DNA from: an uncultured Flavobacteriales bacterium
GTDB taxonomy: Bacteria > Bacteroidota > Bacteroidia > Flavobacteriales_G > Salibacteraceae
Assembly (NCBI GenBank): GCA_905479105.1
Contig: CAJQLE010000004.1
Coordinates: 1-64,000 of the forward strand
Reading direction: 5' to 3'
DNA: 64,000 nt
This document shows, piece after piece, positions 1 through 64,000 of the stretch. Every line of letters starts with the position of its first letter. Within the stretch, counting starts at the first letter, position 1. The translations under genes and the position numbers were made by a program. Under the pieces are notes generated by a model, which worked only from the letters and a program-made list of their open reading frames with translations, was not told where the DNA came from and did not search any database.

Positions 1-57
1 TCTTGAGGTGTTTCAAAAACATGTTTTTAAGACGCTAATTTCCTGAGATTAGTTGCT

Positions 58-216
58 TTATGAATTGCCAATTTCACGAGACATTTCAGCGACTTTCTCT
101 TTCAATGATTCTTTGTAAGCAATCATTGTTGCTAAGTTGATACTATCACCACATTTTGCTATCGGACTGATGTTTCCTATCAGCATCAATGCCGAAAGAA
201 AAAGAGTCAAAAATAG
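58..216 (-). pseudogene. Remnant of a small secreted protein
   Basis: An open frame of 52 codons on the minus strand has no ATG at its beginning. It starts right after an in-frame TAG at 217-219. Its first residues (LFLTLFLSALMLIGN) look like the hydrophobic core and end of a signal peptide. The rest (about 37 residues, ending in SREIGNS) is charged and ends with TAA at 58-60. Just upstream, a TTG followed by two Lys codons lies in a neighbouring frame, as if the start of the signal peptide had been frameshifted or cut by the nonsense codon. I do not recognise the family. It could also be a chance reading frame. Confidence 0.35.
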
Positions 217-413
217 CTAGATAGTAAAGATTTTTTCAAGTATTAGGTTTTTTGTTTAAGTGTTCGAAGTTAAATATTGCAAGTTAACTCTGAGACCAGA
301 TAGGTCTAAGACGCGTAAAACAATTTTTCGGGTTATATTTTAGAATATTATTCTGATAATTTCGATTAAACCAATGATTCGTTCGATTATACTGCGAAAA
401 ACCACATTTAGTT
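217..413. other. Intergenic, AT-rich, no gene seen
   Basis: This stretch lies upstream of the remnant at 58-216 and downstream of the minus-strand gene at 414. I see no convincing reading frame, RNA gene or terminator hairpin. It probably holds the promoter for whatever once started at about 240. Confidence 0.4.
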
Positions 414-1001
414 TCATTCTTCAATCAAATAATTCGGATCGAATCTTCGCTCAACCAATTGTTCAATTCTTTGAAACAGTTGCAAAGGCCTAAAAGAACC
501 CCATTCAAAATCATTCAGCGGACCTCCATTTATGAAGTAATTATCTACCCCTACTTCTCTGAAATCATTCAACACGTGGTCTCTAAAATTGAGCATCACC
601 ACCCAGCCGTCTTCGATATCTTCAAACCATTCTTCGTAATAGCTGTCGTCAGAACTGTGGAAGTTGAGCACGTTTTCACCAATTAAAATGAACTTATTGA
701 TTCCTTCATCAATCAACTGATCTATGATATCTCGTTTCAGTGTCATGATATCGTTGTGCAACGTATCGTTCCATTCTCCCATGAATTCAATTACAGCATA
801 CTGATCATCGTAATCTGCGTAAAGAATTTTTAGAAAAAGTGTTTCCGAGCCAATGTTATCCCATTGTGGATGGATGTAATGATCATAGATAGAGTCCGTA
901 AAATATACCTCGGAATACTCACGTCCAAAAAAAGGTGAACGTTCGTCTTCCTCTGCCATGTAGAGGTTTCTCCAGTTGAAATATGGTTCAATGTTGTGCA
1001 T
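414..1001 (-). CDS. Conserved-looking hypothetical cytoplasmic protein, 195 aa
   Basis: The product has no signal peptide and no membrane segment. It is strongly acidic and rich in aromatic residues (Trp, Tyr, Phe), for example SYYEEWFEDIEDGW around residues 120-133. Start and stop codons are clean (ATG at 999-1001) and codon use matches the neighbours, so it is very likely a real gene. It lies 70 bp downstream of murQ on the same strand and may be co-transcribed. I do not recognise a domain and assign no function. The plus-strand frame inside it (459-686) is a shadow. Confidence 0.8.
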   Translation of the reverse strand: MHNIEPYFNWRNLYMAEEDERSPFFGREYSEVYFTDSIYDHYIHPQWDNIGSETLFLKILYADYDDQYAVIEFMGEWNDTLHNDIMTLKRDIIDQLIDEGINKFILIGENVLNFHSSDDSYYEEWFEDIEDGWVVMLNFRDHVLNDFREVGVDNYFINGGPLNDFEWGSFRPLQLFQRIEQLVERRFDPNYLIEE

Positions 1002-1071
1002 AAACTTGCCGCAAAGCTACCGACTCATTTGTGATTTGAATGCATCAGGATGTTAAAGAAAACATCAAGGT

Positions 1072-1887
1072 TTAGTCTTTGTTCTGACTAGCTTCTACAG
1101 CTTTTCTCACACTGCCTTCTGAGATAAGCAATGCATTGGCTTTTTCATAACTAAGACCTGTTTCTGTCATCACCATCTTGGTTCCTCGATCTACCAACTT
1201 ATCATTGCTCAGTTGCATATCCACCATCTTATTTCCTTTTACGCGGCCAAGCTTCACCATTACTGAAGTGGTGATCATATTTAGCGTCAATTTCTGCGCT
1301 GTTCCAGCTTTCATGCGTGTACTTCCTGTTACGAATTCAGGACCGACTACAACCTCTACAGGATAATCTGATACTTGCGCAACAGGTGAGTCTGGATTGC
1401 ACGTAACGCAACCTGTAGCTATATTGTTTTCTTGACAAGTACGTAATCCTCCAATAACATATGGAGTGCTTCCCGAGGCGGCAATGCCAATAACAATATC
1501 CAATAAAGAAATGTCATGTTCTTGCAGATCTTTCCAAGCTTGATTCGGATCATCTTCAGCAAACTCAACGGCTTTTCTGATGGCACTGTCACCGCCTGCA
1601 ATTAATCCGATCACCATGCCATGTGGCACTCCATACGTTGGTGGACACTCGCTTGCGTCCACGATACCTAATCTCCCGCTTGTTCCTGCTCCGATGTAAA
1701 AAAGTCTGCCGCCATTCTTGAGTTTATCAAACACAGCTTCTGCCAATGCCTCAATGTTTGGAATTGCTTTCTCGATGGCAAGAGGCACTGTTTTATCCTC
1801 TTGATTCATGTTGACGAGCAATTCTCGAACGCTCATTTGTTCGAGCTTGTCGTAGTTGGATGTAGATTCTGTAATTCGGTTTGACAT
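1072..1887 (-). CDS. murQ: N-acetylmuramic acid 6-phosphate etherase
   Basis: MurQ cleaves the D-lactyl ether of MurNAc-6-phosphate to give GlcNAc-6-phosphate and lactate, a cytoplasmic step in recycling cell-wall muropeptides. The 271-aa protein has the SIS fold: the phosphosugar-binding loop GAGTSGRLGIVDASE (about 66-80), the second loop IAASGSTPYV (about 135-144) and the family signature GPEFVTGSTRMKAGT (about 182-196). Glu80 and Glu111 match the two acidic residues known to be catalytic in the E. coli enzyme, with the same 31-residue spacing. It is slightly shorter than E. coli MurQ (298 aa). No muropeptide PTS transporter is nearby, as is usual in Bacteroidota. Confidence 0.96.
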   Translation of the reverse strand: MSNRITESTSNYDKLEQMSVRELLVNMNQEDKTVPLAIEKAIPNIEALAEAVFDKLKNGGRLFYIGAGTSGRLGIVDASECPPTYGVPHGMVIGLIAGGDSAIRKAVEFAEDDPNQAWKDLQEHDISLLDIVIGIAASGSTPYVIGGLRTCQENNIATGCVTCNPDSPVAQVSDYPVEVVVGPEFVTGSTRMKAGTAQKLTLNMITTSVMVKLGRVKGNKMVDMQLSNDKLVDRGTKMVMTETGLSYEKANALLISEGSVRKAVEASQNKD

Positions 1888-1960
1888 TGGGAGGCTAAAA
1901 TCTTATTACTTCCAAAGATTCGCTTTTTAGATATAATAAGAAAACTACAAGCCAATTGAA

Positions 1961-2182
1961 TTAGTTCTCCGTGCAGACATAACCATCACTTTCATATTCA
2001 TCGATGATCAATTTTGCCTTCCAACGCGGTTCGCAAAATGAATATTCAAAATCAATACTTGATCCAGTGGGCGAGCCGTCTTCCCAAAGAATTTCTACAA
2101 GACCGATGCAGGTGTAGCACTTTTTGCATGACGACATGAACAACGATGAAGCTATTAAAGTTAACACAAGATATTTTTTCAT
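1961..2182 (-). CDS. Small cysteine-rich lipoprotein, 73 aa
   Basis: A short protein with a Lys-Lys N-terminus, a hydrophobic stretch and a lipobox (FMSSC, Cys19), so it is predicted to be lipidated and anchored in the envelope. Directly after the lipid Cys is the pattern CKKCYTC (Cys19, 22, 25), and two further Cys occur near residues 50 and 70. The same SSC-x-KC-xx-C arrangement occurs in the lipoprotein at 59734-60066. The gene begins 2 bp after the stop of a decayed reading frame (2185-2482). The function is unknown. The cysteines could form disulfides or bind a metal, but nothing here decides that. Confidence 0.75.
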   Translation of the reverse strand: MKKYLVLTLIASSLFMSSCKKCYTCIGLVEILWEDGSPTGSSIDFEYSFCEPRWKAKLIIDEYESDGYVCTEN

Positions 2183-2184
2183 TG

Positions 2185-2482
2185 TTAGAAGTCTAAAGTG
2201 ATTGGATCAGTAAAAGGGAAGCCTTTAGCATTGAAAAACTCAATTTGAAATGAATCGGGAATAGTTTCATATAAGCCAGAGGTAGCAGATTTTCTGATTT
2301 CTTCTCGAGTGAATCCTTAGCCATATCCCGATTCACTTAATTCATTCTGCCATTTCACATCTTTCCCAAACTTCACTATAATTTCTTTATCCAGATCAGC
2401 TTGCGGAATGCAGTAGAACTTTAATCCCTAATCTCCAAAGGTTGAATCGGAAAATTTAAATGTCTGCAAGTATTCATGGCTT
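2185..2482 (-). pseudogene. Decayed C-terminal part of the lipoprotein gene at 2483-2938
   Basis: In one minus-strand frame this stretch reads as a continuous, natural-looking protein interrupted by only two stops: TAG at 2428-2430 and TAA at 2317-2319. It reads PPKSHEYLQTFKFSDSTFGD, stop, GLKFYCIPQADLDKEI and so on, stop, GFTREEIRKSATSGLY, ending in TDPITLDF and TAA at 2185-2187. Removing one C near 2486-2491 would fuse it in frame to the upstream lipoprotein (TLYLTFQP joined to PKSHEY). I infer an ancestral gene of about 250 codons that has suffered one frameshift and two nonsense mutations. Sequencing error could explain the frameshift but hardly all three lesions. Confidence 0.72.
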
Positions 2483-2938
2483 TTAGGAGGGCTGAAAAGT
2501 CAAATAAAGGGTGTCTGGTTTTTCTTTGCTTGAAAACTGAAAGTTCAAACGAAGCCTTACATGATTAACTTCCGCTACATCACGTTCGAGGTTTTGATTA
2601 ACTGGTAATTCTAAAAATGAAAACCCGGAGGTATAGCCTTGTGTATCCATGAAAAGATCTAAGACGGGGTCTATTTTTTTAATTTTTCGATACGTCAAAC
2701 TAAAATTTCCATTTTCATCCGTTGTGGTTCTTGCGATTACCTCAAAATCATTGTCGAACGAAAGTCCATATGCTAGCTCAAGTCTTAATGGAGCATTGGG
2801 GTAAGGTTCATCGCTAACACCTTTATACAATGTTCCTTTAAAGGTAAATGTGTTCCGATCACCTTCTTCCACTTCTCCTGAGCGGTTGCAGCTTAATGTG
2901 ATTGAAACAAGAAAAATACATAAGAGTAATCTGATCAT
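2483..2938 (-). CDS. Lipoprotein with carboxypeptidase-regulatory-like domain, probably truncated
   Basis: The 151-aa open frame has a lipoprotein signal (MIRLLLCIFLVSITLSC, Cys17) followed by a beta-sandwich-type segment: FTFKGTLYKGVSDEPYPNAP, then TTTDENGNFSLTYRK. This is the usual pattern of carboxypeptidase-regulatory-like (CnaB-like) domains in Bacteroidota envelope proteins. It is probably surface or periplasmic. The frame stops at 2483, but protein-like sequence continues downstream in another frame with two in-frame stops (2185-2482). The present ORF is therefore most likely the surviving N-terminal part of a pseudogene. Whether the truncated product is still made cannot be told from sequence. 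Confidence 0.65.
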   Translation of the reverse strand: MIRLLLCIFLVSITLSCNRSGEVEEGDRNTFTFKGTLYKGVSDEPYPNAPLRLELAYGLSFDNDFEVIARTTTDENGNFSLTYRKIKKIDPVLDLFMDTQGYTSGFSFLELPVNQNLERDVAEVNHVRLRLNFQFSSKEKPDTLYLTFQPS

Positions 2939-3031
2939 CCGTATACACGTTCTCTAACAAGTATAGGGAATAATTCTATTGATTTTACAGCTCCAGTAAT
3001 GCTTTAAAAATTTGCTTATCAAATGGTTAGG

Positions 3032-3520
3032 TTACGGATCAAAATGAACCGCTCTGTCCAGTGGAATCCATCGCGGCACGTCTTTTTTGTAACGCGCATA
3101 GGCTTCACCATATTTCTTCTCAAGGTCTATCTCTTCTTTGAAGATGAGGTAGACTTGGATCACAAGCCAATAGATCGCAGACCAACCTAAAATGTAAAAG
3201 GAATTGAAAATTAAAGTTTCACCCCAAAGCATGGTAATTATTGAAATGGCCGAGGGATTTCTGACGTATCTAAAGGGACCTAGGATTACTAATTTTTGAG
3301 GGCCATCCCAAGGAGCTAGCGTTCCTTGTCCAAACGCTGCAAAAATAGAACTGGTCCAGGCTAGAAAGCCCGCTCCAGTTAAAATTATAAGACTACCTGC
3401 TATCAAAGCAAACGTTGAAGCAAAGCTCAATGGTTCTATCCAATGATGAACAACCCACGGCACCGCCACAAGGCTTATTGTAGGCAACAGAAAGGAAACG
3501 AAAATCTTCCAAGTAGACAT
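3032..3520 (-). CDS. Isoprenylcysteine carboxyl methyltransferase-like membrane protein
   Basis: A 162-aa protein with about four hydrophobic segments. Its C-terminal part carries the ICMT/phospholipid methyltransferase signature: GPFRYVRNPSAIS around residue 81, then KEEIDLEKKYGEAYARYKKD and a final RWIP motif. Members of this superfamily use S-adenosylmethionine to methylate small or lipid substrates in the membrane; the bacterial substrates are mostly unknown. It is divergent from the sulfotransferase fusion gene at 3581, with 60 bp between them. A second protein of the same superfamily lies at 13232-13663. The family call is confident, the substrate is not known. Confidence 0.82.
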   Translation of the reverse strand: MSTWKIFVSFLLPTISLVAVPWVVHHWIEPLSFASTFALIAGSLIILTGAGFLAWTSSIFAAFGQGTLAPWDGPQKLVILGPFRYVRNPSAISIITMLWGETLIFNSFYILGWSAIYWLVIQVYLIFKEEIDLEKKYGEAYARYKKDVPRWIPLDRAVHFDP

Positions 3521-3580
3521 ATTGCTTCAAAGTTGAGTTTTTCAATCAACAAAACTCATCTTTGAAAGAGCAAAATTTAT

Positions 3581-5473
3581 TTGATCACCCTTGTCTCATA
3601 TCCACGAAGCGGAAATACATTTTTAAGGAATGTATTATTCGAAGTATACGGTATCGCTTCATCAACGTATTTGACAGATGGCCATGGTCCCGATCAAGGT
3701 TGGGAAAGCTCCTCCGTGGTGAAGACACATCATTTACCTCAAGAGCTTCCTCAAAATTTATTGGATAGAAAAGTCGTATTGCTGGTTCGGGACGGGAGAG
3801 ATTCCGTGGTTTCGTTTGCCCATCATCGAAAAGATGTCATTGCACACAACAGCAGTTTTGTACAAAATTTGGATGAAGTAATTTATGCGGCAGAGGGAAG
3901 TCATTTTGGTGGTTGGTCAAAACATACCCAAGCATGGATGCAACGCGCTGATGTAGTGATCTACTTCGAAGACTTGATTCAAAATCCGATTGAAGCGTGT
4001 GAGAAGTTAAGGTCGTTCATGGAATTGCCTGAAGCAAAGAGAAACCAGCTTCCCACTTTTTTTGATCTCAAGTTTGGTGAGCCAGAATACGGCTCAGGAA
4101 AGTACATCGATTCGCAGAACTTAGCTCCATCCTGGTTTCGCAAGGGAAAAGTCAATGCTTGGAAAGATGAAATGTCTGAAACCCAGCAAGTCTTGTTTTG
4201 GCATTTGCATGGAGAAATGATGGAACAAATGGGCTATCGCTTGAATGGTGATGACTTTAAGCATATCGAGAAGAGTATTAACACTGAAAAAAAACTCATT
4301 CTCATTGAAGCTTCAAAATTGAGCGAGCCTTTTTTTGATGGAATTAAGAGATATGTTTATGAGCTGCTCTTGGCTGCAAAATCATTTCAAAGTTCTTTTC
4401 AGATTGATGTTCTTATTAATGGCGAAATTATTTCGATTGAAGAGGCCTTGGCATTGGAAGGTCAGGAGCAAAGCATCAAGCAAAATCAATTATTTATCTT
4501 GGCTAAGAATGTGCTGAAAGCTATTCTTCCTGATACAGCTTATAATAGTGTTGCACGCACTTTTCCAATTCAAAAATTGCATTCGAATCGTACTAGACAT
4601 AGAATCGAAAAAGCTGTAGCGCATTATGATGCTCTGCTTCTGACATTACCTCAACATTTTGAAGCTGTAAAGGGAATTACATCAAGCAAAAAATTTGCAA
4701 TAATTCACGATACCACGCATTTTTCTCATCCTGATTTGCATGAAGAAAACAACGCGCGATTGGCTGCAGGAGGAATGCAATGGATTCGAGAGAATAATGT
4801 GCAATGCATCGCAGTTTCTCAATCTACAGCCTATGATCTTTCAAAGCAAGGAATAGACTCAACGCTGATTTACGAAGGAGTGAATCGAAAAATGTTTTAT
4901 CCCATTCACAATCAGCATTTGCTGCAACTGGTGAGAGAGCGTTACGAACTTCCAAATCGAAAATTCTTATTGAGCGTTTCAACACTGGAACCGCGCAAGA
5001 ACATCGTACGATTGATAAATGCCTATGCAGAATTGAGTGCAACATTGCGCAATGAATACCATTTGGTTTTAGTCGGTAGAAAAGGTTGGAAATGGAATTC
5101 GGTGAAAATTCCAGCGCATTGCAAAGATCAAATTCACTTTACGGGGTTTGTGCGTGATGAACATTTACCTGCGCTTTATACTTCTGCTAGTGGATTCTGC
5201 TATGTTAGTCTTTACGAAGGGTTTGGCTTGCCTGTGTTGGAAGCTTTGGCATGTGGCACGCCTGTTTTAGTATCCAATAATTCATCATTGCCCGAGTTGG
5301 TCGGTGAGGTTGGTATTCTTTGTGATCCGCTCAATAACGAATCCATCCAAAGTGGCTTAGAAAGCTTAATTCAAAAATCAAAAGTGACTCAGATTGATCA
5401 TCAGTGCATGCGCCAGTCCTGGAACTTTTCTTGGCAAAAAACCTGGAAAGAAACCATGAACTATTTGACCTGA
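3581..5473 (+). CDS. Sulfotransferase fused to a GT4-type glycosyltransferase
   Basis: The 630-aa protein has two enzyme domains. Residues 1 to about 225 are a PAPS-dependent sulfotransferase: the 5'-phosphosulfate loop SYPRSGNTFLRN lies at residues 6-17, and the 3'-phosphate motif LLVRDGRDSVVSF at about 67-79. Residues from about 240 to 630 are a GT-B glycosyltransferase of group 1/GT4: LSVSTLEPRKNIVRL, LVLVGRKGWKW, HFTGFVRDEHLPALY, then SLYEGFGLPVLEALACGTPV with the donor-binding EGFGLPxxE. It probably both sulfates and extends a surface glycan. The start is TTG at 3581, because an in-frame TGA sits at 3563-3565 and the loop motif follows at once. The 3' end overlaps the convergent ligase gene by 13 bp. 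Confidence 0.85.
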   Translation: MITLVSYPRSGNTFLRNVLFEVYGIASSTYLTDGHGPDQGWESSSVVKTHHLPQELPQNLLDRKVVLLVRDGRDSVVSFAHHRKDVIAHNSSFVQNLDEVIYAAEGSHFGGWSKHTQAWMQRADVVIYFEDLIQNPIEACEKLRSFMELPEAKRNQLPTFFDLKFGEPEYGSGKYIDSQNLAPSWFRKGKVNAWKDEMSETQQVLFWHLHGEMMEQMGYRLNGDDFKHIEKSINTEKKLILIEASKLSEPFFDGIKRYVYELLLAAKSFQSSFQIDVLINGEIISIEEALALEGQEQSIKQNQLFILAKNVLKAILPDTAYNSVARTFPIQKLHSNRTRHRIEKAVAHYDALLLTLPQHFEAVKGITSSKKFAIIHDTTHFSHPDLHEENNARLAAGGMQWIRENNVQCIAVSQSTAYDLSKQGIDSTLIYEGVNRKMFYPIHNQHLLQLVRERYELPNRKFLLSVSTLEPRKNIVRLINAYAELSATLRNEYHLVLVGRKGWKWNSVKIPAHCKDQIHFTGFVRDEHLPALYTSASGFCYVSLYEGFGLPVLEALACGTPVLVSNNSSLPELVGEVGILCDPLNNESIQSGLESLIQKSKVTQIDHQCMRQSWNFSWQKTWKETMNYLT

Positions 5474-6624
5474 CGAGTCGAGTAGAAGTAGCTGAAGAAA
5501 AAGAATGCACCGAACATCATACCAAATTGACGACTGAAGTAGTTTTCTGTCAAGCAAATGATTCCAAAAAAAATGGTGAAGTAGAGCAGAGGTAAGTTTT
5601 GATGCTTCCATGCGAAAATCAGCAAAAACAGAAAAACTCCAATCAAAGCAGTAAACCCCAAAAATCCGCTGCTCAACCAAAAGTGCATGTATTGATTATG
5701 GGTATTGAATTCCGTTTCAAAAAACTCAACTTGTTTGTAAGACGCATAGCAATTGTCCAATACTTGACGTGTATTCCCAGGTCCAACTCCAAAGAGCCAA
5801 TTCTCTTCAATGGAGGAGATACTGCATTTCCAAATTCCCAAACGCAGTTCTGTTGACGAAAGCATTTGACCCTCTTCGTAACTCGTGTCCAAAGCATTCA
5901 ATTCATTCATTCGCTCTGAGAAAACAGGATTGAAGAATATGTTCAGCAATGCCAGAAGAAGTGCACTTGATGCTGTGATGATTTTCGCCTTGGTTGATTT
6001 AATTTGAAAAAGGATGTAGATCAATAAAACAATGAAAGTGGCTATCAACGGCATTCTTCCACCAGCCATGAAAGCCATAAAAATGAGTATTGAACCCATC
6101 AGGACTTTATTTCTTAATGATAATGTCAATTGAGTGAAGCAAATAAAAGCGGCCCAAATCCAAGCCGTACTCAAAAATGTAGGATGAACATGAAAAGTGC
6201 TTGAAATGACTTCTCTGAATTGATGGCTGAATCCAAGACCAGACATAGGTTCAGCGAAAGTGAAATAGATCAGTACAACCAAAGCTTGAATGAAGCTTAG
6301 TAGGACAAATGACTTTGAAAATTGTGCTTTGAAAGGGCTTGACTTGAAGTAAATGAATGCCGCGATCCAAGTCAGCCACAATTGCAATTCTCGCTGTCCG
6401 TCAGCTGCAAATCCATGAAAACCCCAGGCTAAAATCAAGACAACGGCAGGCGCCAGCAACCAATAATCATGAAGTTTTGGAAAAGCCGTTTTTTTGACTC
6501 TTATGATTCGAATAGTGAGCAGCAGAATCAGGCCAATGGACGATATAGCATTTGGCCAAAACACAAATCCACTGAGCGCGAATATGAGCCCGAGCTCAAT
6601 GCGGTCAAGCCATGATTTTGGCAT
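5461..6624 (-). CDS. O-antigen ligase/polymerase-like membrane protein
   Basis: A polytopic protein of 387 aa with about ten to twelve hydrophobic segments. The large periplasmic loop carries the Wzy_C-type signature: LFGVGPGNTRQVLD, then EFNTHNQYMHFWLSSGFLG, where the His of THNQ is the conserved residue of this superfamily. Such proteins either polymerise repeat units (Wzy) or ligate a glycan to a lipid or protein acceptor (WaaL, PglL); sequence alone does not separate them. I chose ATG at 6624 over the TTG two codons upstream. The start overlaps the end of the upstream GT gene by 20 bp, suggesting translational coupling in an operon running from 8733 to 5461. Confidence 0.8.
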   Translation of the reverse strand: MPKSWLDRIELGLIFALSGFVFWPNAISSIGLILLLTIRIIRVKKTAFPKLHDYWLLAPAVVLILAWGFHGFAADGQRELQLWLTWIAAFIYFKSSPFKAQFSKSFVLLSFIQALVVLIYFTFAEPMSGLGFSHQFREVISSTFHVHPTFLSTAWIWAAFICFTQLTLSLRNKVLMGSILIFMAFMAGGRMPLIATFIVLLIYILFQIKSTKAKIITASSALLLALLNIFFNPVFSERMNELNALDTSYEEGQMLSSTELRLGIWKCSISSIEENWLFGVGPGNTRQVLDNCYASYKQVEFFETEFNTHNQYMHFWLSSGFLGFTALIGVFLFLLIFAWKHQNLPLLYFTIFFGIICLTENYFSRQFGMMFGAFFFFSYFYSTRQVK

Positions 6625-7723
6625 GGTCAAAACATTTGTCGAGGAAAAAATTCAAGAACTGCACACGAAAAATCTCTTTGTCAAAGCGCTTGGCATTTCT
6701 GCGAATGACATAAGGGTCGAATTGATGACGTTCAAAACGGAGGATCGTATCCACTAAAACCTCGGGGTGTTCTCTCTTGAAGAACATTCCTGTTTCGTTT
6801 TCAATAACTGTTTCTAAGTAGCCGCCTTTACCTAAGGCTATAACAGGTGTTCCGCACGATTGTGCTTCCAATCCCGCAATGCCAAAATCTTCAATAGAGG
6901 CATTAACAAATGCTTTGGCGTTTTGCATCAGCTTTACCAGTTGATCATCATCAACCCATCCAACAAATTCAACATTAGGGCTCGCAAGCTTCTTGAGGTA
7001 AGCCTCCATCGGACCTTGTCCAGCAATGATCAATTTATGCTTTGGCAGTTTTGCAAAGGCTTTAATAATGAGCTCGATGTTTTTATAGTCAACCAATCTA
7101 GCAGCCGTGAAATAATAATCTTCCTTGTGCTCTTGCAGTGTAAATCTCTTCGTATCCACTGGAGGATAGATAACCGCGCTTTCTCTGCCATAAGCATGCT
7201 TGATGCGGTTCGCTACAAATTTTGAATTGGCAATAAAGTGATCAACATTTTGAGCCGTTTCAACATCCCATTTCTTTAGCCTCTTGATCATCAACTTGGC
7301 GAAGATGCGCTTGAGTCCAGAATTGAAACCATATTTATTTAAGTAGGTGTTTTCCAATCCCCAAGCAAAACGCATTGGAGTATGGCAATAGGAAATATGT
7401 GTTTGGTTTTTGTGCTTTCTAACACCTTTAGCGGCAAGCCAAGAGGAGGAAATGATAATGTCGAAGTCGGATACATCCATCCTTGAAATAGCAGCTGGAA
7501 AAAAAGGAACCAAATGCCTGTAGTGTTTTTCGGCATTGGGTAGCTGTTGCAAAAACGAAGTTTTCACGCCTCTACCTTGTGTAATATGCTGCAATGTGCC
7601 AAAATCCATGAAATTAAAAAGTGACATAATCGAATGTGGTTGAATAACATCAATGATTTCCTTGGCGACCTTTTCAGCACCGCCAGGAATTGTAAACCAA
7701 TCGTGTATAAATCCAACTTTCAT
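6605..7723 (-). CDS. Glycosyltransferase family 4
   Basis: A soluble GT-B fold enzyme of 372 aa. The N-terminal acceptor domain begins MKVGFIHDWFTIPGGAEK and contains SYCHTPMRFAW, a motif common in mannosyl-type transferases such as WbaZ. The C-terminal donor domain shows FTAARLVDYKNIELIIKAF, KLIIAGQGPMEAYL and ASIEDFGIAGLEAQSCGTPV, with the ExFGIxxLE nucleotide-sugar site. The ATG at 7723 is preferred: it begins directly with the first beta strand and leaves 29 bp to the upstream gene, whereas a longer start would overlap that gene. It probably adds one sugar to the glycan made by this small cluster. The donor sugar is not determinable. Confidence 0.88.
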   Translation of the reverse strand: MKVGFIHDWFTIPGGAEKVAKEIIDVIQPHSIMSLFNFMDFGTLQHITQGRGVKTSFLQQLPNAEKHYRHLVPFFPAAISRMDVSDFDIIISSSWLAAKGVRKHKNQTHISYCHTPMRFAWGLENTYLNKYGFNSGLKRIFAKLMIKRLKKWDVETAQNVDHFIANSKFVANRIKHAYGRESAVIYPPVDTKRFTLQEHKEDYYFTAARLVDYKNIELIIKAFAKLPKHKLIIAGQGPMEAYLKKLASPNVEFVGWVDDDQLVKLMQNAKAFVNASIEDFGIAGLEAQSCGTPVIALGKGGYLETVIENETGMFFKREHPEVLVDTILRFERHQFDPYVIRRNAKRFDKEIFRVQFLNFFLDKCFDHAKIMA

Positions 7724-7752
7724 TCGATGCGAAAAATAGCCATTGTAGATGA

Positions 7753-8733
7753 TCAGGCAAACCTTGAAATCAATTCCTTCCACTTTTCTGCCGATGCTTT
7801 GAAATCGTAATTCCATTTCGCTTTTGTCAGTGGCTTATTAACCGATAACAGTTTCTCTAGTGTTGTTTTGAAAGATTCGTGATTGTGCAACTGAAAGTAC
7901 TGCACATCATCGCCCAGCACTTCACGATGCACGGGAATATCAGATGCTAGAACAGGACAACCTAATGATCTTGCCTCCATCGGCACCAAGCTAAAGCCTT
8001 CATAGATGGAAGGTTGAACCAACACTTCAGCATTTTCATAAAGCCATTTCAGTTCTTGGTCGGATGTATTCGGAAGCTCAATGATGTCTTTTCTATAGAT
8101 TCTATTGGGATTTGAAAAAACCTTGGATGTTCTTCCTACGTGTACGAGTTGCAAATCATTCGCTTCAAGTATTTCAATCGAATGTTTGATGGCGAAATCA
8201 AAATTCTTGCGTGGATCATGACTTCCAACCAGTAAGATGAATTTTGAGTTGATCGCAGTCGGTTTCTTTGAGATTCTTGCTGTCAAATCTTCATTAAGAC
8301 CGGGATATATTACTGAGATTTTGTCTGAAGGAACTTTCAGATGCTTCAGGATTTCTGATTTTGAGAATGCCGAGACAGTGACAATGTGTTTTGAGTTCTG
8401 GGCTATTCTTGGCAACATGAATTTATAGTATGCCGCGAAAGGTTTTGAGAACCAAATTGGGTTTTCAAATACAGCCATATCGTGAATCGTAACAATTTGA
8501 TTCTCATAATAGAATGGAGCAGTGTTGCAAAAGTTGAGTAGGAGAGGAGAGCCAGCTTTTTTTAATTGACGTGGCAGTTGAACTTGCTCCCAAAGCATTT
8601 GAAGCAGAAAGCTTTTGATTTGCGGTTTTGCAGTCTGATCAAGTTCAAAATACTTTAAAATACCATGGGCATAGCGCTGAACTCCGCTGACGTTTTGATT
8701 TAGAAACTTACCATTTATGAAAAACTGACTCAT
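7753..8733 (-). CDS. Glycosyltransferase family 4
   Basis: A GT-B enzyme of 326 aa. It opens with FFINGKFLNQNVSGVQRYAH, the typical first motif of group 1 transferases, and the C-terminal half has ILLVGSHDPRKNFDFAIKH, NAEVLVQPSIYEGFSLVPME and LGCPVLASDIPVHREV. EGFSLVPME is the donor phosphate-binding motif. It is the first gene of a minus-strand cluster followed by another GT4 and the ligase-like protein. Together with the sulfotransferase fusion, which converges on them, these genes form a small glycan cluster separate from the main locus. The linkage and sugar are unknown. Confidence 0.87.
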   Translation of the reverse strand: MSQFFINGKFLNQNVSGVQRYAHGILKYFELDQTAKPQIKSFLLQMLWEQVQLPRQLKKAGSPLLLNFCNTAPFYYENQIVTIHDMAVFENPIWFSKPFAAYYKFMLPRIAQNSKHIVTVSAFSKSEILKHLKVPSDKISVIYPGLNEDLTARISKKPTAINSKFILLVGSHDPRKNFDFAIKHSIEILEANDLQLVHVGRTSKVFSNPNRIYRKDIIELPNTSDQELKWLYENAEVLVQPSIYEGFSLVPMEARSLGCPVLASDIPVHREVLGDDVQYFQLHNHESFKTTLEKLLSVNKPLTKAKWNYDFKASAEKWKELISRFA

Positions 8734-8782
8734 TGTCTAAACGAATCTAAACTTCTTGGACAGGAAACAAAGGCTTCCGTAA

Positions 8783-10060
8783 TTAAGGCCCGCAAAAATT
8801 AATGTAAGCATCTCTTCCGTGCTCGTATCCTAATTCATCAACGGCCTGTTTTAAAGTAGCACAGCCTTCTCTCAAGCGATGATCAAAGAGTTCAGCCAAT
8901 CCTTTATTGAACATGATTTCTTCTGGAGAATTAGTCCATTTGAGGGCCTCATCATAATTAATAATTGCTTCATCGTAATCTCCAAATAAGAGATAAATAT
9001 TTCCACGCATTCCCCAAGCGCTTCCATCTCTGGGTCTTAACTCTACAGCTCTATTTGCGTCAATCAATGCTGAAGGAAAATCGCCCATCATTTTGTACGA
9101 AAAAGCCCTATTGTAGATTGCGTTGAAATAGACCGTATCAAATTCATTGACCTTAGAATAGTCACTGATTGATCCTGCAAAATTCCCCAATTCCTTTTTT
9201 ACCAGACCCCTTTCAAAATAGGTCTTTGAAAGTTCCAACTGCATGGATATCGCCTCGTCAAAATAATAGAGCGCCTCCTCATCATTACCCATCATGCGAT
9301 AAGCGACTCCTTTATTGTAAACAGCCAAACTAAACTCTGGATTGACTTTTAACGCTGCGTCAAATTGGCCTAATGCTGATTTGAAATTCCCTTCCTTTAA
9401 ATCAATAAGTCCATGAACATCTAAAGCGAGCGCGTTTTCTGGATTGATTTCTAAAACACTTTGCAAGGCTGTTTCGGATAGTTCTAACTCACCTTCTAAG
9501 AAATAGACAAGGGCTTGTTTGAGATACGTGAGTTCTTTATTGTAGGAGCTTTGCAATAGTCGCGCAATATCATCTTTGGCTAATTCATATTCACCGGAGA
9601 GAATTCTTCCATCTACCCTGTGATCTATAAAGTCTTCATTGCTAGGATCCAATTTGATGGCTTCTTCAATTTCATCCAATCCCTTTTTATAATCGGTAGC
9701 AAGAAAACTAATCTTGGCGTTGGCATCCATTACATAGGCAGAATATGGATTCATCATTCGCGCCTTTTCATAATCCTGTTTTGCTTCTCTGTATCGTCCT
9801 AGCTTTCTATAAAGACCAGCGCGTTTCATATATGCTTCTGCATAATAAGGATCAGTAGCTATGGCATTGGTGTAAGAGAAAATTGCGTCCTCAAATTGAG
9901 CTCGTTGGAGATTGTTATCTCCCATTTGAACCATTCGCGTAGCCTCAATCCTCTGCGGTGATTGGGCGTTACTTGTGCTTTGAAAAGAAAAGGTCAAAAG
10001 AATGACCAGCGCTGCAAGTCTCACTTTGAATAAAGATGATTTTGTAAAGCTTCTCTTCAT
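8783..10060 (-). CDS. Secreted tetratricopeptide-repeat protein
   Basis: After a signal peptide (residues 1 to about 32, ending TSNAQ) the 425-aa protein consists almost entirely of TPR units from about residue 40 to 390. Examples are AIFSYTNAIATDPYYAEAYM, SALIDANRAVELRPRDGSAW and EAIINYDEALKWT. TPR arrays are protein-interaction scaffolds; with a signal peptide this one should sit in the periplasm. The protein ends CGP after CATLKQAVDELGYEHGRDAY, a form often seen in Bacteroidota TPR proteins. It stands alone between the glycan cluster and the carboxylase gene, and no binding partner is indicated. Confidence 0.88.
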   Translation of the reverse strand: MKRSFTKSSLFKVRLAALVILLTFSFQSTSNAQSPQRIEATRMVQMGDNNLQRAQFEDAIFSYTNAIATDPYYAEAYMKRAGLYRKLGRYREAKQDYEKARMMNPYSAYVMDANAKISFLATDYKKGLDEIEEAIKLDPSNEDFIDHRVDGRILSGEYELAKDDIARLLQSSYNKELTYLKQALVYFLEGELELSETALQSVLEINPENALALDVHGLIDLKEGNFKSALGQFDAALKVNPEFSLAVYNKGVAYRMMGNDEEALYYFDEAISMQLELSKTYFERGLVKKELGNFAGSISDYSKVNEFDTVYFNAIYNRAFSYKMMGDFPSALIDANRAVELRPRDGSAWGMRGNIYLLFGDYDEAIINYDEALKWTNSPEEIMFNKGLAELFDHRLREGCATLKQAVDELGYEHGRDAYINFCGP

Positions 10061-10160
10061 ACGGTGAAGGTAAGGATTGATTGTGCTTTGAATGAAATTG
10101 AATCTGTCGATTCTAGTTTCATTCTAGTCAGCTAAAGGCCTTATAAATTGAGTTATTCTA

Positions 10161-11795
10161 TCAAGTCTGAATCACGCCAACATTATATGGCTTTACGTTC
10201 TGCTCATGACTCGCCATATCTATTCCAGTGCTAATAATCATGCGTGTATCAAGCGGATCTATTATTCCATCAACCCATAGTCTTGCAGCAGCATAGTAGG
10301 GTGATGTTTGCTCCTCATAGCGTTTTGTGATTCTGTCGAGTAGTTCCTTTTTCTTTTCATCTGTAATCTCTTCGCCTTTTGATTTCAATGAAGCGACTTC
10401 AATTTGAAGTAGAGTGTTTGCTGCTGATTTACCGCTCATTACCGCCAGATTAGCTGTTGGCCAGGAATAGATCAATCGAGGATCATACGCTTTGCCACAC
10501 ATCGCGTAATTCCCCGCGCCATAGCTATTGCCCATGATGAAAGTGAATTTTGGAACAACCGAGTTGCTCATGGCATTCACCATTTTAGCTCCGTCTTTTA
10601 TGATGCCACCTTGCTCTGATCGAGAACCAACCATGAATCCTGTAACATCTTGGAGAAACACCAATGGGATGTTTTTCTGGTTGCAATTCATAATGAAGCG
10701 TGCTGCTTTATCTGCACTGTCAGAATAGATGACTCCACCAAACTTCATTTCACCTGTCTTGCTCTTCACTAAATTACGCTGGTTTGCAACAATTCCCACT
10801 GCCCATCCATCGATGCGAGCATAGCCCGTAACAATAGATTGACCATAAAGCTCCTTGTATTCTTCGAATTCAGAATCATCTACCAATCGCTTGATGATAT
10901 CTCTTGTTTCATATGTTTTAGCGCTGAAAATCCCATAAATGTCTTTAGGATCAAGCTTGGGTTTTTTAGACTCTTTTCGATCAAATGGAACGCGAAGTTT
11001 CCCACCCGTTTTATCCATGATGCTTTGAATGCGGCCAATTGCGTCAGCATCATCTTTACACTTATAATCGGTAACCCCAGAGATTTCACAATGTGTCGTG
11101 GCTCCTCCGAGCGTTTCATTATCTACATCCTCGCCAATTGCTGCTCTTACTAGGTATGAGCCAGCCAAGAAGATACTGCCTGTGCCCTCCACAATCATGG
11201 CCTCATCACTCATGATCGGCAGATATGCTCCACCAGCAACGCAGCTTCCCATAATGGCAGAAATTTGGTTGATTCCTTTACTGCTCATTACCGCATTGTT
11301 TCTGAAAATACGGCCGAAATGTTCTTTGTCAGGGAAAATTTCATCTTGCATGGGCAAGAATACCCCCGCGCTATCCACTAAGTAGATAATCGGAATGTAA
11401 TTATCCATGGCGATCTCCTGAGCTCGAAGGTTCTTTTTGCCAGTAATCGGAAACCATGCACCCGCCTTTACAGTGGCGTCATTAGCTACAACGATGCAAA
11501 TTTTTCCTTGTACATAACCTAAATAAACAACTACGCCTCCGCTTGGACAGCCGCCATATTCAGCATACATGCCTTCACCAGCAAAAGCGCCTATTTCAAT
11601 TTGGGGTTTGTCATCATCGAGTAGAGCCGTAACTCTCTCGCGTGCAGTCATTTTGCCGCTTGCGTGTTGTTTGTTAATCCTTTTTTGACCGCCTCCGAGA
11701 TACACTTTCTCCAACCTTCTCTTCATTTGAGAGATGAGTTGTTTCATGCCATCTTCGTTCTTATTGAAATCTAAATCTTGCTTTTTTGTAGCCAT
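10161..11795 (-). CDS. Acyl-CoA carboxylase, carboxyltransferase beta subunit
   Basis: A 544-aa biotin-dependent carboxyltransferase of the crotonase fold. It moves CO2 from carboxybiotin to an acyl-CoA in the cytoplasm. N-terminal half: HASGKMTARERVTALLDD, then the acyl-CoA site region DSAGVFLPMQDEIFPDKEHF and MGSCVAGGAYLPIMSDEA. C-terminal half: VFLQDVTGFMVGSRSEQGGI and FIMGNSYGAGNYAMCGKAY. The QDEIFPD and GSCVAGGAY segments are closest to methylcrotonyl-CoA carboxylase beta subunits (leucine breakdown), but propionyl- or geranyl-type substrates cannot be excluded. No biotin-carrying alpha subunit is in the window, so the partner must be encoded elsewhere. Confidence 0.93.
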   Translation of the reverse strand: MATKKQDLDFNKNEDGMKQLISQMKRRLEKVYLGGGQKRINKQHASGKMTARERVTALLDDDKPQIEIGAFAGEGMYAEYGGCPSGGVVVYLGYVQGKICIVVANDATVKAGAWFPITGKKNLRAQEIAMDNYIPIIYLVDSAGVFLPMQDEIFPDKEHFGRIFRNNAVMSSKGINQISAIMGSCVAGGAYLPIMSDEAMIVEGTGSIFLAGSYLVRAAIGEDVDNETLGGATTHCEISGVTDYKCKDDADAIGRIQSIMDKTGGKLRVPFDRKESKKPKLDPKDIYGIFSAKTYETRDIIKRLVDDSEFEEYKELYGQSIVTGYARIDGWAVGIVANQRNLVKSKTGEMKFGGVIYSDSADKAARFIMNCNQKNIPLVFLQDVTGFMVGSRSEQGGIIKDGAKMVNAMSNSVVPKFTFIMGNSYGAGNYAMCGKAYDPRLIYSWPTANLAVMSGKSAANTLLQIEVASLKSKGEEITDEKKKELLDRITKRYEEQTSPYYAAARLWVDGIIDPLDTRMIISTGIDMASHEQNVKPYNVGVIQT

Positions 11796-11909
11796 TTAAC
11801 CGCGTGTGTTTATATAAATACCTAAAGGCATTTTGCTTTAAAGTTGTTCAAATTACCGCATTTCAAATCTAAAATGCGTCCATTCGAATCAACATTTTAT
11901 TCGTTTGTC

Positions 11910-13193
11910 TTATTTCATTTTATGGATTGTTGAAACCAACTTATCCAAATCAGATAGTGAAGTGTAAATGTTTGGAGTTATGCGAACACCATCAATGCCT
12001 TCATGTGTAATTGGTGTCGTATGTATTCTGCTTTCTTGCCAAAGGAAATTATGAATTTCTGGACCTGTCATTCCTTCCATCCCAAAGGTGGTGAGCGCAC
12101 CGCTAAAAGCGGAATCTTCAGGACAGTAAAAACTGATTCCAGGAATGTCTTTCACCCTTTCTACCCAGTATTGCTTGAGATAGTGCAGTCTTTCAAACTT
12201 TCGTTCAGCTCCTACACTTAAATGGAAATCAATGGCTTGACCAATGGCCAACTCTGCAGGAACATCGCGTGTGCCTTGGTTTTCAAATTTTCGAATGTCA
12301 TCACTCTTTGGGTCAGGGCCTGGAAACAAAGCCCAATGTTCTGCGATGCGTTCTTTTTTCATGTAAAGCATTCCAGTACCAAATGGCGCACAAAGCCATT
12401 TGTGAAGACTTGTCCCAAAATAATCACAGTTTAACTCAGGGATCTTAAATATGAGGTGGGCAAAACTATGAGCACCGTCCACGATAACGAGGATGTTCCG
12501 CTTTTTAGCTTCAGCAGCGATGGCAGCAACGGGCAATACTTGTCCAGTCCAGTTCACTAAATGCTCTATGAGCACCACTTTTGTTTTTGAAGTAAACTGA
12601 TCTGTATATGCTTTTACTATAGCTTCCGTATCAGTAGAAGGCATCGGAATTTTTGCAACTTTCCGAATTAAGCCTTCGCGCATTTCACGCTGCATCCATG
12701 CTTGATTCATGTTTGGATAAATGAAATTGCTCGTAACAAATTCATCTCCTTTTTTCATTTCCAAACCAAAGATTATCGTGTCTAAAGATTCAGTTGTGTT
12801 TCGATTAATGGCAATTTCTTCTGGGTCGACTCCTGCTAACTCAGCTAATTTTTCTCTGATAGTTTCTCTTCCTTTTTCGAAAACACGCCACATGTAATAG
12901 GAGGGAGCTTCGTTGCTCAACGAAGTGAAACGCTCAACCGCATCTTGAACCACTTTAGGATGAGGCGAAACACCGCCATTATTCAAGTTAATGAGATTAG
13001 AGGATGCCGTATAGTTATGCCTGACCCAACTCCAAAAATCTTCATTATCAGCCAGCTCCAAGGGCGATGACTGTTCCAAGGGACCCAAAACATTTTTTAA
13101 ATCGTTGGCAAATCCCTGATCTATTAAAGGCCATGCCCAGAATCCAGCGCTTAGAGCTGAAACCTTTTTGATAAATGATCTTCTGTTCTTCAA
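11910..13193 (-). CDS. Exported class V aminotransferase-fold PLP enzyme
   Basis: A 427-aa fold-type I PLP enzyme of the class V (isopenicillin N epimerase/cysteine desulfurase-like) group. NLNNGGVSPHPKVVQDA begins the catalytic domain at about residue 70, VIVDGAHSFAHL holds the Asp-x-x-His cofactor contact, and DYFGTSLHKWLCAPFGTG carries the Schiff-base Lys. The N-terminus KNRRSFIKKVSALSAGFWAW has a twin-arginine pattern followed by a hydrophobic stretch, so export by Tat is likely. The start is TTG at 13193, the only start placing the RR motif correctly. The substrate is unknown. It is divergent from the gene at 13232. Confidence 0.88.
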   Translation of the reverse strand: MKNRRSFIKKVSALSAGFWAWPLIDQGFANDLKNVLGPLEQSSPLELADNEDFWSWVRHNYTASSNLINLNNGGVSPHPKVVQDAVERFTSLSNEAPSYYMWRVFEKGRETIREKLAELAGVDPEEIAINRNTTESLDTIIFGLEMKKGDEFVTSNFIYPNMNQAWMQREMREGLIRKVAKIPMPSTDTEAIVKAYTDQFTSKTKVVLIEHLVNWTGQVLPVAAIAAEAKKRNILVIVDGAHSFAHLIFKIPELNCDYFGTSLHKWLCAPFGTGMLYMKKERIAEHWALFPGPDPKSDDIRKFENQGTRDVPAELAIGQAIDFHLSVGAERKFERLHYLKQYWVERVKDIPGISFYCPEDSAFSGALTTFGMEGMTGPEIHNFLWQESRIHTTPITHEGIDGVRITPNIYTSLSDLDKLVSTIHKMK

Positions 13194-13231
13194 AGCGAGT
13201 AGGTTTGCGGCAAATTAAGAATTTACCTTTA

Positions 13232-13663
13232 ATGACGAAGTCTCAAATATTAGTTTTAATCCAATTTTCGGTGATTCTGTTGTACGCTGTGTCTGGCCCC
13301 TTAATTGCTAAGAATATTTGGTTGGAAGCAACAGAGTTGATCGGTCTTGCGTTGGCTGTATGGGCTATTTTTATAATGAACCCGATTCGCGTAAGCATCT
13401 TTCCAGAACCTCGAGAAGATGGTGACTTGATTGAAACGGGACCTTATGCATTCATAAGACATCCAATGTATACTTCAATTCTCATTGTTGCCGCAGTGCT
13501 CACTTTGGATCGAATGGATATAATGAGTGTGGCTCTCTTTCTAATCTTAGTGATTAATCAAGTGGTAAAATTGAAATTTGAAGAGAAGCTCTTGATCCAG
13601 AAGTATGCAGGTTATTCAGAATATATGAAGAGAACAAAGGCGCTGGTGCCTTTCATTTTCTGA
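13232..13663 (+). CDS. Isoprenylcysteine methyltransferase-like membrane protein
   Basis: A 143-aa membrane protein of the ICMT/PEMT superfamily. Three to four hydrophobic segments are followed by the signature LIETGPYAFIRHPMYTSIL and a C-terminal FEEKLLIQKYAGYSEYMKRT. It probably methylates a small hydrophobic thiol or lipid with SAM; the substrate is unknown. I use ATG at 13232 rather than the in-frame start at 13175, because the latter would run through the start of the divergent PLP-enzyme gene. The stop at 13663 abuts the stop of the convergent WbqC-like gene with no space for a terminator. It is distantly related to the protein at 3032-3520. Confidence 0.83.
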   Translation: MTKSQILVLIQFSVILLYAVSGPLIAKNIWLEATELIGLALAVWAIFIMNPIRVSIFPEPREDGDLIETGPYAFIRHPMYTSILIVAAVLTLDRMDIMSVALFLILVINQVVKLKFEEKLLIQKYAGYSEYMKRTKALVPFIF

Positions 13664-14248
13664 TTACTTCAGCAGCATCGTTGTTTGCGGACCTAAATTG
13701 AAAATAGCATCGAGGATGCTCAAGTTGGGCGCAAATTCCTGACGATCATTGAAAACTTGGGTGTATTGTTTGATCTCTTCAGTTTTCAGTTCGAAGGAAT
13801 GACCTCTGAAATCATTTTCATAGTCTGAATATTTCTCACTTTGAGAATAGGGGAGCTCTAACGACAGGATTTTCAGAATGGTATCGTGTAATTCAAGGTT
13901 GAACTCGAGCAATGTTTCTTTTTTCTCCTTATAAAAGGGGAAGAAAAGATGCTCATAATATTCGAAGTAAGGAGAACGTCTATAAGACGCTTCTAAGCTT
14001 TTCCAATGATCTTTTTGCCAATCTTCGGCATAACTGATCTTGACATCCTTCATGGTTCTTCGCAATCCTGTTTTGACGGTTGGAATTGCCAATAGCTGAG
14101 ATCCATTCGGACCCGTAATCAGCATCCTCGATCGAAACGTTTGCTTTGGAAAGTTTTCGCAGATCTCAAAGCAAACTTCTGATTGCGTTAAGCCTCTGTA
14201 GTAGGCAATATTCCCGGCATAGAAAACAGGAAATATGGCTTTACTCAT
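13664..14248 (-). CDS. WbqC-like family protein
   Basis: A 194-aa protein of the WbqC-like family, a group named after an O-antigen cluster gene. The recognisable parts are FPVFYAGNIAYYRGLTQSE near the N-terminus, then SRMLITGPNGSQLLAIPT and YAEDWQKDHWKSLEASYRRS, with the SPYFEYYEHLFFPFY block at about 92-106. The biochemical role is unproven; members occur in surface glycan clusters and, in Bacteroidota, typically just downstream of lepB as here. It starts 1 bp after the lepB stop, so it is almost certainly in the same operon. Confidence 0.85.
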   Translation of the reverse strand: MSKAIFPVFYAGNIAYYRGLTQSEVCFEICENFPKQTFRSRMLITGPNGSQLLAIPTVKTGLRRTMKDVKISYAEDWQKDHWKSLEASYRRSPYFEYYEHLFFPFYKEKKETLLEFNLELHDTILKILSLELPYSQSEKYSDYENDFRGHSFELKTEEIKQYTQVFNDRQEFAPNLSILDAIFNLGPQTTMLLK

Positions 14249-14249
14249 A

Positions 14250-15827
14250 CTATTCTGGTATTGAAAACATTCGTGAGAATCTGATTTTCCCTTCAGAAAA
14301 ACTCAGCTCTGGATCAATGGACAACCAAATAAATGCGGCTTTTCCAACAACATGGTCTTCAGGTACAAATCCCCAAAAACGTGAATCCGCAGAGTTGTGT
14401 CTATTATCACCCATCATGAAGTAATAGTTCAATTGGAAAGTATAATTGGTGGCAATTATGCCGTCAATGTATATTTCTTCGCCTTTTACTTGAAGGTCAT
14501 GATTTTCGTAAACGTGAATGATGCGTTCATAGAAGGGTAAATTTTTAAGATTAAGCTCAACTGAAGTTCCTTTTGCTGGAACGGTTAATGGTCCCCAATA
14601 ATCTTCCGACCAATCATACTGAGGGGAGTTTGGGAATATGTGAAATATGGGACTTGCTCCACGAAGAGAAGCATCCAGCGTTACACTTTTCACAGCATCA
14701 AAAGACTCCATTTGTTTGGCAGCATGCAGTGTTAACGGCAAGAAGTAGGAATAACCATTCTCGCTTTGAGACGTTCGAATATCCTGGTAATTGACATTGA
14801 GTTTTTCCTTTAGGATCTTCTTATTCAAAAAGCTTGTGGTTTCAATTTGGTAGCGGTATTGAAACTCAGATGGGATATATGCCGTTTCTCCATTGATATG
14901 GAGTTTGGCATGTTCCACAAAGATTTCATCTCCGGGCACAGCCACACAACGTTTGATGTAATGCTCTCTCTTGTCAACAGGACGCACGGTGTAGTCCATG
15001 TTCTTCTTAATCAGCTTGCGTGACAACTTGTTGTAGTATCCATCATTTTTGAGTTGTTCACCCCGCATAATGTCGTTTTGCTTAAGCCGATACATTTCAT
15101 CGCGAACCACTTGATTGTAGCTTCTTTCGCTTTGATATTGGATAAGTACTGTATCTCCTTCCGGATAATTGAATACCACAATGTCATTGCGCTCTACATC
15201 TCCAAAACCAGGCAATCTATAATAGGGTAGGCTCATCCAATCCAAATAACTTGGTGTAACTGTTCCTGGAAGACTGTGGTGGGCAAATGGAAAGCTCAAG
15301 GGTGTCTGAGGAACCTTTGGTCCATAAGCCATTTTGCTCACAAATAAGTAGTCACCAATAAGAAGCGTTTTTTCCATCGAACTGGTAGGTATCGTGAATG
15401 CTTCTAAAAAATAAGTTCGGATGATGCTTGCTGCAACTACTGCAAAAACGATGGCATCACCCCATTCGGCTAGCCAAGACTTTGGATGCTTTGAGCGATC
15501 TAAAGGACCATAATACTTAATATCTGATTTCCCCCACATTGGGAAAGCCACAAAGGGTAAGAAAATAGCCAATGCTTGAGAAGCCCGGTCGATCTTGCCG
15601 AAGTGAGAGGCAAGGATGGAGTTGAAAACCATCAACATTAAAATATTTACTCCCGGAAATATGAGGAGCAACATCCACCACCAGGGCTTTTTAATGACAC
15701 GTGTGAGAATGAAGAAATTATAAACAGGAATAGCTCCTTCCCATGATTTTCTTCCAGCCTTCGGAAACAGAAGGTAGAATCCAACCGAATATCCTATAAG
15801 AATGATGCTATATATGATGTAATTCAT
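14250..15827 (-). CDS. lepB: Signal peptidase I (long Bacteroidota form)
   Basis: LepB removes signal peptides from secreted proteins on the outer face of the inner membrane. This 525-aa form has extra N-terminal membrane segments (about 1-95). Next comes the catalytic region [20 protein letters not shown] with nucleophile Ser150, a long insertion, then [16 protein letters not shown] with the general-base Lys. The final box [20 protein letters not shown] is the SPase I signature. E. coli LepB has 324 aa, but lengths near 500 are normal in this phylum. It is followed at once by the WbqC-like gene. Its neighbour on the other side is the exosortase operon, about 110 bp away on the same strand. 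Confidence 0.96.
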
Positions 15828-15941
15828 GTTAATCTAATTGCAGGACGAAGAAACAAACTTTCAGCGCTTTAAATGACATCAATTTTGTTGAACGGTCATT
15901 TTAGGGTATCGGGATGAAAAATATGTTAAACAAAAGTTGAT

Positions 15942-16409
15942 CTAGCTCGATCTCTTGCGCAACCAGATTCCTGGAATCATGACCATTAGAACCAATGGTG
16001 ATTGCGCAACACCCATAAATAGTCGGGCAAGTAAATATGTCTCTTCTAGGGTGTTTGTTGCATAACCATATGCCATCGTAATGACAGAACATGCGATTAA
16101 GACTCCATAAATGATGAGTATTTCTTTCCAGTAAGACGTGTCAAAGATGATCTTCAATAAGCCTATGGTCACTCCATAAAAAAGGACAGAGAATAGGGCC
16201 GTCAGAAACCATTTGGTGTAATAGAGTGTGTAAAAGTCAACTGACTTTAAGCATGGTATGGCGTCTGAAGCACGCGATGGCTCATCATACCAGAGCGCGA
16301 AGAGCTGTTCGTTGATGTGCGTAAAGAGGAATTCACGGAAAAAGCCAAGGATTATAACGGCAATAATCGATGATGCAATGAGTGTTTTTTTCTTTAATGA
16401 ATTACTCAT
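15942..16409 (-). CDS. Exosortase-associated membrane protein (XrtX/XrtF-system type)
   Basis: A 155-aa protein with four predicted membrane segments (about 9-27, 66-88, 95-115 and 124-148) and one periplasmic loop with REFLFTHINEQLFALWYDEP and LYYTKWFLTALFSVLFYG. Small membrane proteins of this size and layout are known companions of Bacteroidota exosortases. The gene start overlaps the exosortase stop by 8 bp, which argues for coupled translation and a shared job. I recall no proven function for such partners; a role in positioning the exosortase or its substrate is inference. It is the last gene of the operon. Confidence 0.75.
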   Translation of the reverse strand: MSNSLKKKTLIASSIIAVIILGFFREFLFTHINEQLFALWYDEPSRASDAIPCLKSVDFYTLYYTKWFLTALFSVLFYGVTIGLLKIIFDTSYWKEILIIYGVLIACSVITMAYGYATNTLEETYLLARLFMGVAQSPLVLMVMIPGIWLRKRSS

Positions 16410-16956
16410 CGGTAGGGGGTTTCATAGAATCAATTCCCGACAGCTTCAATGCCCATAAGTACCAAAGTAAAAACACGAAGCCATATACCAAAAGGGTAAA
16501 GGTATAGGTGTGATTAAAATCAAGCACTGCTGGATCTGGAAAGTAGAATACGATCAATGAGAGTGCTACGATCCGCAGAATGTTTATGATATGAATCACA
16601 ATAATTCCTGCTGGTATAAACCACAGTTTCTTTTTGAGTGGACCTGGATAAGCAATGATAAATCCAGTGAAGAGTGCGAAGAGGGTTAATCCATTGCAGG
16701 GATCTCCAATCCAAAGTCCGTGCGTCCCATCAATACCGATAGTTCTGATATTCTCCACATGACTTGCTTCAATTGTGATGTAACCGAAAAGCTCTAAAAC
16801 AAAATAAGAGGCTTGTTCTAGACTTTTGATAACGGTCATGTCTAAGTCACCCAATGGATGAAGCCACAGGTCGTAAATAAAATACCAGGCTATAAACAGA
16901 AAAACCGCCTTTGTTAGAAAGCGGTATAAAGGATCATTCCAATATTTTGAAAACAT
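16402..16956 (-). CDS. Exosortase family transpeptidase
   Basis: A 184-aa polytopic protein of the exosortase/archaeosortase family. These enzymes cut a C-terminal sorting tail on the outer side of the inner membrane and pass the protein to another anchor. The full catalytic triad is visible: Cys87 in GDPCNGL, Arg128 in NILRIV and His149 in DFNHTYTF. About seven hydrophobic segments surround it. The most likely substrate is the protein with a PID-CTERM-like tail encoded just upstream (15 bp gap). In size it fits the short Bacteroidota types (XrtF or XrtX-like); an exact subtype needs a profile search. The acceptor it may transfer to is unknown. Confidence 0.9.
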   Translation of the reverse strand: MFSKYWNDPLYRFLTKAVFLFIAWYFIYDLWLHPLGDLDMTVIKSLEQASYFVLELFGYITIEASHVENIRTIGIDGTHGLWIGDPCNGLTLFALFTGFIIAYPGPLKKKLWFIPAGIIVIHIINILRIVALSLIVFYFPDPAVLDFNHTYTFTLLVYGFVFLLWYLWALKLSGIDSMKPPTDE

Positions 16957-16971
16957 GATTTAAATCTAATC

Positions 16972-17193
16972 TTACTTAGATCTCATGTCTAAAAGTTTCT
17001 TACTTCCAAAAGCTACGCCTAGAGCAACCAGAAAACTCATACCTCCATCAATAGGGATGCAAGGCGGTGGCCAGCAGCCCGGAGAACCTCCACCCACTGG
17101 AGTTCCACCGCTAGGTTGAGCTATCAATACTTGACTTAGTAATACAAATGCTGCCATAGCCGCTAGGCTGATGTGTGTCTTGGTGATCTTCAT
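16972..17193 (-). CDS. Small PID-CTERM-type exosortase substrate
   Basis: A 73-aa protein built only from sorting signals and a short linker. Residues 1-26 are a signal peptide (ending LIAQ). Residues 27-46 are a Gly/Pro-rich linker with Cys40 and Cys45. Residues 47-51 are the motif PIDGG, followed by a hydrophobic helix (MSFLVALGVAFG) and a basic end (KKLLDMRSK). This motif-helix-basic order is the layout of exosortase recognition tails, and PIDGG matches the PID-CTERM class known in Bacteroidota. The start ATG lies 1 bp after the stop of the 1032-aa T9SS protein gene, and the exosortase follows 15 bp later, so it is surely co-transcribed with both. The role of the mature peptide is unknown. 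Confidence 0.88.
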   Translation of the reverse strand: MKITKTHISLAAMAAFVLLSQVLIAQPSGGTPVGGGSPGCWPPPCIPIDGGMSFLVALGVAFGSKKLLDMRSK

Positions 17194-17194
17194 C

Positions 17195-20100
17195 TTATTT
17201 CAAAATAACTTTTTCGGTCTTGTTTGTTCCGTTAATGTTGATGTTTACAAAGAAAACGCCTGTTTTAACATTTGTCAAATTTATGGATTCTCTAGAGTAA
17301 CCTATTGTTGAAGTATTTCCGTAAACAGTTTGTCCGAGCATGTTGTAGACTTCAATTTTTGCTTCTACGCTTCTATCTAGGAAGAAGTCTGCAACAATTG
17401 TCTTTCCATTTGAAAATACACGAATGTCGTTGTTCGTGAATTCTGTCGGAGCTAAACAATCCTCGTAATCTGACTTACTTAACAATAATTTAAAGTTGAG
17501 AGGATCTAAATCTTCACCCACTTCAAATGAGTAAGAAGCTCCTGGCACAATTTCAATTTGCTCATTGGTTTCCAAATTCAAGAGGTTCTTGCACTGGAAC
17601 TCATCGAATTTATTTAGGCCTTGAAAGTTCATTATGAACTCACCAGGAATTCCACTTTTAATGGTTAAAGGAACTTCTAAATGCTCTTCTGAGGGGTCAA
17701 TGTAATTGACCATACTTTCTTCTCCAGCATAATCCATCCACATATTTACGGCTCTTGAATCAGGAACTTTTAGTGGCTGAAGATCTAACTCATCCACACC
17801 AGAGAAAGCCATATAATCTTTTCTCAAATAGACGGAGCTGGCAAATGAATTTTCTTGATTGGTAACCTTCACCCTGAATTCTTCCTTGGGTGTGTTTTTA
17901 AACCATTCACTTGTATTAAGATCTGATCGAAGGTCAGTCGTAGGGTCAATAGTTAACTCGCTTGCAGTTAGGACATTTATCCAGAAACCTTGACCAGGAG
18001 GAATAAAAGCTCCAGCACCGCGGCTATTGTATTGATTAGAGTCTGCATCGAAATACCAGAACTCATTACCAATTATCATTCCGATGCCTATAAAATTTGA
18101 TAGAACGGACGAAAAATCTAAAAAACCTGGAAGTGGGTTTCCTATTAAATTCCATCTAGATCCAGAAGCATTCACTGGTATGTTGGTTGTTGCCACATTT
18201 ATGGAACTACCCGTAAAGTTCCATGCTTTCGCGTTCCAAGTTGTTAAGTTATCTCCTAACCAAGTTTCAAAGCCTTGGCCTAAGCCCATTGGATTGGTCA
18301 CATTTGTGACTGGGGTATAATCATCAGCAACGTTGTCGTAAGTATACATACTAATAAATGATCCTCCTCCTGCTGCACTCGCGCCACCTTCACCACCAAC
18401 AACTCCACTGATGTAGATCTCATTGTCCAAATCAGAAACAGTAGTGGAAATGCCAGCAGAAGCTAGATCATTCCATCCAGCTGTGCCTCCCGTTTTGAAA
18501 CGTTCAATCGTAAATACACCAGAACTTCCGGTGAAATCTCCGGCAACGACTCTAGCGACATGTCCTTGAGAAGCCGCATCAGAAGTGAACGTTAGACTAG
18601 AATTATTTTGAAATGAGCCATTAATTAAATGAAGACCTTCACTAATAGAAAATGAGCCTCCGGAGAACTCGACATTGTTTGCATTAGAGATTTGGACATT
18701 GGCAAAGGCTTGATTGCCTCCCGATGAATTGTCGACCAATTGAGTGCTGCCTGCAGTTCCTCTAAAAATTACATTAGAACCCGCATCACAGATTAAAGTA
18801 CCCGTATTTGCAATCGAAAGATTTCCATTTATGATTAGGGTTGCATTTGCGTTTACTACTACACTTGCTCCGGTTTCAATATCTAAATTATTTACAGACT
18901 GTGTGTCAGAAACTATTCTAATATGTGGCGAAACTATCGAGGCATCTTTTGTACTATCCGGAAATGTAGCACAGTCCCATTCTCCAACTGTTGACCAAGA
19001 GGCTGAAACACTTCCAAAATCCGAAACGCAAGTTTCACTATTTCCAGTATTCGCTATCGAAAAAAACATTTCGGTACTTAAATCTACATCATTAAATGTA
19101 ACTACATTCCCTACCACAACAGGTGCAATGGCATTATTAGTATTCGCATTCGTAAAGTCATCATCCGAATCTGTTAGAATCCGTAAATTAGTTAGGTCAA
19201 GCCCGAGTAACGTGCTAATTCCAGCCATATCAAAAATTATATCGACTGTGCCGACATCACCTCCTGTTTCGTCAGCAACCCATTCTTGTGTCAGTTTTGC
19301 TCCAGATCCTCCAAAAGATGCAGGAATCTCTACTGCGTCTGCCGTTATCCCACCTCCATCATGTCCCCACATTAAATATTCTCCCGTCCCCAAATCACTG
19401 GCCGCTTGAATTCTTACAATTGAAGTTCCTTGCGCATCGATGTGATTATCTCCAAGTGCTTCTTGACCTATACCTGCTACTTCGCTGCCATGTGTTGCTT
19501 GAAATGAAAATTTATCGTTGGAAATCGTAAGGTCGTATTTCGCTGCAAGATAGTTTTCGATGATAATTTGTTGAGTCGAGTTCACACTCTGGCTCATCAA
19601 TATAAATTCTGCGAGTAATCCACTGAAGAATCGACTGTTTGACAATGATAGCTTTCCAAAAGTAATACGAGAAGCGCCTGATAGAATTCCATTTGCGGTG
19701 GCGTTGGTGCCTGATGTCCCTGAATTTAATCGAGCGGCCAATGAAGGTGTGGCACTATTCCAGATGCTAGAAGTAAGATTGAATCCAGCTTGAAGTAATC
19801 TACCAACTGCTGCATATGATGATGAAGTTGGAGCTGTGTGATAGACAACTGTCCCAGCCTTAAAAATTGAGAATCCAGAATTTGATACCGGCAGCCGAAC
19901 ATTGAATAAATTCTGCACAGTGGGTGATGGTAAGTAAGTGTTAACAGAAAAAACTGAGGTAGCACCAACTCCGCTAAGTGGAGTAGTATTTGAGGTTGCG
20001 TAAAAATCATCAACGCCATCAAAAGAGATGGCAGCTTTGCCATTCACTGAAGAAGTATTATAAATACCTTGTCTAGCGACTGTATTTTGACTAATGTCAT

Positions 20101-20293
20101 TCGTGTTTCCAGAAAAATCAGTAATCGTTTGAACAGAAGCTCCATTTCCCAATCCTAAGCGGGAAGCATCAATCCAATACACGAGATTAGAAGATGAACC
20201 TACACCTCCAGGACCGGTCTGCGCATGACCAAAGTGCATCGAGAAAACGAAAAGCACAATATTGAAAACATGATTTATTTTATTCATAAACAT
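17195..20293 (-). CDS. Large T9SS-exported surface protein with LamG-like N-terminal domain
   Basis: A 1032-aa protein with a signal peptide (1 to about 25, ending GHAQ). A concanavalin/LamG-like domain follows (about 30-250; it opens NLVYWIDASRLGLGNG and ends IENYLAAKYDLTI). The middle part is rich in Asn, Thr and Ser, including a parallel-beta-like stretch at about 450-560. The last 75 residues form a T9SS type A sorting domain (VFSNGKTIVADF, KIEVYNMLGQTVYG, GVFFVNININGTNKTEKVIL). It should be carried across the outer membrane by type IX secretion and attached to the surface. It is the first gene of the exosortase operon and diverges from the polysaccharide locus. The ligand is unknown; polysaccharide binding is a reasonable guess only. 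Confidence 0.88.
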   Translation of the reverse strand: MFMNKINHVFNIVLFVFSMHFGHAQTGPGGVGSSSNLVYWIDASRLGLGNGASVQTITDFSGNTNDISQNTVARQGIYNTSSVNGKAAISFDGVDDFYATSNTTPLSGVGATSVFSVNTYLPSPTVQNLFNVRLPVSNSGFSIFKAGTVVYHTAPTSSSYAAVGRLLQAGFNLTSSIWNSATPSLAARLNSGTSGTNATANGILSGASRITFGKLSLSNSRFFSGLLAEFILMSQSVNSTQQIIIENYLAAKYDLTISNDKFSFQATHGSEVAGIGQEALGDNHIDAQGTSIVRIQAASDLGTGEYLMWGHDGGGITADAVEIPASFGGSGAKLTQEWVADETGGDVGTVDIIFDMAGISTLLGLDLTNLRILTDSDDDFTNANTNNAIAPVVVGNVVTFNDVDLSTEMFFSIANTGNSETCVSDFGSVSASWSTVGEWDCATFPDSTKDASIVSPHIRIVSDTQSVNNLDIETGASVVVNANATLIINGNLSIANTGTLICDAGSNVIFRGTAGSTQLVDNSSGGNQAFANVQISNANNVEFSGGSFSISEGLHLINGSFQNNSSLTFTSDAASQGHVARVVAGDFTGSSGVFTIERFKTGGTAGWNDLASAGISTTVSDLDNEIYISGVVGGEGGASAAGGGSFISMYTYDNVADDYTPVTNVTNPMGLGQGFETWLGDNLTTWNAKAWNFTGSSINVATTNIPVNASGSRWNLIGNPLPGFLDFSSVLSNFIGIGMIIGNEFWYFDADSNQYNSRGAGAFIPPGQGFWINVLTASELTIDPTTDLRSDLNTSEWFKNTPKEEFRVKVTNQENSFASSVYLRKDYMAFSGVDELDLQPLKVPDSRAVNMWMDYAGEESMVNYIDPSEEHLEVPLTIKSGIPGEFIMNFQGLNKFDEFQCKNLLNLETNEQIEIVPGASYSFEVGEDLDPLNFKLLLSKSDYEDCLAPTEFTNNDIRVFSNGKTIVADFFLDRSVEAKIEVYNMLGQTVYGNTSTIGYSRESINLTNVKTGVFFVNININGTNKTEKVILK

Positions 20294-20380
20294 CCTAATT
20301 CGTAATGCGAAAATAAGGATTTAGTTTACGATGAATTAAACAATCTTTTCTAAAGCATCCAAACTAACGAATACAGGTCT

Positions 20381-20388
20381 TACTTTTG
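20381..20388 (+). promoter_or_regulatory. Candidate Bacteroidota -7 box of the polysaccharide operon
   Basis: TACTTTTG matches the TAnnTTTG consensus exactly. It ends 6 bp before the ATG at 20395, which would make the transcript leaderless or nearly so. I see no good -33 TTG at the usual spacing, so this remains a candidate. Confidence 0.35.
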
Positions 20389-20394
20389 AGGCCA

Positions 20395-22767
20395 ATGAAG
20401 AATGATTCCATTGTGTCTAGAACCGAAATTGTTTGGTTAATATCAATTGTAGTTAAAAACTGGTATTTACTTCTTTTTCTGCCTTTATTTTCTTGGTTAA
20501 CCGCCTACTTCATCTCTTATCGTATTCAAGAAATCTCTTCTGCTTCGTGCCAAATCCTGCTAAAAGATGAAAGTTCATTTCAAAGTAAATTTCAGGAAAC
20601 ATTTAACCGGTCTGCCGCCCCATATTCTTATGAGTATACCGCCGGTCAAATGCGAGTTGTTAAATCTTCTTCTATTCTAGGAAATGTTTTAGATGATTTA
20701 GAGTTAGATGTGAGGTATTTTATTGTGGGGCGATTAAAAGTTACAGAAGTCTACAAACATATTCCCTTTAAGGTTTTGTTTGATGAAAGAGCAAAAGCTT
20801 CTTTTGGCAAAAGGTTTGATATTCAAATTATTGATGCAAACTCTTTTCATTTGTCGTATGAGTCAGACGGAGTTTTAAAAGAAAATATTTTTAAAATTGG
20901 TCAACTAATTACGGATGATGGTTTATACCTTGAAATTCAGCTGCTTAATGGCCGGTTCTACCCATCTCTTCAAGAATTAAATTATCAGTTTCAAATTTAT
21001 CCAAGAGATGCTTTAATTTCTAAATATAAGAGTTCGATATCGGTGGTGAACTTGGATTTTACTTCAATTATTGAGATTTCTCTAACCGATGAAATATCCA
21101 ATAGGGCTGTAGATTTTTTAGAGTCTCTGTCAAAATATTATTTGCAAACGACAATTCAAAATCAGATTGAGGTAAATGAAAATACACTTGAATATATTGA
21201 CGACCTTTTATTTGAGATTTCCGGAGAAGTCAGTAAGGTTGAATTAGAATTGGATTCATTCAAGACTACCAAGAATATTATTGATATTGACAGAGAAGAG
21301 ATTTCTCTTTTTGAGCAGCTTGGTGAGCTAGAGTCTCTGCATCGAAAACTAGAGATGGAACTGTCATCTTTGGACGATCTAGCAGATTACATGTTTAACT
21401 CAGAAAACTCAGATTTGCTTTTGCCTCCTAATATGTTTTTAAGAAACATTGATGAGCAGATATTAGATGAGATGAATAAATTGAGCGAATTAAGGAGAAG
21501 TTATGATAAGAGCTTAATTTCTGGTAAGCCAGATAATCCATTGCTGATCCGCAGAAGTGTCGAGATATATGAATTGAGAAATGAAATCTTAAATTACAAA
21601 TCGAATCAAGAAAAAGCCTTAAGACAAAGAATTGTTGAGATAGGAAGAGAAATAACTTCACTTGAAATGCGTGCAAAGATTATTCCTATCAAGGAACGAC
21701 AGTTATTGAATATTCAAAAGAAAATCTCTGTCAATGAAGGACTTTACGATTATTTGCTTTCCAGAAGAGCGGAATTGCTTATCGCAAAAGCTGGATTAGT
21801 GCCACAGACAAAGGTTATTGAGCAGCCGAGATCAAAAGGTGTGGTCTATCCAGATAAAAATTCAATTTCTTACAAAGCCATACTGGTTGGGTTTTCAATA
21901 GCGATTATCATTATTCTTATACGAGAATTCTTTTTTAGGAAAGTTCGCACAAGAATGGAACTTGAACAACTTACCCAACAGATTATTTTAGGCAGCGTAC
22001 CTTTTCAAATGGGGTTAGACTCAAATTTTAAAATCGACTCAGCTCAGAGTAAAAATTCTATTATACAAGCCTTTAGAAGCTTACGTGCTTCACTTCAGTA
22101 TTTACCAAAGCCAGGTGATTGTCATAAAATTTTGGTTACATCACTTATGCCTGGAGAGGGAAAGACTTTTGTTAGTGCCAATTTAGCATGTATTTTGGCT
22201 TTGGCTGGAAAAAGAGTTTTAATAGTAGATCTAGACATGCACAAACCACGATTACATAAGGTCTTGGGCGCGGAGTTATCACCCGGGGCTAGTAATCTTT
22301 TGTCTCGAGGCGATGATTTAGAATCGTTAATCCAAAAAACGCACTTAGATCACCTTTTTGTGATTAGTGCAGGTCCGATACCACCAAATGCCTCTGAATT
22401 GGTTCTACAAGACGGCATCAACGAGTTGATTAAATTTGCAGACAAAAACTACGATTATTTAATAATAGACACACCTCCCACGGCTCTGATTGCTGATAGT
22501 CTGGCATTGATGCCTAAAGTTGACGTTAAATTGTTTGTTTGTAGTACGAAAAGTACGAGCAAAACTTCGGTGGACTATATCGAAAGAATCATTCTGGATA
22601 ATCAAATTAAAGGAGCTGCTTTAATATTAAATAGAGAGAAACGAGAAAGGCTGGATTATTATTATTCAAAGTATGGCTATGGCGGTTATGGCTATGGCTA
22701 TGGCTATGGCGGTTATGGCTATGGTTACAATAATGAATATGTTGATGATTCTAGTAGTTCAGTTTAA
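20395..22767 (+). CDS. Wzc-type polysaccharide co-polymerase with tyrosine autokinase
   Basis: A 790-aa inner-membrane protein that controls chain length and assembly of surface polysaccharide. The order is TM1 (about 20-42), a Wzz-type periplasmic domain with long coiled-coil segments (about 240-450), TM2 (about 492-513, ending IREFFF) and a cytoplasmic BY-kinase domain. The kinase has Walker A in MPGEGKTFVSANL (about 584-596), Walker A' in VLIVDLDMHKPRLH (about 608-621) and Walker B in YLIIDTPPT (about 690). The C-terminal tail (about 754-780) is a Tyr/Gly repeat that should be the autophosphorylation cluster. ATG at 20395 is preferred to the TTG at 20386. It leads the locus, directly followed by Wzm/Wzt. 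wzc is the nearest named relative. Confidence 0.93.
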   Translation: MKNDSIVSRTEIVWLISIVVKNWYLLLFLPLFSWLTAYFISYRIQEISSASCQILLKDESSFQSKFQETFNRSAAPYSYEYTAGQMRVVKSSSILGNVLDDLELDVRYFIVGRLKVTEVYKHIPFKVLFDERAKASFGKRFDIQIIDANSFHLSYESDGVLKENIFKIGQLITDDGLYLEIQLLNGRFYPSLQELNYQFQIYPRDALISKYKSSISVVNLDFTSIIEISLTDEISNRAVDFLESLSKYYLQTTIQNQIEVNENTLEYIDDLLFEISGEVSKVELELDSFKTTKNIIDIDREEISLFEQLGELESLHRKLEMELSSLDDLADYMFNSENSDLLLPPNMFLRNIDEQILDEMNKLSELRRSYDKSLISGKPDNPLLIRRSVEIYELRNEILNYKSNQEKALRQRIVEIGREITSLEMRAKIIPIKERQLLNIQKKISVNEGLYDYLLSRRAELLIAKAGLVPQTKVIEQPRSKGVVYPDKNSISYKAILVGFSIAIIIILIREFFFRKVRTRMELEQLTQQIILGSVPFQMGLDSNFKIDSAQSKNSIIQAFRSLRASLQYLPKPGDCHKILVTSLMPGEGKTFVSANLACILALAGKRVLIVDLDMHKPRLHKVLGAELSPGASNLLSRGDDLESLIQKTHLDHLFVISAGPIPPNASELVLQDGINELIKFADKNYDYLIIDTPPTALIADSLALMPKVDVKLFVCSTKSTSKTSVDYIERIILDNQIKGAALILNREKRERLDYYYSKYGYGGYGYGYGYGGYGYGYNNEYVDDSSSSV
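22675..22730 (+). repeat. In-frame tandem GGY/YGYG-coding repeat
   Basis: Units of TATGGC and GGTTATGGC are repeated head to tail inside the BY-kinase gene and encode an alternating Tyr-Gly tail. Such a run can gain or lose six or nine bases without a frameshift, so the number of phosphorylatable tyrosines could vary between strains. Confidence 0.85.
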
Positions 22768-22794
22768 TTTATTGTCTACAATTAATAATAATTT

Positions 22795-23655
22795 ATGCAA
22801 GAAAGTATTTTGGGGACAAATGATTCTTGGGATTTAGTCATAGAACCTAAAAAAAATGTATACTCTTTAAACCTTAAAAGCATCTGGAATTATAGAGATC
22901 TTTTAATGTTGTTTGTTAGAAGAGATTTTGTGTCGGTATTTAAACAAACAATTTTAGGTCCCTTATGGTTTGTGATTCAGCCTCTTTTTACAACTCTAAT
23001 CTATACGATAGTTTTCGGGAATTTGGCCAATTTAGCTACCGATGGAATACCCCAGCCTGTTTTTTATTTGTCTGGAATAATTCTTTGGAATTACTTTTCT
23101 GAATGCTTGATGAAGATATCTGATACGTTTATGGTTAATCAAGCTCTTTTTGGAAAAGTCTATTTTCCTAGAATGGTTGTTCCATTGTCTATTGTAATTT
23201 CAACTTTTCTAAAGTTTGGAGTTCAGCTTTTACTTTTCATTTGCGTCTATTTATACTTCTTTTTTAATGGTGCTGTTGCACCTAATGTGTATATTTTATT
23301 ACTCCCATTATTGGTCGTGAATATGGCAGGGTTAGGTTTGGCTCTTGGGTTGATAGTTTCTTCCTTGACAACGAAATATAAAGACTTGAAATTTTTAATT
23401 CAATTCGGGGTGCAATTAGCCATGTATGCCTCGCCAATTGTTTATCCATTGTCAGTTGTACCTGAAAAATATAAATTATTGCTTGTTTTGAATCCTGCAA
23501 CAGGAGTAATTGAGACTTTTAGATTTGCTTTATTCAAAGCGGGTGAATTTAACTTATTTGCTTTTGGGTATAGTTTTCTGGTGATGATATTTCTTCTATT
23601 TGTTGGGATAATATTCTTCAATAAGAATGAAAAAAGCTTCATTGATACCGTGTAA
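22795..23655 (+). CDS. wzm: Polysaccharide ABC exporter, permease subunit (Wzm type)
   Basis: A 286-aa protein of the ABC-2 permease group with six hydrophobic segments. It forms the membrane channel that exports an undecaprenyl-linked polysaccharide across the inner membrane. The N-terminal cytoplasmic part has LLMLFVRRDFVSVFKQTILG, typical of Wzm/TagG proteins, then GPLWFVIQPLFTTLIYT. The middle has LVNMAGLGLALGLIVSSLTTKYKDL and MYASPIVYPLSVVPEKYK. It starts 27 bp after the Wzc-like gene and is followed 3 bp later by its ATPase, so the pair is clearly one transporter. The product carried is presumably the glycan made by the downstream genes. Confidence 0.93.
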   Translation: MQESILGTNDSWDLVIEPKKNVYSLNLKSIWNYRDLLMLFVRRDFVSVFKQTILGPLWFVIQPLFTTLIYTIVFGNLANLATDGIPQPVFYLSGIILWNYFSECLMKISDTFMVNQALFGKVYFPRMVVPLSIVISTFLKFGVQLLLFICVYLYFFFNGAVAPNVYILLLPLLVVNMAGLGLALGLIVSSLTTKYKDLKFLIQFGVQLAMYASPIVYPLSVVPEKYKLLLVLNPATGVIETFRFALFKAGEFNLFAFGYSFLVMIFLLFVGIIFFNKNEKSFIDTV

Positions 23656-23658
23656 CAA

Positions 23659-24939
23659 ATGATGAAAACTGTTTTAAAGTTAGAGAATGTTTCAAAACAG
23701 TACCGACTAGGTCAAATAGGTACAGGTACAATATCCCATGACCTGAATAGATGGTGGGCGTCTGTGAGAGGTGCTGAAGATCCATACGCATTGGTAGGAG
23801 GGGTGAATGATCGATCGCGTGCATCTAGTGACGAATATGTCTGGGCGTTAAAAGACATAAATTTAGAGGTGAAGCAGGGGGAGATATTAGGAGTGATAGG
23901 TAAAAATGGAGCAGGTAAATCCACGTTGTTAAAACTATTGAGTCAAGTTACACAGCCCTCAAATGGAAGTATTAAAATCAAGGGAAGAATCGCATCTCTA
24001 TTAGAAGTAGGCACTGGTTTTCACCCTGAATTAACTGGTCGAGAAAATATTTTTTTAAATGGTACCATTTTAGGTATGACAAGAAAGGAAGTTAAATCTA
24101 AATTGGATGAGATCGTTGAATTTGCAGGTGTGGCTAAATATTTAGATACCCCAACAAAACGATATTCCTCTGGCATGACAGTGCGGCTTGGATTCGCAGT
24201 GGCGGCTCATTTGGATCCTGAAATTTTGGTCGTTGATGAAGTTTTAGCAGTTGGAGATATTGAGTTTCAGCAAAAAGCAATTGGTAAAATGCAAGATGTA
24301 AGTCGGGAAGGAGGAAGAACCGTTTTATTCGTTAGTCATAATATGGAATCGATATTAAACCTTTGCCCCAAATCGATTTTACTTAAAAATGGTATGATAG
24401 ATTCCATGGGAGAATCCTCAATAATTATTGAGGAATACGCTAAGCAAAACACATCTATTTCAAGTGGTTTTTCTCCTGACGCAATTCAGTATCAACAAAA
24501 CGGAATCCAATTATTGGATTTTGTTTACGGTAATTCAGCTGGTACACTAAATAATTCTATCATTAATGGTGCCAATATAGTATTCAAGGCTAAATTTAAA
24601 TACTCTAATAAAAGTGCTAATCAGATTTATCCAGTAATTGTTATCAATGATAAATACAATCAACGAATATCTGCATTATCGTCTCTTCTTCTAAAAAAGA
24701 AGTTTGAAGTGAACGAAGGGGTTTTTACAGTTATTTGGGAGCTGAAAGATTGTAATTTGGCTCCATCAACTTACTTGTTGGATTTGTTTATAGTTGACTC
24801 TGTTTCTTCGAATCAAAAGTTATTTGAGGCTAATGGGTTGGTTAAGTTACAACTAGGTGATTCTGATTTTTACGGAAGTGGAATAACTAATGCTAAGAGA
24901 GATAGAATCTATTTTCCATTCTCAGTTGATATTGTTTAG
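23659..24939 (+). CDS. wzt: Polysaccharide ABC exporter, ATPase subunit (Wzt type)
   Basis: A 426-aa protein. Residues 1 to about 255 are the nucleotide-binding domain: Walker A GVIGKNGAGKSTLLKLL, signature YSSGMTVRLGFAVAAH and Walker B EILVVDEVLAVGD, with the switch His in LFVSHNM. Residues from about 275 to 426 are a beta-sandwich C-terminal domain like that of Wzt proteins, which in E. coli O8/O9a reads the chain-end cap of the polymer. This suggests that the exported chain carries a specific terminal modification, possibly the sulfate or methyl-like group made by a neighbour (inference). Two ATGs stand side by side at 23659 and 23662. The sulfotransferase gene follows 2 bp later. Confidence 0.94.
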   Translation: MMKTVLKLENVSKQYRLGQIGTGTISHDLNRWWASVRGAEDPYALVGGVNDRSRASSDEYVWALKDINLEVKQGEILGVIGKNGAGKSTLLKLLSQVTQPSNGSIKIKGRIASLLEVGTGFHPELTGRENIFLNGTILGMTRKEVKSKLDEIVEFAGVAKYLDTPTKRYSSGMTVRLGFAVAAHLDPEILVVDEVLAVGDIEFQQKAIGKMQDVSREGGRTVLFVSHNMESILNLCPKSILLKNGMIDSMGESSIIIEEYAKQNTSISSGFSPDAIQYQQNGIQLLDFVYGNSAGTLNNSIINGANIVFKAKFKYSNKSANQIYPVIVINDKYNQRISALSSLLLKKKFEVNEGVFTVIWELKDCNLAPSTYLLDLFIVDSVSSNQKLFEANGLVKLQLGDSDFYGSGITNAKRDRIYFPFSVDIV

Positions 24940-24941
24940 CT

Positions 24942-25787
24942 ATGGATTTAGTATCAAAGATTGTATTTGGTCTTAACCTTCATAGAAACCTCAGTTTTGT
25001 GGCAAAACTGGGTGCGTTGGGTAGGGCAAAGCCAACGCTGTTTATTGCTGGTTTTCAAAAATGCGGCACAACTTCCATTTACAAGAATTTGATGGATACT
25101 GGTTTTTACGCGAAGCCATATAACAAAGAAGATAATCGACTGGCATTGAATAAAAACAGCATAGTTGAATTTGAATATGGATATCCTTATAGTTTGACCA
25201 ACCCAAGGTCAGTTAGTGCCAGCCACTTATTTACCTTCATTCCAGGATCGATTTCCACAATAAAGCAATTTTATCCAAACGCAAAAATTTTAATGATTGT
25301 AAGAGATCCTATCGACCGTGCCTTGTCTCATTTCGATATGGATAAGCGCTTTGGATGGATACCAGAATCCTTGACTGCTGAAAATTGGATGGAGTTCGAA
25401 CTAGAAACACTTCTAAAAGCAAATGTTAATTTCCACTCTATTGATTCGGTCTATAAATCATTTAATTTATTCAATTGGCGATTTGGTACTCCTTTAGTCA
25501 GGAGCATCTACTATCCATATGTAAAGGAGTTTATAAGTCAAGAGTTTCCTGTTCACGTGGTAGAATTAGGTGAGTTAAAAGCAAACTATGACATCCATAT
25601 TTCTGGTATTTATGATTTCCTTGAAATACCTGAAGAATACAGAGTAGCTTTCAGCGCATTGACTTTAGAAAACAAAGCTCCTCAGAAGTCGTCTATTTCG
25701 ATAGAATTAAAATGTAAGCTGTCAGAATATTATAATGAACCAAATAATCTACTTTTTGATCTTCTTTCAAAAAGCTATAATTGGTAG
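24942..25787 (+). CDS. PAPS-dependent sulfotransferase
   Basis: A 281-aa cytoplasmic enzyme of the heparan-sulfate-type sulfotransferase superfamily. The 5'-phosphosulfate loop is FIAGFQKCGTTSIYKNL (about 33-49), with Lys as the expected catalytic residue. The 3'-phosphate motif is ILMIVRDPIDRALSHF (about 106-121), and FNWRFGTPLVRSIYYPYV is a further conserved region. It transfers sulfate from PAPS to a sugar hydroxyl. Its place directly after Wzt points to sulfation of the polysaccharide before export. It is only distantly similar to the sulfotransferase half of the fusion at 3581. Sulfated glycans are typical of marine Bacteroidota. Confidence 0.88.
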   Translation: MDLVSKIVFGLNLHRNLSFVAKLGALGRAKPTLFIAGFQKCGTTSIYKNLMDTGFYAKPYNKEDNRLALNKNSIVEFEYGYPYSLTNPRSVSASHLFTFIPGSISTIKQFYPNAKILMIVRDPIDRALSHFDMDKRFGWIPESLTAENWMEFELETLLKANVNFHSIDSVYKSFNLFNWRFGTPLVRSIYYPYVKEFISQEFPVHVVELGELKANYDIHISGIYDFLEIPEEYRVAFSALTLENKAPQKSSISIELKCKLSEYYNEPNNLLFDLLSKSYNW

Positions 25788-25796
25788 TTGATATTT

Positions 25797-27536
25797 ATGT
25801 GTGGAATTGCGGGGATAATTAATCCAAAAGGATTTGTAAGAAAGGACGATTTAAAAATGATGACCGATAGTCTGGTGCATCGAGGACCTGATGGTGAAGG
25901 CCACTGGTTGAGTATTGAATCCACCGTTGGATTTGGGCATAGACGCCTTTCTATTATTGACCTGTCCAATAGAGGTCACCAGCCAATGTCGATACAAAAT
26001 GGAAGATATACCATTACATTTAATGGTGAGATTTATAATTATATTGAATTAAGAAATAACCTAATTGAGAAGGGGATTGTATTTGAATCCGAATCAGATA
26101 CTGAAGTACTTCTTTGGTTGTTCGCAGAACATCGTGAAAATTGTTTGAAATTGCTCGATGGTATGTTCGCTTTTGCCATTTGGGATGAGTATACTAAAGA
26201 TCTTTTTTTAGCTAGGGATAGATTTGGTGAAAAGCCTCTTTTCTATTCAAATATAAATGGTGTGTTTTATTTTGGATCTGAAATAAAAGCTATATGGGCC
26301 GCGGGAGTGCACAAAGAGGTGGATGAGGAAAGTTTACGTCAGTACTTGACAACTGGTATTATTCAAGAAGGAGAAAAAACTCATTTCAATGATATAAAGA
26401 GATTTGAGCACAGTCATTATGCTTATTTGGATCAAAAGCTCCAATTGAACATGCAACAGTATTGGTCCCTTGATAATATTATAGTTAATAAATCAATAAC
26501 CCTTGAACAAGCCACAATCAAATACCAAAAACTATTTGTTAAGTCTGTTGAGCGAAGACTTCGATCGGATGTTGCAGTTGGATCTAGTTTATCAGGTGGC
26601 ATCGATTCATCTTCTGTCGTCTGTGTTATTGATGAATTAAAAGATAAAGGATTACAGCAAAGTGTTTTTTCCGCTCGTTTTTCTGATTTTTCAAAGGATG
26701 AAGGTGTCTTTATTGATTTAGTAAGATCACATTGCGATAATGTACAAGGTTTCGAGATAGTTGCAAACGAGGTAGAATTGAATACATTTCTTGGGAAAAT
26801 AGTAAATCATCAAGAAGAGCCTGTTGGATCATCTAGTGTATCTGCACAATGGTTGGTAATGAAGCTCGCTAGAGATAATAATACTACCGTTTTGCTTGAT
26901 GGTCAAGGGGCTGATGAATTTTTAGCTGGCTATTTACCTTGCTATAATATTTATTTGACTCAGTTATTTTATACAGATAAGGATCGGTATGAATTAGAAT
27001 TAGAAGCTTACAATAAAAAATTTCCTGAACGAAATATTCAGGATATGTATAATCAAGAATCATTTAGAATGAAACTAGGTAGATATAAAAAGAATTTACT
27101 GTCTCAACCTATAGAGTACCTGAGTCTGAAGGAATATCTCAGAAATATGCTTCTTGGTGGAAGCCTTCAGCAACTTCTTCGTTATGCTGACCGTAACTCT
27201 ATGGCGCACTCTGTAGAAGTACGTCTTCCTTTTTTAAGTCATGAATTAATCGAGTTTGTATTCTCACTTCCTGATACTTTTATTCTTCAAAATGGATGGA
27301 CGAAGTATATTCACCGAAAAGCACTAGCTCCTTATTTGCCTGATGACATTACTTGGCGAAAAGATAAAATAGGTTTTGAGCCTCCACAAAATGATTGGAT
27401 GAAGAATTCTATAATTCAATCGGTAATTGAGACTCAAGCAAGGAAATTTGGTATCGCTCGATCAAACAATGAAGTTAGGTCGTATACCAAAGACCTTGAT
27501 TGGCGATTATTAATGGCTTCATATTATTCGAAATGA
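25797..27536 (+). CDS. asnB: Asparagine synthase-like glutamine amidotransferase
   Basis: A 579-aa enzyme of the class II glutamine-hydrolysing asparagine synthase family. The N-terminal nucleophile is Cys2 (MCGIAGI), which fixes the start at 25797 rather than nine bases upstream. HRGPDGEGH and FNGEIYNY lie in the glutaminase domain, and the ATP loop SLSGGIDSSSVV (about 264-275) starts the synthase domain. In polysaccharide loci such enzymes usually amidate uronic acids rather than make free asparagine. This is the first of two paralogues in the locus (the second is at 41617). The stop overlaps the next start as ATGA. The glycan role is inference from context. Confidence 0.88.
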   Translation: MCGIAGIINPKGFVRKDDLKMMTDSLVHRGPDGEGHWLSIESTVGFGHRRLSIIDLSNRGHQPMSIQNGRYTITFNGEIYNYIELRNNLIEKGIVFESESDTEVLLWLFAEHRENCLKLLDGMFAFAIWDEYTKDLFLARDRFGEKPLFYSNINGVFYFGSEIKAIWAAGVHKEVDEESLRQYLTTGIIQEGEKTHFNDIKRFEHSHYAYLDQKLQLNMQQYWSLDNIIVNKSITLEQATIKYQKLFVKSVERRLRSDVAVGSSLSGGIDSSSVVCVIDELKDKGLQQSVFSARFSDFSKDEGVFIDLVRSHCDNVQGFEIVANEVELNTFLGKIVNHQEEPVGSSSVSAQWLVMKLARDNNTTVLLDGQGADEFLAGYLPCYNIYLTQLFYTDKDRYELELEAYNKKFPERNIQDMYNQESFRMKLGRYKKNLLSQPIEYLSLKEYLRNMLLGGSLQQLLRYADRNSMAHSVEVRLPFLSHELIEFVFSLPDTFILQNGWTKYIHRKALAPYLPDDITWRKDKIGFEPPQNDWMKNSIIQSVIETQARKFGIARSNNEVRSYTKDLDWRLLMASYYSK

Positions 27537-28714
27537 AAGCCAAAGAAAGTGTCGGAATATTGATTCATTCAGTTGCTGATGAGGGTAAGGTAGGAGGTGT
27601 AGAAAGGTTTTTTATTAAATTTTATAACTGGGCTTCGGAAAATAAACCCGAGGCACGAATTGTTTTAATTACCAACAAACAAGCTTTCAGTAACCTGCAA
27701 TACTTGGTTAAAGTGTCCAATATTGATCAGGTCATTCTTTTACCGGTACTATCCAATAGATTCAAAAATGTAGTAGAGTCATTTGTGTTGCTCGTTTATT
27801 GTATTTTGAATAGAATAAAGGTTATTCAAATAGCCAATTTTGACAAGCATTCGGACGCTTTATTTTTTATTTTTAAATACAAGTTAATTCGAATGATAGC
27901 CAATGTGAAGCTGATTGCCACAGTTGTTGATTGCGAGATACCATATGCATTTACATTAAAATCGAATAAAAAGCATAAATCTTATCTTGATCGATACTCA
28001 TTGTTATTTAACAATTCATACCTTGATGCTGTAATTACCTGGTATTCAGAATTTCAAGATTGGGTATTTAAATCAAAAATGTTTATTCGCGATGTTGAAG
28101 TATTTCAGATTCGTACAAGGTTTACGATTCCAGTGCTTCCAATTGTTCCATTTAAAGAAAAGGAAAATATAATAATTTGGGCGGGAAGATTAGTTGAGCA
28201 AAAGCGGCCGTTTCTTTTTCTAGAGGCTATTAAAAGAATTAAAAGAATAAACCCATTACTCTTGACAAATTGGAAAGTGAGGATGATTGGATTTGGAGAA
28301 TTGAAAGAGCAAATTATAGACTTTGTGGCTGAGAATGATTTGACCGCAACAATTGCATTACCAGAATCTATTCACTTGGATAATGAGTTTCAAAAATCAA
28401 AACTTTTTGTTTCCACTCAGGCATTTGAAAATTATCCTTCACAAACAATGAACGAGGCAATGATTTATGGTAATGCACTTGTTGCATTTAACTTAGGGGA
28501 CACGAAATTATTTTTAAATGATGGTGTAAATGGTGTTTTTTCGGAAGGCGAATCCGTGGAGAGTTTAGCAGATGCAATAACCATTTATTTAAATGATTTT
28601 GATAAGGAGAGATCCTATGATGAAAGCGTGCGGTTGTGTAAAGAAGTCCACAACCCTATGAATTTTTATCAAAGCATAAGTAAAATTTGGACGGATGTTG
28701 AAAACAAGAATTGA
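27533..28714 (+). CDS. Glycosyltransferase, GT4-like
   Basis: A GT-B protein of 393 aa. The donor domain shows IIWAGRLVEQKRPFLFLEAI, WKVRMIGFGELKEQI and the phosphate-binding region STQAFENYPSQTMNEAMIYG, where NYPSQTMNE stands for the usual EGFPxxxLE. The N-terminal domain has VGGVERFFIKFYNWA at about residue 19. I chose ATG at 27533, which overlaps the asnB stop (ATGA), as a coupled start; a longer frame from 27500 would lie inside asnB. It presumably adds one residue of the polysaccharide. The donor and linkage are unknown. Confidence 0.86.
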   Translation: MKAKESVGILIHSVADEGKVGGVERFFIKFYNWASENKPEARIVLITNKQAFSNLQYLVKVSNIDQVILLPVLSNRFKNVVESFVLLVYCILNRIKVIQIANFDKHSDALFFIFKYKLIRMIANVKLIATVVDCEIPYAFTLKSNKKHKSYLDRYSLLFNNSYLDAVITWYSEFQDWVFKSKMFIRDVEVFQIRTRFTIPVLPIVPFKEKENIIIWAGRLVEQKRPFLFLEAIKRIKRINPLLLTNWKVRMIGFGELKEQIIDFVAENDLTATIALPESIHLDNEFQKSKLFVSTQAFENYPSQTMNEAMIYGNALVAFNLGDTKLFLNDGVNGVFSEGESVESLADAITIYLNDFDKERSYDESVRLCKEVHNPMNFYQSISKIWTDVENKN

Positions 28715-29555
28715 CGAATTTAAAAAGCTCAATGTGGTTGTGGTTGGAGAAACAATTACAGATGAATTTATTCCTGTCAGGTATCAGGGACAATCTATGA
28801 AATCGTTTTGTCCAGTTTTTGAGTTGGTAGATGGTGAAATTCAACGTCAAATGGGTGGCGCATCCGCAATAGCACGTCACTTGGAAGGCTTTGTTGCAAA
28901 GGTGGACGTGTTTTCGAATGACCCTTCAGATATTGTGAAGACACGTTACATGGATGCAGGGTCAGGTCAGAAGCATTTAGAGTTTAATCATTTCAATCCC
29001 GAGAATTTTCAAAATGTGACTATCAATACATCTGATTATGATGTCGTGATTGTAGCTGACTTTGGACATGGTTTTTGTGATGGATTGGATATAAACGATG
29101 GGTTTCACCTAATGTGTCAAACCAATTCTCACAATTTTGGTTTTAACCGTTTGAGCAAATGGAAGCATAAAAAGAAGAAGAGTGTATGCATAGATCTAAG
29201 GGAGGCAAGTTTGCAAATTAATCATCGTATAGATGATTGCTCTGATGAACTCTTAGTTGAGCTCTATGATTATGAGTTGAACGCAGAGGATCTATTTGTT
29301 ACATTAGGCAAGCAAGGGTCGGTTTATACTAACGGAAAAGATATTAATCGTCATCATACATTTCCAACTCAAATTGTTGATACAATTGGTGCAGGTGACG
29401 CCTTTTTTGGCTTCGCGGCCCTTTGTTCAGCAATGGATCTAAAAAGTAAACTTTATCTACCATCTTTGGCAGCTAGTTTGTCTACTACATGGCTTTGCAA
29501 TGAGTACGCTGTAAATCCTCAAAAATTAAGAGATCATGCAGATCGATACATATAA
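28695..29555 (+). CDS. PfkB-family sugar kinase (HldE kinase-like)
   Basis: A 286-aa kinase of the ribokinase/PfkB family. The first strand VVVVGETITDEF (about 13-24) and RQMGGASAIARHLEGF (about 53-68) match the substrate-binding N-terminal region of HldE-like heptose-phosphate kinases. The C-terminal ATP signature VDTIGAGDAFFGFAAL (about 232-247) has the catalytic Asp. It lies in a tight set with a GmhA-like isomerase, an epimerase and a nucleotidyltransferase, a layout that resembles nucleotide-activated heptose synthesis. It is divergent from true HldE and is a separate single-domain protein, so another sugar phosphate is possible. It overlaps its upstream and downstream genes by 20 bp each. 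Confidence 0.83.
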   Translation: MLKTRIDEFKKLNVVVVGETITDEFIPVRYQGQSMKSFCPVFELVDGEIQRQMGGASAIARHLEGFVAKVDVFSNDPSDIVKTRYMDAGSGQKHLEFNHFNPENFQNVTINTSDYDVVIVADFGHGFCDGLDINDGFHLMCQTNSHNFGFNRLSKWKHKKKKSVCIDLREASLQINHRIDDCSDELLVELYDYELNAEDLFVTLGKQGSVYTNGKDINRHHTFPTQIVDTIGAGDAFFGFAALCSAMDLKSKLYLPSLAASLSTTWLCNEYAVNPQKLRDHADRYI

Positions 29556-30063
29556 TTCTATTTATCAATCTTATTTCACTTCAAGGTCTTATTTAAAGGA
29601 TCATGAAGACGCAATAAAAATACTGAGTAAATATACCCGCATTTTCTTTGTTGGAAACGGAGGTTCAAATTCTATCTGTTCGCATATGATGGAAGATTAT
29701 GCTAAGATCGCGCGATTTAAAACCCAAGCATTTTCAGACCCAGCATTGATTACATGCTATGCCAATGATTATGGCTACGAAAATGCCATGTATGAATGGA
29801 TAAAATTAAATGGAGATGTTGATTCTTTGCTTATTGCAGTTTCCAGTTCGGGTAAATCACAGAATATTATAGGAGCTGCAAATGCGGCTAAAGAAATAGG
29901 AATGGGCGTAATTACGCTTTCAGGATTTCAATTGGAGAATCCATTGAAAAATCTAGGAGATGTGAATTTTCACATTGAAGTTGATAATTATGGAATAGTA
30001 GAATGTTTTCATCAGATAATTCTTCACGTGTTGTTGGATGAATTTGCGGAAGAAATAGTGTAG
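29536..30063 (+). CDS. GmhA-like SIS-domain phosphosugar isomerase
   Basis: A 175-aa SIS-fold protein. The phosphate loop FVGNGGSNSICSHMMEDYAK (about 38-57) and the second loop AVSSSGKSQNIIGA (about 95-108) match sedoheptulose-7-phosphate isomerases. The Glu in MMEDYAK and the His in VECFHQIILH sit where the catalytic Glu and His of GmhA are expected. The likely reaction is sedoheptulose 7-phosphate to D-glycero-D-manno-heptose 7-phosphate, the entry step of activated heptose synthesis. It overlaps the PfkB kinase gene by 20 bp, strongly suggesting a shared pathway. E. coli GmhA has 192 aa. Confidence 0.86.
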   Translation: MQIDTYNSIYQSYFTSRSYLKDHEDAIKILSKYTRIFFVGNGGSNSICSHMMEDYAKIARFKTQAFSDPALITCYANDYGYENAMYEWIKLNGDVDSLLIAVSSSGKSQNIIGAANAAKEIGMGVITLSGFQLENPLKNLGDVNFHIEVDNYGIVECFHQIILHVLLDEFAEEIV

Positions 30064-30064
30064 G

Positions 30065-30988
30065 ATGATTATGGGGCATAAAGTTTTAATTACAGGAGTT
30101 GCTGGTTTTATAGGCAGCAATTTGCTTGATTACCTTTTGAAAGAAACCGATTGGATAATCGATGGGTATGATAATTTAAGTACAGGAAGTATAGCTAACA
30201 TTCAACCCGCTTTATCGGAGGAGCGATTCACTTTTGTGGAGAAGGATGCATTTGAAATAGAGTCGTTAAAGCCTTACTCAAAAATTTTTCATTTGGCAGC
30301 TTTGCCTAGGATTCAGCCAAGTTTTGAATTAATCAACGATCATATCAAGGCCAATGTCTTACTTGCCTGTCACATAATAGAACTAATGATTAAAGAAGAT
30401 CATTACCCTAGGTTTGTTTATAGTGGGTCTAGCGCTATATATGGGACTCCAACACAAATCCCTACTCCTGAAACCGAACGTATTGACTGCCTTAGTCCTT
30501 ATGCATTTCAAAAGTATGAGGTTGAAAGATACTTAGAGCTTATCGCTACTCGCTATCCTATTGATTTTATAACCTTACGTTACTTTAATCCTTATGGTCC
30601 GAGATCCTTTAATCCGGCCAATTCATTTAACGCATACAGCAGTGTTGTGGGAATTTTTCTTAATAGATTCAATGAAGGCAAGCCATTGTTGGTGACTGGA
30701 GATGGTTCTCAAGAACGAGATTTTATTCACGTGAGAGATTTAGCTTCAGCTAACTATAAAGCTTCCATCTATCCCAAAACGATAAACACCTCGTTTAATA
30801 TTGGCTTCGGTTCAACCACCAGTATCTTAGCATTAGCGCAATTGATTGGTTCAAATTATTCGTTTATTGATAAGCGAGAGGGTGAAGCTGACATTACATT
30901 TGCTGATAATTCAAAAGCTAAAGCTATTTTGGACTGGACACCTACTCAAAATTTGAGAGAATATATATTGAGTCAATTGTCTAAGTAA
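30065..30988 (+). CDS. NAD-dependent nucleotide-sugar epimerase/dehydratase
   Basis: A 307-aa extended short-chain dehydrogenase. The NAD-binding loop GVAGFIGSNLLDYL lies at about 11-24. The catalytic Ser is in VYSGSSAIYGTP (about 118-129), and Tyr and Lys are in SPYAFQKYEVERYL. RYFNPYGPRSFNPANS and GDGSQERDFIHVRDL are typical of UDP-glucose/UDP-GlcNAc 4-epimerase relatives rather than of HldD. It therefore probably alters a nucleotide-activated sugar at C4, or at C4/C6. Because it is embedded between the isomerase and the nucleotidyltransferase genes, its substrate may be the activated heptose-like sugar, but a hexose is equally allowed. Confidence 0.85.
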   Translation: MIMGHKVLITGVAGFIGSNLLDYLLKETDWIIDGYDNLSTGSIANIQPALSEERFTFVEKDAFEIESLKPYSKIFHLAALPRIQPSFELINDHIKANVLLACHIIELMIKEDHYPRFVYSGSSAIYGTPTQIPTPETERIDCLSPYAFQKYEVERYLELIATRYPIDFITLRYFNPYGPRSFNPANSFNAYSSVVGIFLNRFNEGKPLLVTGDGSQERDFIHVRDLASANYKASIYPKTINTSFNIGFGSTTSILALAQLIGSNYSFIDKREGEADITFADNSKAKAILDWTPTQNLREYILSQLSK

Positions 30989-31037
30989 ACACATCGATTA
31001 AAGAGAAAAGTTCTTTTCTATCCAGAAATACAATTCA

Positions 31038-31460
31038 ATGAAAAAAGGTTTTGCTTGCGGAGTATTCGATTTATTTCACGCTGGACATGTTTTGATGCTC
31101 AAAGAATGCAAGGATCATTGCGACTATTTGGTGGTTGCAATTAACCAAGCTGAAAACATAGATCAAACGATTAACCCGGATAAAAAAGCACCATTATATT
31201 CTTTTGAAGAACGGAAATTGATAATGGATTCATGCAAATATGTGGATGAGGTTGTAGGATATAACAGTGAAGAAGAATTAGCGCAAATAATGGAATCAGG
31301 AAGCTTCGGTATCCGTTTTTTAGGTGCAGACTATATGGGTAAAACAATAACTTCACCTGACGCTATTTCTGAAATTCATTATGCGAATCGAGACCATGGT
31401 CTTAGTACGTCTCTACTTAAAAGAAAACTAAGCAAAGGATGGAAGAATTGTCGTTCATAA
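31038..31460 (+). CDS. Sugar- or polyol-phosphate nucleotidyltransferase
   Basis: A 140-aa protein of the cytidylyltransferase-like superfamily. GVFDLFHAGHVLMLKECKDH contains the HxGH nucleotide motif, and RDHGLSTSLLKRKL is the C-terminal phosphate-binding motif (usually ISTTxI/LxxR). This is the size of TagD-type glycerol-3-phosphate cytidylyltransferases and of the isolated second domain of HldE. In this context it probably activates the phosphorylated sugar made by the kinase and isomerase to an NDP-sugar; whether ATP or CTP is used cannot be read off. It overlaps the next gene by 22 bp. Confidence 0.84.
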   Translation: MKKGFACGVFDLFHAGHVLMLKECKDHCDYLVVAINQAENIDQTINPDKKAPLYSFEERKLIMDSCKYVDEVVGYNSEEELAQIMESGSFGIRFLGADYMGKTITSPDAISEIHYANRDHGLSTSLLKRKLSKGWKNCRS

Positions 31461-32170
31461 TCATAACTACGTATGGACCTCATTTAGGGGATGAGAATGA
31501 CATTAGACATAAATTGCATCAACATTATATGGATGCCTTAAAGAATATAAACTATTCAAATTTTAAAGTCTTTTTATTCGGTCATTTACCATCATCTGCG
31601 GAAGGAACTATAAACTTCGTGAAAGCGGACGGAAACTCTAAAGAGCAAAAGCTTCAATTTGCAAAAGTTTATCTTCTTGACGCAGGTTTGAAGTCAGACT
31701 ATATTTTAAGATTGGATGACGATGATATATTGAATCCTAATGCATTCAATCACGTCAATAAAACTAAACCAGATGTTTACTCTGATTTATTTCATTCTTT
31801 TATAAATATTGATTCAGGAATGATAGCCCAACAACAAAGACCTTGGTTTCCAAACACAGCGATTATAAAATGGGATTTAGCGTTCTCCATTTTATTTTTG
31901 GATAATGCTCTACTATTTAATTTCCAACATACCGTTTGGCATCGCTTCCTAAAAGATGCCAAAGCTTCGATAGAGTATTCGAATAAATTTAATCCATTGT
32001 ATTTAAGGGTGTTGAGTGCAGCTTCCATTACTAGCATTGTAACACAATCTAAATCTGGATTTAGCCAGTATTTGAGTCAGTTTGGTGAGTTTCAAGAAAT
32101 GGAGTTTCAAGATTTTATGAATAGTATCATCAAATTGAACGATGAATTCAAATTGAACACCACCAATTAA
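31439..32170 (+). CDS. Divergent GT-A-like glycosyltransferase
   Basis: A 243-aa cytoplasmic protein. The beginning (ELSFIIITTYGPHLGDEND) and the acidic motif YILRLDDDDILNPNAF (about 87-102) look like the nucleotide-binding strand and DxD metal site of GT-A glycosyltransferases. I do not recognise the exact family, and the rest has no clear signature. It is wedged between the nucleotidyltransferase (22-bp overlap) and another sugar-transfer-like gene (7-bp gap), so a role in placing the special sugar is likely. The call rests on one motif and on context. Confidence 0.62.
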   Translation: MEELSFIIITTYGPHLGDENDIRHKLHQHYMDALKNINYSNFKVFLFGHLPSSAEGTINFVKADGNSKEQKLQFAKVYLLDAGLKSDYILRLDDDDILNPNAFNHVNKTKPDVYSDLFHSFINIDSGMIAQQQRPWFPNTAIIKWDLAFSILFLDNALLFNFQHTVWHRFLKDAKASIEYSNKFNPLYLRVLSAASITSIVTQSKSGFSQYLSQFGEFQEMEFQDFMNSIIKLNDEFKLNTTN

Positions 32171-32177
32171 GAGAAAA

Positions 32178-33173
32178 TTGAGAAAATTAGAAGAATATAT
32201 ACCCAATGGATATTGTCTTTATGAAAACGATGCGACTTATCCTGAAAAAGGTTTAAGAGGTCTTAATTGGAAGGGACGATTACAGTTTAGAGGATTCCTA
32301 ATTAAGGATAAGCTCAAGCTTGATAGCATTTACAAGCAAGCGATTTCCAAGAAGGAATGCTATGTTGGACCGTTTTGGGGTGAATTTGGGAATTTCTTGT
32401 TGCATTTCCTTCCTTTTGTAATGCATCTTTCTGAAAGCGGAGTTAAGGTAAATATCATTTGCTTAGAGCATTACCGACCATTTTTTAAAAATGCAGAAGG
32501 AAAATATATTTATAATGAATTCCACTCATTAACAAAGACAGCAACTGAATTTCCACCAAGTGGGAACCATTTAAGAGTCGTTCCACAGAGTTTTGATGAA
32601 GTGTATAAAAAGATGATTCTGCAATCGAAGAACAGAAGCGTTCCGTTCTTTGATTTGAGCAATTCTAATTTCTATTGGTATAGCTTCAGGAATTGGGAAC
32701 TTTTAAAAAAACAAGCATTTCTTGATTTAAGTCAAATTCAGGAAAAATCAAATAAGGTAGTTTTATTTCCTCGAGTTAAAGGGCCTGCTTATACCTTGAA
32801 TAATGGAGAAAGATTAAACTATGTACAACTTGCAGATATCCTCTCTGAATATTTCGATGAAGTCGTTGTTGTGGGATTGCCGGAGATGTCCACTGATGCA
32901 AAATTTCAGAATCCTAAAATCGTAAATAGAGTGGGAGATAATGAGACCGTCTTGCAAGAATGTGCAGAAGCAAAACTTATCGTCTCCCAGCATTCAGGAG
33001 CAATTCATGTTGGTCTTTACTCGAATACTCCGTCATTAATTATATATAAAGGAGTTCTACCAATTAAAGGTTTGGATGATTCTATAAGGTTTAGAGAGAA
33101 TGCTGATCAACCTTTGTATTTGGCAACAAGTGACTCTGAAATTAGAATGTTTCTGGAGGTTTTCAATGCTTAA
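32178..33173 (+). CDS. Putative GT-B-type glycosyltransferase, family not assigned
   Basis: A 331-aa soluble protein. Its second half looks like a Rossmann-type donor domain: NKVVLFPRVKGP, then EYFDEVVVVGLPEMS, and finally CAEAKLIVSQHSGAIHVGLY, which recalls the SGxxHxA region of heptosyltransferase-like (GT9) or GT61-like enzymes. The N-terminal half has CYVGPFWGEFGNFLLHFLPF, as in proteins annotated as GT61-like. The start is TTG at 32178; no ATG lies nearby in frame. It belongs to the run of genes after the heptose-like cassette and may transfer that sugar (inference). Confidence 0.62.
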   Translation: MRKLEEYIPNGYCLYENDATYPEKGLRGLNWKGRLQFRGFLIKDKLKLDSIYKQAISKKECYVGPFWGEFGNFLLHFLPFVMHLSESGVKVNIICLEHYRPFFKNAEGKYIYNEFHSLTKTATEFPPSGNHLRVVPQSFDEVYKKMILQSKNRSVPFFDLSNSNFYWYSFRNWELLKKQAFLDLSQIQEKSNKVVLFPRVKGPAYTLNNGERLNYVQLADILSEYFDEVVVVGLPEMSTDAKFQNPKIVNRVGDNETVLQECAEAKLIVSQHSGAIHVGLYSNTPSLIIYKGVLPIKGLDDSIRFRENADQPLYLATSDSEIRMFLEVFNA

Positions 33174-33211
33174 GGCTTTATTGCAAATGAAAAATTATCT
33201 TTAATATTCGA

Positions 33212-33880
33212 ATGCTTGAAAAATTATTAAGGATAAAAAGTGCTATTGGATCATTTATTAGGGTTAACCTAGTTTATCCAACGATCATTGATAAATCGAG
33301 TAAATTCTATTCGGTTATTCCTGATTCGATTTTAAAATCAAAATATTCTACCATTTGCACTGGTGTTCAATTTTTGTCGTGGGGTGCTTTGGAGCATTTT
33401 GGAAACTTCAATTTTATAGGGGATCGGGCAATAATTGATCATTGTAAGTCGATCGGCTCCTATTGTTCCATATCAATGGATGTCAAGATAGGTTTACGAA
33501 ATCATAGCTTAGATACAGTGAGTTCAAGTCCATTTTTCTATCGAAAGAGTAAGGGCTTTGGCATAAAGAATAGTCCAATGGAGAGTCGTGCAACAATAAT
33601 CGAACATGATGTATTGATTTCTGCTAACACAATTGTATTGGAAGGAGTTAAATTATCCACGGGGTGCGTGGTGGCTGCGGGTGCAGTAGTAGTATCTGAT
33701 GTCCCTCCTTATGCAATTGTAGGAGGAGTGCCCGCTAAAATTCTGAAATATAGATTTTCAGAAGAAATCATTGATGCTCTGCTCTCAAGTGAATGGTGGA
33801 ACTGTGATTTAGATAAAATCAAAAATGCCAGCTCACTTTTTAATGATCCTTTGAAATTTATTGAAGAAATTAAAAATTAG
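33212..33880 (+). CDS. Hexapeptide-repeat acyltransferase (CatB/LpxA superfamily)
   Basis: A 222-aa left-handed beta-helix protein. Hexapeptide-like repeats run from about residue 65 to 170 (FNFIGDRAIIDHCKSIGSYC, TIIEHDVLISANTIVLEGVK). The C-terminal signature is VVVSDVPPYAIVGGVPAKIL. The His in GLRNHSLDTV (about 91-100) is in the place of the acetyl-CoA-site His of xenobiotic/sugar acetyltransferases. It probably O- or N-acetylates a sugar of the polysaccharide. It overlaps the next gene frame by 20 bp if the upstream TTG start is used there. Confidence 0.85.
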   Translation: MLEKLLRIKSAIGSFIRVNLVYPTIIDKSSKFYSVIPDSILKSKYSTICTGVQFLSWGALEHFGNFNFIGDRAIIDHCKSIGSYCSISMDVKIGLRNHSLDTVSSSPFFYRKSKGFGIKNSPMESRATIIEHDVLISANTIVLEGVKLSTGCVVAAGAVVVSDVPPYAIVGGVPAKILKYRFSEEIIDALLSSEWWNCDLDKIKNASSLFNDPLKFIEEIKN

Positions 33881-34763
33881 CGCGTTGAATGTATCTGTTA
33901 TAATTCCAACGTATAATTCGGCCCAGACAATAAATCGAGCTATCAAGAGCGTTCAGGTTCAAGAAAAATGTTTACTTGAGATTATTCTGGTTGACAATGG
34001 ATCGATTGATGAAACGTTAGGGGTTGTTAGTTCAATCAATGATGAGCGATTGATCATTCTTAATGAAGAAAAGAAAGGGGCTCCATTTGCAAGAAATAGA
34101 GGCTTAAAAGAGGCGAAAGGAAAGTATATTCAGTTTCTTGATGCCGATGATGCGTTGTTGCCTGGAAAATTGAAATTTCAAATTGAATTGTGTTCTGAAT
34201 ACAATTTGGATTTGTTAGTGGGGAGTTACAAGTCAATTGAACCAGGAGGAAGTGAGATCATAACTTATATTGACAAGAATATTTCGAATTGGCTAAACTT
34301 GTTCCAAGGAGGGCTGGGAAATACTGTAAGCAATTTGTGGAGAAAAGACATGTTGGAAAGGATTGGAGGATGGAATGAAAATGCCTCAAGCAGTCAGGAG
34401 GCAGATTTGATGTTTCGTTTCCTAAAGGAAAAGGCTCATGTTGGCATAGATGAAACCATTTCAACAGTAATTTTTAAAGACGCTCACAACAGGATAAGCG
34501 ATACAAATCAATTGTTAAATGCTGTTCGGTTTTATGAATTGAGGTTAGCTATGTTGGATTGGATTGACATTAATCAAGAGAATGAGCTGAAGTCAAATGT
34601 TGAGTCCTATTCAAAAAGTCTATTTCATGCGTTGATGTCTATAAGAAAGTATTCTCGAATTGAGTCGCAGAAACAATTCGAAATGACAAAATCTAACTAT
34701 TGGAATGGTTTAAGTCTTCGAGATAGAATTAAAATTTTCACGTTTTTTACTTTGAGTATTTGA
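33861..34763 (+). CDS. Glycosyltransferase family 2
   Basis: A 300-aa GT-A enzyme. VSVIIPTYNSAQTINRAIKS opens the nucleotide-binding domain, LVDNGSIDETL follows, and the metal-binding motif is QFLDADDALLPGKL (about 91-104). EADLMFRFLKE is the later acidic (ED-like) box. There is no ATG near the start: TTG at 33861 (used here, overlapping the acyltransferase gene) and TTG at 33885 (4 bp after its stop) are both possible. It adds a sugar to the growing repeat unit on the cytoplasmic side; donor and acceptor are unknown. Confidence 0.87.
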   Translation: MKKLKISALNVSVIIPTYNSAQTINRAIKSVQVQEKCLLEIILVDNGSIDETLGVVSSINDERLIILNEEKKGAPFARNRGLKEAKGKYIQFLDADDALLPGKLKFQIELCSEYNLDLLVGSYKSIEPGGSEIITYIDKNISNWLNLFQGGLGNTVSNLWRKDMLERIGGWNENASSSQEADLMFRFLKEKAHVGIDETISTVIFKDAHNRISDTNQLLNAVRFYELRLAMLDWIDINQENELKSNVESYSKSLFHALMSIRKYSRIESQKQFEMTKSNYWNGLSLRDRIKIFTFFTLSI

Positions 34764-34767
34764 ATTG

Positions 34768-35892
34768 ATGAACTTGAGTCAAAATATTCGTCAGACTGAT
34801 ATGATTTTTCTAACTTTTAACGATTCTCCATCTGGAATTTTTAAAAGTCAAGTCATTGAAGTGTGCGAATTGTTTGATGGATTAATTGATTCTCCCGTTT
34901 TACTGATCTCGTTTATACCAAGGCAGAATTATTTATTCAACCGCAAGAAAATTCAATCATGGAGATCAGGTAGTTTAGTAATTCCAATAATCCCAGGTTT
35001 GAGGTTTTGGAGAGTTTCACTTTTGGTGTTTTGGACAATCAATCAGTTTCTTGGAAGAAATAAAATTATTGCAAGAGGCTCAATGGCATGTTCAATTGCC
35101 TTGAAATCAAGAAGAAGAGATCAGAAAGTGGTATATGATGCTCGAGGAGCCGTAAAAGCAGAAATCGATGAGTTTGGCGTTTTTCAAGGTGCTTTGGCGA
35201 ATGAAGTGATTGAAATGGAAAAAGAATCCGTTAAAGCATCTGATTTCAGAATTTCCGTGTCTAAAGCTTTAGTAGACTATTGGTCGGAAGTGTATAATTA
35301 CACTTCAAATCAGCACGCGATAATTCCATGTTGGTCCAAAGCATTTGATGGTCGACCAATAGATCATGCTTTCTTTAAGACTAGTCAATCGATCCTTGTT
35401 TACAGCGGTTCTACTTCACCTTGGCAATCGTTCCCTTTGTTAATTGAATTTATTTCAAAGGTTTTGAAAGAAACCGATTGCAAAGTGCTTATGATGTGCA
35501 AAGAGAATGATCAATTGATGACACTTGAATCGAATTATCCGGATAGAGTGTTGCGGATTTTTGTAGAAGAAGAAAATGTTCACTCTTATTTGAAGGCTTG
35601 CGATTTTGGGTTACTTCTCAGAAATCAAAACCTAACAAATCGGGTTGCTAGTCCAGTTAAATTTTCGGAATACTTAGCGTGCGGATTAAAAGTGCTAATA
35701 ACACCAAACCTCGGAGATTATTCTGAATTAGTAAGGATAAGTAACGTAGGTGATGTGCTTCATGATATTGATATTTTGCCTCTGTTGGAAAAGCCATCAT
35801 TTCAACAAAAACAAAAATCTATTGATCTTGCAAAGAATCTACTATCGTCAGACGCATTCTTAGATGCATATAATTCAATCGTTAAGCAATAA
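34768..35892 (+). CDS. GT-B-type glycosyltransferase, divergent
   Basis: A 374-aa protein with a GT-B layout. The N-terminal domain has KVVYDARGAVKAEIDEFGVF (about 119-138), as seen in GT4-like proteins. The C-terminal domain has ILVYSGSTSPWQSFPLLIEF, CKVLMMCKENDQL and ACDFGLLLRNQNLTNRVASP, where the Glu-containing loop is replaced by a PVKFSEYLACGLKVL segment (the SEYLACG form is common in such transferases). ATG at 34768 is used; a TTG lies one codon before. It is one of the sugar-adding enzymes of the locus. Confidence 0.78.
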   Translation: MNLSQNIRQTDMIFLTFNDSPSGIFKSQVIEVCELFDGLIDSPVLLISFIPRQNYLFNRKKIQSWRSGSLVIPIIPGLRFWRVSLLVFWTINQFLGRNKIIARGSMACSIALKSRRRDQKVVYDARGAVKAEIDEFGVFQGALANEVIEMEKESVKASDFRISVSKALVDYWSEVYNYTSNQHAIIPCWSKAFDGRPIDHAFFKTSQSILVYSGSTSPWQSFPLLIEFISKVLKETDCKVLMMCKENDQLMTLESNYPDRVLRIFVEEENVHSYLKACDFGLLLRNQNLTNRVASPVKFSEYLACGLKVLITPNLGDYSELVRISNVGDVLHDIDILPLLEKPSFQQKQKSIDLAKNLLSSDAFLDAYNSIVKQ

Positions 35893-35910
35893 TATCGCAG
35901 AGCTCAATTG

Positions 35911-36954
35911 ATGATGAAGTACAAATCCAGAAACTTAGGTTTAGACCTCATGAGGAGCATAGCTATTTTACTAGTTCTGCTGACGCATTTCGGGTTTAAT
36001 CCATGGGATGAAATATTATTGGGAGGTATTGGGGTTGAAGTGTTCTTTATTCTAAGCGGATTCTTGATTGGAAGAATTTTAATTAGATCATTTGACGATT
36101 TTAATGGATTCGAAACGATCAAATCATTTTGGATTAACCGATGGTTTAGAACTATACCGCTTTATTTTTTAGCCTTGATCATTCAGATCATTTTGTCTAA
36201 CAACCTGGATTGGGGTTATCTCTACTATTTTGTTTTTCTACAGAATAATTTTTATGGAATATCCCTGTATCCGATCAGTTGGAGTTTGGTAGTAGAAGAA
36301 TGGTTTTATTTAGGACTGCCTTTGCTGTTTTTAGTGTTTTGGCGGGTGAATAAAAAATTGGATTACAGGCTTATAATCCTGAGCTTGATTCTTTTGATTT
36401 TATTTAAGTACTTTTTCATTGATCTAAGAAACGTGCCGTTTACAGGAGTGAATGGGAATCCTTTGTTAAGATTTGATTCAATGCTGATGGGAGTTGGGTT
36501 GAGTTGGATAAACCTCAGAAAACAAGAGGTCTTTGCAAAGCTTTCGCATCCATTCTATTTTTATTTTGGGGTTGGTGGAGTTATTTTCATTCAGTATTTA
36601 TTGTTTATTAGGTTTGGATTATCGTTTATAAATGATTCTAGCTTTTTAAAAACAATTTATTTCCCAGTTCAAAGTATGTGTATAGTTATGGTTTTACCTT
36701 TCTTATATAACTCAGAATTTCTAAATACAAGAGTTGCGAGAATTGCTTTGATTAGAGATTTGATTTCTTGGACAAGTATTCTGAGCTATTCTTTTTACTT
36801 GTTTCATCAAAATATTATGCACTTAGTTAAGAGTTTTGTTGCAGAAGATTTCAGTGGCGTAGTAGCGATCTTTGTGATGTACCCTATATGCTATGGAATA
36901 TATATTATGTATGAAAAGCCTATGACCAGTTTAAGAGAGAAATTCAATAGATAA
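35911..36954 (+). CDS. Acyltransferase family 3 (OafA-like), inner membrane
   Basis: A 347-aa polytopic membrane protein with about ten segments. Family motifs: LGLDLMRSIAILLVLLTHFG with the conserved Arg and His, GGIGVEVFFILSGFLIGRIL, and SWSLVVEEWFYLGLPLLF. These proteins move an acyl group (often acetyl) from the cytoplasm to sugars or peptidoglycan on the periplasmic side. It is expected to decorate the polysaccharide. It starts 18 bp after the previous stop, and its stop abuts the next ATG. A second protein of this family is encoded at 39367-40503. Confidence 0.88.
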   Translation: MMKYKSRNLGLDLMRSIAILLVLLTHFGFNPWDEILLGGIGVEVFFILSGFLIGRILIRSFDDFNGFETIKSFWINRWFRTIPLYFLALIIQIILSNNLDWGYLYYFVFLQNNFYGISLYPISWSLVVEEWFYLGLPLLFLVFWRVNKKLDYRLIILSLILLILFKYFFIDLRNVPFTGVNGNPLLRFDSMLMGVGLSWINLRKQEVFAKLSHPFYFYFGVGGVIFIQYLLFIRFGLSFINDSSFLKTIYFPVQSMCIVMVLPFLYNSEFLNTRVARIALIRDLISWTSILSYSFYLFHQNIMHLVKSFVAEDFSGVVAIFVMYPICYGIYIMYEKPMTSLREKFNR

Positions 36955-38106
36955 ATGAAACTGCTGCTTCTAACAGATGGCATAACTCCTTTTGTTAAAG
37001 GAGGAATGCAGAGGCATTCACAATTGCTCGCTGAGCATTTGGCTTTGGCTGGACATGAAATAGTTTTATTCCATTATTCGGAATCTAATGTTACGATAAA
37101 CATCGAAGAAGCATTTTCCGTCAAGGCGCTCCCTCAAATTCGATCCTTTCATTTTAAATATCGTGATGAAAGTAGGTTGCCTGGTCATTATTTAAGAGCT
37201 CAAAAGAAAATTTCAGCGGTGTATCTTGAAAAAATTGTATCCATGAATGAAGAATACGATTTCGTTTATTCTAAAGGTTTTTCCGGTTTAGCTCTTCTTC
37301 AGAGTCGCAACAAGCTCAATTTTAAATCACCCATTGGCGTCAAGTTTCATGGAATGAATATGTTTCAACCACAAGCCAATCTTAAAATGGAGATTCAGAA
37401 GTTTTATTTTCAAGGAATAACCAATAAAATTTTGAAAAGTGCTGATTTTGTATTCAGTTATGGAGGTAAAATATCGGAAATTATAAGAAAGCAATGTGAT
37501 ACTAACGTTCTGGAAATTCCCGCTGGAATTAATCCTGATTGGATCAAGACAAGTATTAACCCAAGTGCTGGAAAATTGAAATTTTTATTTATTGGCAGAT
37601 ATGATCGGGTGAAAGGATTGCCCGAATTAAATCGGGCTATAAAACAATTGGAAACTGTCAATGAAAATTGGGAGTTTCATTTTGTAGGGCCAATACCAAT
37701 AGGTAAAAGGCTTAAACCAGCTTGTTGTATTTACCATGGTGAGGTATATCAGAAGGAAGACTTAGTCAATGTTATTGATAATTGTGATGTTGTTGTATGC
37801 ACAAGCATTTCTGAGGGTATGCCTAACGTAATTCTAGAGGGCATGGCAAGAGGATTAGCTGTTTTAGCGACAGATGTAGGCGCATGTTCACTTCTTGTTA
37901 AACAAAATGGGGTTTTAATTCCAAATTACAATTCAGAATTGATTTTTAAGGCTCTACTTATGTTCGCAAAAGCAAGTGGAGCTGATATAAATGCAATGAA
38001 AGCTAAAAGCTTAGAACAAATACAGGGCTTTGAATGGCCACAGATTGCAGTGAAGACGACCAAAGTGTTAGAAATTGCAATTTCTAGCTATCAACATCCT
38101 GGCTAG
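36955..38106 (+). CDS. Glycosyltransferase family 4
   Basis: A 383-aa GT-B enzyme. LLLLTDGITPFVKGGMQRHS is the N-terminal Gly-rich loop. LKFLFIGRYDRVKGLPELNR, FHFVGPIPIGKRL and VCTSISEGMPNVILEGMARG belong to the donor domain, with SEGMPNVILE as the phosphate-binding motif. The ATG directly follows the stop of the acyltransferase gene. The 3' end runs 23 bp into the convergent Wzy-like gene, so the two messages are complementary at their ends. Confidence 0.88.
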   Translation: MKLLLLTDGITPFVKGGMQRHSQLLAEHLALAGHEIVLFHYSESNVTINIEEAFSVKALPQIRSFHFKYRDESRLPGHYLRAQKKISAVYLEKIVSMNEEYDFVYSKGFSGLALLQSRNKLNFKSPIGVKFHGMNMFQPQANLKMEIQKFYFQGITNKILKSADFVFSYGGKISEIIRKQCDTNVLEIPAGINPDWIKTSINPSAGKLKFLFIGRYDRVKGLPELNRAIKQLETVNENWEFHFVGPIPIGKRLKPACCIYHGEVYQKEDLVNVIDNCDVVVCTSISEGMPNVILEGMARGLAVLATDVGACSLLVKQNGVLIPNYNSELIFKALLMFAKASGADINAMKAKSLEQIQGFEWPQIAVKTTKVLEIAISSYQHPG

Positions 38107-39370
38107 CGGCATCAAATGTTAAAATACTTTCTCCGCTATTTATCTCCGTGTTAATGAAATAGTACATCCAAACAAAAAAGAAAAATCCGTTATAAGTATA
38201 ATTGCCTTGTCTCAGCAATTGTAGAACGATTATTACCAAACAAGCGGAGGAAAGAACCCATCCAAAATCAGCGGTTTCAGATTCATCGCGTTTCCGGAAG
38301 TTTCTAATTATAAAAAATAGCGTTAGAATCAAGCCAGTAATGCCCGTCTCTGACACAATTCTTAATAACATAGAATTAGCGTCTTGAGAATTGAAATCGT
38401 AAATACCTCCAAAATCCTTAACCAGTGAATACTTCTCATATGCATGCTGGTGAGATCCAAGCCCAGATCCAAAGAGTGGATTTTGAATCAAGTTTTGCTT
38501 GGTGACTGTATAGTTGTTGTAGAATACGAAACTGGAACCATGAACGTCAAATGCTGAGTATGTTTGACCACTGAAAAGGGCTGTGATACCGTCAACTCTC
38601 ACTCTAAATTCAGCGACATTACTGTGCAAGTACAAATATCCACCTATTAAAACTGGTAAAGCAAATAGAATGTATCTGAATACTCCATAGTTTAGGATAA
38701 TAAGGATTAGAATCACAAAGACTCCTAAATATGAAACTGTTGAAAACGTCAGGAGGTATGCAATAACAACCACAATATTTCTTGTTGTAGATAGAAAAAA
38801 TGATTTTTTAAGAGTGAGACTTAGGATAGAAACAAAAAAGGCCGGACTTATGGCGCTTCCGAAGTAAGATGGTTCAGAGTATATCGAGTTCATTCGAAGT
38901 CCAAATGCTCCTCCTTCACTGATTCCCCATTTATTGAAGACACCAAAGAAGGTATACAATTGCTCTATTCCAGCTAAATATGCTATTACCTGAATTAAAC
39001 CTAACAGAGATATCGCAAAAGCTAAATTCATGTAAAGCTGAAAAAGCTTCTTAATATCCTTTTTAAAATATAAAATAATGTGGTAAAAATATAGTGCTGA
39101 AACACCGATATTAATCCAAATCTTAAGTAAATCAAGAACTTCGTTTTGACCGTTCCCTATTCCATAGAGTCCTGTGAATAAAAGAAAAAATAGCAGAGAC
39201 GCCAAGACTTTTGGAATTCCATTCCGAATCACGAATAGGGGTAATAGAAGAACTATCGGTATATATGAAATATAGAATTCGAATGGAGTCTTAAATAGAA
39301 TAATTGAACTCAAGTAAAGAGGACTGAGTAAAATGTATCCTATTAAATTTTCCTTAGTCCAAGAATTCAT
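38084..39370 (-). CDS. O-antigen polymerase (Wzy)-like membrane protein
   Basis: A 428-aa polytopic protein with about eleven to twelve hydrophobic segments. A large periplasmic loop near residues 245-320 contains QNPLFGSGLGSHQHAYEKYS followed by DFNSQDANSMLLRIVSETG, the usual site of the Wzy/ligase signature (GxGxxH and an acidic, Asn-rich part). It probably polymerises repeat units or ligates the chain. It is encoded on the minus strand inside an otherwise plus-strand locus, with its ATG overlapping the stop of the upstream acyltransferase gene (ATGA, 4 bp). The sequence is unlike that of the ligase-like protein at 5461. Confidence 0.8.
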   Translation of the reverse strand: MNSWTKENLIGYILLSPLYLSSIILFKTPFEFYISYIPIVLLLPLFVIRNGIPKVLASLLFFLLFTGLYGIGNGQNEVLDLLKIWINIGVSALYFYHIILYFKKDIKKLFQLYMNLAFAISLLGLIQVIAYLAGIEQLYTFFGVFNKWGISEGGAFGLRMNSIYSEPSYFGSAISPAFFVSILSLTLKKSFFLSTTRNIVVVIAYLLTFSTVSYLGVFVILILIILNYGVFRYILFALPVLIGGYLYLHSNVAEFRVRVDGITALFSGQTYSAFDVHGSSFVFYNNYTVTKQNLIQNPLFGSGLGSHQHAYEKYSLVKDFGGIYDFNSQDANSMLLRIVSETGITGLILTLFFIIRNFRKRDESETADFGWVLSSACLVIIVLQLLRQGNYTYNGFFFFVWMYYFINTEINSGESILTFDAASQDVDS

Positions 39371-40503
39371 GGTTTAGGCTTGGCGATTTTGTTCTTTAGG
39401 GAAATGAATTTCGATTCGAACAGTTCATAGGATAATGAGGCAATAATGATTGTGATACCAACAGAAAGTAAATAGACGAATAAGTTAAAAAGATAATATT
39501 CAAATGACAACTTTCCAAGTAGAACCACCACAATCGGAATGATCATCATATGGTACATATATATTCCATAGGATATTTTTCCTAAATAATTAAAAACTTT
39601 ATTATCCAAATTAATAATTGAGTTTTTGTTGGTTGAGACATTTATGATGATGATCAGAAAGGCTAAGGAATAAATAATGTGAAATCCGTCTTGTAGAAAT
39701 GAAGGACCAAAAAAAATAAGAACTGGAATTGATATAATTGAAAGTGCAACAGAAGCGTAAGTATATAGTAGCTGCAAAATTCTTTTCTTGTTAGTGTAAA
39801 AAACCCATGCTCCAATTGCTCCTATGATCATGTTTTCTATCTTACTCATTGCAAGAAATGTTTTGAGCGAGTTTATTATTTCATTGTCTGCGATGCTCAT
39901 GCTTAATATTAATACAGATCCTTTGATAAGTAAGGTGGCTATAAAAAGCCATAAGAACGATTTGATTTTATTCGGAAAATAATAAAACACGACAGGCCAG
40001 ACCAAGTAGAACTGTTCCTCAACTCCTATACTCCAAGATTGACCGATATGAGGAACTGGAGATCCGAAAATGGAATAACTCAAGTTCGGTAGTATGAATA
40101 AGTAAGAAAAAAAATGGCCCCAATAATTGGTTTCGAAATCTGACTGTAGATATTGAATATGAATTGAATTGAAGCGGGGTAGGATAAAAAAACCAATAAT
40201 AAAGACGAGGTAGAATAGAGGCCAAATTCTCAATATTCTTCTCATGTAAAACTTTCGAATGCTGATTTTACCAAAATTTAATTCTTCAGTGAATAGGAGG
40301 TATGTGATTAAAAAACCACTTAAAACAAAGAAGAAAGAAACGCCCAAGCTTCCTAATTCGAAAATTAGAGGATTCGTCCAAATATTTTCAAATCCGAAGG
40401 CACTTTTTATCAGCTCGATATGAGTAATGATTACTGCTAATGCAGCAAAAAACCTCAAAGAATCTAAACCTTTAAAATACTTTATAATATTGTTACCCTT
40501 CAT
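39367..40503 (-). CDS. Acyltransferase family 3 (OafA-like), inner membrane
   Basis: A 378-aa membrane protein with about ten segments and all family motifs: FKGLDSLRFFAALAVIITHI, LGVSFFFVLSGFLITYLLF, MRRILRIWPLFYLVFI and SWSIGVEEQFYLVWPVVFYY. It should acylate a sugar on the periplasmic side. ATG at 40503 (MKGNN) is preferred over the upstream start, because a good -7 box lies just before it. It is the first of a two-gene minus-strand unit with the Wzy-like protein, set inside the plus-strand locus. Confidence 0.88.
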   Translation of the reverse strand: MKGNNIIKYFKGLDSLRFFAALAVIITHIELIKSAFGFENIWTNPLIFELGSLGVSFFFVLSGFLITYLLFTEELNFGKISIRKFYMRRILRIWPLFYLVFIIGFFILPRFNSIHIQYLQSDFETNYWGHFFSYLFILPNLSYSIFGSPVPHIGQSWSIGVEEQFYLVWPVVFYYFPNKIKSFLWLFIATLLIKGSVLILSMSIADNEIINSLKTFLAMSKIENMIIGAIGAWVFYTNKKRILQLLYTYASVALSIISIPVLIFFGPSFLQDGFHIIYSLAFLIIIINVSTNKNSIINLDNKVFNYLGKISYGIYMYHMMIIPIVVVLLGKLSFEYYLFNLFVYLLSVGITIIIASLSYELFESKFISLKNKIAKPKP

Positions 40504-40509
40504 TTTCGA

Positions 40510-40517
40510 CAAATGTA
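40510..40517 (-). promoter_or_regulatory. Candidate -7 box for the minus-strand acyltransferase/Wzy pair
   Basis: On the minus strand the sequence TACATTTG fits TAnnTTTG exactly and ends 6 bp before the ATG at 40503. A TTTG lies upstream with a 24-bp spacer, slightly longer than usual. If it is used, the message would be nearly leaderless. Confidence 0.4.
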
Positions 40518-40562
40518 CCGGTTGCATGCATAGAAATATATCAAATTGAGCTTTGGGTAAAA

Positions 40563-41603
40563 ATGTATAAAGTATCTATTCTCTACACCGAATTAGCGGA
40601 TTATTCTGTCGCTTGTCTTCGTGCTTTAAAAGATTGTGATGTTGAGTTAATGCTAATTCACTGGCCTATCAATCCAGAAGCACCTTTCAAATTTGACCTT
40701 TCATTTTTTGATAAAGTTCATTCACGAGACAGTTTAAGTGATTTGGAAATGACCCAATTGGTATCGGAGTTTGCTCCTGATCTAATTCTGTCAAGCGGGT
40801 GGATAGATAAGGGATATTTGAAGGTATGTAGATCAATGAAAGATCAGTCTGTGTGTGTTTTGAGCTTGGATAATCATTGGAGTGGTTCAGTGAAACAAGT
40901 AGTAGCAACCTTGATTTCTCCTTTTACCATTAAAAGATCCTTTCATAAAGCATTCGTTCCTGGAAGAGTGCAAAAGAAATATGCCTTGAAGTTGGGTTTT
41001 GATGAAGGTGATATCCAAACGGGCTTTTATTCTGCTGACACGAGCAAGTTTCAATCGGCTTTTAATGAAGTAGCTAAGAGCAAGAAGGAATCTTTCCTTA
41101 AACGATTCCTATACCTAGGACGCTACACACAGCATAAAGGCATTTTTGACCTTTGGGAGGCATTCTTAAAGTTCAGAGAAACGAATATTGAATGGGAACT
41201 ATGGTGCGTTGGCACAGGTGATCAATTTGAAAATAGGGTGGAGGCGCAAGGTATAAAGCACTTTGGATTTATTCAGCCAGCGGATATGCTTCCTGTTTTG
41301 AAAGAAACGGGAGTTTATATTTTACCGAGTCATTTTGAACCTTGGGGAGTTTCAGTGCACGAAATGGCGGTTGCAGGTTTTCCAATGCTATTGAGTGACA
41401 AGATTGGATCTAAGGAGTCATTTTTGGATGGAAATGGAAGCGAATTCAAATCAAGTAATTCGGATGAACTTTTGAGGGCAATGCATTGGATTGCAAATCT
41501 GGATGAAGATGAATTGCTGAACATGTCTGAAAAGAGTCATCAGCTAGGGATGAAAAACACTCCTGAAATTTGGGCGGAACGACTGATGTCGTTTCTTAAA
41601 TAG
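40563..41603 (+). CDS. GT4-like glycosyltransferase
   Basis: A 346-aa GT-B protein. FLYLGRYTQHKGIFDLWEAF and LWCVGTGDQFENRV open the donor domain, and VYILPSHFEPWGVSVHEMAV carries the phosphate-binding motif, with EPWGVSVHE in place of EGFGxxxxE, a common variant. A segment near residues 97-110 has SLDNHWSGSVKQVV. It starts the last plus-strand run of the locus and is followed 13 bp later by the second asparagine synthase. The donor is unknown. Confidence 0.86.
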   Translation: MYKVSILYTELADYSVACLRALKDCDVELMLIHWPINPEAPFKFDLSFFDKVHSRDSLSDLEMTQLVSEFAPDLILSSGWIDKGYLKVCRSMKDQSVCVLSLDNHWSGSVKQVVATLISPFTIKRSFHKAFVPGRVQKKYALKLGFDEGDIQTGFYSADTSKFQSAFNEVAKSKKESFLKRFLYLGRYTQHKGIFDLWEAFLKFRETNIEWELWCVGTGDQFENRVEAQGIKHFGFIQPADMLPVLKETGVYILPSHFEPWGVSVHEMAVAGFPMLLSDKIGSKESFLDGNGSEFKSSNSDELLRAMHWIANLDEDELLNMSEKSHQLGMKNTPEIWAERLMSFLK

Positions 41604-41616
41604 CATCTTTGCATTT

Positions 41617-43482
41617 ATGTGTGGAATAGCCGGTATTTACGGATTAGAAAACTTGGATGATGCTCGAGATCGAGTAGAAAAAATGACGGCTAAGATTTCT
41701 CATCGTGGCCCAGATGCTGAAGGGATTTACGCTGGTAAGAATGCAATACTTGGCCATAGAAGGCTATCCATAATTGATATCAATCCATCCTCTAATCAGC
41801 CTTTCTCATCTCTTGATGGTCGGTATACGATGGTATACAATGGCGAACTCTATAATTACCGAGACATTAAGTCACAGTTGAGTGACCATGATTTCAGGAC
41901 AGATTCTGATACGGAAGTTGTATTGGCTGCTTTTATGAAATGGGGCATGAAGGCGCTGCAATTATTCAACGGAATGTTTGCATTTGCCTTTTGGGATAAT
42001 CAAGAGGAAAAGCTTTGGATTGGAAGAGACCGCCTAGGAATTAAGCCTTTGTATTATGCCAATGCTGCTCAGTCCGTCTTATTCGCTTCAGAAATACGTT
42101 CCATTTTAGCTTCGGGATTGGTGAAGCCGAAATTGGATGATACTTCATTGGTCGATTATCTGCGCTATCAGACAGTACACGCCCCGAAAACAATGATCGA
42201 AGGAGTTTTTATGCTCAATCCGGGTTGTTACGTTCAAGTAAGCGATACCGATTTTAAAGAAGTGGAATATTGGAAGCCATGGCAGTCCTATCACTTTGAT
42301 TCGGACCCAGTGATTGTCCAGAAGAATATCAGAGAAAAAGTGACCAAAGCGGTTGATTTGAGATTGGTTTCTGACGTTCCTTTTGGGGCGTTTCTTTCTG
42401 GAGGAATTGACTCCAGTCTTATTGTAGGAATCATTGCTGAGCGATTGGGTAAATCCATCGACACCTTCAATGTATCATTTGATGATTCAGCGTTCAGTGA
42501 AGCGATTTACGCAAGAACAGTTGCCAAGAAATTTAACAGCAATCATCATGAGATTCAGCTCAGCCCTAATGATTTATTGGAGGCGCTTCCAGAAGCTCTA
42601 GCAGCCATGGATCACCCATCTGGCGATGGACCCAACACTTGGATCGTTTCTAGAGAAACAAAGAAGCAAGGCATTAGCATGGCTTTATCCGGCTTAGGAG
42701 GTGATGAGGTTTTTGCCGGCTATGACGTGTTTACGCGTATTCCTTATGTCGCAGAACACAATTGGATATTAAGCTTTCCAAAGCCTTTGAGGGCGTTAAT
42801 TGGAAATCTTTTAAGAACAGCAAAGCCGGGCTTTCAATCGGCAAAAACGAAGGAAATTCTCCTGTCAGATTATTTTGATCTTCAGCATCTGTATCCCGTT
42901 TTCCGCAAGGTGCTTTTAGATGATTCTGTTTCAAAGCTTTTGCGAAAAAAATCACTTTCGTCAAACAATGTCTTTGACACAATCCAATCCCTTGAGCAAT
43001 ACAATGAGTTCGGTGCGTTGCCAACATTGGGAAGAATAGGAATTGCTGAAATGGCAACGTATATGCAGAATGTTCTTCTGCGAGATACCGATCAAATGTC
43101 CATGGCGCATGCATTAGAAGTTCGTGTGCCCTTTTTAGATCACGAGTTGGTTGAATACTCGATGCATATTTCAGATTCACTAAAGTATCCTCATTCACCT
43201 AAGAAATTATTGGTGGACAGCTTCAGTGATTTATTGCCCAAGGAAATTGTAGATCGACCAAAGATGGGTTTTGTATTGCCCTGGGAGAATTGGCTGAAGA
43301 AAGAGCTTAAAAGCTTCGCGGAAGAAAGGTTGGACTTCTTGAGAACGACCGGTTATTTCGATGCTGCTGCTATAGATAACTTATGGTCTAAATTTTTAAA
43401 AGGTGATCCAACAGTCACTTGGTCGCGCGTTTGGCCATTGATTACTTTGGCCGATTGGATGAAAAACAATCACATTGAGTAA
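41617..43482 (+). CDS. asnB: Asparagine synthase-like glutamine amidotransferase
   Basis: A 621-aa class II amidotransferase with Cys2 as nucleophile (MCGIAGIYG), ISHRGPDAEGIY and YNGELYNYRD in the glutaminase domain, and the ATP loop FLSGGIDSSLIVG at about 260-272. LSGLGGDEVFAGYD and MSMAHALEVRVPFLDHELV are further conserved parts. It is complete and somewhat longer than the paralogue at 25797. In this context it most likely amidates a sugar acid of the polysaccharide; a true asparagine synthetase role is possible. The DNA of this gene looks more GC-rich than that of the 20-37 kb part of the locus. Confidence 0.9.
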   Translation: MCGIAGIYGLENLDDARDRVEKMTAKISHRGPDAEGIYAGKNAILGHRRLSIIDINPSSNQPFSSLDGRYTMVYNGELYNYRDIKSQLSDHDFRTDSDTEVVLAAFMKWGMKALQLFNGMFAFAFWDNQEEKLWIGRDRLGIKPLYYANAAQSVLFASEIRSILASGLVKPKLDDTSLVDYLRYQTVHAPKTMIEGVFMLNPGCYVQVSDTDFKEVEYWKPWQSYHFDSDPVIVQKNIREKVTKAVDLRLVSDVPFGAFLSGGIDSSLIVGIIAERLGKSIDTFNVSFDDSAFSEAIYARTVAKKFNSNHHEIQLSPNDLLEALPEALAAMDHPSGDGPNTWIVSRETKKQGISMALSGLGGDEVFAGYDVFTRIPYVAEHNWILSFPKPLRALIGNLLRTAKPGFQSAKTKEILLSDYFDLQHLYPVFRKVLLDDSVSKLLRKKSLSSNNVFDTIQSLEQYNEFGALPTLGRIGIAEMATYMQNVLLRDTDQMSMAHALEVRVPFLDHELVEYSMHISDSLKYPHSPKKLLVDSFSDLLPKEIVDRPKMGFVLPWENWLKKELKSFAEERLDFLRTTGYFDAAAIDNLWSKFLKGDPTVTWSRVWPLITLADWMKNNHIE

Positions 43483-44590
43483 GCCGAAAGTTCTCATACT
43501 TACCGACTGGTTTGTCCCTGGCTATAAAGCGGGTGGACCAATTACATCGATATTCAACATGATTTCAAGTTTGAATGGCGATGTGAATTTCTCTTTGTTT
43601 ACAAGAAATACAGATTGGTTCGATAATACACCGTTTGATCTGATGCCTGATCAATGGTTGGATAAATATAGATCAAAGGTTTATTATTCTTCTCGAAATC
43701 ATCTCAAAGGCGCTTTTAAGAGTTTGTCAATGAAAGTTGATGTTTTGTACATCAATGGGTTTTATTCTCCATTGTTCAATTCCATTCCATTGATTTTCGT
43801 TTTACTTTTTAAACGAAGCTTAAAGGTTATTTTAGCCCCACGTGGGATGCTGAATCAGAATGCTATTGCCATCAAAGTCAAACAAAAACGACTTTTGATT
43901 GACTTGCTAGGGTTTCTTGGAATTGAAAAGAAAGTAATTTTTCACGCTACTAGTATGAAGGAAAAGGAAGCCATCCTTTATGTGTACCCAAAAGCTAACA
44001 TTCGAATTGCTTCCAATCTTACAGCAACGCCCTCACAGGTAGAGCATAGAGTCAGTAAATCGAGTTTTTCGTTTTTATCAGTGGGTAGGATTAGTGCTGT
44101 AAAAAACACCCTTGAGTTGGTGGAAATGTTTTCACAATTGAATAAACTTCAATTGAAACTTGTGGGAACAGAAGACGATGAAGATTATTTTGAAAAATGT
44201 AGTTCAGTGATTAAGGCATCTCCAAACATTGAATCAAGAGGAGGGAGGAATGCGGAAGAGATTAAATTGGATTATCAAAAAGCGGATTTTTTCATATCAA
44301 TGACCAGTGGCGAAAACTTTGGCCATGCCATTATCGAAGCGCTGTCTTTTGGTTGTCCTGTTATTATATCTGATCAAACCCCTTGGAATGACCTGGAAGA
44401 GTTCGGAGCGGGATGGGTAATTCCTTTGGATGACAAGTCAAGATGGAATAAGGTGCTCAGCGAAGCGATTGTCTTGTCTGACTCAGACTATATGGAAATG
44501 TCTCAAAAGGCTAGAGCCTATCTCAAGACTAGATTTAACTTTGAAGAAATTCGATCCAACTACTTAGAACTGTTCAGTGCAAAAAGTTAA
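43475..44590 (+). CDS. Glycosyltransferase family 4
   Basis: A 371-aa GT-B enzyme. VLILTDWFVPGYKAGGPITS is the N-terminal loop, APRGMLNQNAI a conserved acceptor-domain motif, and SFLSVGRISAVKNTLELVEM and ISMTSGENFGHAIIEALSFG belong to the donor domain (GENFGHAIIE is the phosphate-binding site). The start is TTG at 43475, which overlaps the asnB stop by 8 bp. Transferases with APRGML are common in colanic-acid-like clusters, and a WcaF-like acetyltransferase follows directly. Confidence 0.88.
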   Translation: MSKPKVLILTDWFVPGYKAGGPITSIFNMISSLNGDVNFSLFTRNTDWFDNTPFDLMPDQWLDKYRSKVYYSSRNHLKGAFKSLSMKVDVLYINGFYSPLFNSIPLIFVLLFKRSLKVILAPRGMLNQNAIAIKVKQKRLLIDLLGFLGIEKKVIFHATSMKEKEAILYVYPKANIRIASNLTATPSQVEHRVSKSSFSFLSVGRISAVKNTLELVEMFSQLNKLQLKLVGTEDDEDYFEKCSSVIKASPNIESRGGRNAEEIKLDYQKADFFISMTSGENFGHAIIEALSFGCPVIISDQTPWNDLEEFGAGWVIPLDDKSRWNKVLSEAIVLSDSDYMEMSQKARAYLKTRFNFEEIRSNYLELFSAKS

Positions 44591-45131
44591 TCTTTCATCG
44601 TTTAATAACGACTGGTATAGTCCTGGAGCAACTCTTCTGAGGCGACTTCTGTGGCACTTTTGCTCATTGGTATATTTTGAATCAGGGTTGTGGTTGCCTT
44701 ATGGATTGAAGCGCATACTATTAAGGCTCTTTGGAGCTTCAATAGGTATTGGTGTGGTTATCAAGCCAAGGGTGGAAATAAAGTATCCTTGGAAACTGAG
44801 CGTTGGGGATTATGCTTGGATAGGAGAACACGTATGGATAGACAACCTCGATGATGTAACCATTGGTGATCACGCTTGTATTTCTCAAGGAGCGTTGCTA
44901 CTAGCGGGAAACCACAACTTTTCTAAAACATCATTTGATTTGATTGTGAAACCGATTGTAATCGGAGAAGGAGCTTGGATAGGCGCTAAGGCGATTGTAA
45001 CCCAGGGAGTGACGATTGGGACACATGCTTTACTTACTGTCGGTTCTATTGCCTCTAACAATCTTGACCCATATACCATCAACAGGGGGAATCCTGCGGA
45101 GAAAATTAAAGATCGCGAATTGGAAGGATGA
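44577..45131 (+). CDS. WcaF-like hexapeptide acetyltransferase
   Basis: A 184-aa protein of the left-handed beta-helix acetyltransferases. NDWYSPGATLLRRLLWHFCS, YGLKRILLRLFGASIG and LLLAGNHNFSK (with the catalytic-type His) match the putative colanic acid acetyltransferase WcaF group. VIGEGAWIGAKAIVTQGVTI is the typical repeat part, and INRGNPAEKI is the end motif. The start is GTG at 44577, overlapping the previous gene by 14 bp. The stop overlaps the next ATG (ATGA). It is likely to acetylate a sugar during repeat-unit assembly in the cytoplasm. Confidence 0.87.
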   Translation: MQKVNLSSFNNDWYSPGATLLRRLLWHFCSLVYFESGLWLPYGLKRILLRLFGASIGIGVVIKPRVEIKYPWKLSVGDYAWIGEHVWIDNLDDVTIGDHACISQGALLLAGNHNFSKTSFDLIVKPIVIGEGAWIGAKAIVTQGVTIGTHALLTVGSIASNNLDPYTINRGNPAEKIKDRELEG

Positions 45132-45904
45132 AAATTTCGGTAATTACTTCTTGTTATAATAGTGAGCAAACCATTAGAGCAACATTAGACTCTTTGCGTG
45201 CTCAAGACTATCTTTATATAGAGCTGATTATCGTTGATGGAGGGTCTGAGGATAAGACCATGACTATTGTTGAGGAGTATGATGATATTGTATCAATTTC
45301 GGTCAGTGAACCAGATGGTGGGATTTATGATGCGCTCAACAAAGGAATCAACCTTGCGACCGGAGATGTGATTGGGTTTTTACACTCGGATGATTTTTTT
45401 GCATCAACCTCAAGTTTAAGTTTTATTGCAAGAGCATTTGAGAATCAAAAGGTGGATGCTGTCTATGGAGATTTAGACTATGTAGATCGATTGAATGAAG
45501 AGAAAATTATTCGTCAATGGCGGTCAAAAGAATTTGACAAAACCCTTTTTTACAGCGGATGGATGCCTGCTCATCCGACTTTTTATTTGAGAAAGTCACA
45601 TTATCAGAAGTTCGGGGACTATGATCTTTCATTCAAACAGTCGGCCGATTATGAGTTAATGTTGCGCATGCTTTTAAAACACGATTTGAAGGCAAAGTAT
45701 ATTCCTGAGGTGCTAGTCAAAATGAGAGTAGGAGGAGCAAGCAATATTTCCTTGACTAACCGCTGGAATGCAAACAAAGAAGATGCACGCGCATGGAAGA
45801 AAAACGGCATTCGAGCTAAAGCTCATACTCGTTGGATGAAACCACTATCCAAGCTCGCTCAATACTTCAAGTGGTTATTTCCAAAGAGGCTCATTGATCG
45901 TTAA
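45128..45904 (+). CDS. Glycosyltransferase family 2
   Basis: A 258-aa GT-A enzyme close to the WcaE-like type. MKISVITSCYNSEQTIRATL, IIVDGGSEDKT and SEPDGGIYDALNKGINLATG lead to the metal site GFLHSDDFFAS (about 83-93). WMPAHPTFYLRKSHYQKFG and QSADYELMLR complete the pattern. It is coupled to the WcaF-like gene by a 4-bp overlap and is the last plus-strand gene of the polysaccharide locus. Its 3' end overlaps the convergent gene at 45875 by 30 bp. Confidence 0.9.
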   Translation: MKISVITSCYNSEQTIRATLDSLRAQDYLYIELIIVDGGSEDKTMTIVEEYDDIVSISVSEPDGGIYDALNKGINLATGDVIGFLHSDDFFASTSSLSFIARAFENQKVDAVYGDLDYVDRLNEEKIIRQWRSKEFDKTLFYSGWMPAHPTFYLRKSHYQKFGDYDLSFKQSADYELMLRMLLKHDLKAKYIPEVLVKMRVGGASNISLTNRWNANKEDARAWKKNGIRAKAHTRWMKPLSKLAQYFKWLFPKRLIDR

Positions 45905-46396
45905 CTCGATCATCACAGGATTACTTCCTTTAAGAACTCCAACGGAGAAAGATGGATACTTTCCCAGAAGGTCGATATTGTCCGTCTCGTATTCGACAGT
46001 GTGTTTTCTATACCCTTCATACCGCATTTCAGTCCCTTTGCTTCTCGCAAGTCCTTTATCAGAAACTTGACCAAGTATCAACCCCATCATTTCTTCGATT
46101 TTTGCTTCAGCTGTTTTTAAATCTTTCGATTCAAAGTGGGCGACATAAGTATAGCTGTTTTCATCATCAGCTTTAATATAGACATCGGATGCACCAGAAA
46201 TTTTTCTACTTGAATGATATTTTACATCACCATCATCCGTATTTCCCGATTGCTCCAATTTGATTTCTTTAAAGCTTTTGGCTGCAGATTCATAAAGAAG
46301 GTCGATGTTTTTTATGAAGATGTCAGTATTGATGGTTTGAGCGTCAATGGCTGAATTCCATAGAATTCCAAGTACAAAAAATGTAACTGTTCTCAT
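45875..46396 (-). CDS. Hypothetical secreted protein, 173 aa
   Basis: The N-terminus MRTVTFFVLGILWNSAIDAQ is a signal peptide, so the mature protein (about 153 aa) is periplasmic or exported. I do not recognise a domain. It contains charged stretches (EIKLEQSGNTDDGDVKYHSS) and VYIKADDENSYTYVAHFE. It lies at the edge of the polysaccharide locus, converges on the last GT gene with a 30-bp overlap, and is followed downstream of no other gene on its strand. No function is assigned. Confidence 0.75.
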   Translation of the reverse strand: MRTVTFFVLGILWNSAIDAQTINTDIFIKNIDLLYESAAKSFKEIKLEQSGNTDDGDVKYHSSRKISGASDVYIKADDENSYTYVAHFESKDLKTAEAKIEEMMGLILGQVSDKGLARSKGTEMRYEGYRKHTVEYETDNIDLLGKYPSFSVGVLKGSNPVMIELTINEPLWK

Positions 46397-46437
46397 TTAG
46401 ATCGAAATTTTCAAGAAAAGTAAAAGAAAAAAATTGA

Positions 46438-47358
46438 TTAGAAGCGAGCTCTTCCCATTCGGCCTCTCTTGCGGCCATAAAGGTAATTTTTTCTTTTTCC
46501 GAAGCTTTTAGACTTGCCTCTGATTACGTAGGAGTAATTCAAGCTTATAGTTAAGAAACTGTCATTTGCATCTGGGTTTCCACGAATCTGACCTGGAACA
46601 TATACTTTGGCTAATTCTTGAGCCAGTGGATGATTGGCAACCTCTCCGGTTCTGTTAGAAAGAGCAACAGCTTCTGGGCTTTGTAGTAATTCTGTTTTTG
46701 GGTATAGAGTACTTACATCATCGATGTAATCTGTGAATGTATATCGGTAACTCAACTTCATTCCAAATCGGTGAAGTCTTGAAAACGTATAAAAGAAACC
46801 AAAGCCTAAAGGAACAGCAACTTGAACTGCACTGTACTGAGTTTCGAGTGCTTCAGTATTTAAAGGACGTAAGGCCATCCACTCCCCATTCAACTGAGCT
46901 TTTGGATTGTTATAGAAAACTGATAATCCTCCGAAGAAATAAGCTTTAAAATCCAACAAGTACCTTCCAGTTCGTCCAACATCTGCTTGATTGAAGAAAT
47001 AATATTCCCCAGTCAGACCAAGTTCAAAAACGTCATTTCGAAAACTTAAATTTCTTGTAAATCGATTTGGGTTTTCAGTTAAACTATCAGCACCCTGCAG
47101 ACGCAAATACTCTAAGCTTAATGTTATACCCAAATTATAATTAGCTCTATAACGAACAAATGCACCTGGATTCCAACGTGTTTGATCCAACTTCATGTCT
47201 AAAACCCAGTCTCTTGCTAGGCTTGGACCGCCACCAATCTCACCCAAGTAATTCGCCCCTCCAGCACTAACACCAACATCCCAAGCGTACTGAGCGCGCA
47301 GGTTTGGCGCAGTAAAAAGAAGGATCGATAATCCGATGATGAATTTAAGTTGATTCAT
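46438..47358 (-). CDS. DUF6089-like outer-membrane or secreted protein
   Basis: A 306-aa protein with a signal peptide (MNQLKFIIGLSILLF and on to about residue 22). The mature part begins WDVGVSAGGANYLGEIGGGP, the usual opening of DUF6089 proteins. Alternating beta-strand patterns (LGITLSLEYLRL, FELGLTGEYYFF, HRFGMKLSYRYTFTDYIDDV) suggest an outer-membrane barrel-like fold. The C-terminus is very basic (GKRKNYLYGRKRGRMGRARF). ATG at 47358 is preferred to a longer start because it begins the signal peptide. The function is unknown; relatives are widespread in Bacteroidota, several near envelope genes. Confidence 0.83.
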   Translation of the reverse strand: MNQLKFIIGLSILLFTAPNLRAQYAWDVGVSAGGANYLGEIGGGPSLARDWVLDMKLDQTRWNPGAFVRYRANYNLGITLSLEYLRLQGADSLTENPNRFTRNLSFRNDVFELGLTGEYYFFNQADVGRTGRYLLDFKAYFFGGLSVFYNNPKAQLNGEWMALRPLNTEALETQYSAVQVAVPLGFGFFYTFSRLHRFGMKLSYRYTFTDYIDDVSTLYPKTELLQSPEAVALSNRTGEVANHPLAQELAKVYVPGQIRGNPDANDSFLTISLNYSYVIRGKSKSFGKRKNYLYGRKRGRMGRARF

Positions 47359-47462
47359 AGACAGTTTGCAAAAGTAAAATTTTGAGCTCACAGATTACTA
47401 AGTTATTGTAGAATCAATATTTATCTAATCTTAAGGCAATTAGAACCTGCGTTAAAGCGTTG

Positions 47463-47470
47463 TACTTTTG
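47463..47470 (+). promoter_or_regulatory. Candidate -7 box of the T9SS type B protein gene
   Basis: TACTTTTG fits TAnnTTTG exactly and ends 15 bp before the ATG at 47486. A clear -33 element is not visible. Confidence 0.4.
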
Positions 47471-47485
47471 TACTCTGGTTTGAGA

Positions 47486-49546
47486 ATGATTAGGAAATAT
47501 CTTTTTTCTCTTATTGCCATCTTTTTGATGGTCAACTTGTTTGCGCAAACAGAACCATCGTTGCGCTGTATTTCTCTTGATGAAAATCAGGATGCTACCC
47601 TTTCTTGGATACAGCCCGCTGACACAGGGTCCGACTTCAATGCCTATTTACTTTACTATCGAAATAACGTTGCTAACTCTTTTTCAATAGTTTCTCAAAT
47701 CACTGACTTTAATCAGACATCTGTCTTGGTTAATGGAAACTATGCCACGTTTGGGCAATTTACACTTGTTCAAGTAGTCAATGGTTTTGTTGATACGAGC
47801 GCTGCTTTAGACACGGTTTCTCCTATCGTTTTAGGAATTTCATCTTCTGGTCGTGTTGTGAGTTTAGGATGGAATAATAGTGGTCTTGAAAGCCAAGATT
47901 CCATTTATCGTCTTTATAAAAGTGATTTTTTGGGCAATTGGACTCAACTGGAAACTTTTGATTTCCCACTGACTGCGGCACACGACACAACTGTTGCGTG
48001 CAAAGAAGAAGTGTTATATCGCCTTGAAGCCAAGGGGGTGGGTGGTTGCATAAGCAGATCTAATCAGGCTACTAAAAATGTGATTGATGATTTAGCACCT
48101 GCTCAAACTAACCTCTTATGCGCAAGTGTGGATACAGCAACTGGATTGGTGAATTTAGAGTGGTCTAAAAGTGTTTCGGAAGACACGTATGGCTATATGC
48201 TTTTTTACTTTGAGGACTTTAATAGAACCGATACCATATTTGGTAGTGATAGTTTATCATACACGTATTATAAAAATGGAATCGATGCTTTGTTGAGGCC
48301 AGAAACGCTCTCAGTTGCCCCTTTTGATAGTTGCTTTGATTCGGTGAACTTATGGTACAATCAAGCCGCAGATAGTCTCAGGTTTAGCACAATGTTTATA
48401 GACACTGCAGCTTTTGATAAATGCTCTGGTAAATTGGCTTTTGAATGGCCAATGCCTCGCAAAGGCTTTCCAGTTGGAGTGAGGAATTTATCAGGATTCA
48501 GAGTGTATCGCCAAGATAATAACGAAACGCCTCAGGTTATTTCTGTATTGTCTTCGCTTGATTCTGTTTTTTTAGATAGTGGATTAGTCGCGGGTAATAA
48601 ATACACGTATGTAATCTGCCCTTTTGATGAAATAACGGGTAAAGAGGCATTGTCTAATAAAATAGTGATTGACTTGGGTAAGAAAAACAGGCCTGACTAT
48701 TTATACATCAAGAGTATCGTAAACAATCATGAGAGTGGTCTCAACGCGATTAATGTTTACGCAGATACTACGGCAGAAACGGTCGCTTACGGATTATGGC
48801 GATCTATGACAAATGACAATAAATTTATGAAAGTGGAAGTGGTTGATGAGGATTTGACATCTGAATTCCCCATATCAGATGAAAGTGGAAGTGCTTCTCA
48901 AACGCCTTACTATTATCAAGTCTTTGCATATGATCAGTGCAATGAAGTAATTGGCCGATCTCAAATTGCTAAAAGCGTTTATGTTCAAGGAACTAAAAAC
49001 GTTCAAGATTTAATTAATAAGGTTACTTGGACGAATTACGAGGGTTTCGATACTGCCGATACAGATGTTGATTATTACAACCTTTACAGGGTCACAACCG
49101 GATCAAACGAAGACCTTCTATACTCTGATGAACGCACTTTTAAGTACACAGATAACCTTGAAGCAATCGATTTGGTGAGTGGGTCAATCTGTTATTATGT
49201 TGAAGCGCAAGAAACGAGCGGAAACGTTTATGGATTCGATGAGGCATCAGTTTCCAATTTACTTTGCTTTGATTATCCACCGACAGTGTTTTTGCCAAAT
49301 GCTTTTACGCCAGACAATGATGGAAGAAATGATAGTTTTTTGCCCTTGGTAAACTTTATTGATCCGACCAATTATGAATTGGTGATATATGATCGCACTG
49401 GATTGTTGATTTTTAAAACCAATGATCCTTTTGAGGGTTGGAGTGGAGATAGCGAAAACACTGGGGTTTATGCTTATCGATTGGTGCTTTCGAATGCCCG
49501 AGGCGAAACGATGAACTACGCAGGAAAGGTGCAGTTAATTCGTTAG
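47486..49546 (+). CDS. Gliding-motility-associated C-terminal domain protein (T9SS type B cargo)
   Basis: A 686-aa secreted protein with a signal peptide (MIRKYLFSLIAIFLMVNLFAQ). Several fibronectin-III-like beta domains follow (about 25-600), for example LRCISLDENQDATLSWIQPA and VDTATGLVNLEWSKSVSEDT. The last 90 residues are the conserved C-terminal domain PTVFLPNAFTPDNDGRNDSF, NYELVIYDRTGLLIFKTND and GWSGDSENTGVYAYRLVLSN. This domain directs export by the type IX system (type B sorting) in gliding and non-gliding Bacteroidota. ATG at 47486 is chosen because it starts the signal peptide. The specific role is unknown. Confidence 0.9.
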   Translation: MIRKYLFSLIAIFLMVNLFAQTEPSLRCISLDENQDATLSWIQPADTGSDFNAYLLYYRNNVANSFSIVSQITDFNQTSVLVNGNYATFGQFTLVQVVNGFVDTSAALDTVSPIVLGISSSGRVVSLGWNNSGLESQDSIYRLYKSDFLGNWTQLETFDFPLTAAHDTTVACKEEVLYRLEAKGVGGCISRSNQATKNVIDDLAPAQTNLLCASVDTATGLVNLEWSKSVSEDTYGYMLFYFEDFNRTDTIFGSDSLSYTYYKNGIDALLRPETLSVAPFDSCFDSVNLWYNQAADSLRFSTMFIDTAAFDKCSGKLAFEWPMPRKGFPVGVRNLSGFRVYRQDNNETPQVISVLSSLDSVFLDSGLVAGNKYTYVICPFDEITGKEALSNKIVIDLGKKNRPDYLYIKSIVNNHESGLNAINVYADTTAETVAYGLWRSMTNDNKFMKVEVVDEDLTSEFPISDESGSASQTPYYYQVFAYDQCNEVIGRSQIAKSVYVQGTKNVQDLINKVTWTNYEGFDTADTDVDYYNLYRVTTGSNEDLLYSDERTFKYTDNLEAIDLVSGSICYYVEAQETSGNVYGFDEASVSNLLCFDYPPTVFLPNAFTPDNDGRNDSFLPLVNFIDPTNYELVIYDRTGLLIFKTNDPFEGWSGDSENTGVYAYRLVLSNARGETMNYAGKVQLIR

Positions 49547-49603
49547 CTCTTTTTACTTTAACAGCTATTTAGTTTTTTAGGCGGTTTAAAGCCTATATCT
49601 TGC

Positions 49604-49611
49604 TATTTTTG
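49604..49611 (+). promoter_or_regulatory. Candidate -7 box of guaB
   Basis: TATTTTTG fits TAnnTTTG and lies 25 bp before the guaB ATG. A weak hairpin (TAGGC/GCCTA, 49578-49595) sits just upstream of it and may end the preceding transcript. Confidence 0.4.
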
Positions 49612-49624
49612 CCCAATTTTTTAA

Positions 49625-51109
<1,485 letters not shown>

Positions 51110-51128
51110 TCGTTTTATAAGAAAGAAT

Positions 51129-53114
51129 ATGAAGAAGATATTATTGGCATTGGTTTTAGGTTTTATTGGATTGAACGCATCAGCTCAACAGAACCCTGCT
51201 TTAATGAAAATTGGAAATGAGGTCGTTTCCGTTGATGAATTCTTAGCCATTTACAATAAGAACAATACCAGCAATGTGATTGATAAGAAGAGCATGGAGG
51301 AATACCTTGATCTTTTCATCAATTTTAAATTGAAGGTGAAAGCCGCTGAGGATTTAGGAATGGATACGGCTGGCAAATTCATCAATGAGCTTGCTGGGTA
51401 TAGAAATCAATTGGCCCAGCCTTATTTGGTCGATCGCGCAATGAATAATCAGCTTATTCAAGAGGCATATGATCGAATGACCAAAGATGTTTCCGCGTAC
51501 CATATTTTGGTGAAAGTGAGCGAAAATGCTTCTCCTGCAGATACATTAGCAGCCTTCAAAAGACTTAACGGGTACTCAAAAAGCATTAAGTCACAAAAGA
51601 ATATGGAGGATGTTGTAGCGAAAATTCGCGCTTCAAAGGATGAAACGATAATTGCGGAGGATCTCGGATACTTTACTGCATTTTCAATGGTTTATCCTTT
51701 CGAGTCTGCAGCGTATAATACTGAAGTTGGGACGCTAAGTAAGCCCGTTAGAACAAGATTTGGATATCACTTGATTTTTGTGAAGGATAAAAGACCAGCA
51801 CGAGGAGAAATTAGAGTTTCTCACATCATGGTTTCGGCACGTTCTGGAGCTGAAACGGAAAGCGAAGATCAAGTAAGAGCAGAAGAGAAGGTCAACGAAA
51901 TTTATGATCGCTTGAATGCAGGAGAGAATTTTGGCACGCTTGCGAAGGAATACTCAGATGATAAAGCTTCAGCAAAGAATGAAGGCAGACTTCCATGGTT
52001 TGGAACAGGTCGAATGGTGCCGGCATTTGAAGATGCTTCTTTTGCGCTTGAGCAGAATGGTCAGTTTAGCGAGCCCGTTAGAACAAACTATGGATGGCAC
52101 ATTATCCAAAGAGATGAGTATAAAGGCATAGGTTCATTTGATGAGCTTCAATCTTCTATTAAGAAAAGAATCGAGCGAGATAGTAGAGGCCAAAAAGGAA
52201 GAACTTCACTCATCAAAAAGATGAAGGATGATTACGCCTTAAGTTATAACTTCAAGAACAGAGATGTGATCAACAAGCTCGTGAACTCCGACTATATAGA
52301 AGGTAAATGGATTGCGCCAGAGGAACTTCCAAAAGACGGAGTAGTTTTTACGATTACGGATAATGTATTCAGCCACTCAATAACGAGCTATACTCAAAAG
52401 GATTACTTGATCTACTTACAAAAGTTTCAACGTAAATCAACAGATGAGAAGAAGTTGAATGAACTGCTTAAAACGCAATGGGAAGGATTTGTTGACGCTT
52501 CTCTTATAACTTTTGAAGATCGCATTTTGGATGCTAAACATCCTGAATTCAAAGCACTGATGCAAGAGTATCATGATGGTATTCTATTGTTTGATTTAAT
52601 GGATCAGAAAGTATGGACCAAAGCGGTGAAAGATTCAGCTGGTTTGAGCGAATATTACGAAACACACAAGAATGATTTCATGTGGGGTGAGCGCGTTGAT
52701 GCTTCAGTTTACATATGTGAGAATGCGGACATTGCCAAGAAGACCATGAAGCTAGCTAAGAAGCGATTGAAAAAAGGATATACTGATTCATATATACTCG
52801 ATAAGATTAACGAAGAGAGTGCTTTGAGTCTCTCTATTCGATCTGGAATTTATTCTAAAGGAGATGATGAATATATTGATGCGGTTTCTTCTGAGCCAGG
52901 CATTTATGAGACAACGGGTGGTGAAACTCAATCAAAAAAGGTGATCGTTCAGATATACAAGAAGATGGAGCCGCAACCTAAAACGTTAAGTGAGGCGCGG
53001 GGTTTAGTGACTTCGGCTTATCAAAATCATCTTGAGTCTGATTGGATTGAACAATTACGTGAGAAATATCCATTCAGTGTTGACAAAGAAGTCTTCAAAT
53101 CGATTCAAGACTAA
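51129..53114 (+). CDS. SurA-like periplasmic peptidyl-prolyl isomerase with two PpiC domains
   Basis: A 661-aa protein with a signal peptide (MKKILLALVLGFIGLNASAQ). It has an N-terminal chaperone-type region and two parvulin domains: the first at about 120-220 (VSAYHILVKVSENASPADTL, ending RTRFGYHLIFVKDKRPA) and the second at about 228-330 (EIRVSHIMVSAR, KEYSDDKASAKNEGRLPWFG, RTNYGWHIIQRDEYK). A long C-terminal extension follows. It should help fold outer-membrane or secreted proteins. The start was moved to ATG at 51129, because the longer frame begins inside guaB. It is the first of three adjacent genes for SurA/PpiC-like proteins. Confidence 0.92.
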   Translation: MKKILLALVLGFIGLNASAQQNPALMKIGNEVVSVDEFLAIYNKNNTSNVIDKKSMEEYLDLFINFKLKVKAAEDLGMDTAGKFINELAGYRNQLAQPYLVDRAMNNQLIQEAYDRMTKDVSAYHILVKVSENASPADTLAAFKRLNGYSKSIKSQKNMEDVVAKIRASKDETIIAEDLGYFTAFSMVYPFESAAYNTEVGTLSKPVRTRFGYHLIFVKDKRPARGEIRVSHIMVSARSGAETESEDQVRAEEKVNEIYDRLNAGENFGTLAKEYSDDKASAKNEGRLPWFGTGRMVPAFEDASFALEQNGQFSEPVRTNYGWHIIQRDEYKGIGSFDELQSSIKKRIERDSRGQKGRTSLIKKMKDDYALSYNFKNRDVINKLVNSDYIEGKWIAPEELPKDGVVFTITDNVFSHSITSYTQKDYLIYLQKFQRKSTDEKKLNELLKTQWEGFVDASLITFEDRILDAKHPEFKALMQEYHDGILLFDLMDQKVWTKAVKDSAGLSEYYETHKNDFMWGERVDASVYICENADIAKKTMKLAKKRLKKGYTDSYILDKINEESALSLSIRSGIYSKGDDEYIDAVSSEPGIYETTGGETQSKKVIVQIYKKMEPQPKTLSEARGLVTSAYQNHLESDWIEQLREKYPFSVDKEVFKSIQD

Positions 53115-53969
53115 GTGAGACTTTCAGGCTTAATTTTAATTATGATGCTATTAGCATCTTGTTCTAACACCGTAGAGCAGGAATTGGTGATAGCTCAAGC
53201 CGGAAAAAACACGTTGACATTTAAGGAGCTGAAGACCTTTATTCCTAATGATCTTACGGCAGAAGACAGCACAGAACTCGCTGTTAACATGATTCAAACA
53301 TGGGTGAATAGAGAGTTGATGTACAGCAAAGCGCGGTTTAATCTAGATGGTGTAGAAGCGGATATCGAAAATAGGGTGGAGAGCTACAGAAAGGAACTCT
53401 ACATATTTGCTTTTGAAAAAGGGCAAGTAGCTCAAAAGTTAGATACCAATTTCACTGAAAATGAAATTCTATCCTTTTACGATGAGAACCAAGAGATTTT
53501 TCAATTGAATGATTACATACTGAAAGTAAGATATGTCAAACTGAAATTGAATAGTCCAAATGTTGAAGAAGTAGAAAAGTGGGTTCAGTCAGAAGAGACG
53601 GAAGATATTGAACAACTCACAGAATATTGTCACAAATATGCCGTGAAGTTTTTTAACGATACCAATTGGGTTTATTTTAATGAATTGCTGCGTGAATTGC
53701 CCATTGAAGTATACAATAAAGAAACTTTTCTTCGTTCTGATAATCTGGTAACGTTTACCGATCCTGAATTCCTTTACATTTTGTCAATTCGTGATCTTCA
53801 ATCTAAGAACACCCTTTCGCCTATAGATTTGGAACGTGGCAAGATCAAAAGTTTGATTCTCAATAAAAGAAAATTGGAGTTGTTGAGTTCAATTAGAAGA
53901 AAGCTCTATCAAGAAGCTCAATCAAAAGGAAATGTAATTATATATGATAAACCTCAACTACCTCAATAG
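53115..53969 (+). CDS. SurA N-terminal-like lipoprotein, probable periplasmic chaperone
   Basis: A 284-aa lipoprotein: MRLSGLILIMMLLASC gives lipid Cys16. The remainder resembles the chaperone part of SurA-like foldases (NMIQTWVNRELMYSKARFNL, FTENEILSFYDENQEIFQLN), but a full parvulin catalytic domain is not visible. It may bind unfolded proteins without isomerase activity. The start is GTG at 53115, directly after the stop of the upstream PPIase gene. The 3' end overlaps the third gene by 26 bp. Its position between two PPIases supports a joint role in envelope protein folding. Confidence 0.82.
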   Translation: MRLSGLILIMMLLASCSNTVEQELVIAQAGKNTLTFKELKTFIPNDLTAEDSTELAVNMIQTWVNRELMYSKARFNLDGVEADIENRVESYRKELYIFAFEKGQVAQKLDTNFTENEILSFYDENQEIFQLNDYILKVRYVKLKLNSPNVEEVEKWVQSEETEDIEQLTEYCHKYAVKFFNDTNWVYFNELLRELPIEVYNKETFLRSDNLVTFTDPEFLYILSIRDLQSKNTLSPIDLERGKIKSLILNKRKLELLSSIRRKLYQEAQSKGNVIIYDKPQLPQ

Positions 53970-55323
53970 TTTATTTCTAGCAGCCTTCCTTTGCCTTGGG
54001 TCTAATTTTGCCGTTGCACAAAGTGAACCCCAAGTTATTGATAAGGTTGTAGCGCTTATTGGGGAGAAAATTGTACTTCTTTCTGACATTGAAGGTCAAA
54101 TAGATCAGATGACCCTTTCTGACATTCCTGTGCATGAGAATACCAGGTGCCAGGTTTTGGAGGATCAGATGTACCAAAAGCTATTTCTAGTTCGTGCGAA
54201 GGCAGATAGTATAGTTGTGTCTGAAGATCAAATTGAACAGGAGTTGAACAGAAGGCTGAGGTACTTTATTTCTCAAGTGGGCTCAGAAGAAGAACTTGTG
54301 AAATTCTATGGGAAGACATTGGATGAAATAAAGGAGGATTTCAGAGATGAAGTGAAGGAGATTTTAACCATTCAGCAAATGCAGCAGCAAGTAACCGGAG
54401 ATGTGAGAGTTTCTCCTGCTGAAGTGCGAGAGTTCTATGCGTCAATACCAAAGGATAGCATTCCCTATATTAACTCTGAAGCAATGATCGCTCATATTGC
54501 TCGTAAACCACCTATTAGTGCTCAAGAGGAGGATCGTATCAAAACAAAGTTGCGTGACTTCAAAAAGAGGGTAGAGAATGGTGAAGATTTTGGAACATTA
54601 GCTTACTTGTACTCAGCCGACCCTGGTTCGGCTATGAAGAATGGCGAACTTGGCTTTTTGGATAGGACCGAATTGGTTCCTGAGTTTGCGAGTGCTGCAA
54701 TGGGCTTAGAAAAAAACCAAGTTTCTGAGATTGTGAAAACGCAATATGGATTTCACATTATTCAAATGATAGATAGAAAAGGTGATCGACTTAATGTGAG
54801 GCATATTCTTTTGGCACCTCAAGTTTCACCCATGGATTTGCAGAATGCAAAAGTTTGGTTAGACAGTTTGAAAACAGTGATTAAAACTGATGATTCATTA
54901 ACGTTTTCTCAAGCGGCTATAAAATATAGTGATGATGAAGCTACGAGGATGAATGGAGGTATGATGATTAATCCAATGGATGCTTCCAATAAGTTTGATA
55001 TGGAGACGCTGGGTCAAATGGATAGAAATCTACTTTTTAGCATTGAAAAAATGAAGGTGGGCGATATTGGTGGTCCAGATTTATTTCAAACTGATGACGG
55101 TAAAAAGGCATATAGATTAATTCAGTTGGTGAAAATTACTGAACCTCATATGGCTAATGTCAAAGATGACTACCCGCGACTGATGACCAGTACTAAAAGA
55201 AAGAAGGAAAATGAGCGGCTTGAGGCATGGATAATGAAGAACTGTCAAGTTGCATATGTGTGGGTAGACGAAAGTTATCAAGCCTGCCCTTTCAAAAACG
55301 AGTGGAAAATATCTACCCGTTAA
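53944..55323 (+). CDS. surA: SurA-like periplasmic chaperone and peptidyl-prolyl isomerase
   Basis: A 459-aa protein with a signal peptide (about 1-26, ending NFAVAQ). The SurA N-terminal domain has VIDKVVALIGEKIVLLSDIE (about 31-50). Two parvulin domains follow: the first at about 175-275 (AMIAHIARKPPISAQEEDRI, LYSADPGSAMKNGELGFLDR, KTQYGFHIIQMIDRKG) and the second from about 283 (LNVRHILLAPQVSPMDLQN, IKYSDDEATRMNGGMMINP). This is the domain order of SurA, which escorts outer-membrane proteins to the Bam machinery. The ATG lies within the preceding gene (26-bp overlap). Confidence 0.92.
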   Translation: MINLNYLNSLFLAAFLCLGSNFAVAQSEPQVIDKVVALIGEKIVLLSDIEGQIDQMTLSDIPVHENTRCQVLEDQMYQKLFLVRAKADSIVVSEDQIEQELNRRLRYFISQVGSEEELVKFYGKTLDEIKEDFRDEVKEILTIQQMQQQVTGDVRVSPAEVREFYASIPKDSIPYINSEAMIAHIARKPPISAQEEDRIKTKLRDFKKRVENGEDFGTLAYLYSADPGSAMKNGELGFLDRTELVPEFASAAMGLEKNQVSEIVKTQYGFHIIQMIDRKGDRLNVRHILLAPQVSPMDLQNAKVWLDSLKTVIKTDDSLTFSQAAIKYSDDEATRMNGGMMINPMDASNKFDMETLGQMDRNLLFSIEKMKVGDIGGPDLFQTDDGKKAYRLIQLVKITEPHMANVKDDYPRLMTSTKRKKENERLEAWIMKNCQVAYVWVDESYQACPFKNEWKISTR

Positions 55324-55327
55324 GTCG

Positions 55328-55347
55328 GCCTATTTTAAAGGCTTTTT
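55328..55347 (+). terminator. Weak intrinsic terminator after the surA-like gene
   Basis: GCCT at 55328-55331 pairs with AGGC at 55339-55342 and is followed by five T. The stem has only four pairs, and the site overlaps the last codons of the convergent adaptor gene, so its strength is doubtful. Confidence 0.35.
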
Positions 55348-56412
55348 CAATTTATCTTCTTCGCTAATACCCGATATTACTTCAATGTTAATGCCATCGG
55401 ATATTCCAGTTTGAATTTCTCGCTTCTCAAATTTTTGTGCTGATGTTTCCACCTCCACAAAGGTTTTGTTGTCTTCGAAGGTCACTAAGGACTCATCTAT
55501 GGATAATACGTTATCCTTTCGGTCGAGGACCACATCTGCATTGGCAGAATATCCCGCTCTAATGAAATGGTTACTATCGGCAGCAACAGCGGCTTCAATT
55601 TCAAATTTTATAGCCCCTTCCTCAGTGACCCCTTTTGGAGATATATATTCTAGAATGGCCTTAAATTCATCCTTTTCAATGGCTCCTATATTCATGATGA
55701 GTTCCATTCCTAGTTGAAGTTTTTCAACTTCTGATTCGTCTATTCGACCTTGGAAAATCAAATTGTCCATATCAGCAATACTAGCTATTGTTGTTCCATC
55801 ATTAAAGTTATTCGCTTCTATTACATTAAACCCTTCTTCAACTGGAACATCCAATACCATTCCACTTACGGTCGACTTGATAAGCGTATTACTGCTGTTT
55901 CCGACTTTATTAGAAACACCATCACGAACAATTGCCAAAGCATCTTCCGCAGCATTTAGCTCTTCGTTTGCTTGCTTTCGAGCGATTTCAAACTGCTGAA
56001 ATTCGGCTTGCGAAATAACGCCTTGATCCACAAGTGACTTGTTTCGATCATAATCCATCTGAGCATTATTTAGGGATATTTTGGCCCTATTTGCTCGATT
56101 CTCAGCATTATTTAAGGCGCTCATATTTGGAATCACCTTGACCCTGGCGATTAAATCTCCATTTTTTACAATGTCACCTGGTTTTACAAAAATCTCTTGA
56201 ATGATTCCAGAGATTTGAGGCTTAATGAATATTTCATTCCTCGGCACAACAGATCCTGTAGCTACACTCTTTTTAATAATGGTTCGGTACTCTGGAGACA
56301 TCGTTTCATAAACTACTGGTTCTTCCTGATTCTTTTGATAAAGGAAGAAAAGCGTCCATATAAAGAGGCCTAAAATTCCTACAAGTCCGATTATCTTAAT
56401 GGCTGATTTCAT
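55330..56412 (-). CDS. Periplasmic adaptor (membrane fusion protein) of an ABC efflux system
   Basis: A 360-aa MacA/HlyD-type adaptor. It has one N-terminal membrane anchor (about 7-24). Next comes a lipoyl-type half motif PQISGIIQEIFVKPGDIVKN, then a coiled-coil hairpin at about 105-165 (NAENRANRAKISLNNAQMDY, QAEFQQFEIARKQANEELNA), and the second lipoyl half TVSGMVLDVPVEEGFNVIEA. Such proteins bridge an inner-membrane MacB-type permease and an outer-membrane channel. It is the last gene of a four-gene minus-strand operon (59585 to 55330), 6 bp after the permease stop. The substrate is unknown, and no TolC-like gene is in the window. Confidence 0.9.
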   Translation of the reverse strand: MKSAIKIIGLVGILGLFIWTLFFLYQKNQEEPVVYETMSPEYRTIIKKSVATGSVVPRNEIFIKPQISGIIQEIFVKPGDIVKNGDLIARVKVIPNMSALNNAENRANRAKISLNNAQMDYDRNKSLVDQGVISQAEFQQFEIARKQANEELNAAEDALAIVRDGVSNKVGNSSNTLIKSTVSGMVLDVPVEEGFNVIEANNFNDGTTIASIADMDNLIFQGRIDESEVEKLQLGMELIMNIGAIEKDEFKAILEYISPKGVTEEGAIKFEIEAAVAADSNHFIRAGYSANADVVLDRKDNVLSIDESLVTFEDNKTFVEVETSAQKFEKREIQTGISDGINIEVISGISEEDKLKKPLK

Positions 56413-56418
56413 AATTGA

Positions 56419-57675
56419 TTATTCGCTTCTTAGTGCAACAATGGGGTCTACTCCAGCGGCTTTTTGTGCAGGTATTACTCCCGCCAGTCCGCCAGATATA
56501 ACAATGATTATTAAACAAATTAGAGCTGCAGAAAGATCTATTTCGGGGTTTGTGAACATTCCCGCTGACCCTTCAATACTGCTATTGACTAATTCCAATA
56601 CTCCAACTCCAGCTGAAAGGCCAAGATATCCTGCCATTCCAGTAAGTATAAGTGCTTCAAGAATTATTTGTGATACAATTGAAAAAGGGGTGGCACCGAT
56701 CGCTTTTCGAATACCAATCTCTTTTGTTCTTTCTTTTACTACCACCAGCATTATGTTACTGACTCCAATAACTCCAGCCAGTAAAGTGCCAATTCCTACT
56801 ACCCAAACTAGCACTTGAATGGCTATAAATAATCCGGAAATTTTACCAAATTCTTCGGATGCATTCCAGCCACCTATAGCTCTGTGATCATCTGGATGCA
56901 CATTATGTCGTTTTTTCAGGATGACTCTTGCTTCCTGCTCCAAATCAGCAACTGCAACGTCTGGTTTCCCCATTACAGAGTACCAGCCCACTCTATCACC
57001 CCAATTAAAAGCTTGCTGAAATGTAGTAAGTGGCGTAAGTATTGATTCCAATTCACTGTCGTTATGTCCGGAGGTAAATTCCAAATCATGCACACCGATC
57101 ACCATAAAGTAGATCCCACTGATGTTAATGTATTCTCCGATTGGGTTTTCATCCTTTTCAAATAACACCTCTTTAACTCTAGATCCGATGACAGCTACTT
57201 TTCTTTTATCGTCTAGATCTTTTTGGTTTAACCATCTGCCTTGGACAATTTTTTTAGGTGAGATTTTAATAATCTCTGGAACATCACCTGAAATACCAAA
57301 GCTGCTTCCACTGAAATTTTTTCGTGTTACAAAGTTTGTAGACCGATAGCCTCCAAGTTGACATTTTGGAGCGACAACTGCCGCACCTGTTAATCCTCTT
57401 TTTAACGCTTCAGTATCATCATTGTCAAAAGCAACATATCTACCTTTTTGAAAACCTTTATAAGGCATACTGGATGTTTGACCCCACACAAAGAAACTAT
57501 TGGTAGCAAAACTTCCGAAATCACCCATTACCCCATTGCGAAGCCCATTTCCTGACCCCATGAGAACCACAAGCATGAACATACCCCAAAAAACACCAAA
57601 TGCCGTGAGAGCTGTTCGAAGTTTATTCTTCGAGAGTACGTGATATATTTCTTGCCAGCGATCTATGTCAAACAT
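56419..57675 (-). CDS. MacB-like ABC transporter permease (FtsX fold), second copy
   Basis: A 418-aa permease with one N-terminal membrane helix (LSKNKLRTALTAFGVFWGMF, about 15-34), a large periplasmic MacB_PCD domain (about 50-285) and three C-terminal helices. It carries the FtsX-family sequence VVVKERTKEIGIRKAIGATP just before the second helix. It is about the same length as the neighbouring permease and starts almost identically (MFD-D-WQEI), so the two are tandem duplicates that probably form a heterodimer. It starts 1 bp before the stop of that gene. Confidence 0.92.
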   Translation of the reverse strand: MFDIDRWQEIYHVLSKNKLRTALTAFGVFWGMFMLVVLMGSGNGLRNGVMGDFGSFATNSFFVWGQTSSMPYKGFQKGRYVAFDNDDTEALKRGLTGAAVVAPKCQLGGYRSTNFVTRKNFSGSSFGISGDVPEIIKISPKKIVQGRWLNQKDLDDKRKVAVIGSRVKEVLFEKDENPIGEYINISGIYFMVIGVHDLEFTSGHNDSELESILTPLTTFQQAFNWGDRVGWYSVMGKPDVAVADLEQEARVILKKRHNVHPDDHRAIGGWNASEEFGKISGLFIAIQVLVWVVGIGTLLAGVIGVSNIMLVVVKERTKEIGIRKAIGATPFSIVSQIILEALILTGMAGYLGLSAGVGVLELVNSSIEGSAGMFTNPEIDLSAALICLIIIVISGGLAGVIPAQKAAGVDPIVALRSE

Positions 57676-57676
57676 G

Positions 57677-58918
57677 TCAATCTTCTCTTAATGCTACTAC
57701 CGGTTGAATTCTTGACGCCCTGATAGCAGGAATTAACCCTGCCAAACTCCCCGATATGATGAGTAGTATGGTCGCACTAATGGCGATTTTAATATCTACT
57801 TCAGGGTTGAGGAAATAATCATTTCCGCTAATCATGTTATCTGCCCATTCTAAGAGACCAACACCTAAGGAGAGTCCAATGTATCCAGCTACTACAGTAA
57901 TGAATATGGCTTCTTGCATAATCATACCAATTATAGATGAAGCTGTTGCTCCAAGGGCTTTTCTGATCCCGATTTCTCGTGTACGTTCTTTTACCACAAT
58001 CATCATGATATTACTTACGCCTACAATTCCAGCCAATATTGTTCCGCATCCTATGATCCAAATGAATACTCGGATGCCAAAAAATAGTTGAACAAACTTT
58101 TGAAAAAATTGTGCTCTGTTTCTTATAAATACGGCACGCTCATCGGTTGGGTCAAAGTTCAATCGTTGCGACAATCTCGTTCGCAAGTCAGATACAATTT
58201 GATCAGCTTCTTCAATCGTAGCGTCTCCAGTTGTCATAACCATTCTATCAACGCGCATAGGATCGCCAAATACTTTTTGATGAGTTGACAAAGGCAACCA
58301 TGCTCTTCGAACATCTCTATCCCCACCTTGGTCACTAAAGAATCCAATCACTTTAAATGGGATTCCATTGATATTGATGTATTCTCCAATTGGACTGGCA
58401 TCCGTGCCAAAAAGTTCAATTTTCATATCAATACCAATGCAAGCAACTTTTCTTGCCTCAGTAATATCCAAATGGTCAACAAAGCGACCTTCAATAATGC
58501 TTATTTGTTCCGCTTCTTTTTCTCCTGGCAGACACCCTAGAATGTCGAAATTTCCCGTCTTATTCTTGTAGGTTGCCATTCCAGAACCTTGCAAATACTT
58601 TCTGGCAGATAGGTTTTCAATCCCTTTTTGATGAAGCCGAATGTCTTCGAAATCATCATTTTCAAGCCTAATAAATCTATCGGGCTTATATCCTTTATAA
58701 GGCAGGGAAGTTTTACCAGGCGAAATCCAAACTGAGTTTATGGCGTCTCCAGCAAATTGGTTTTCAGCACCATTTTGCAAGCCTTTTCCAGATCCTAGTA
58801 ACAGGATAAGCATGAAGATTCCCCAAGCAACACTGAATCCTGTAAGAAAAGTGCGAAGTCGATTTTTATTGATCGTGCTGAAGATTTCTTGCCATTTATC
58901 CAAGTCAAACATCGACAT
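57677..58918 (-). CDS. MacB-like ABC transporter permease (FtsX fold), first copy
   Basis: A 413-aa permease of the same design as the next gene. It has an N-terminal helix in INKNRLRTFLTGFSVAWGIF, a periplasmic domain at about 50-280, the motif VVKERTREIGIRKALGATAS and three C-terminal helices. MacB-type systems move substrates from the periplasm across the outer membrane (mechanotransmission); here the ATPase is a separate protein. ATGs at 58918 and 58912 are both possible. It overlaps the ATPase gene by 14 bp. Confidence 0.92.
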   Translation of the reverse strand: MSMFDLDKWQEIFSTINKNRLRTFLTGFSVAWGIFMLILLLGSGKGLQNGAENQFAGDAINSVWISPGKTSLPYKGYKPDRFIRLENDDFEDIRLHQKGIENLSARKYLQGSGMATYKNKTGNFDILGCLPGEKEAEQISIIEGRFVDHLDITEARKVACIGIDMKIELFGTDASPIGEYININGIPFKVIGFFSDQGGDRDVRRAWLPLSTHQKVFGDPMRVDRMVMTTGDATIEEADQIVSDLRTRLSQRLNFDPTDERAVFIRNRAQFFQKFVQLFFGIRVFIWIIGCGTILAGIVGVSNIMMIVVKERTREIGIRKALGATASSIIGMIMQEAIFITVVAGYIGLSLGVGLLEWADNMISGNDYFLNPEVDIKIAISATILLIISGSLAGLIPAIRASRIQPVVALRED

Positions 58919-59585
58919 CCTCCTTTTCTAAAATGGCACCATCTTTAAGAAGGATTTGACGATCAGTTAAATCCGATATATCTTTTTCGTGGGTTACTAT
59001 AATTACAGTGATACCTAATTTATTCACTTCTCTGAACAGATTCATGACGCTTTGTGATGTAACCGAATCAAGAGCTCCTGTAGGTTCATCAGCTAATATC
59101 AGTTTAGGATGTGTGATTAAAGCTCTAGCAATAGATACGCGTTGTTGTTGTCCTCCTGATAATTGGCTTGGCATATGTTCAGCCCATTCCTTGAGCCCAA
59201 CTTTATCTAAATATTCAAGTGCAAGTTTGTTTCGCTTTTTCCGGCTAACACCTTTATAGTATAGTGGGAGAGCAACATTTTCCATGGCGTTTTTATAGCC
59301 AAGAAGATGGAAGGATTGAAAGATAAAACCGATGAATTCATTTCTGTATTTGGCAGCTTTTTGCTCTGAAAGGTTTTTAATCAGCGTATTATCAAGTGAG
59401 TATTCTCCACTGTCATATTCATCGAGAATCCCTAAAATATTGAGCAACGTAGATTTTCCTGAGCCTGACGAGCCCATAATTGAAACCAATTCACCCGACC
59501 CGATTTCAAGATTGATATCCTTCAGCACATGCAACTGATGAGAACCGGTGCTATAATGCTTGTTGATGTTAGAAAGCTTAATCAC
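58905..59585 (-). CDS. LolD/MacB-type ABC transporter ATPase
   Basis: A 226-aa nucleotide-binding protein with all motifs: Walker A SIMGSSGSGKSTLLNIL (about 35-51), Q-loop FIFQSFHLLGYKNAMENVAL, signature QLSGGQQQRVSIARAL, Walker B LILADEPTGALD and the switch His in IIVTHEKDI. This is the class that powers MacB, LolCDE and FtsEX-like permeases. It is the first gene of the efflux operon. The start is GTG at 59585. Together with two permeases and an adaptor it should form one export or lipoprotein-handling machine. Confidence 0.94.
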   Translation of the reverse strand: MIKLSNINKHYSTGSHQLHVLKDINLEIGSGELVSIMGSSGSGKSTLLNILGILDEYDSGEYSLDNTLIKNLSEQKAAKYRNEFIGFIFQSFHLLGYKNAMENVALPLYYKGVSRKKRNKLALEYLDKVGLKEWAEHMPSQLSGGQQQRVSIARALITHPKLILADEPTGALDSVTSQSVMNLFREVNKLGITVIIVTHEKDISDLTDRQILLKDGAILEKEDVDV

Positions 59586-59680
59586 AGTGCAATATTATAT
59601 ATAGAAAACACTGAAAAAGGAATTATTGTATTAAACAACTAAGTATGGTTATAGTTGGTGGTTAAACCTTATGAATGGAC

Positions 59681-59708
59681 AAAAAAAATGAGCGAAATCT
59701 TCGCCCAT
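59681..59708 (-). terminator. Intrinsic terminator after the Cys-rich lipoprotein gene
   Basis: On the minus strand a nine-pair stem (59700-59708 with 59688-59696, one G-U pair, 3-base loop) is followed by eight U (A run at 59681-59688). It lies 26 bp downstream of the stop of the gene at 59734-60066 and is the clearest terminator in the window. Confidence 0.8.
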
Positions 59709-59733
59709 TTTAATATCAATAATTACGAAGAGG

Positions 59734-60066
59734 TTAATCCTCGCAGGTACAAGAATAATTTGCAGAAAAGGCCCAATTCAAGCCACCTGTAACCCCTAGG
59801 TCAGTGAAACTAGCTGATTCTGCTTCATAGTCAGATACCGCACTATCAAAATCTCCTCTTTTCTCACAAATTTCATCAACGGTTTCTGGATATGTATTAT
59901 TGAAACCAGCTTCAACTTCCGATTCTATTGCGTTTTTCGTGCTTTCAGGAATGCCAGCATCAAAATCAAAGGAAGATGAGCTAACACAATAGCAATCTGT
60001 GCATTTTTCACAAGAACTTAAACCTAAAAGTGCAAGTATGGCTGCACTGAAAATAAATCTCTTCAT
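59734..60066 (-). CDS. Small cysteine-rich lipoprotein, 110 aa
   Basis: MKRFIFSAAILALLGLSSC gives a lipobox with Cys19. It is followed by EKCTDCYC, so Cys19, 22, 25 and 27 are closely spaced, and two Cys (SCTC) stand at the C-terminus with a further one in EICEKRG. The mature part is acidic. The SSC-x-KC-xx-C start is shared with the lipoprotein at 1961-2182, which suggests a small family of paralogues. It is followed by a strong terminator, so it is a single-gene unit. The function is unknown; metal binding or disulfide-linked surface roles are only possibilities. Confidence 0.8.
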   Translation of the reverse strand: MKRFIFSAAILALLGLSSCEKCTDCYCVSSSSFDFDAGIPESTKNAIESEVEAGFNNTYPETVDEICEKRGDFDSAVSDYEAESASFTDLGVTGGLNWAFSANYSCTCED

Positions 60067-60243
60067 TTTTTAATCTTTTAATCGAATATAGTTGAAATCA
60101 ACCTTAAGAAATTGGTGGAATAAAAAAAAGAGCTCCAACGCAACTTCAGTAGAGCACTTATGTGACCCAATCAGGATTATTTCATGTTCCTGACCTTACC
60201 ACGTAAACTGGATTTACGGCTTTGCATTGCTTCGTAATTCTAG

Positions 60244-60480
60244 TCATTAGACAACGTTTACATTTTTACAGATTGTCAGCCTATTACAGAATATGAAAAA
60301 GTGGGGCAGATCGACATTAGAGGCGGTAAATGGAATTTGTATAGTTACGAAGAAATGAAACAGGATTTAGTAAGAGACGCAAAAGCGCAGTACAATGATT
60401 TTGATGCGATTTTATTTAAACCTCTTGGGGGATCAATTTTTGACGATGGAAATGCGGTGCTAATAAAATTTAAATTCTAA
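60244..60480 (+). pseudogene. Remnant of a small conserved-type protein gene
   Basis: A plus-strand frame without a usable start codon (stop TAG at 60241-60243) reads about 78 natural-looking codons. They include NVYIFTDCQPITEYEKVGQI, then RGGKWNLYSYEEMKQDLVRD, DAILFKPLGGSIFDDGN and a final AVLIKFKF with TAA. The pattern of Tyr-Glu-x-x-Gly, a helix of about 20 residues, a 'DAI' strand and a C-terminal 'A-I-KF' strand recalls the small YbjQ/heavy-metal-binding-like domain proteins of Bacteroidota. The N-terminal part and start are missing, so I read this as a truncated gene. It is not well enough defined to name. Confidence 0.5.
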
Positions 60481-60856
60481 CAAACTTATATGCGGTGGAA
60501 GTCGAAATCATAAATAGTTAATTCGATTATAGACGCTTCCTCTTGCCTTAGAGGCTCTATTTGTAAACCACGTAAATAGGTTAAACTTATATTTATAGAT
60601 GAGAGCCCCATAGCCTTCTGTAGTTTGGCTACAGAGCCAGGGCGCTTAAATATTTCTATATTCTCAGAGTTTTTAAACGAGTATAGTGTTTGGTTTTTTC
60701 AAGCAGCTTTGATTATCTCTTAAAACGCTCTCAAAGTGTCTAAAATAGTCTTGGTTTAACGAGTGAGGGTTACTAGAAAAGATATTGTTATCCCTTTCTC
60801 CTTAAGTCGCAACAAAACCATGCTCAAACTTGTTATATACGAAGAGAAATAGAGGA
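60481..60856. other. Intergenic stretch, 376 bp, with one hairpin
   Basis: No gene is seen. A perfect seven-pair hairpin lies at 60617-60635 (TCTGTAG/CTACAGA with a TTTGG loop). It has no U run behind it, so it is not an obvious terminator. The DNA just before the DUF3050 gene is pyrimidine-rich (about 60790-60805). Confidence 0.4.
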
Positions 60857-61645
60857 ATGAAGAGAATACATCATATAGAAAATGAGATTTCAGAGCTAAG
60901 AAATCAGTTACGGAATCATAAACTTTATGAAAACTTAAAGACCATAGATGACATCAGGGTTTTCATGGAGAATCACGTATTTGCTGTTTGGGACTTTATG
61001 TCACTTTTAAAACACCTTCAAATAGAATTGACAAATGTTCAAGTTCCTTGGTTTCCATCTAAAAAACCAACCCTTTCTAGATTCATAAATGAGATCGTAC
61101 ACGGAGAAGAAAGTGACCTCAATGAATTAGGAGAACCAAAAAGTCATTTTGAGATGTATTTGGACGCAATGACTCAATCCAATGGAAATACAAACGAGAT
61201 TAATAATTTCATAAGACTTATTGAATCTGGAAAATCAATTAAACATTCATTAAACGAGATAAATATAGACCCAAGAGTAGCTGATTTCGTGAAATTTTCT
61301 TTTTCAGTTATTGAGACAAACAAAGCTCATCTTGTAGCTTCTGCTTTCACATTTGGACGCGAAGATGTTATCCCAGATATGTTTATTGAAATCCTGAAAT
61401 CTGCTGATTCAGAAAACACGGCATATAGCAAGTTGACATATTATCTTGAAAGACATATCGAATTAGACGGTGATGAACACGGACCATTATCTCTTAAGAT
61501 GATTTCAGAACTATGCGGTAATAGTGATCAGAAGTGGAATGAAACATTAATAGTGGCAAAGCAAGCATTGGAAAAGAGAATTTCACTTTGGGACGCTATT
61601 AGCGATTTGATTCGAAAGGAAAAACCAGCATACAACAAAGTATAA
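60857..61645 (+). CDS. DUF3050 (haem oxygenase-like fold) protein
   Basis: A 262-aa cytoplasmic protein. [40 protein letters not shown] (about 42-61), [20 protein letters not shown] and [20 protein letters not shown] match the DUF3050 family, which is all-helical and related in fold to haem oxygenases and TENA-like enzymes. Several conserved Glu and His ([29 protein letters not shown]) look like a di-metal or cofactor site. The reaction is not established. ATG at 60857 sits directly after AGAGGA, while a TTG at 60830 gives a longer N-terminus, so the start is uncertain. Confidence 0.88.
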
Positions 61646-61895
61646 AATTCATAATAACTATTCTGCTTTTGGTGAGCACGTCATTGACTTATTCCCAAAG
61701 TCAGGTCGTCTGCTAAAAATTATTTGGGAGAATGAATCACTGGTGGATACGGTTCGTTTTGAGCCTATTATAGAATTTTATGTAAACAAAACGCTCAACG
61801 TACCTGATAGCTCTTTAAAGCTCTCCAAATTTCATTTAACAAAAAAGCCTGGCATCTCTGCGAGGCTTGAGGGGCACTCTATTATTCAAAAGTGA
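61642..61895 (+). pseudogene. Remnant of a secreted protein gene
   Basis: Two overlapping frames look like parts of one broken gene. The first reads [20 protein letters not shown] from 61645, a clear signal-peptide-like sequence, but it begins with ATA instead of a start codon and stops at 61714-61716. The second reads GRLLKIIWENESLVDTVRFE and continues to a TGA at 61893-61895 without any start. A frameshift near 61700-61713 would join them. The protein would have been about 85 residues or longer. I do not recognise it. Chance frames remain possible. Confidence 0.4.
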
Positions 61896-62059
61896 AGCTA
61901 AACTGCATTAAAGCGCAATTTGGCAAGATCTTTGTAATTCAGGAAAATTGGTGACAATGAATTGGGGCCATTAATCATTTAGGTAAAATAAAGAGCATCA
62001 AGCTCAAAACATTCATGAAAGCACTATCAATCCGCGTGAATCACGATTAAATAAATTTC

Positions 62060-63058
62060 ATGATTAAATATATTCTATACATCCATTTAGTTCTAATGTC
62101 TTTTACCTCATCAGTACTTGGACAAGATCAGTTATCTCCATCTAGTGACAAAACACTTGTAATTCTTAAAGTACTTAATCCTGATGATTCTCCATATAAA
62201 AATGCTTTAGTAAAGTTTATCAACAGCAGCATGATCGAGTTTGAAGCGACAACTGATAATAACGGTGTTTTAAGAATATTGCTGCCTATTGGGAATAAAT
62301 TCATGGTAACCTGTGGTGAATTAAAAAATGAACGTTTAATCAATTTAAGTAACAGAGGGTATGCCACTTGGACTGGAACTAGATATACCTCTAGGTTTAT
62401 AAAATTCACTTTTAACTTTAGAGATTATCAAAACAAACCTATTTATCAAGAAAGCATATTTACTGTTTTGGACTCTGGAGACACCTTAATTGAAAAAACC
62501 AATCAAGATGGAAATGCTAAATTTTTCGTACCAATAGAAAGAGCTTTTGAAGTGAGTACAAAACACAAGGTAATTAAGCGTTTTGAGATTCCTGATGATG
62601 GATATGAAGCAATTTCTTTAAGCTTTAAATATCGCGGGCAAAGCAGTAAGGCTATTGAAAAAGAGGAAAAAGAAGATCAATTAGCTCAGATTGAATATGA
62701 GAAACTTCAAAAGACTCGCGATTCCATTCTGGCATACGAAGATTCTATTCGCTCAACTCAGCCTACAGGAATTATATTTTTTGCTTCAGATAAAGAAATG
62801 AGGTATCTTGGTGAAATAAGCGTATTTGATGGCGGTAAAGAAGGTGACAAACTTGGAACTGTTAATGCTGTATGGAGTTGTCACTCTGGTCCAGGGGTGA
62901 AAGACGCAGAAGTAACACTTGAAAAAACAAAAGGCAATTATTCATACTATGCGAAAAGTAGCCAAGGGTATGAATGGGAAGGATACTATGAAATAACCGG
63001 TGGTGGATGGAAGACCATAATTTTAGAGATTAGCGAAGGTAAAAAAGTAGTGAATTAA
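62060..63058 (+). CDS. Hypothetical secreted protein with two carboxypeptidase-regulatory-like segments
   Basis: A 332-aa protein with a signal peptide (about 1-22, ending SSVLGQ). Two beta-sandwich-like segments follow: VILKVLNPDDSPYKNALVKF with TTDNNGVLRILLPIG (about 30-85) and FNFRDYQNKPIYQESIFTVL with NQDGNAKFFVPIE (about 112-165). Next comes a charged helix (EKEEKEDQLAQIEYEKLQKT) and an unassigned C-terminal domain (GEISVFDGGKEGDKLGTVNA, EGYYEITGGGWKTIILEISE). It is probably exported, has no T9SS tail and has no clear partner. Function unknown. Confidence 0.8.
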   Translation: MIKYILYIHLVLMSFTSSVLGQDQLSPSSDKTLVILKVLNPDDSPYKNALVKFINSSMIEFEATTDNNGVLRILLPIGNKFMVTCGELKNERLINLSNRGYATWTGTRYTSRFIKFTFNFRDYQNKPIYQESIFTVLDSGDTLIEKTNQDGNAKFFVPIERAFEVSTKHKVIKRFEIPDDGYEAISLSFKYRGQSSKAIEKEEKEDQLAQIEYEKLQKTRDSILAYEDSIRSTQPTGIIFFASDKEMRYLGEISVFDGGKEGDKLGTVNAVWSCHSGPGVKDAEVTLEKTKGNYSYYAKSSQGYEWEGYYEITGGGWKTIILEISEGKKVVN

Positions 63059-63082
63059 TACCTCACACCAACTAAAACCTAA

Positions 63083-63105
63083 AATCACCTTGGGGGTGTG
63101 TGATT
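63083..63105. terminator. Possible hairpin between convergent genes
   Basis: AATCAC at 63083-63088 pairs with GTGATT at 63100-63105, with an 11-base loop that includes a G run. It is placed where both the plus-strand gene ending at 63058 and the minus-strand gene ending at 63153 need an end, but the U run is poor on both strands. Confidence 0.3.
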
Positions 63106-63152
63106 CTAATTCGGTTTCCTGTTTTGGTTAAGATTTTAGATGTTTAGTAGGT

Positions 63153-63680
63153 TTATTCTACCTCCATGTCATTTTGATATTCTGTGACTTCTCTGACAGC
63201 CCCGTCTTTTTTATAATAGATACACTTTCCTTCCTGAATGAAACCAAGAAAGTTTCCCTTTAAATCTCTGTTTAGATACCCCTGTCTTTCTATCTCTACT
63301 TGCTTGGAATTATCAAAATAAACGATTTGTTTATCTATTGTTGTCTCTTCGTCTAACATCGCCAGCTTATATATTACACCATTTGTGGTAGTAATATTTC
63401 CAATTATCTTTTCATTGCGGTGGCTTCTTACAATTCCAGTTGGTATACCATCCTTTACTTCTCTTAGTTCTTTAGCTGCTGTTTTATTCCTCCACGTAAA
63501 TACCAATATACCTGTTAGTGGTTTACCTTCATAATAAGCCTTTTCTACACCTTCTATTTCCTTTACTACAATATCGTCTCGGTCTACAAAAACTAAATTC
63601 GAATTATCAGATGAATTTTTATCGGACGAGCAGCTAAATAATAGTGTCACACATAAAATAGTTGATAATACCTGTTTCAT
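63153..63680 (-). CDS. Lipoprotein with MORN/YwqK-like repeats
   Basis: A 175-aa lipoprotein: MKQVLSTILCVTLLFSC gives lipid Cys17, followed by a Ser/Asn/Asp linker. The body has repeats of the YwqK/MORN type: AYYEGKPLTGILVFTWRNKT, KELREVKDGIPTGIVRSHRN and CIYYKKDGAVREVTEY, where a Tyr/Phe-x-x-Gly pattern is followed by short beta hairpins. Such proteins in Bacteroidota are often annotated as toxin-antitoxin system YwqK family antitoxin, although their function is not shown. A tiny ORF ends by overlapping its ATG (63677-63760). Confidence 0.8.
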   Translation of the reverse strand: MKQVLSTILCVTLLFSCSSDKNSSDNSNLVFVDRDDIVVKEIEGVEKAYYEGKPLTGILVFTWRNKTAAKELREVKDGIPTGIVRSHRNEKIIGNITTTNGVIYKLAMLDEETTIDKQIVYFDNSKQVEIERQGYLNRDLKGNFLGFIQEGKCIYYKKDGAVREVTEYQNDMEVE

Positions 63681-63760
63681 ACCTCAAATATAAGTTTAAC
63701 CCCAAGGCTTATTTCAGTTTTAAGCGCTTTAAGTTTTTCTAATTCAGTCTTGTCGTTCAT
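63677..63760 (-). CDS. Tiny ORF overlapping the lipoprotein start
   Basis: An ATG at 63758-63760 opens a 27-codon frame (MNDKTELEKLKALKTEISLG, then VKLIFEV) whose TGA overlaps the ATG of the lipoprotein gene as ATGA. The peptide is helix-like and charged. The overlap suggests a coupled leader peptide, or the truncated end of a former gene. No ribosome-binding site is obvious. Low confidence. Confidence 0.35.
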   Translation of the reverse strand: MNDKTELEKLKALKTEISLGVKLIFEV

Positions 63761-63847
63761 AGTTGTTCTATAGTTCGTAAAAATACAAATCGTAAACGCT
63801 CGTGCTTTTATTCAATTAAGGTATTAAAGCCAAAAAGCACAAGAAAA

Positions 63848-64000
63848 TTACTTTGTCAAAATTGAGAATATCCCGAACCCCATGCTCAGGGAATAAGGAA
63901 AATAGTATAGCCAATGATTTAGATTGTCTGTGGCGTCTAAAAACGCAAATAGAGGCGCTCCTAATTGGATTCGTACCCAACCATTGTTTGTATCAATCGC
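63848..64000 (-). CDS. C-terminal part of a gene running out of the window
   Basis: Fifty codons are open from the window edge to TAA at 63848-63850 on the minus strand (AIDTNNGWVRIQLGAPLFAF at the start, NHWLYYFPYSLSMGFGIFSI near the end). The sequence is hydrophobic with aromatic residues, as in the end of a membrane protein. The family cannot be judged from this part. The stretch 63761-63847 shows nothing else. Confidence 0.45.
   Translation of the reverse strand, partial: AIDTNNGWVRIQLGAPLFAFLDATDNLNHWLYYFPYSLSMGFGIFSILTK

Follow-up and report, generated by a model that had tools for sequence, protein, structure and literature searches.

An exosortase X operon in a Salibacteraceae genome with a type IX surface protein and PID-CTERM peptide as its candidate client cassette

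Exosortases are widespread in the Bacteroidota. In the XrtA/PEP-CTERM (EpsH) system, substrates carry a tripartite C-terminal tail, and the exosortase lies beside exopolysaccharide genes that include a Wzc-like kinase. For exosortase X (XrtX), NCBIfam provides models of the enzyme (NF046081), the PID-CTERM tail motif (NF046080) and an accessory membrane protein family (NF046082), encoded in the order XrtX, then accessory; the literature that we searched contained no paper that deals with either XrtX or PID-CTERM. Deletion of exosortase F (XrtF) in Flavobacterium johnsoniae links that enzyme to surface colonisation, and its substrates were left to future work (PMC10936215). Among the F. johnsoniae proteins of the type IX secretion system (T9SS), RemA is described as an adhesin for gliding, to which RemZ is homologous; FspA of the same species, which we considered as an exosortase peptide, was rejected because it too is a T9SS cargo and bears a C-terminal domain (CTD) of its own (PMC10994853).

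The window analysed here is a stretch of 64,000 nucleotides from an uncultured Flavobacteriales bacterium of the Salibacteraceae (contig CAJQLE010000004.1, positions 1 to 64,000). It holds a four-gene operon on the minus strand, at 15942-20293, and a divergent neighbour:

15942-16409, minus strand: relative of the XrtX-associated membrane protein, 155 aa
16402-16956, minus strand: exosortase X (XrtX), 184 aa
16972-17193, minus strand: PID-CTERM mini-protein, 73 aa
17195-20293, minus strand: T9SS type A surface protein at the head of the operon, 1032 aa
17414-18922, minus strand: pre-tail module of the T9SS protein (profile A1, from alignment A1), residues 458-960
20386-22767, plus strand: Wzc-like chain-length/tyrosine kinase (TIGR01007, over cut-off), divergent from the operon

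A sequence-only reading had described four packed genes, two junctions of which have 1 and 15 bp between the genes and the third an overlap of 8 bp, and the open reading frame coordinates match this to the base. From this close spacing alone, the four genes would form one transcript; a promoter and terminator scan gave signals no better than chance level. The co-occurrence in relatives that the same reading proposed to look for was borne out by a neighbourhood survey: because each of the four genes has homologues in the same order across many genomes, the order is not due to chance. The operons of relatives also share a recurrent downstream gene of ~424 aa, which from its sequence is probably serine hydroxymethyltransferase (glyA) and which we set aside as an unrelated neighbour.

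Three of the four genes fall in families already named by NCBIfam (XrtX, PID-CTERM and, as a relative, the XrtX-associated membrane protein). In profile searches with exosortase-subtype and PID-CTERM models, as the earlier reading had suggested, both the enzyme (NF046081, 194.8 bits; cut-off 170) and the mini-protein (NF046080, 37.5 bits; cut-off 26) scored over cut-off. The XrtF system likewise joins a Bacteroidota exosortase to an associated protein, but the enzyme of the window fits the XrtX model far better and falls just below the cut-off of the XrtF model (TIGR04128, 88.9; cut-off 90). Residues Cys87, Arg128 and His149, described beforehand as intact, are conserved without exception in an alignment of 106 XrtX sequences. 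The 155-aa protein had been described as a four-helix partner, and it does have four hydrophobic segments by hydropathy and a gene kept beside XrtX in relatives. Its match to NF046082 covers nearly the whole model (56.3 bits, E 2.7e-15) and lies under the cut-off of 75, so that by sequence and position we regard it as a clear relative of the XrtX-associated membrane proteins and not as a formal member of that family. The window also differs from the NCBIfam system in two features outside its models, namely the pre-tail module of the T9SS protein and a CWPPPC motif, which falls outside the 25-position PID model.

The mini-protein consists of a signal peptide (assigned from hydropathy and visual inspection alone), an ectopeptide of ~25 residues containing CWPPPC, the PIDGG motif, a hydrophobic segment and a basic tail. 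Two cysteines lie within 20 residues ahead of PIDGG in 94 of 101 XrtX-adjacent PID proteins. Searches of PDB sequences with XrtX and with the PID protein returned no credible relatives. The host genome has a single PID-CTERM gene, adjacent to its sole exosortase, XrtX. Across 296 genomes, a PID gene is present in 48/91 with an exosortase-family match versus 0/205 without, and in 36/37 with XrtX over cut-off. These counts agree with the dedicated set of enzyme, substrate and partner that had been claimed for the operon, and the mini-protein is probably cleaved at the membrane as a predicted substrate of XrtX. Both this system and XrtA/PEP-CTERM have a tripartite tail and an exosortase near exopolysaccharide genes with a Wzc-like kinase. 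In contrast to XrtA/PEP-CTERM, the system in the window has a PIDGG motif, one mini-substrate instead of many larger ones and a T9SS partner, and it belongs to the Bacteroidota.

The Wzc-like gene is the first of a polysaccharide locus that reaches ~45.9 kb and contains glycosyltransferases, an epimerase, an acyltransferase and asparagine synthases. A Wzc gene lies upstream of XrtX in 48 of the 97 loci with long upstream sequence, and XrtX adjoins polysaccharide export or synthesis genes both here and in distant families.

The T9SS protein comprises a signal peptide, an N-terminal region that is ConA/LamG-like on weak evidence, the pre-tail module and a C-terminal sorting domain (TIGR04183, 33.1 bits, cut-off 23; PF18962, 34.1, cut-off 27). 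A Laminin_G_3 match occurs in the N-terminal region of just 2/10 homologues, and although many fold matches of the N-terminal model are lectin-like β-sandwiches, the model (mean pLDDT 54) is too poor for more than a hint. The structural model of the C-terminal half resembles T9SS CTDs of known structure over model residues 396-473 (Z 9.7-10.4; RemA CTD, Z 10.0); outside the sorting tail, the fold search found no clear relative, though one may exist. The host has the T9SS translocon (SprA, TIGR04189, 2511 bits) and no paralogue of this protein, homologues of which head operons in other genomes.

No Pfam or NCBIfam model covers the pre-tail module of the T9SS partners. Profile A1 matches RemA (E 2.3e-20) and RemZ (E 2.5e-15) over part of the module. 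The window protein resembles RemA/RemZ in its type A tail fold and pre-tail region, a likeness of sequence and predicted fold. In the PDB, A1 also matched Kelch repeats, over short stretches and mainly in designed repeat proteins, and we attribute these matches to chance. The module was also rejected as an XrtX-specific marker, since A1 matches genomes lacking XrtX as well as T9SS proteins of very large size that have no PID; one XrtX-negative genome of the host genus (L202) has an A1-type T9SS protein and no PID gene.

The sequence-only reading had considered a T9SS cargo in such an operon unusual. This did not hold: the T9SS gene adjoins the PID gene in 13/15 evaluable relatives of the same family, and in the host genus a full-length T9SS homologue is found in the 8 other XrtX-positive genomes (one copy is partial, at a contig end) and in 0/4 XrtX-negative ones. 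In relatives L034 and L035, the pairs XrtX-accessory and T9SS-PID lie in opposite orientation, each pair intact. In distant families, PID genes occur far from XrtX, with up to 9 per genome, and 62 of 68 evaluable dispersed genes come after a gene that encodes an A1 module, a T9SS tail or both; for comparison, the entire host genome (2.79 Mb) contains 94 genes with T9SS tails. TIGR04183 independently matches 62/63 of their T9SS partners. The pair is conserved across ~12 Bacteroidota families, with XrtX adjacent or elsewhere in the genome. Because the pairs persist where PID is dispersed from XrtX, the peptide and the T9SS protein appear to belong together, as had been proposed. Since pairing holds in both family and dispersed cases, and the partners have a common module, comparison of these loci suggests that the true unit is a cassette of T9SS protein and PID peptide, served by XrtX in cis or in trans and usually near polysaccharide genes. 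One XrtX clade of ~28 loci has PID without an adjacent T9SS gene, so a T9SS partner in cis is not a constant requirement. Within genomes, co-divergence of the T9SS and PID partners is weak (r 0.41, p 0.026) and is inflated by pairs of PID genes with a single T9SS gene in common.

We favour a model, at a probability of about 0.5, in which the operon is an XrtX sorting operon with the T9SS/PID cassette as its client and the peptide as surface partner or anchor of the T9SS protein. The sequences themselves show the XrtX triad, the PID and T9SS tails and conservation of the pair; the surface role is an inference. In this model, Sec would export the mini-protein and signal peptidase would remove its leader. 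XrtX would then cut near PIDGG at the inner membrane and transfer the Pro/Gly-rich ectopeptide of ~15-30 residues to a product of the adjacent polysaccharide genes, either a lipid or a glycan. Once at the cell surface, the attached peptide would serve as partner or anchor of the co-encoded T9SS protein, probably via the shared pre-tail module, and the putatively lectin-like surface protein would thereby be tied to the cell's glycan layer. A1-module T9SS proteins without PID (L202; RemA/RemZ), the clade in which PID has no T9SS neighbour and the weak co-divergence all count against this model.

It is possible, though we think it on the unlikely side, that the mini-protein is instead an assembly factor in the inner membrane or periplasm, which escorts its T9SS partner during export, plugs it or checks it, until XrtX cleavage ends this role. 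The tight gene pairing fits this idea, as does the ectopeptide of the dispersed cassettes, which at 11-23 Pro/Gly-rich residues before PIDGG is too short to form an evident surface domain. However, XrtX loci lie next to genes for polysaccharide export and synthesis, like exosortase systems thought to serve surface products, and one clade retains PID and XrtX with no T9SS gene nearby. Moreover, the host genome has a single PID gene for ~94 type A tails, which means that most T9SS proteins do not require a PID partner.

The same clade would also suit a peptide that is freely secreted or bound to exopolysaccharide and acts independently of the T9SS protein, both being merely co-regulated for biofilm formation or surface colonisation; loss of xrtF in F. 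johnsoniae impairs surface colonisation, as in T9SS mutants (PMC10936215). The repeated T9SS-PID cassettes of some genomes exceed the needs of co-regulation, and we consider this explanation unlikely. That the T9SS gene is a passenger, present because surface-protein genes cluster near polysaccharide loci and in an operon order devoid of functional meaning, is very unlikely: T9SS genes are common in the host and the operon abuts a large polysaccharide locus, but in distant genomes the pairing tracks the PID gene and not the polysaccharide locus, other T9SS genes around XrtX are scattered and seldom adjacent, and the T9SS partners of PID genes are homologous to one another.

A bolder extension of the surface-partner model, and a long shot, is that the T9SS sorting enzyme could attach the co-encoded protein covalently to the XrtX-processed peptide on its lipid or glycan. 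An A-LPS anchor is known in Porphyromonas gingivalis. If true, the peptide would be an alternative to that anchor, and exosortase and T9SS would act as a single sorting line across two membranes, in which each cargo has a peptide linker dedicated to it. The T9SS-PID pairing itself connects two protein-sorting systems that have been treated as separate, and it names the T9SS protein as a partner to assay, a concrete and testable clue to the function of the unstudied exosortase X.

The sequence-only reading had proposed four genes on the minus strand, and an ORF check bore out the reading frames, strand and spacing exactly. Residues Cys87, Arg128 and His149, which it had called intact, are invariant in all 106 aligned exosortase X (XrtX) proteins. 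The profile search that it suggested, with exosortase and PID-CTERM models, placed two of the products above the NCBIfam cut-offs (184-aa exosortase X, 194.8 bits vs. 170; 73-aa PID-CTERM protein, hereafter PID, 37.5 vs. 26), and the 155-aa protein matched nearly the whole 'XrtX-associated membrane protein' (ACC) model (E 2.7e-15; 56.3 bits, below the cut-off of 75). Because of these NCBIfam matches, three of the four genes are, as judged from sequence, an already catalogued trio; the literature searched yielded no article on XrtX or PID-CTERM, the notes behind the NCBIfam models lying outside that search.

Features of the window
15942-20293, minus strand: operon of T9SS surface protein, PID, XrtX and ACC
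17020-17100, minus strand: CWPPPC (two Cys, Pro-rich spacer) before PIDGG in PID
14250-15827, minus strand: gene for signal peptidase I (525 aa, DUF5684 region at the N-terminus), starting 114 bp beyond the downstream end of the operon
13664-14248: 194-aa gene following the signal peptidase I gene, an order also conserved in loci L033 and L041
46438-49546: far end of the polysaccharide locus, with a gene for a DUF6089 protein and, diverging from it, one for a protein of 692 aa that has a CHU_C T9SS tail

NCBIfam recognises a T9SS type A sorting domain in the 1032-aa protein (33.1 vs. cut-off 23), and Pfam concurs. In an AlphaFold2 model of residues 560-1032 (63 sequences; mean pLDDT 86.9), the final 80 residues resemble the T9SS CTDs of RemA (Z 10.0), NucA (10.3) and mirolase (10.4). 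The module before this tail, covered by no Pfam or NCBIfam model, is alike in sequence to RemA (E 2.3e-20), a gliding adhesin, and to its homologue RemZ (E 2.5e-15) (PMC10994853). The N-terminal region, whose structure model was poor, is possibly a ConA/LamG-like domain, two of ten homologues matching Laminin_G_3 (lowest E 7e-08).

The 2.79-Mb genome encodes one exosortase, one PID-CTERM match, the SprA translocon and about 94 T9SS type A tails above cut-off; single-sequence and profile searches of it showed that, beyond its tail, the T9SS protein of the operon has no paralogue there. Divergent from the operon, a Wzc-like gene opens a locus that reaches about 45.9 kb and holds glycosyltransferase, epimerase, acyltransferase and asparagine-synthase genes; the two genes after Wzc, their sequence judged by eye, look like an ABC exporter.

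A gene-neighbourhood survey, also proposed earlier, was run on 126 non-redundant XrtX-type loci, and a T9SS-tail gene adjoins PID in 13 of the 15 own-family loci with sufficient upstream sequence. The baseline for T9SS-PID pairing throughout is the genome-wide T9SS-tail frequency in the window's own genome, and the 1500-bp adjacency window was set after the data were seen.

Own-family loci by the gene beside PID (contigs assigned to loci by their length)
T9SS-tail gene: G298, G299, G301-304, G306, G307, G309, G310, G314, G315, G318 (G303 and G315 partial)
No T9SS-tail gene: G313, G316

In G302 and G304 the T9SS-PID pair is oriented opposite to XrtX-ACC. At L034 and L035 the two pairs, both intact, lie tail to tail on opposite strands, as if one had been inverted. 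Across the 126 loci, 31 T9SS-tail genes share the strand of XrtX and lie no more than 500 bp upstream of it, and 27 occupy other positions spread across the flanks. Loci without a T9SS gene beside PID do exist; on a quick XrtX tree with many weak branches, one clade of about 28 holds most of them, and T9SS gene presence requires about 10 changes. Within the genus, each of the eight other XrtX-positive genomes has a full-length-type homologue of the T9SS protein; the four XrtX-negative genomes, some of them incomplete, have none. Three XrtX loci without a PID gene (L073, L080 and L090) have upstream of XrtX a large protein (about 1490 aa where it is complete, at two of the three) that lacks a T9SS tail and ends in a charged stretch, possibly a different client.

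Genomes of other families carry up to nine PID genes, mostly distant from XrtX. Directly upstream of many of these dispersed genes lie matches to A1, a profile of the pre-tail module of T9SS proteins at operon heads, whose boundaries were set after the data were seen. In 60 retrieved regions, sampled from XrtX-positive genomes by a decision taken once the pattern had been noticed, 52 of 60 PID genes found by a local model were preceded by a same-strand gene with A1 and a T9SS tail. Ten further PID genes, all missed by that model and rescued by coordinate (again decided after the data were seen), were each preceded by an A1 and/or T9SS-tail gene. With 2 of the 70 at contig ends, this gives 62 of 68 evaluable genes (52 of 58 without the rescue), which are non-independent samples, many coming from f24 alone and from duplicated cassettes. 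NCBIfam independently assigned 62 of the 63 partners in the alignment to T9SS type A. Such pairs occur in about 12 families, dispersed in f5, f10, f22, f24, f43 and f51 and at XrtX-adjacent loci in f1, f3, f52, f53, f58 and f59; within-genome co-divergence of the partners is weak. In G115 and G033 (the latter from coordinates only), the positions of the matches suggest the same T9SS-PID-exosortase order, their enzymes scoring lower against XrtX. In G112, the T9SS gene upstream of PID appears split, in two look-alike copies (L245 and L248, both from the rescued set), into A1-bearing and tail-bearing ORFs that overlap in another frame. A1-type T9SS proteins also occur without PID; L202, in an XrtX-negative genome of the window's genus (G296), encodes one of 1129 aa with no PID or exosortase nearby.

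The peptides themselves differ by setting. In the stretch from the likely signal-peptidase site (assigned by eye in both types) to PIDGG, 94 of 101 XrtX-adjacent PID proteins have two Cys within 20 residues of PIDGG, mostly as CWPPPC, which possibly form a small disulfide loop. In the listed dispersed-type proteins no Cys was seen in that stretch, which is Pro-rich and 11-23 residues long.

Among 296 genomes, PID occurs in 36 of 37 with XrtX above cut-off, in 48 of 91 with any XrtX-model match, and in none of the 205 without one. The T9SS-PID pairing is conserved, with XrtX in cis or in trans. By analogy with exosortase biology, XrtX would cleave near PIDGG and the product would be transferred to a lipid or glycan; a glycan acceptor fits the finding that, in distant families too, XrtX adjoins polysaccharide export and sugar-nucleotide genes. 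As the gene pairing suggests, each short peptide may be a partner or anchor of its own T9SS protein.
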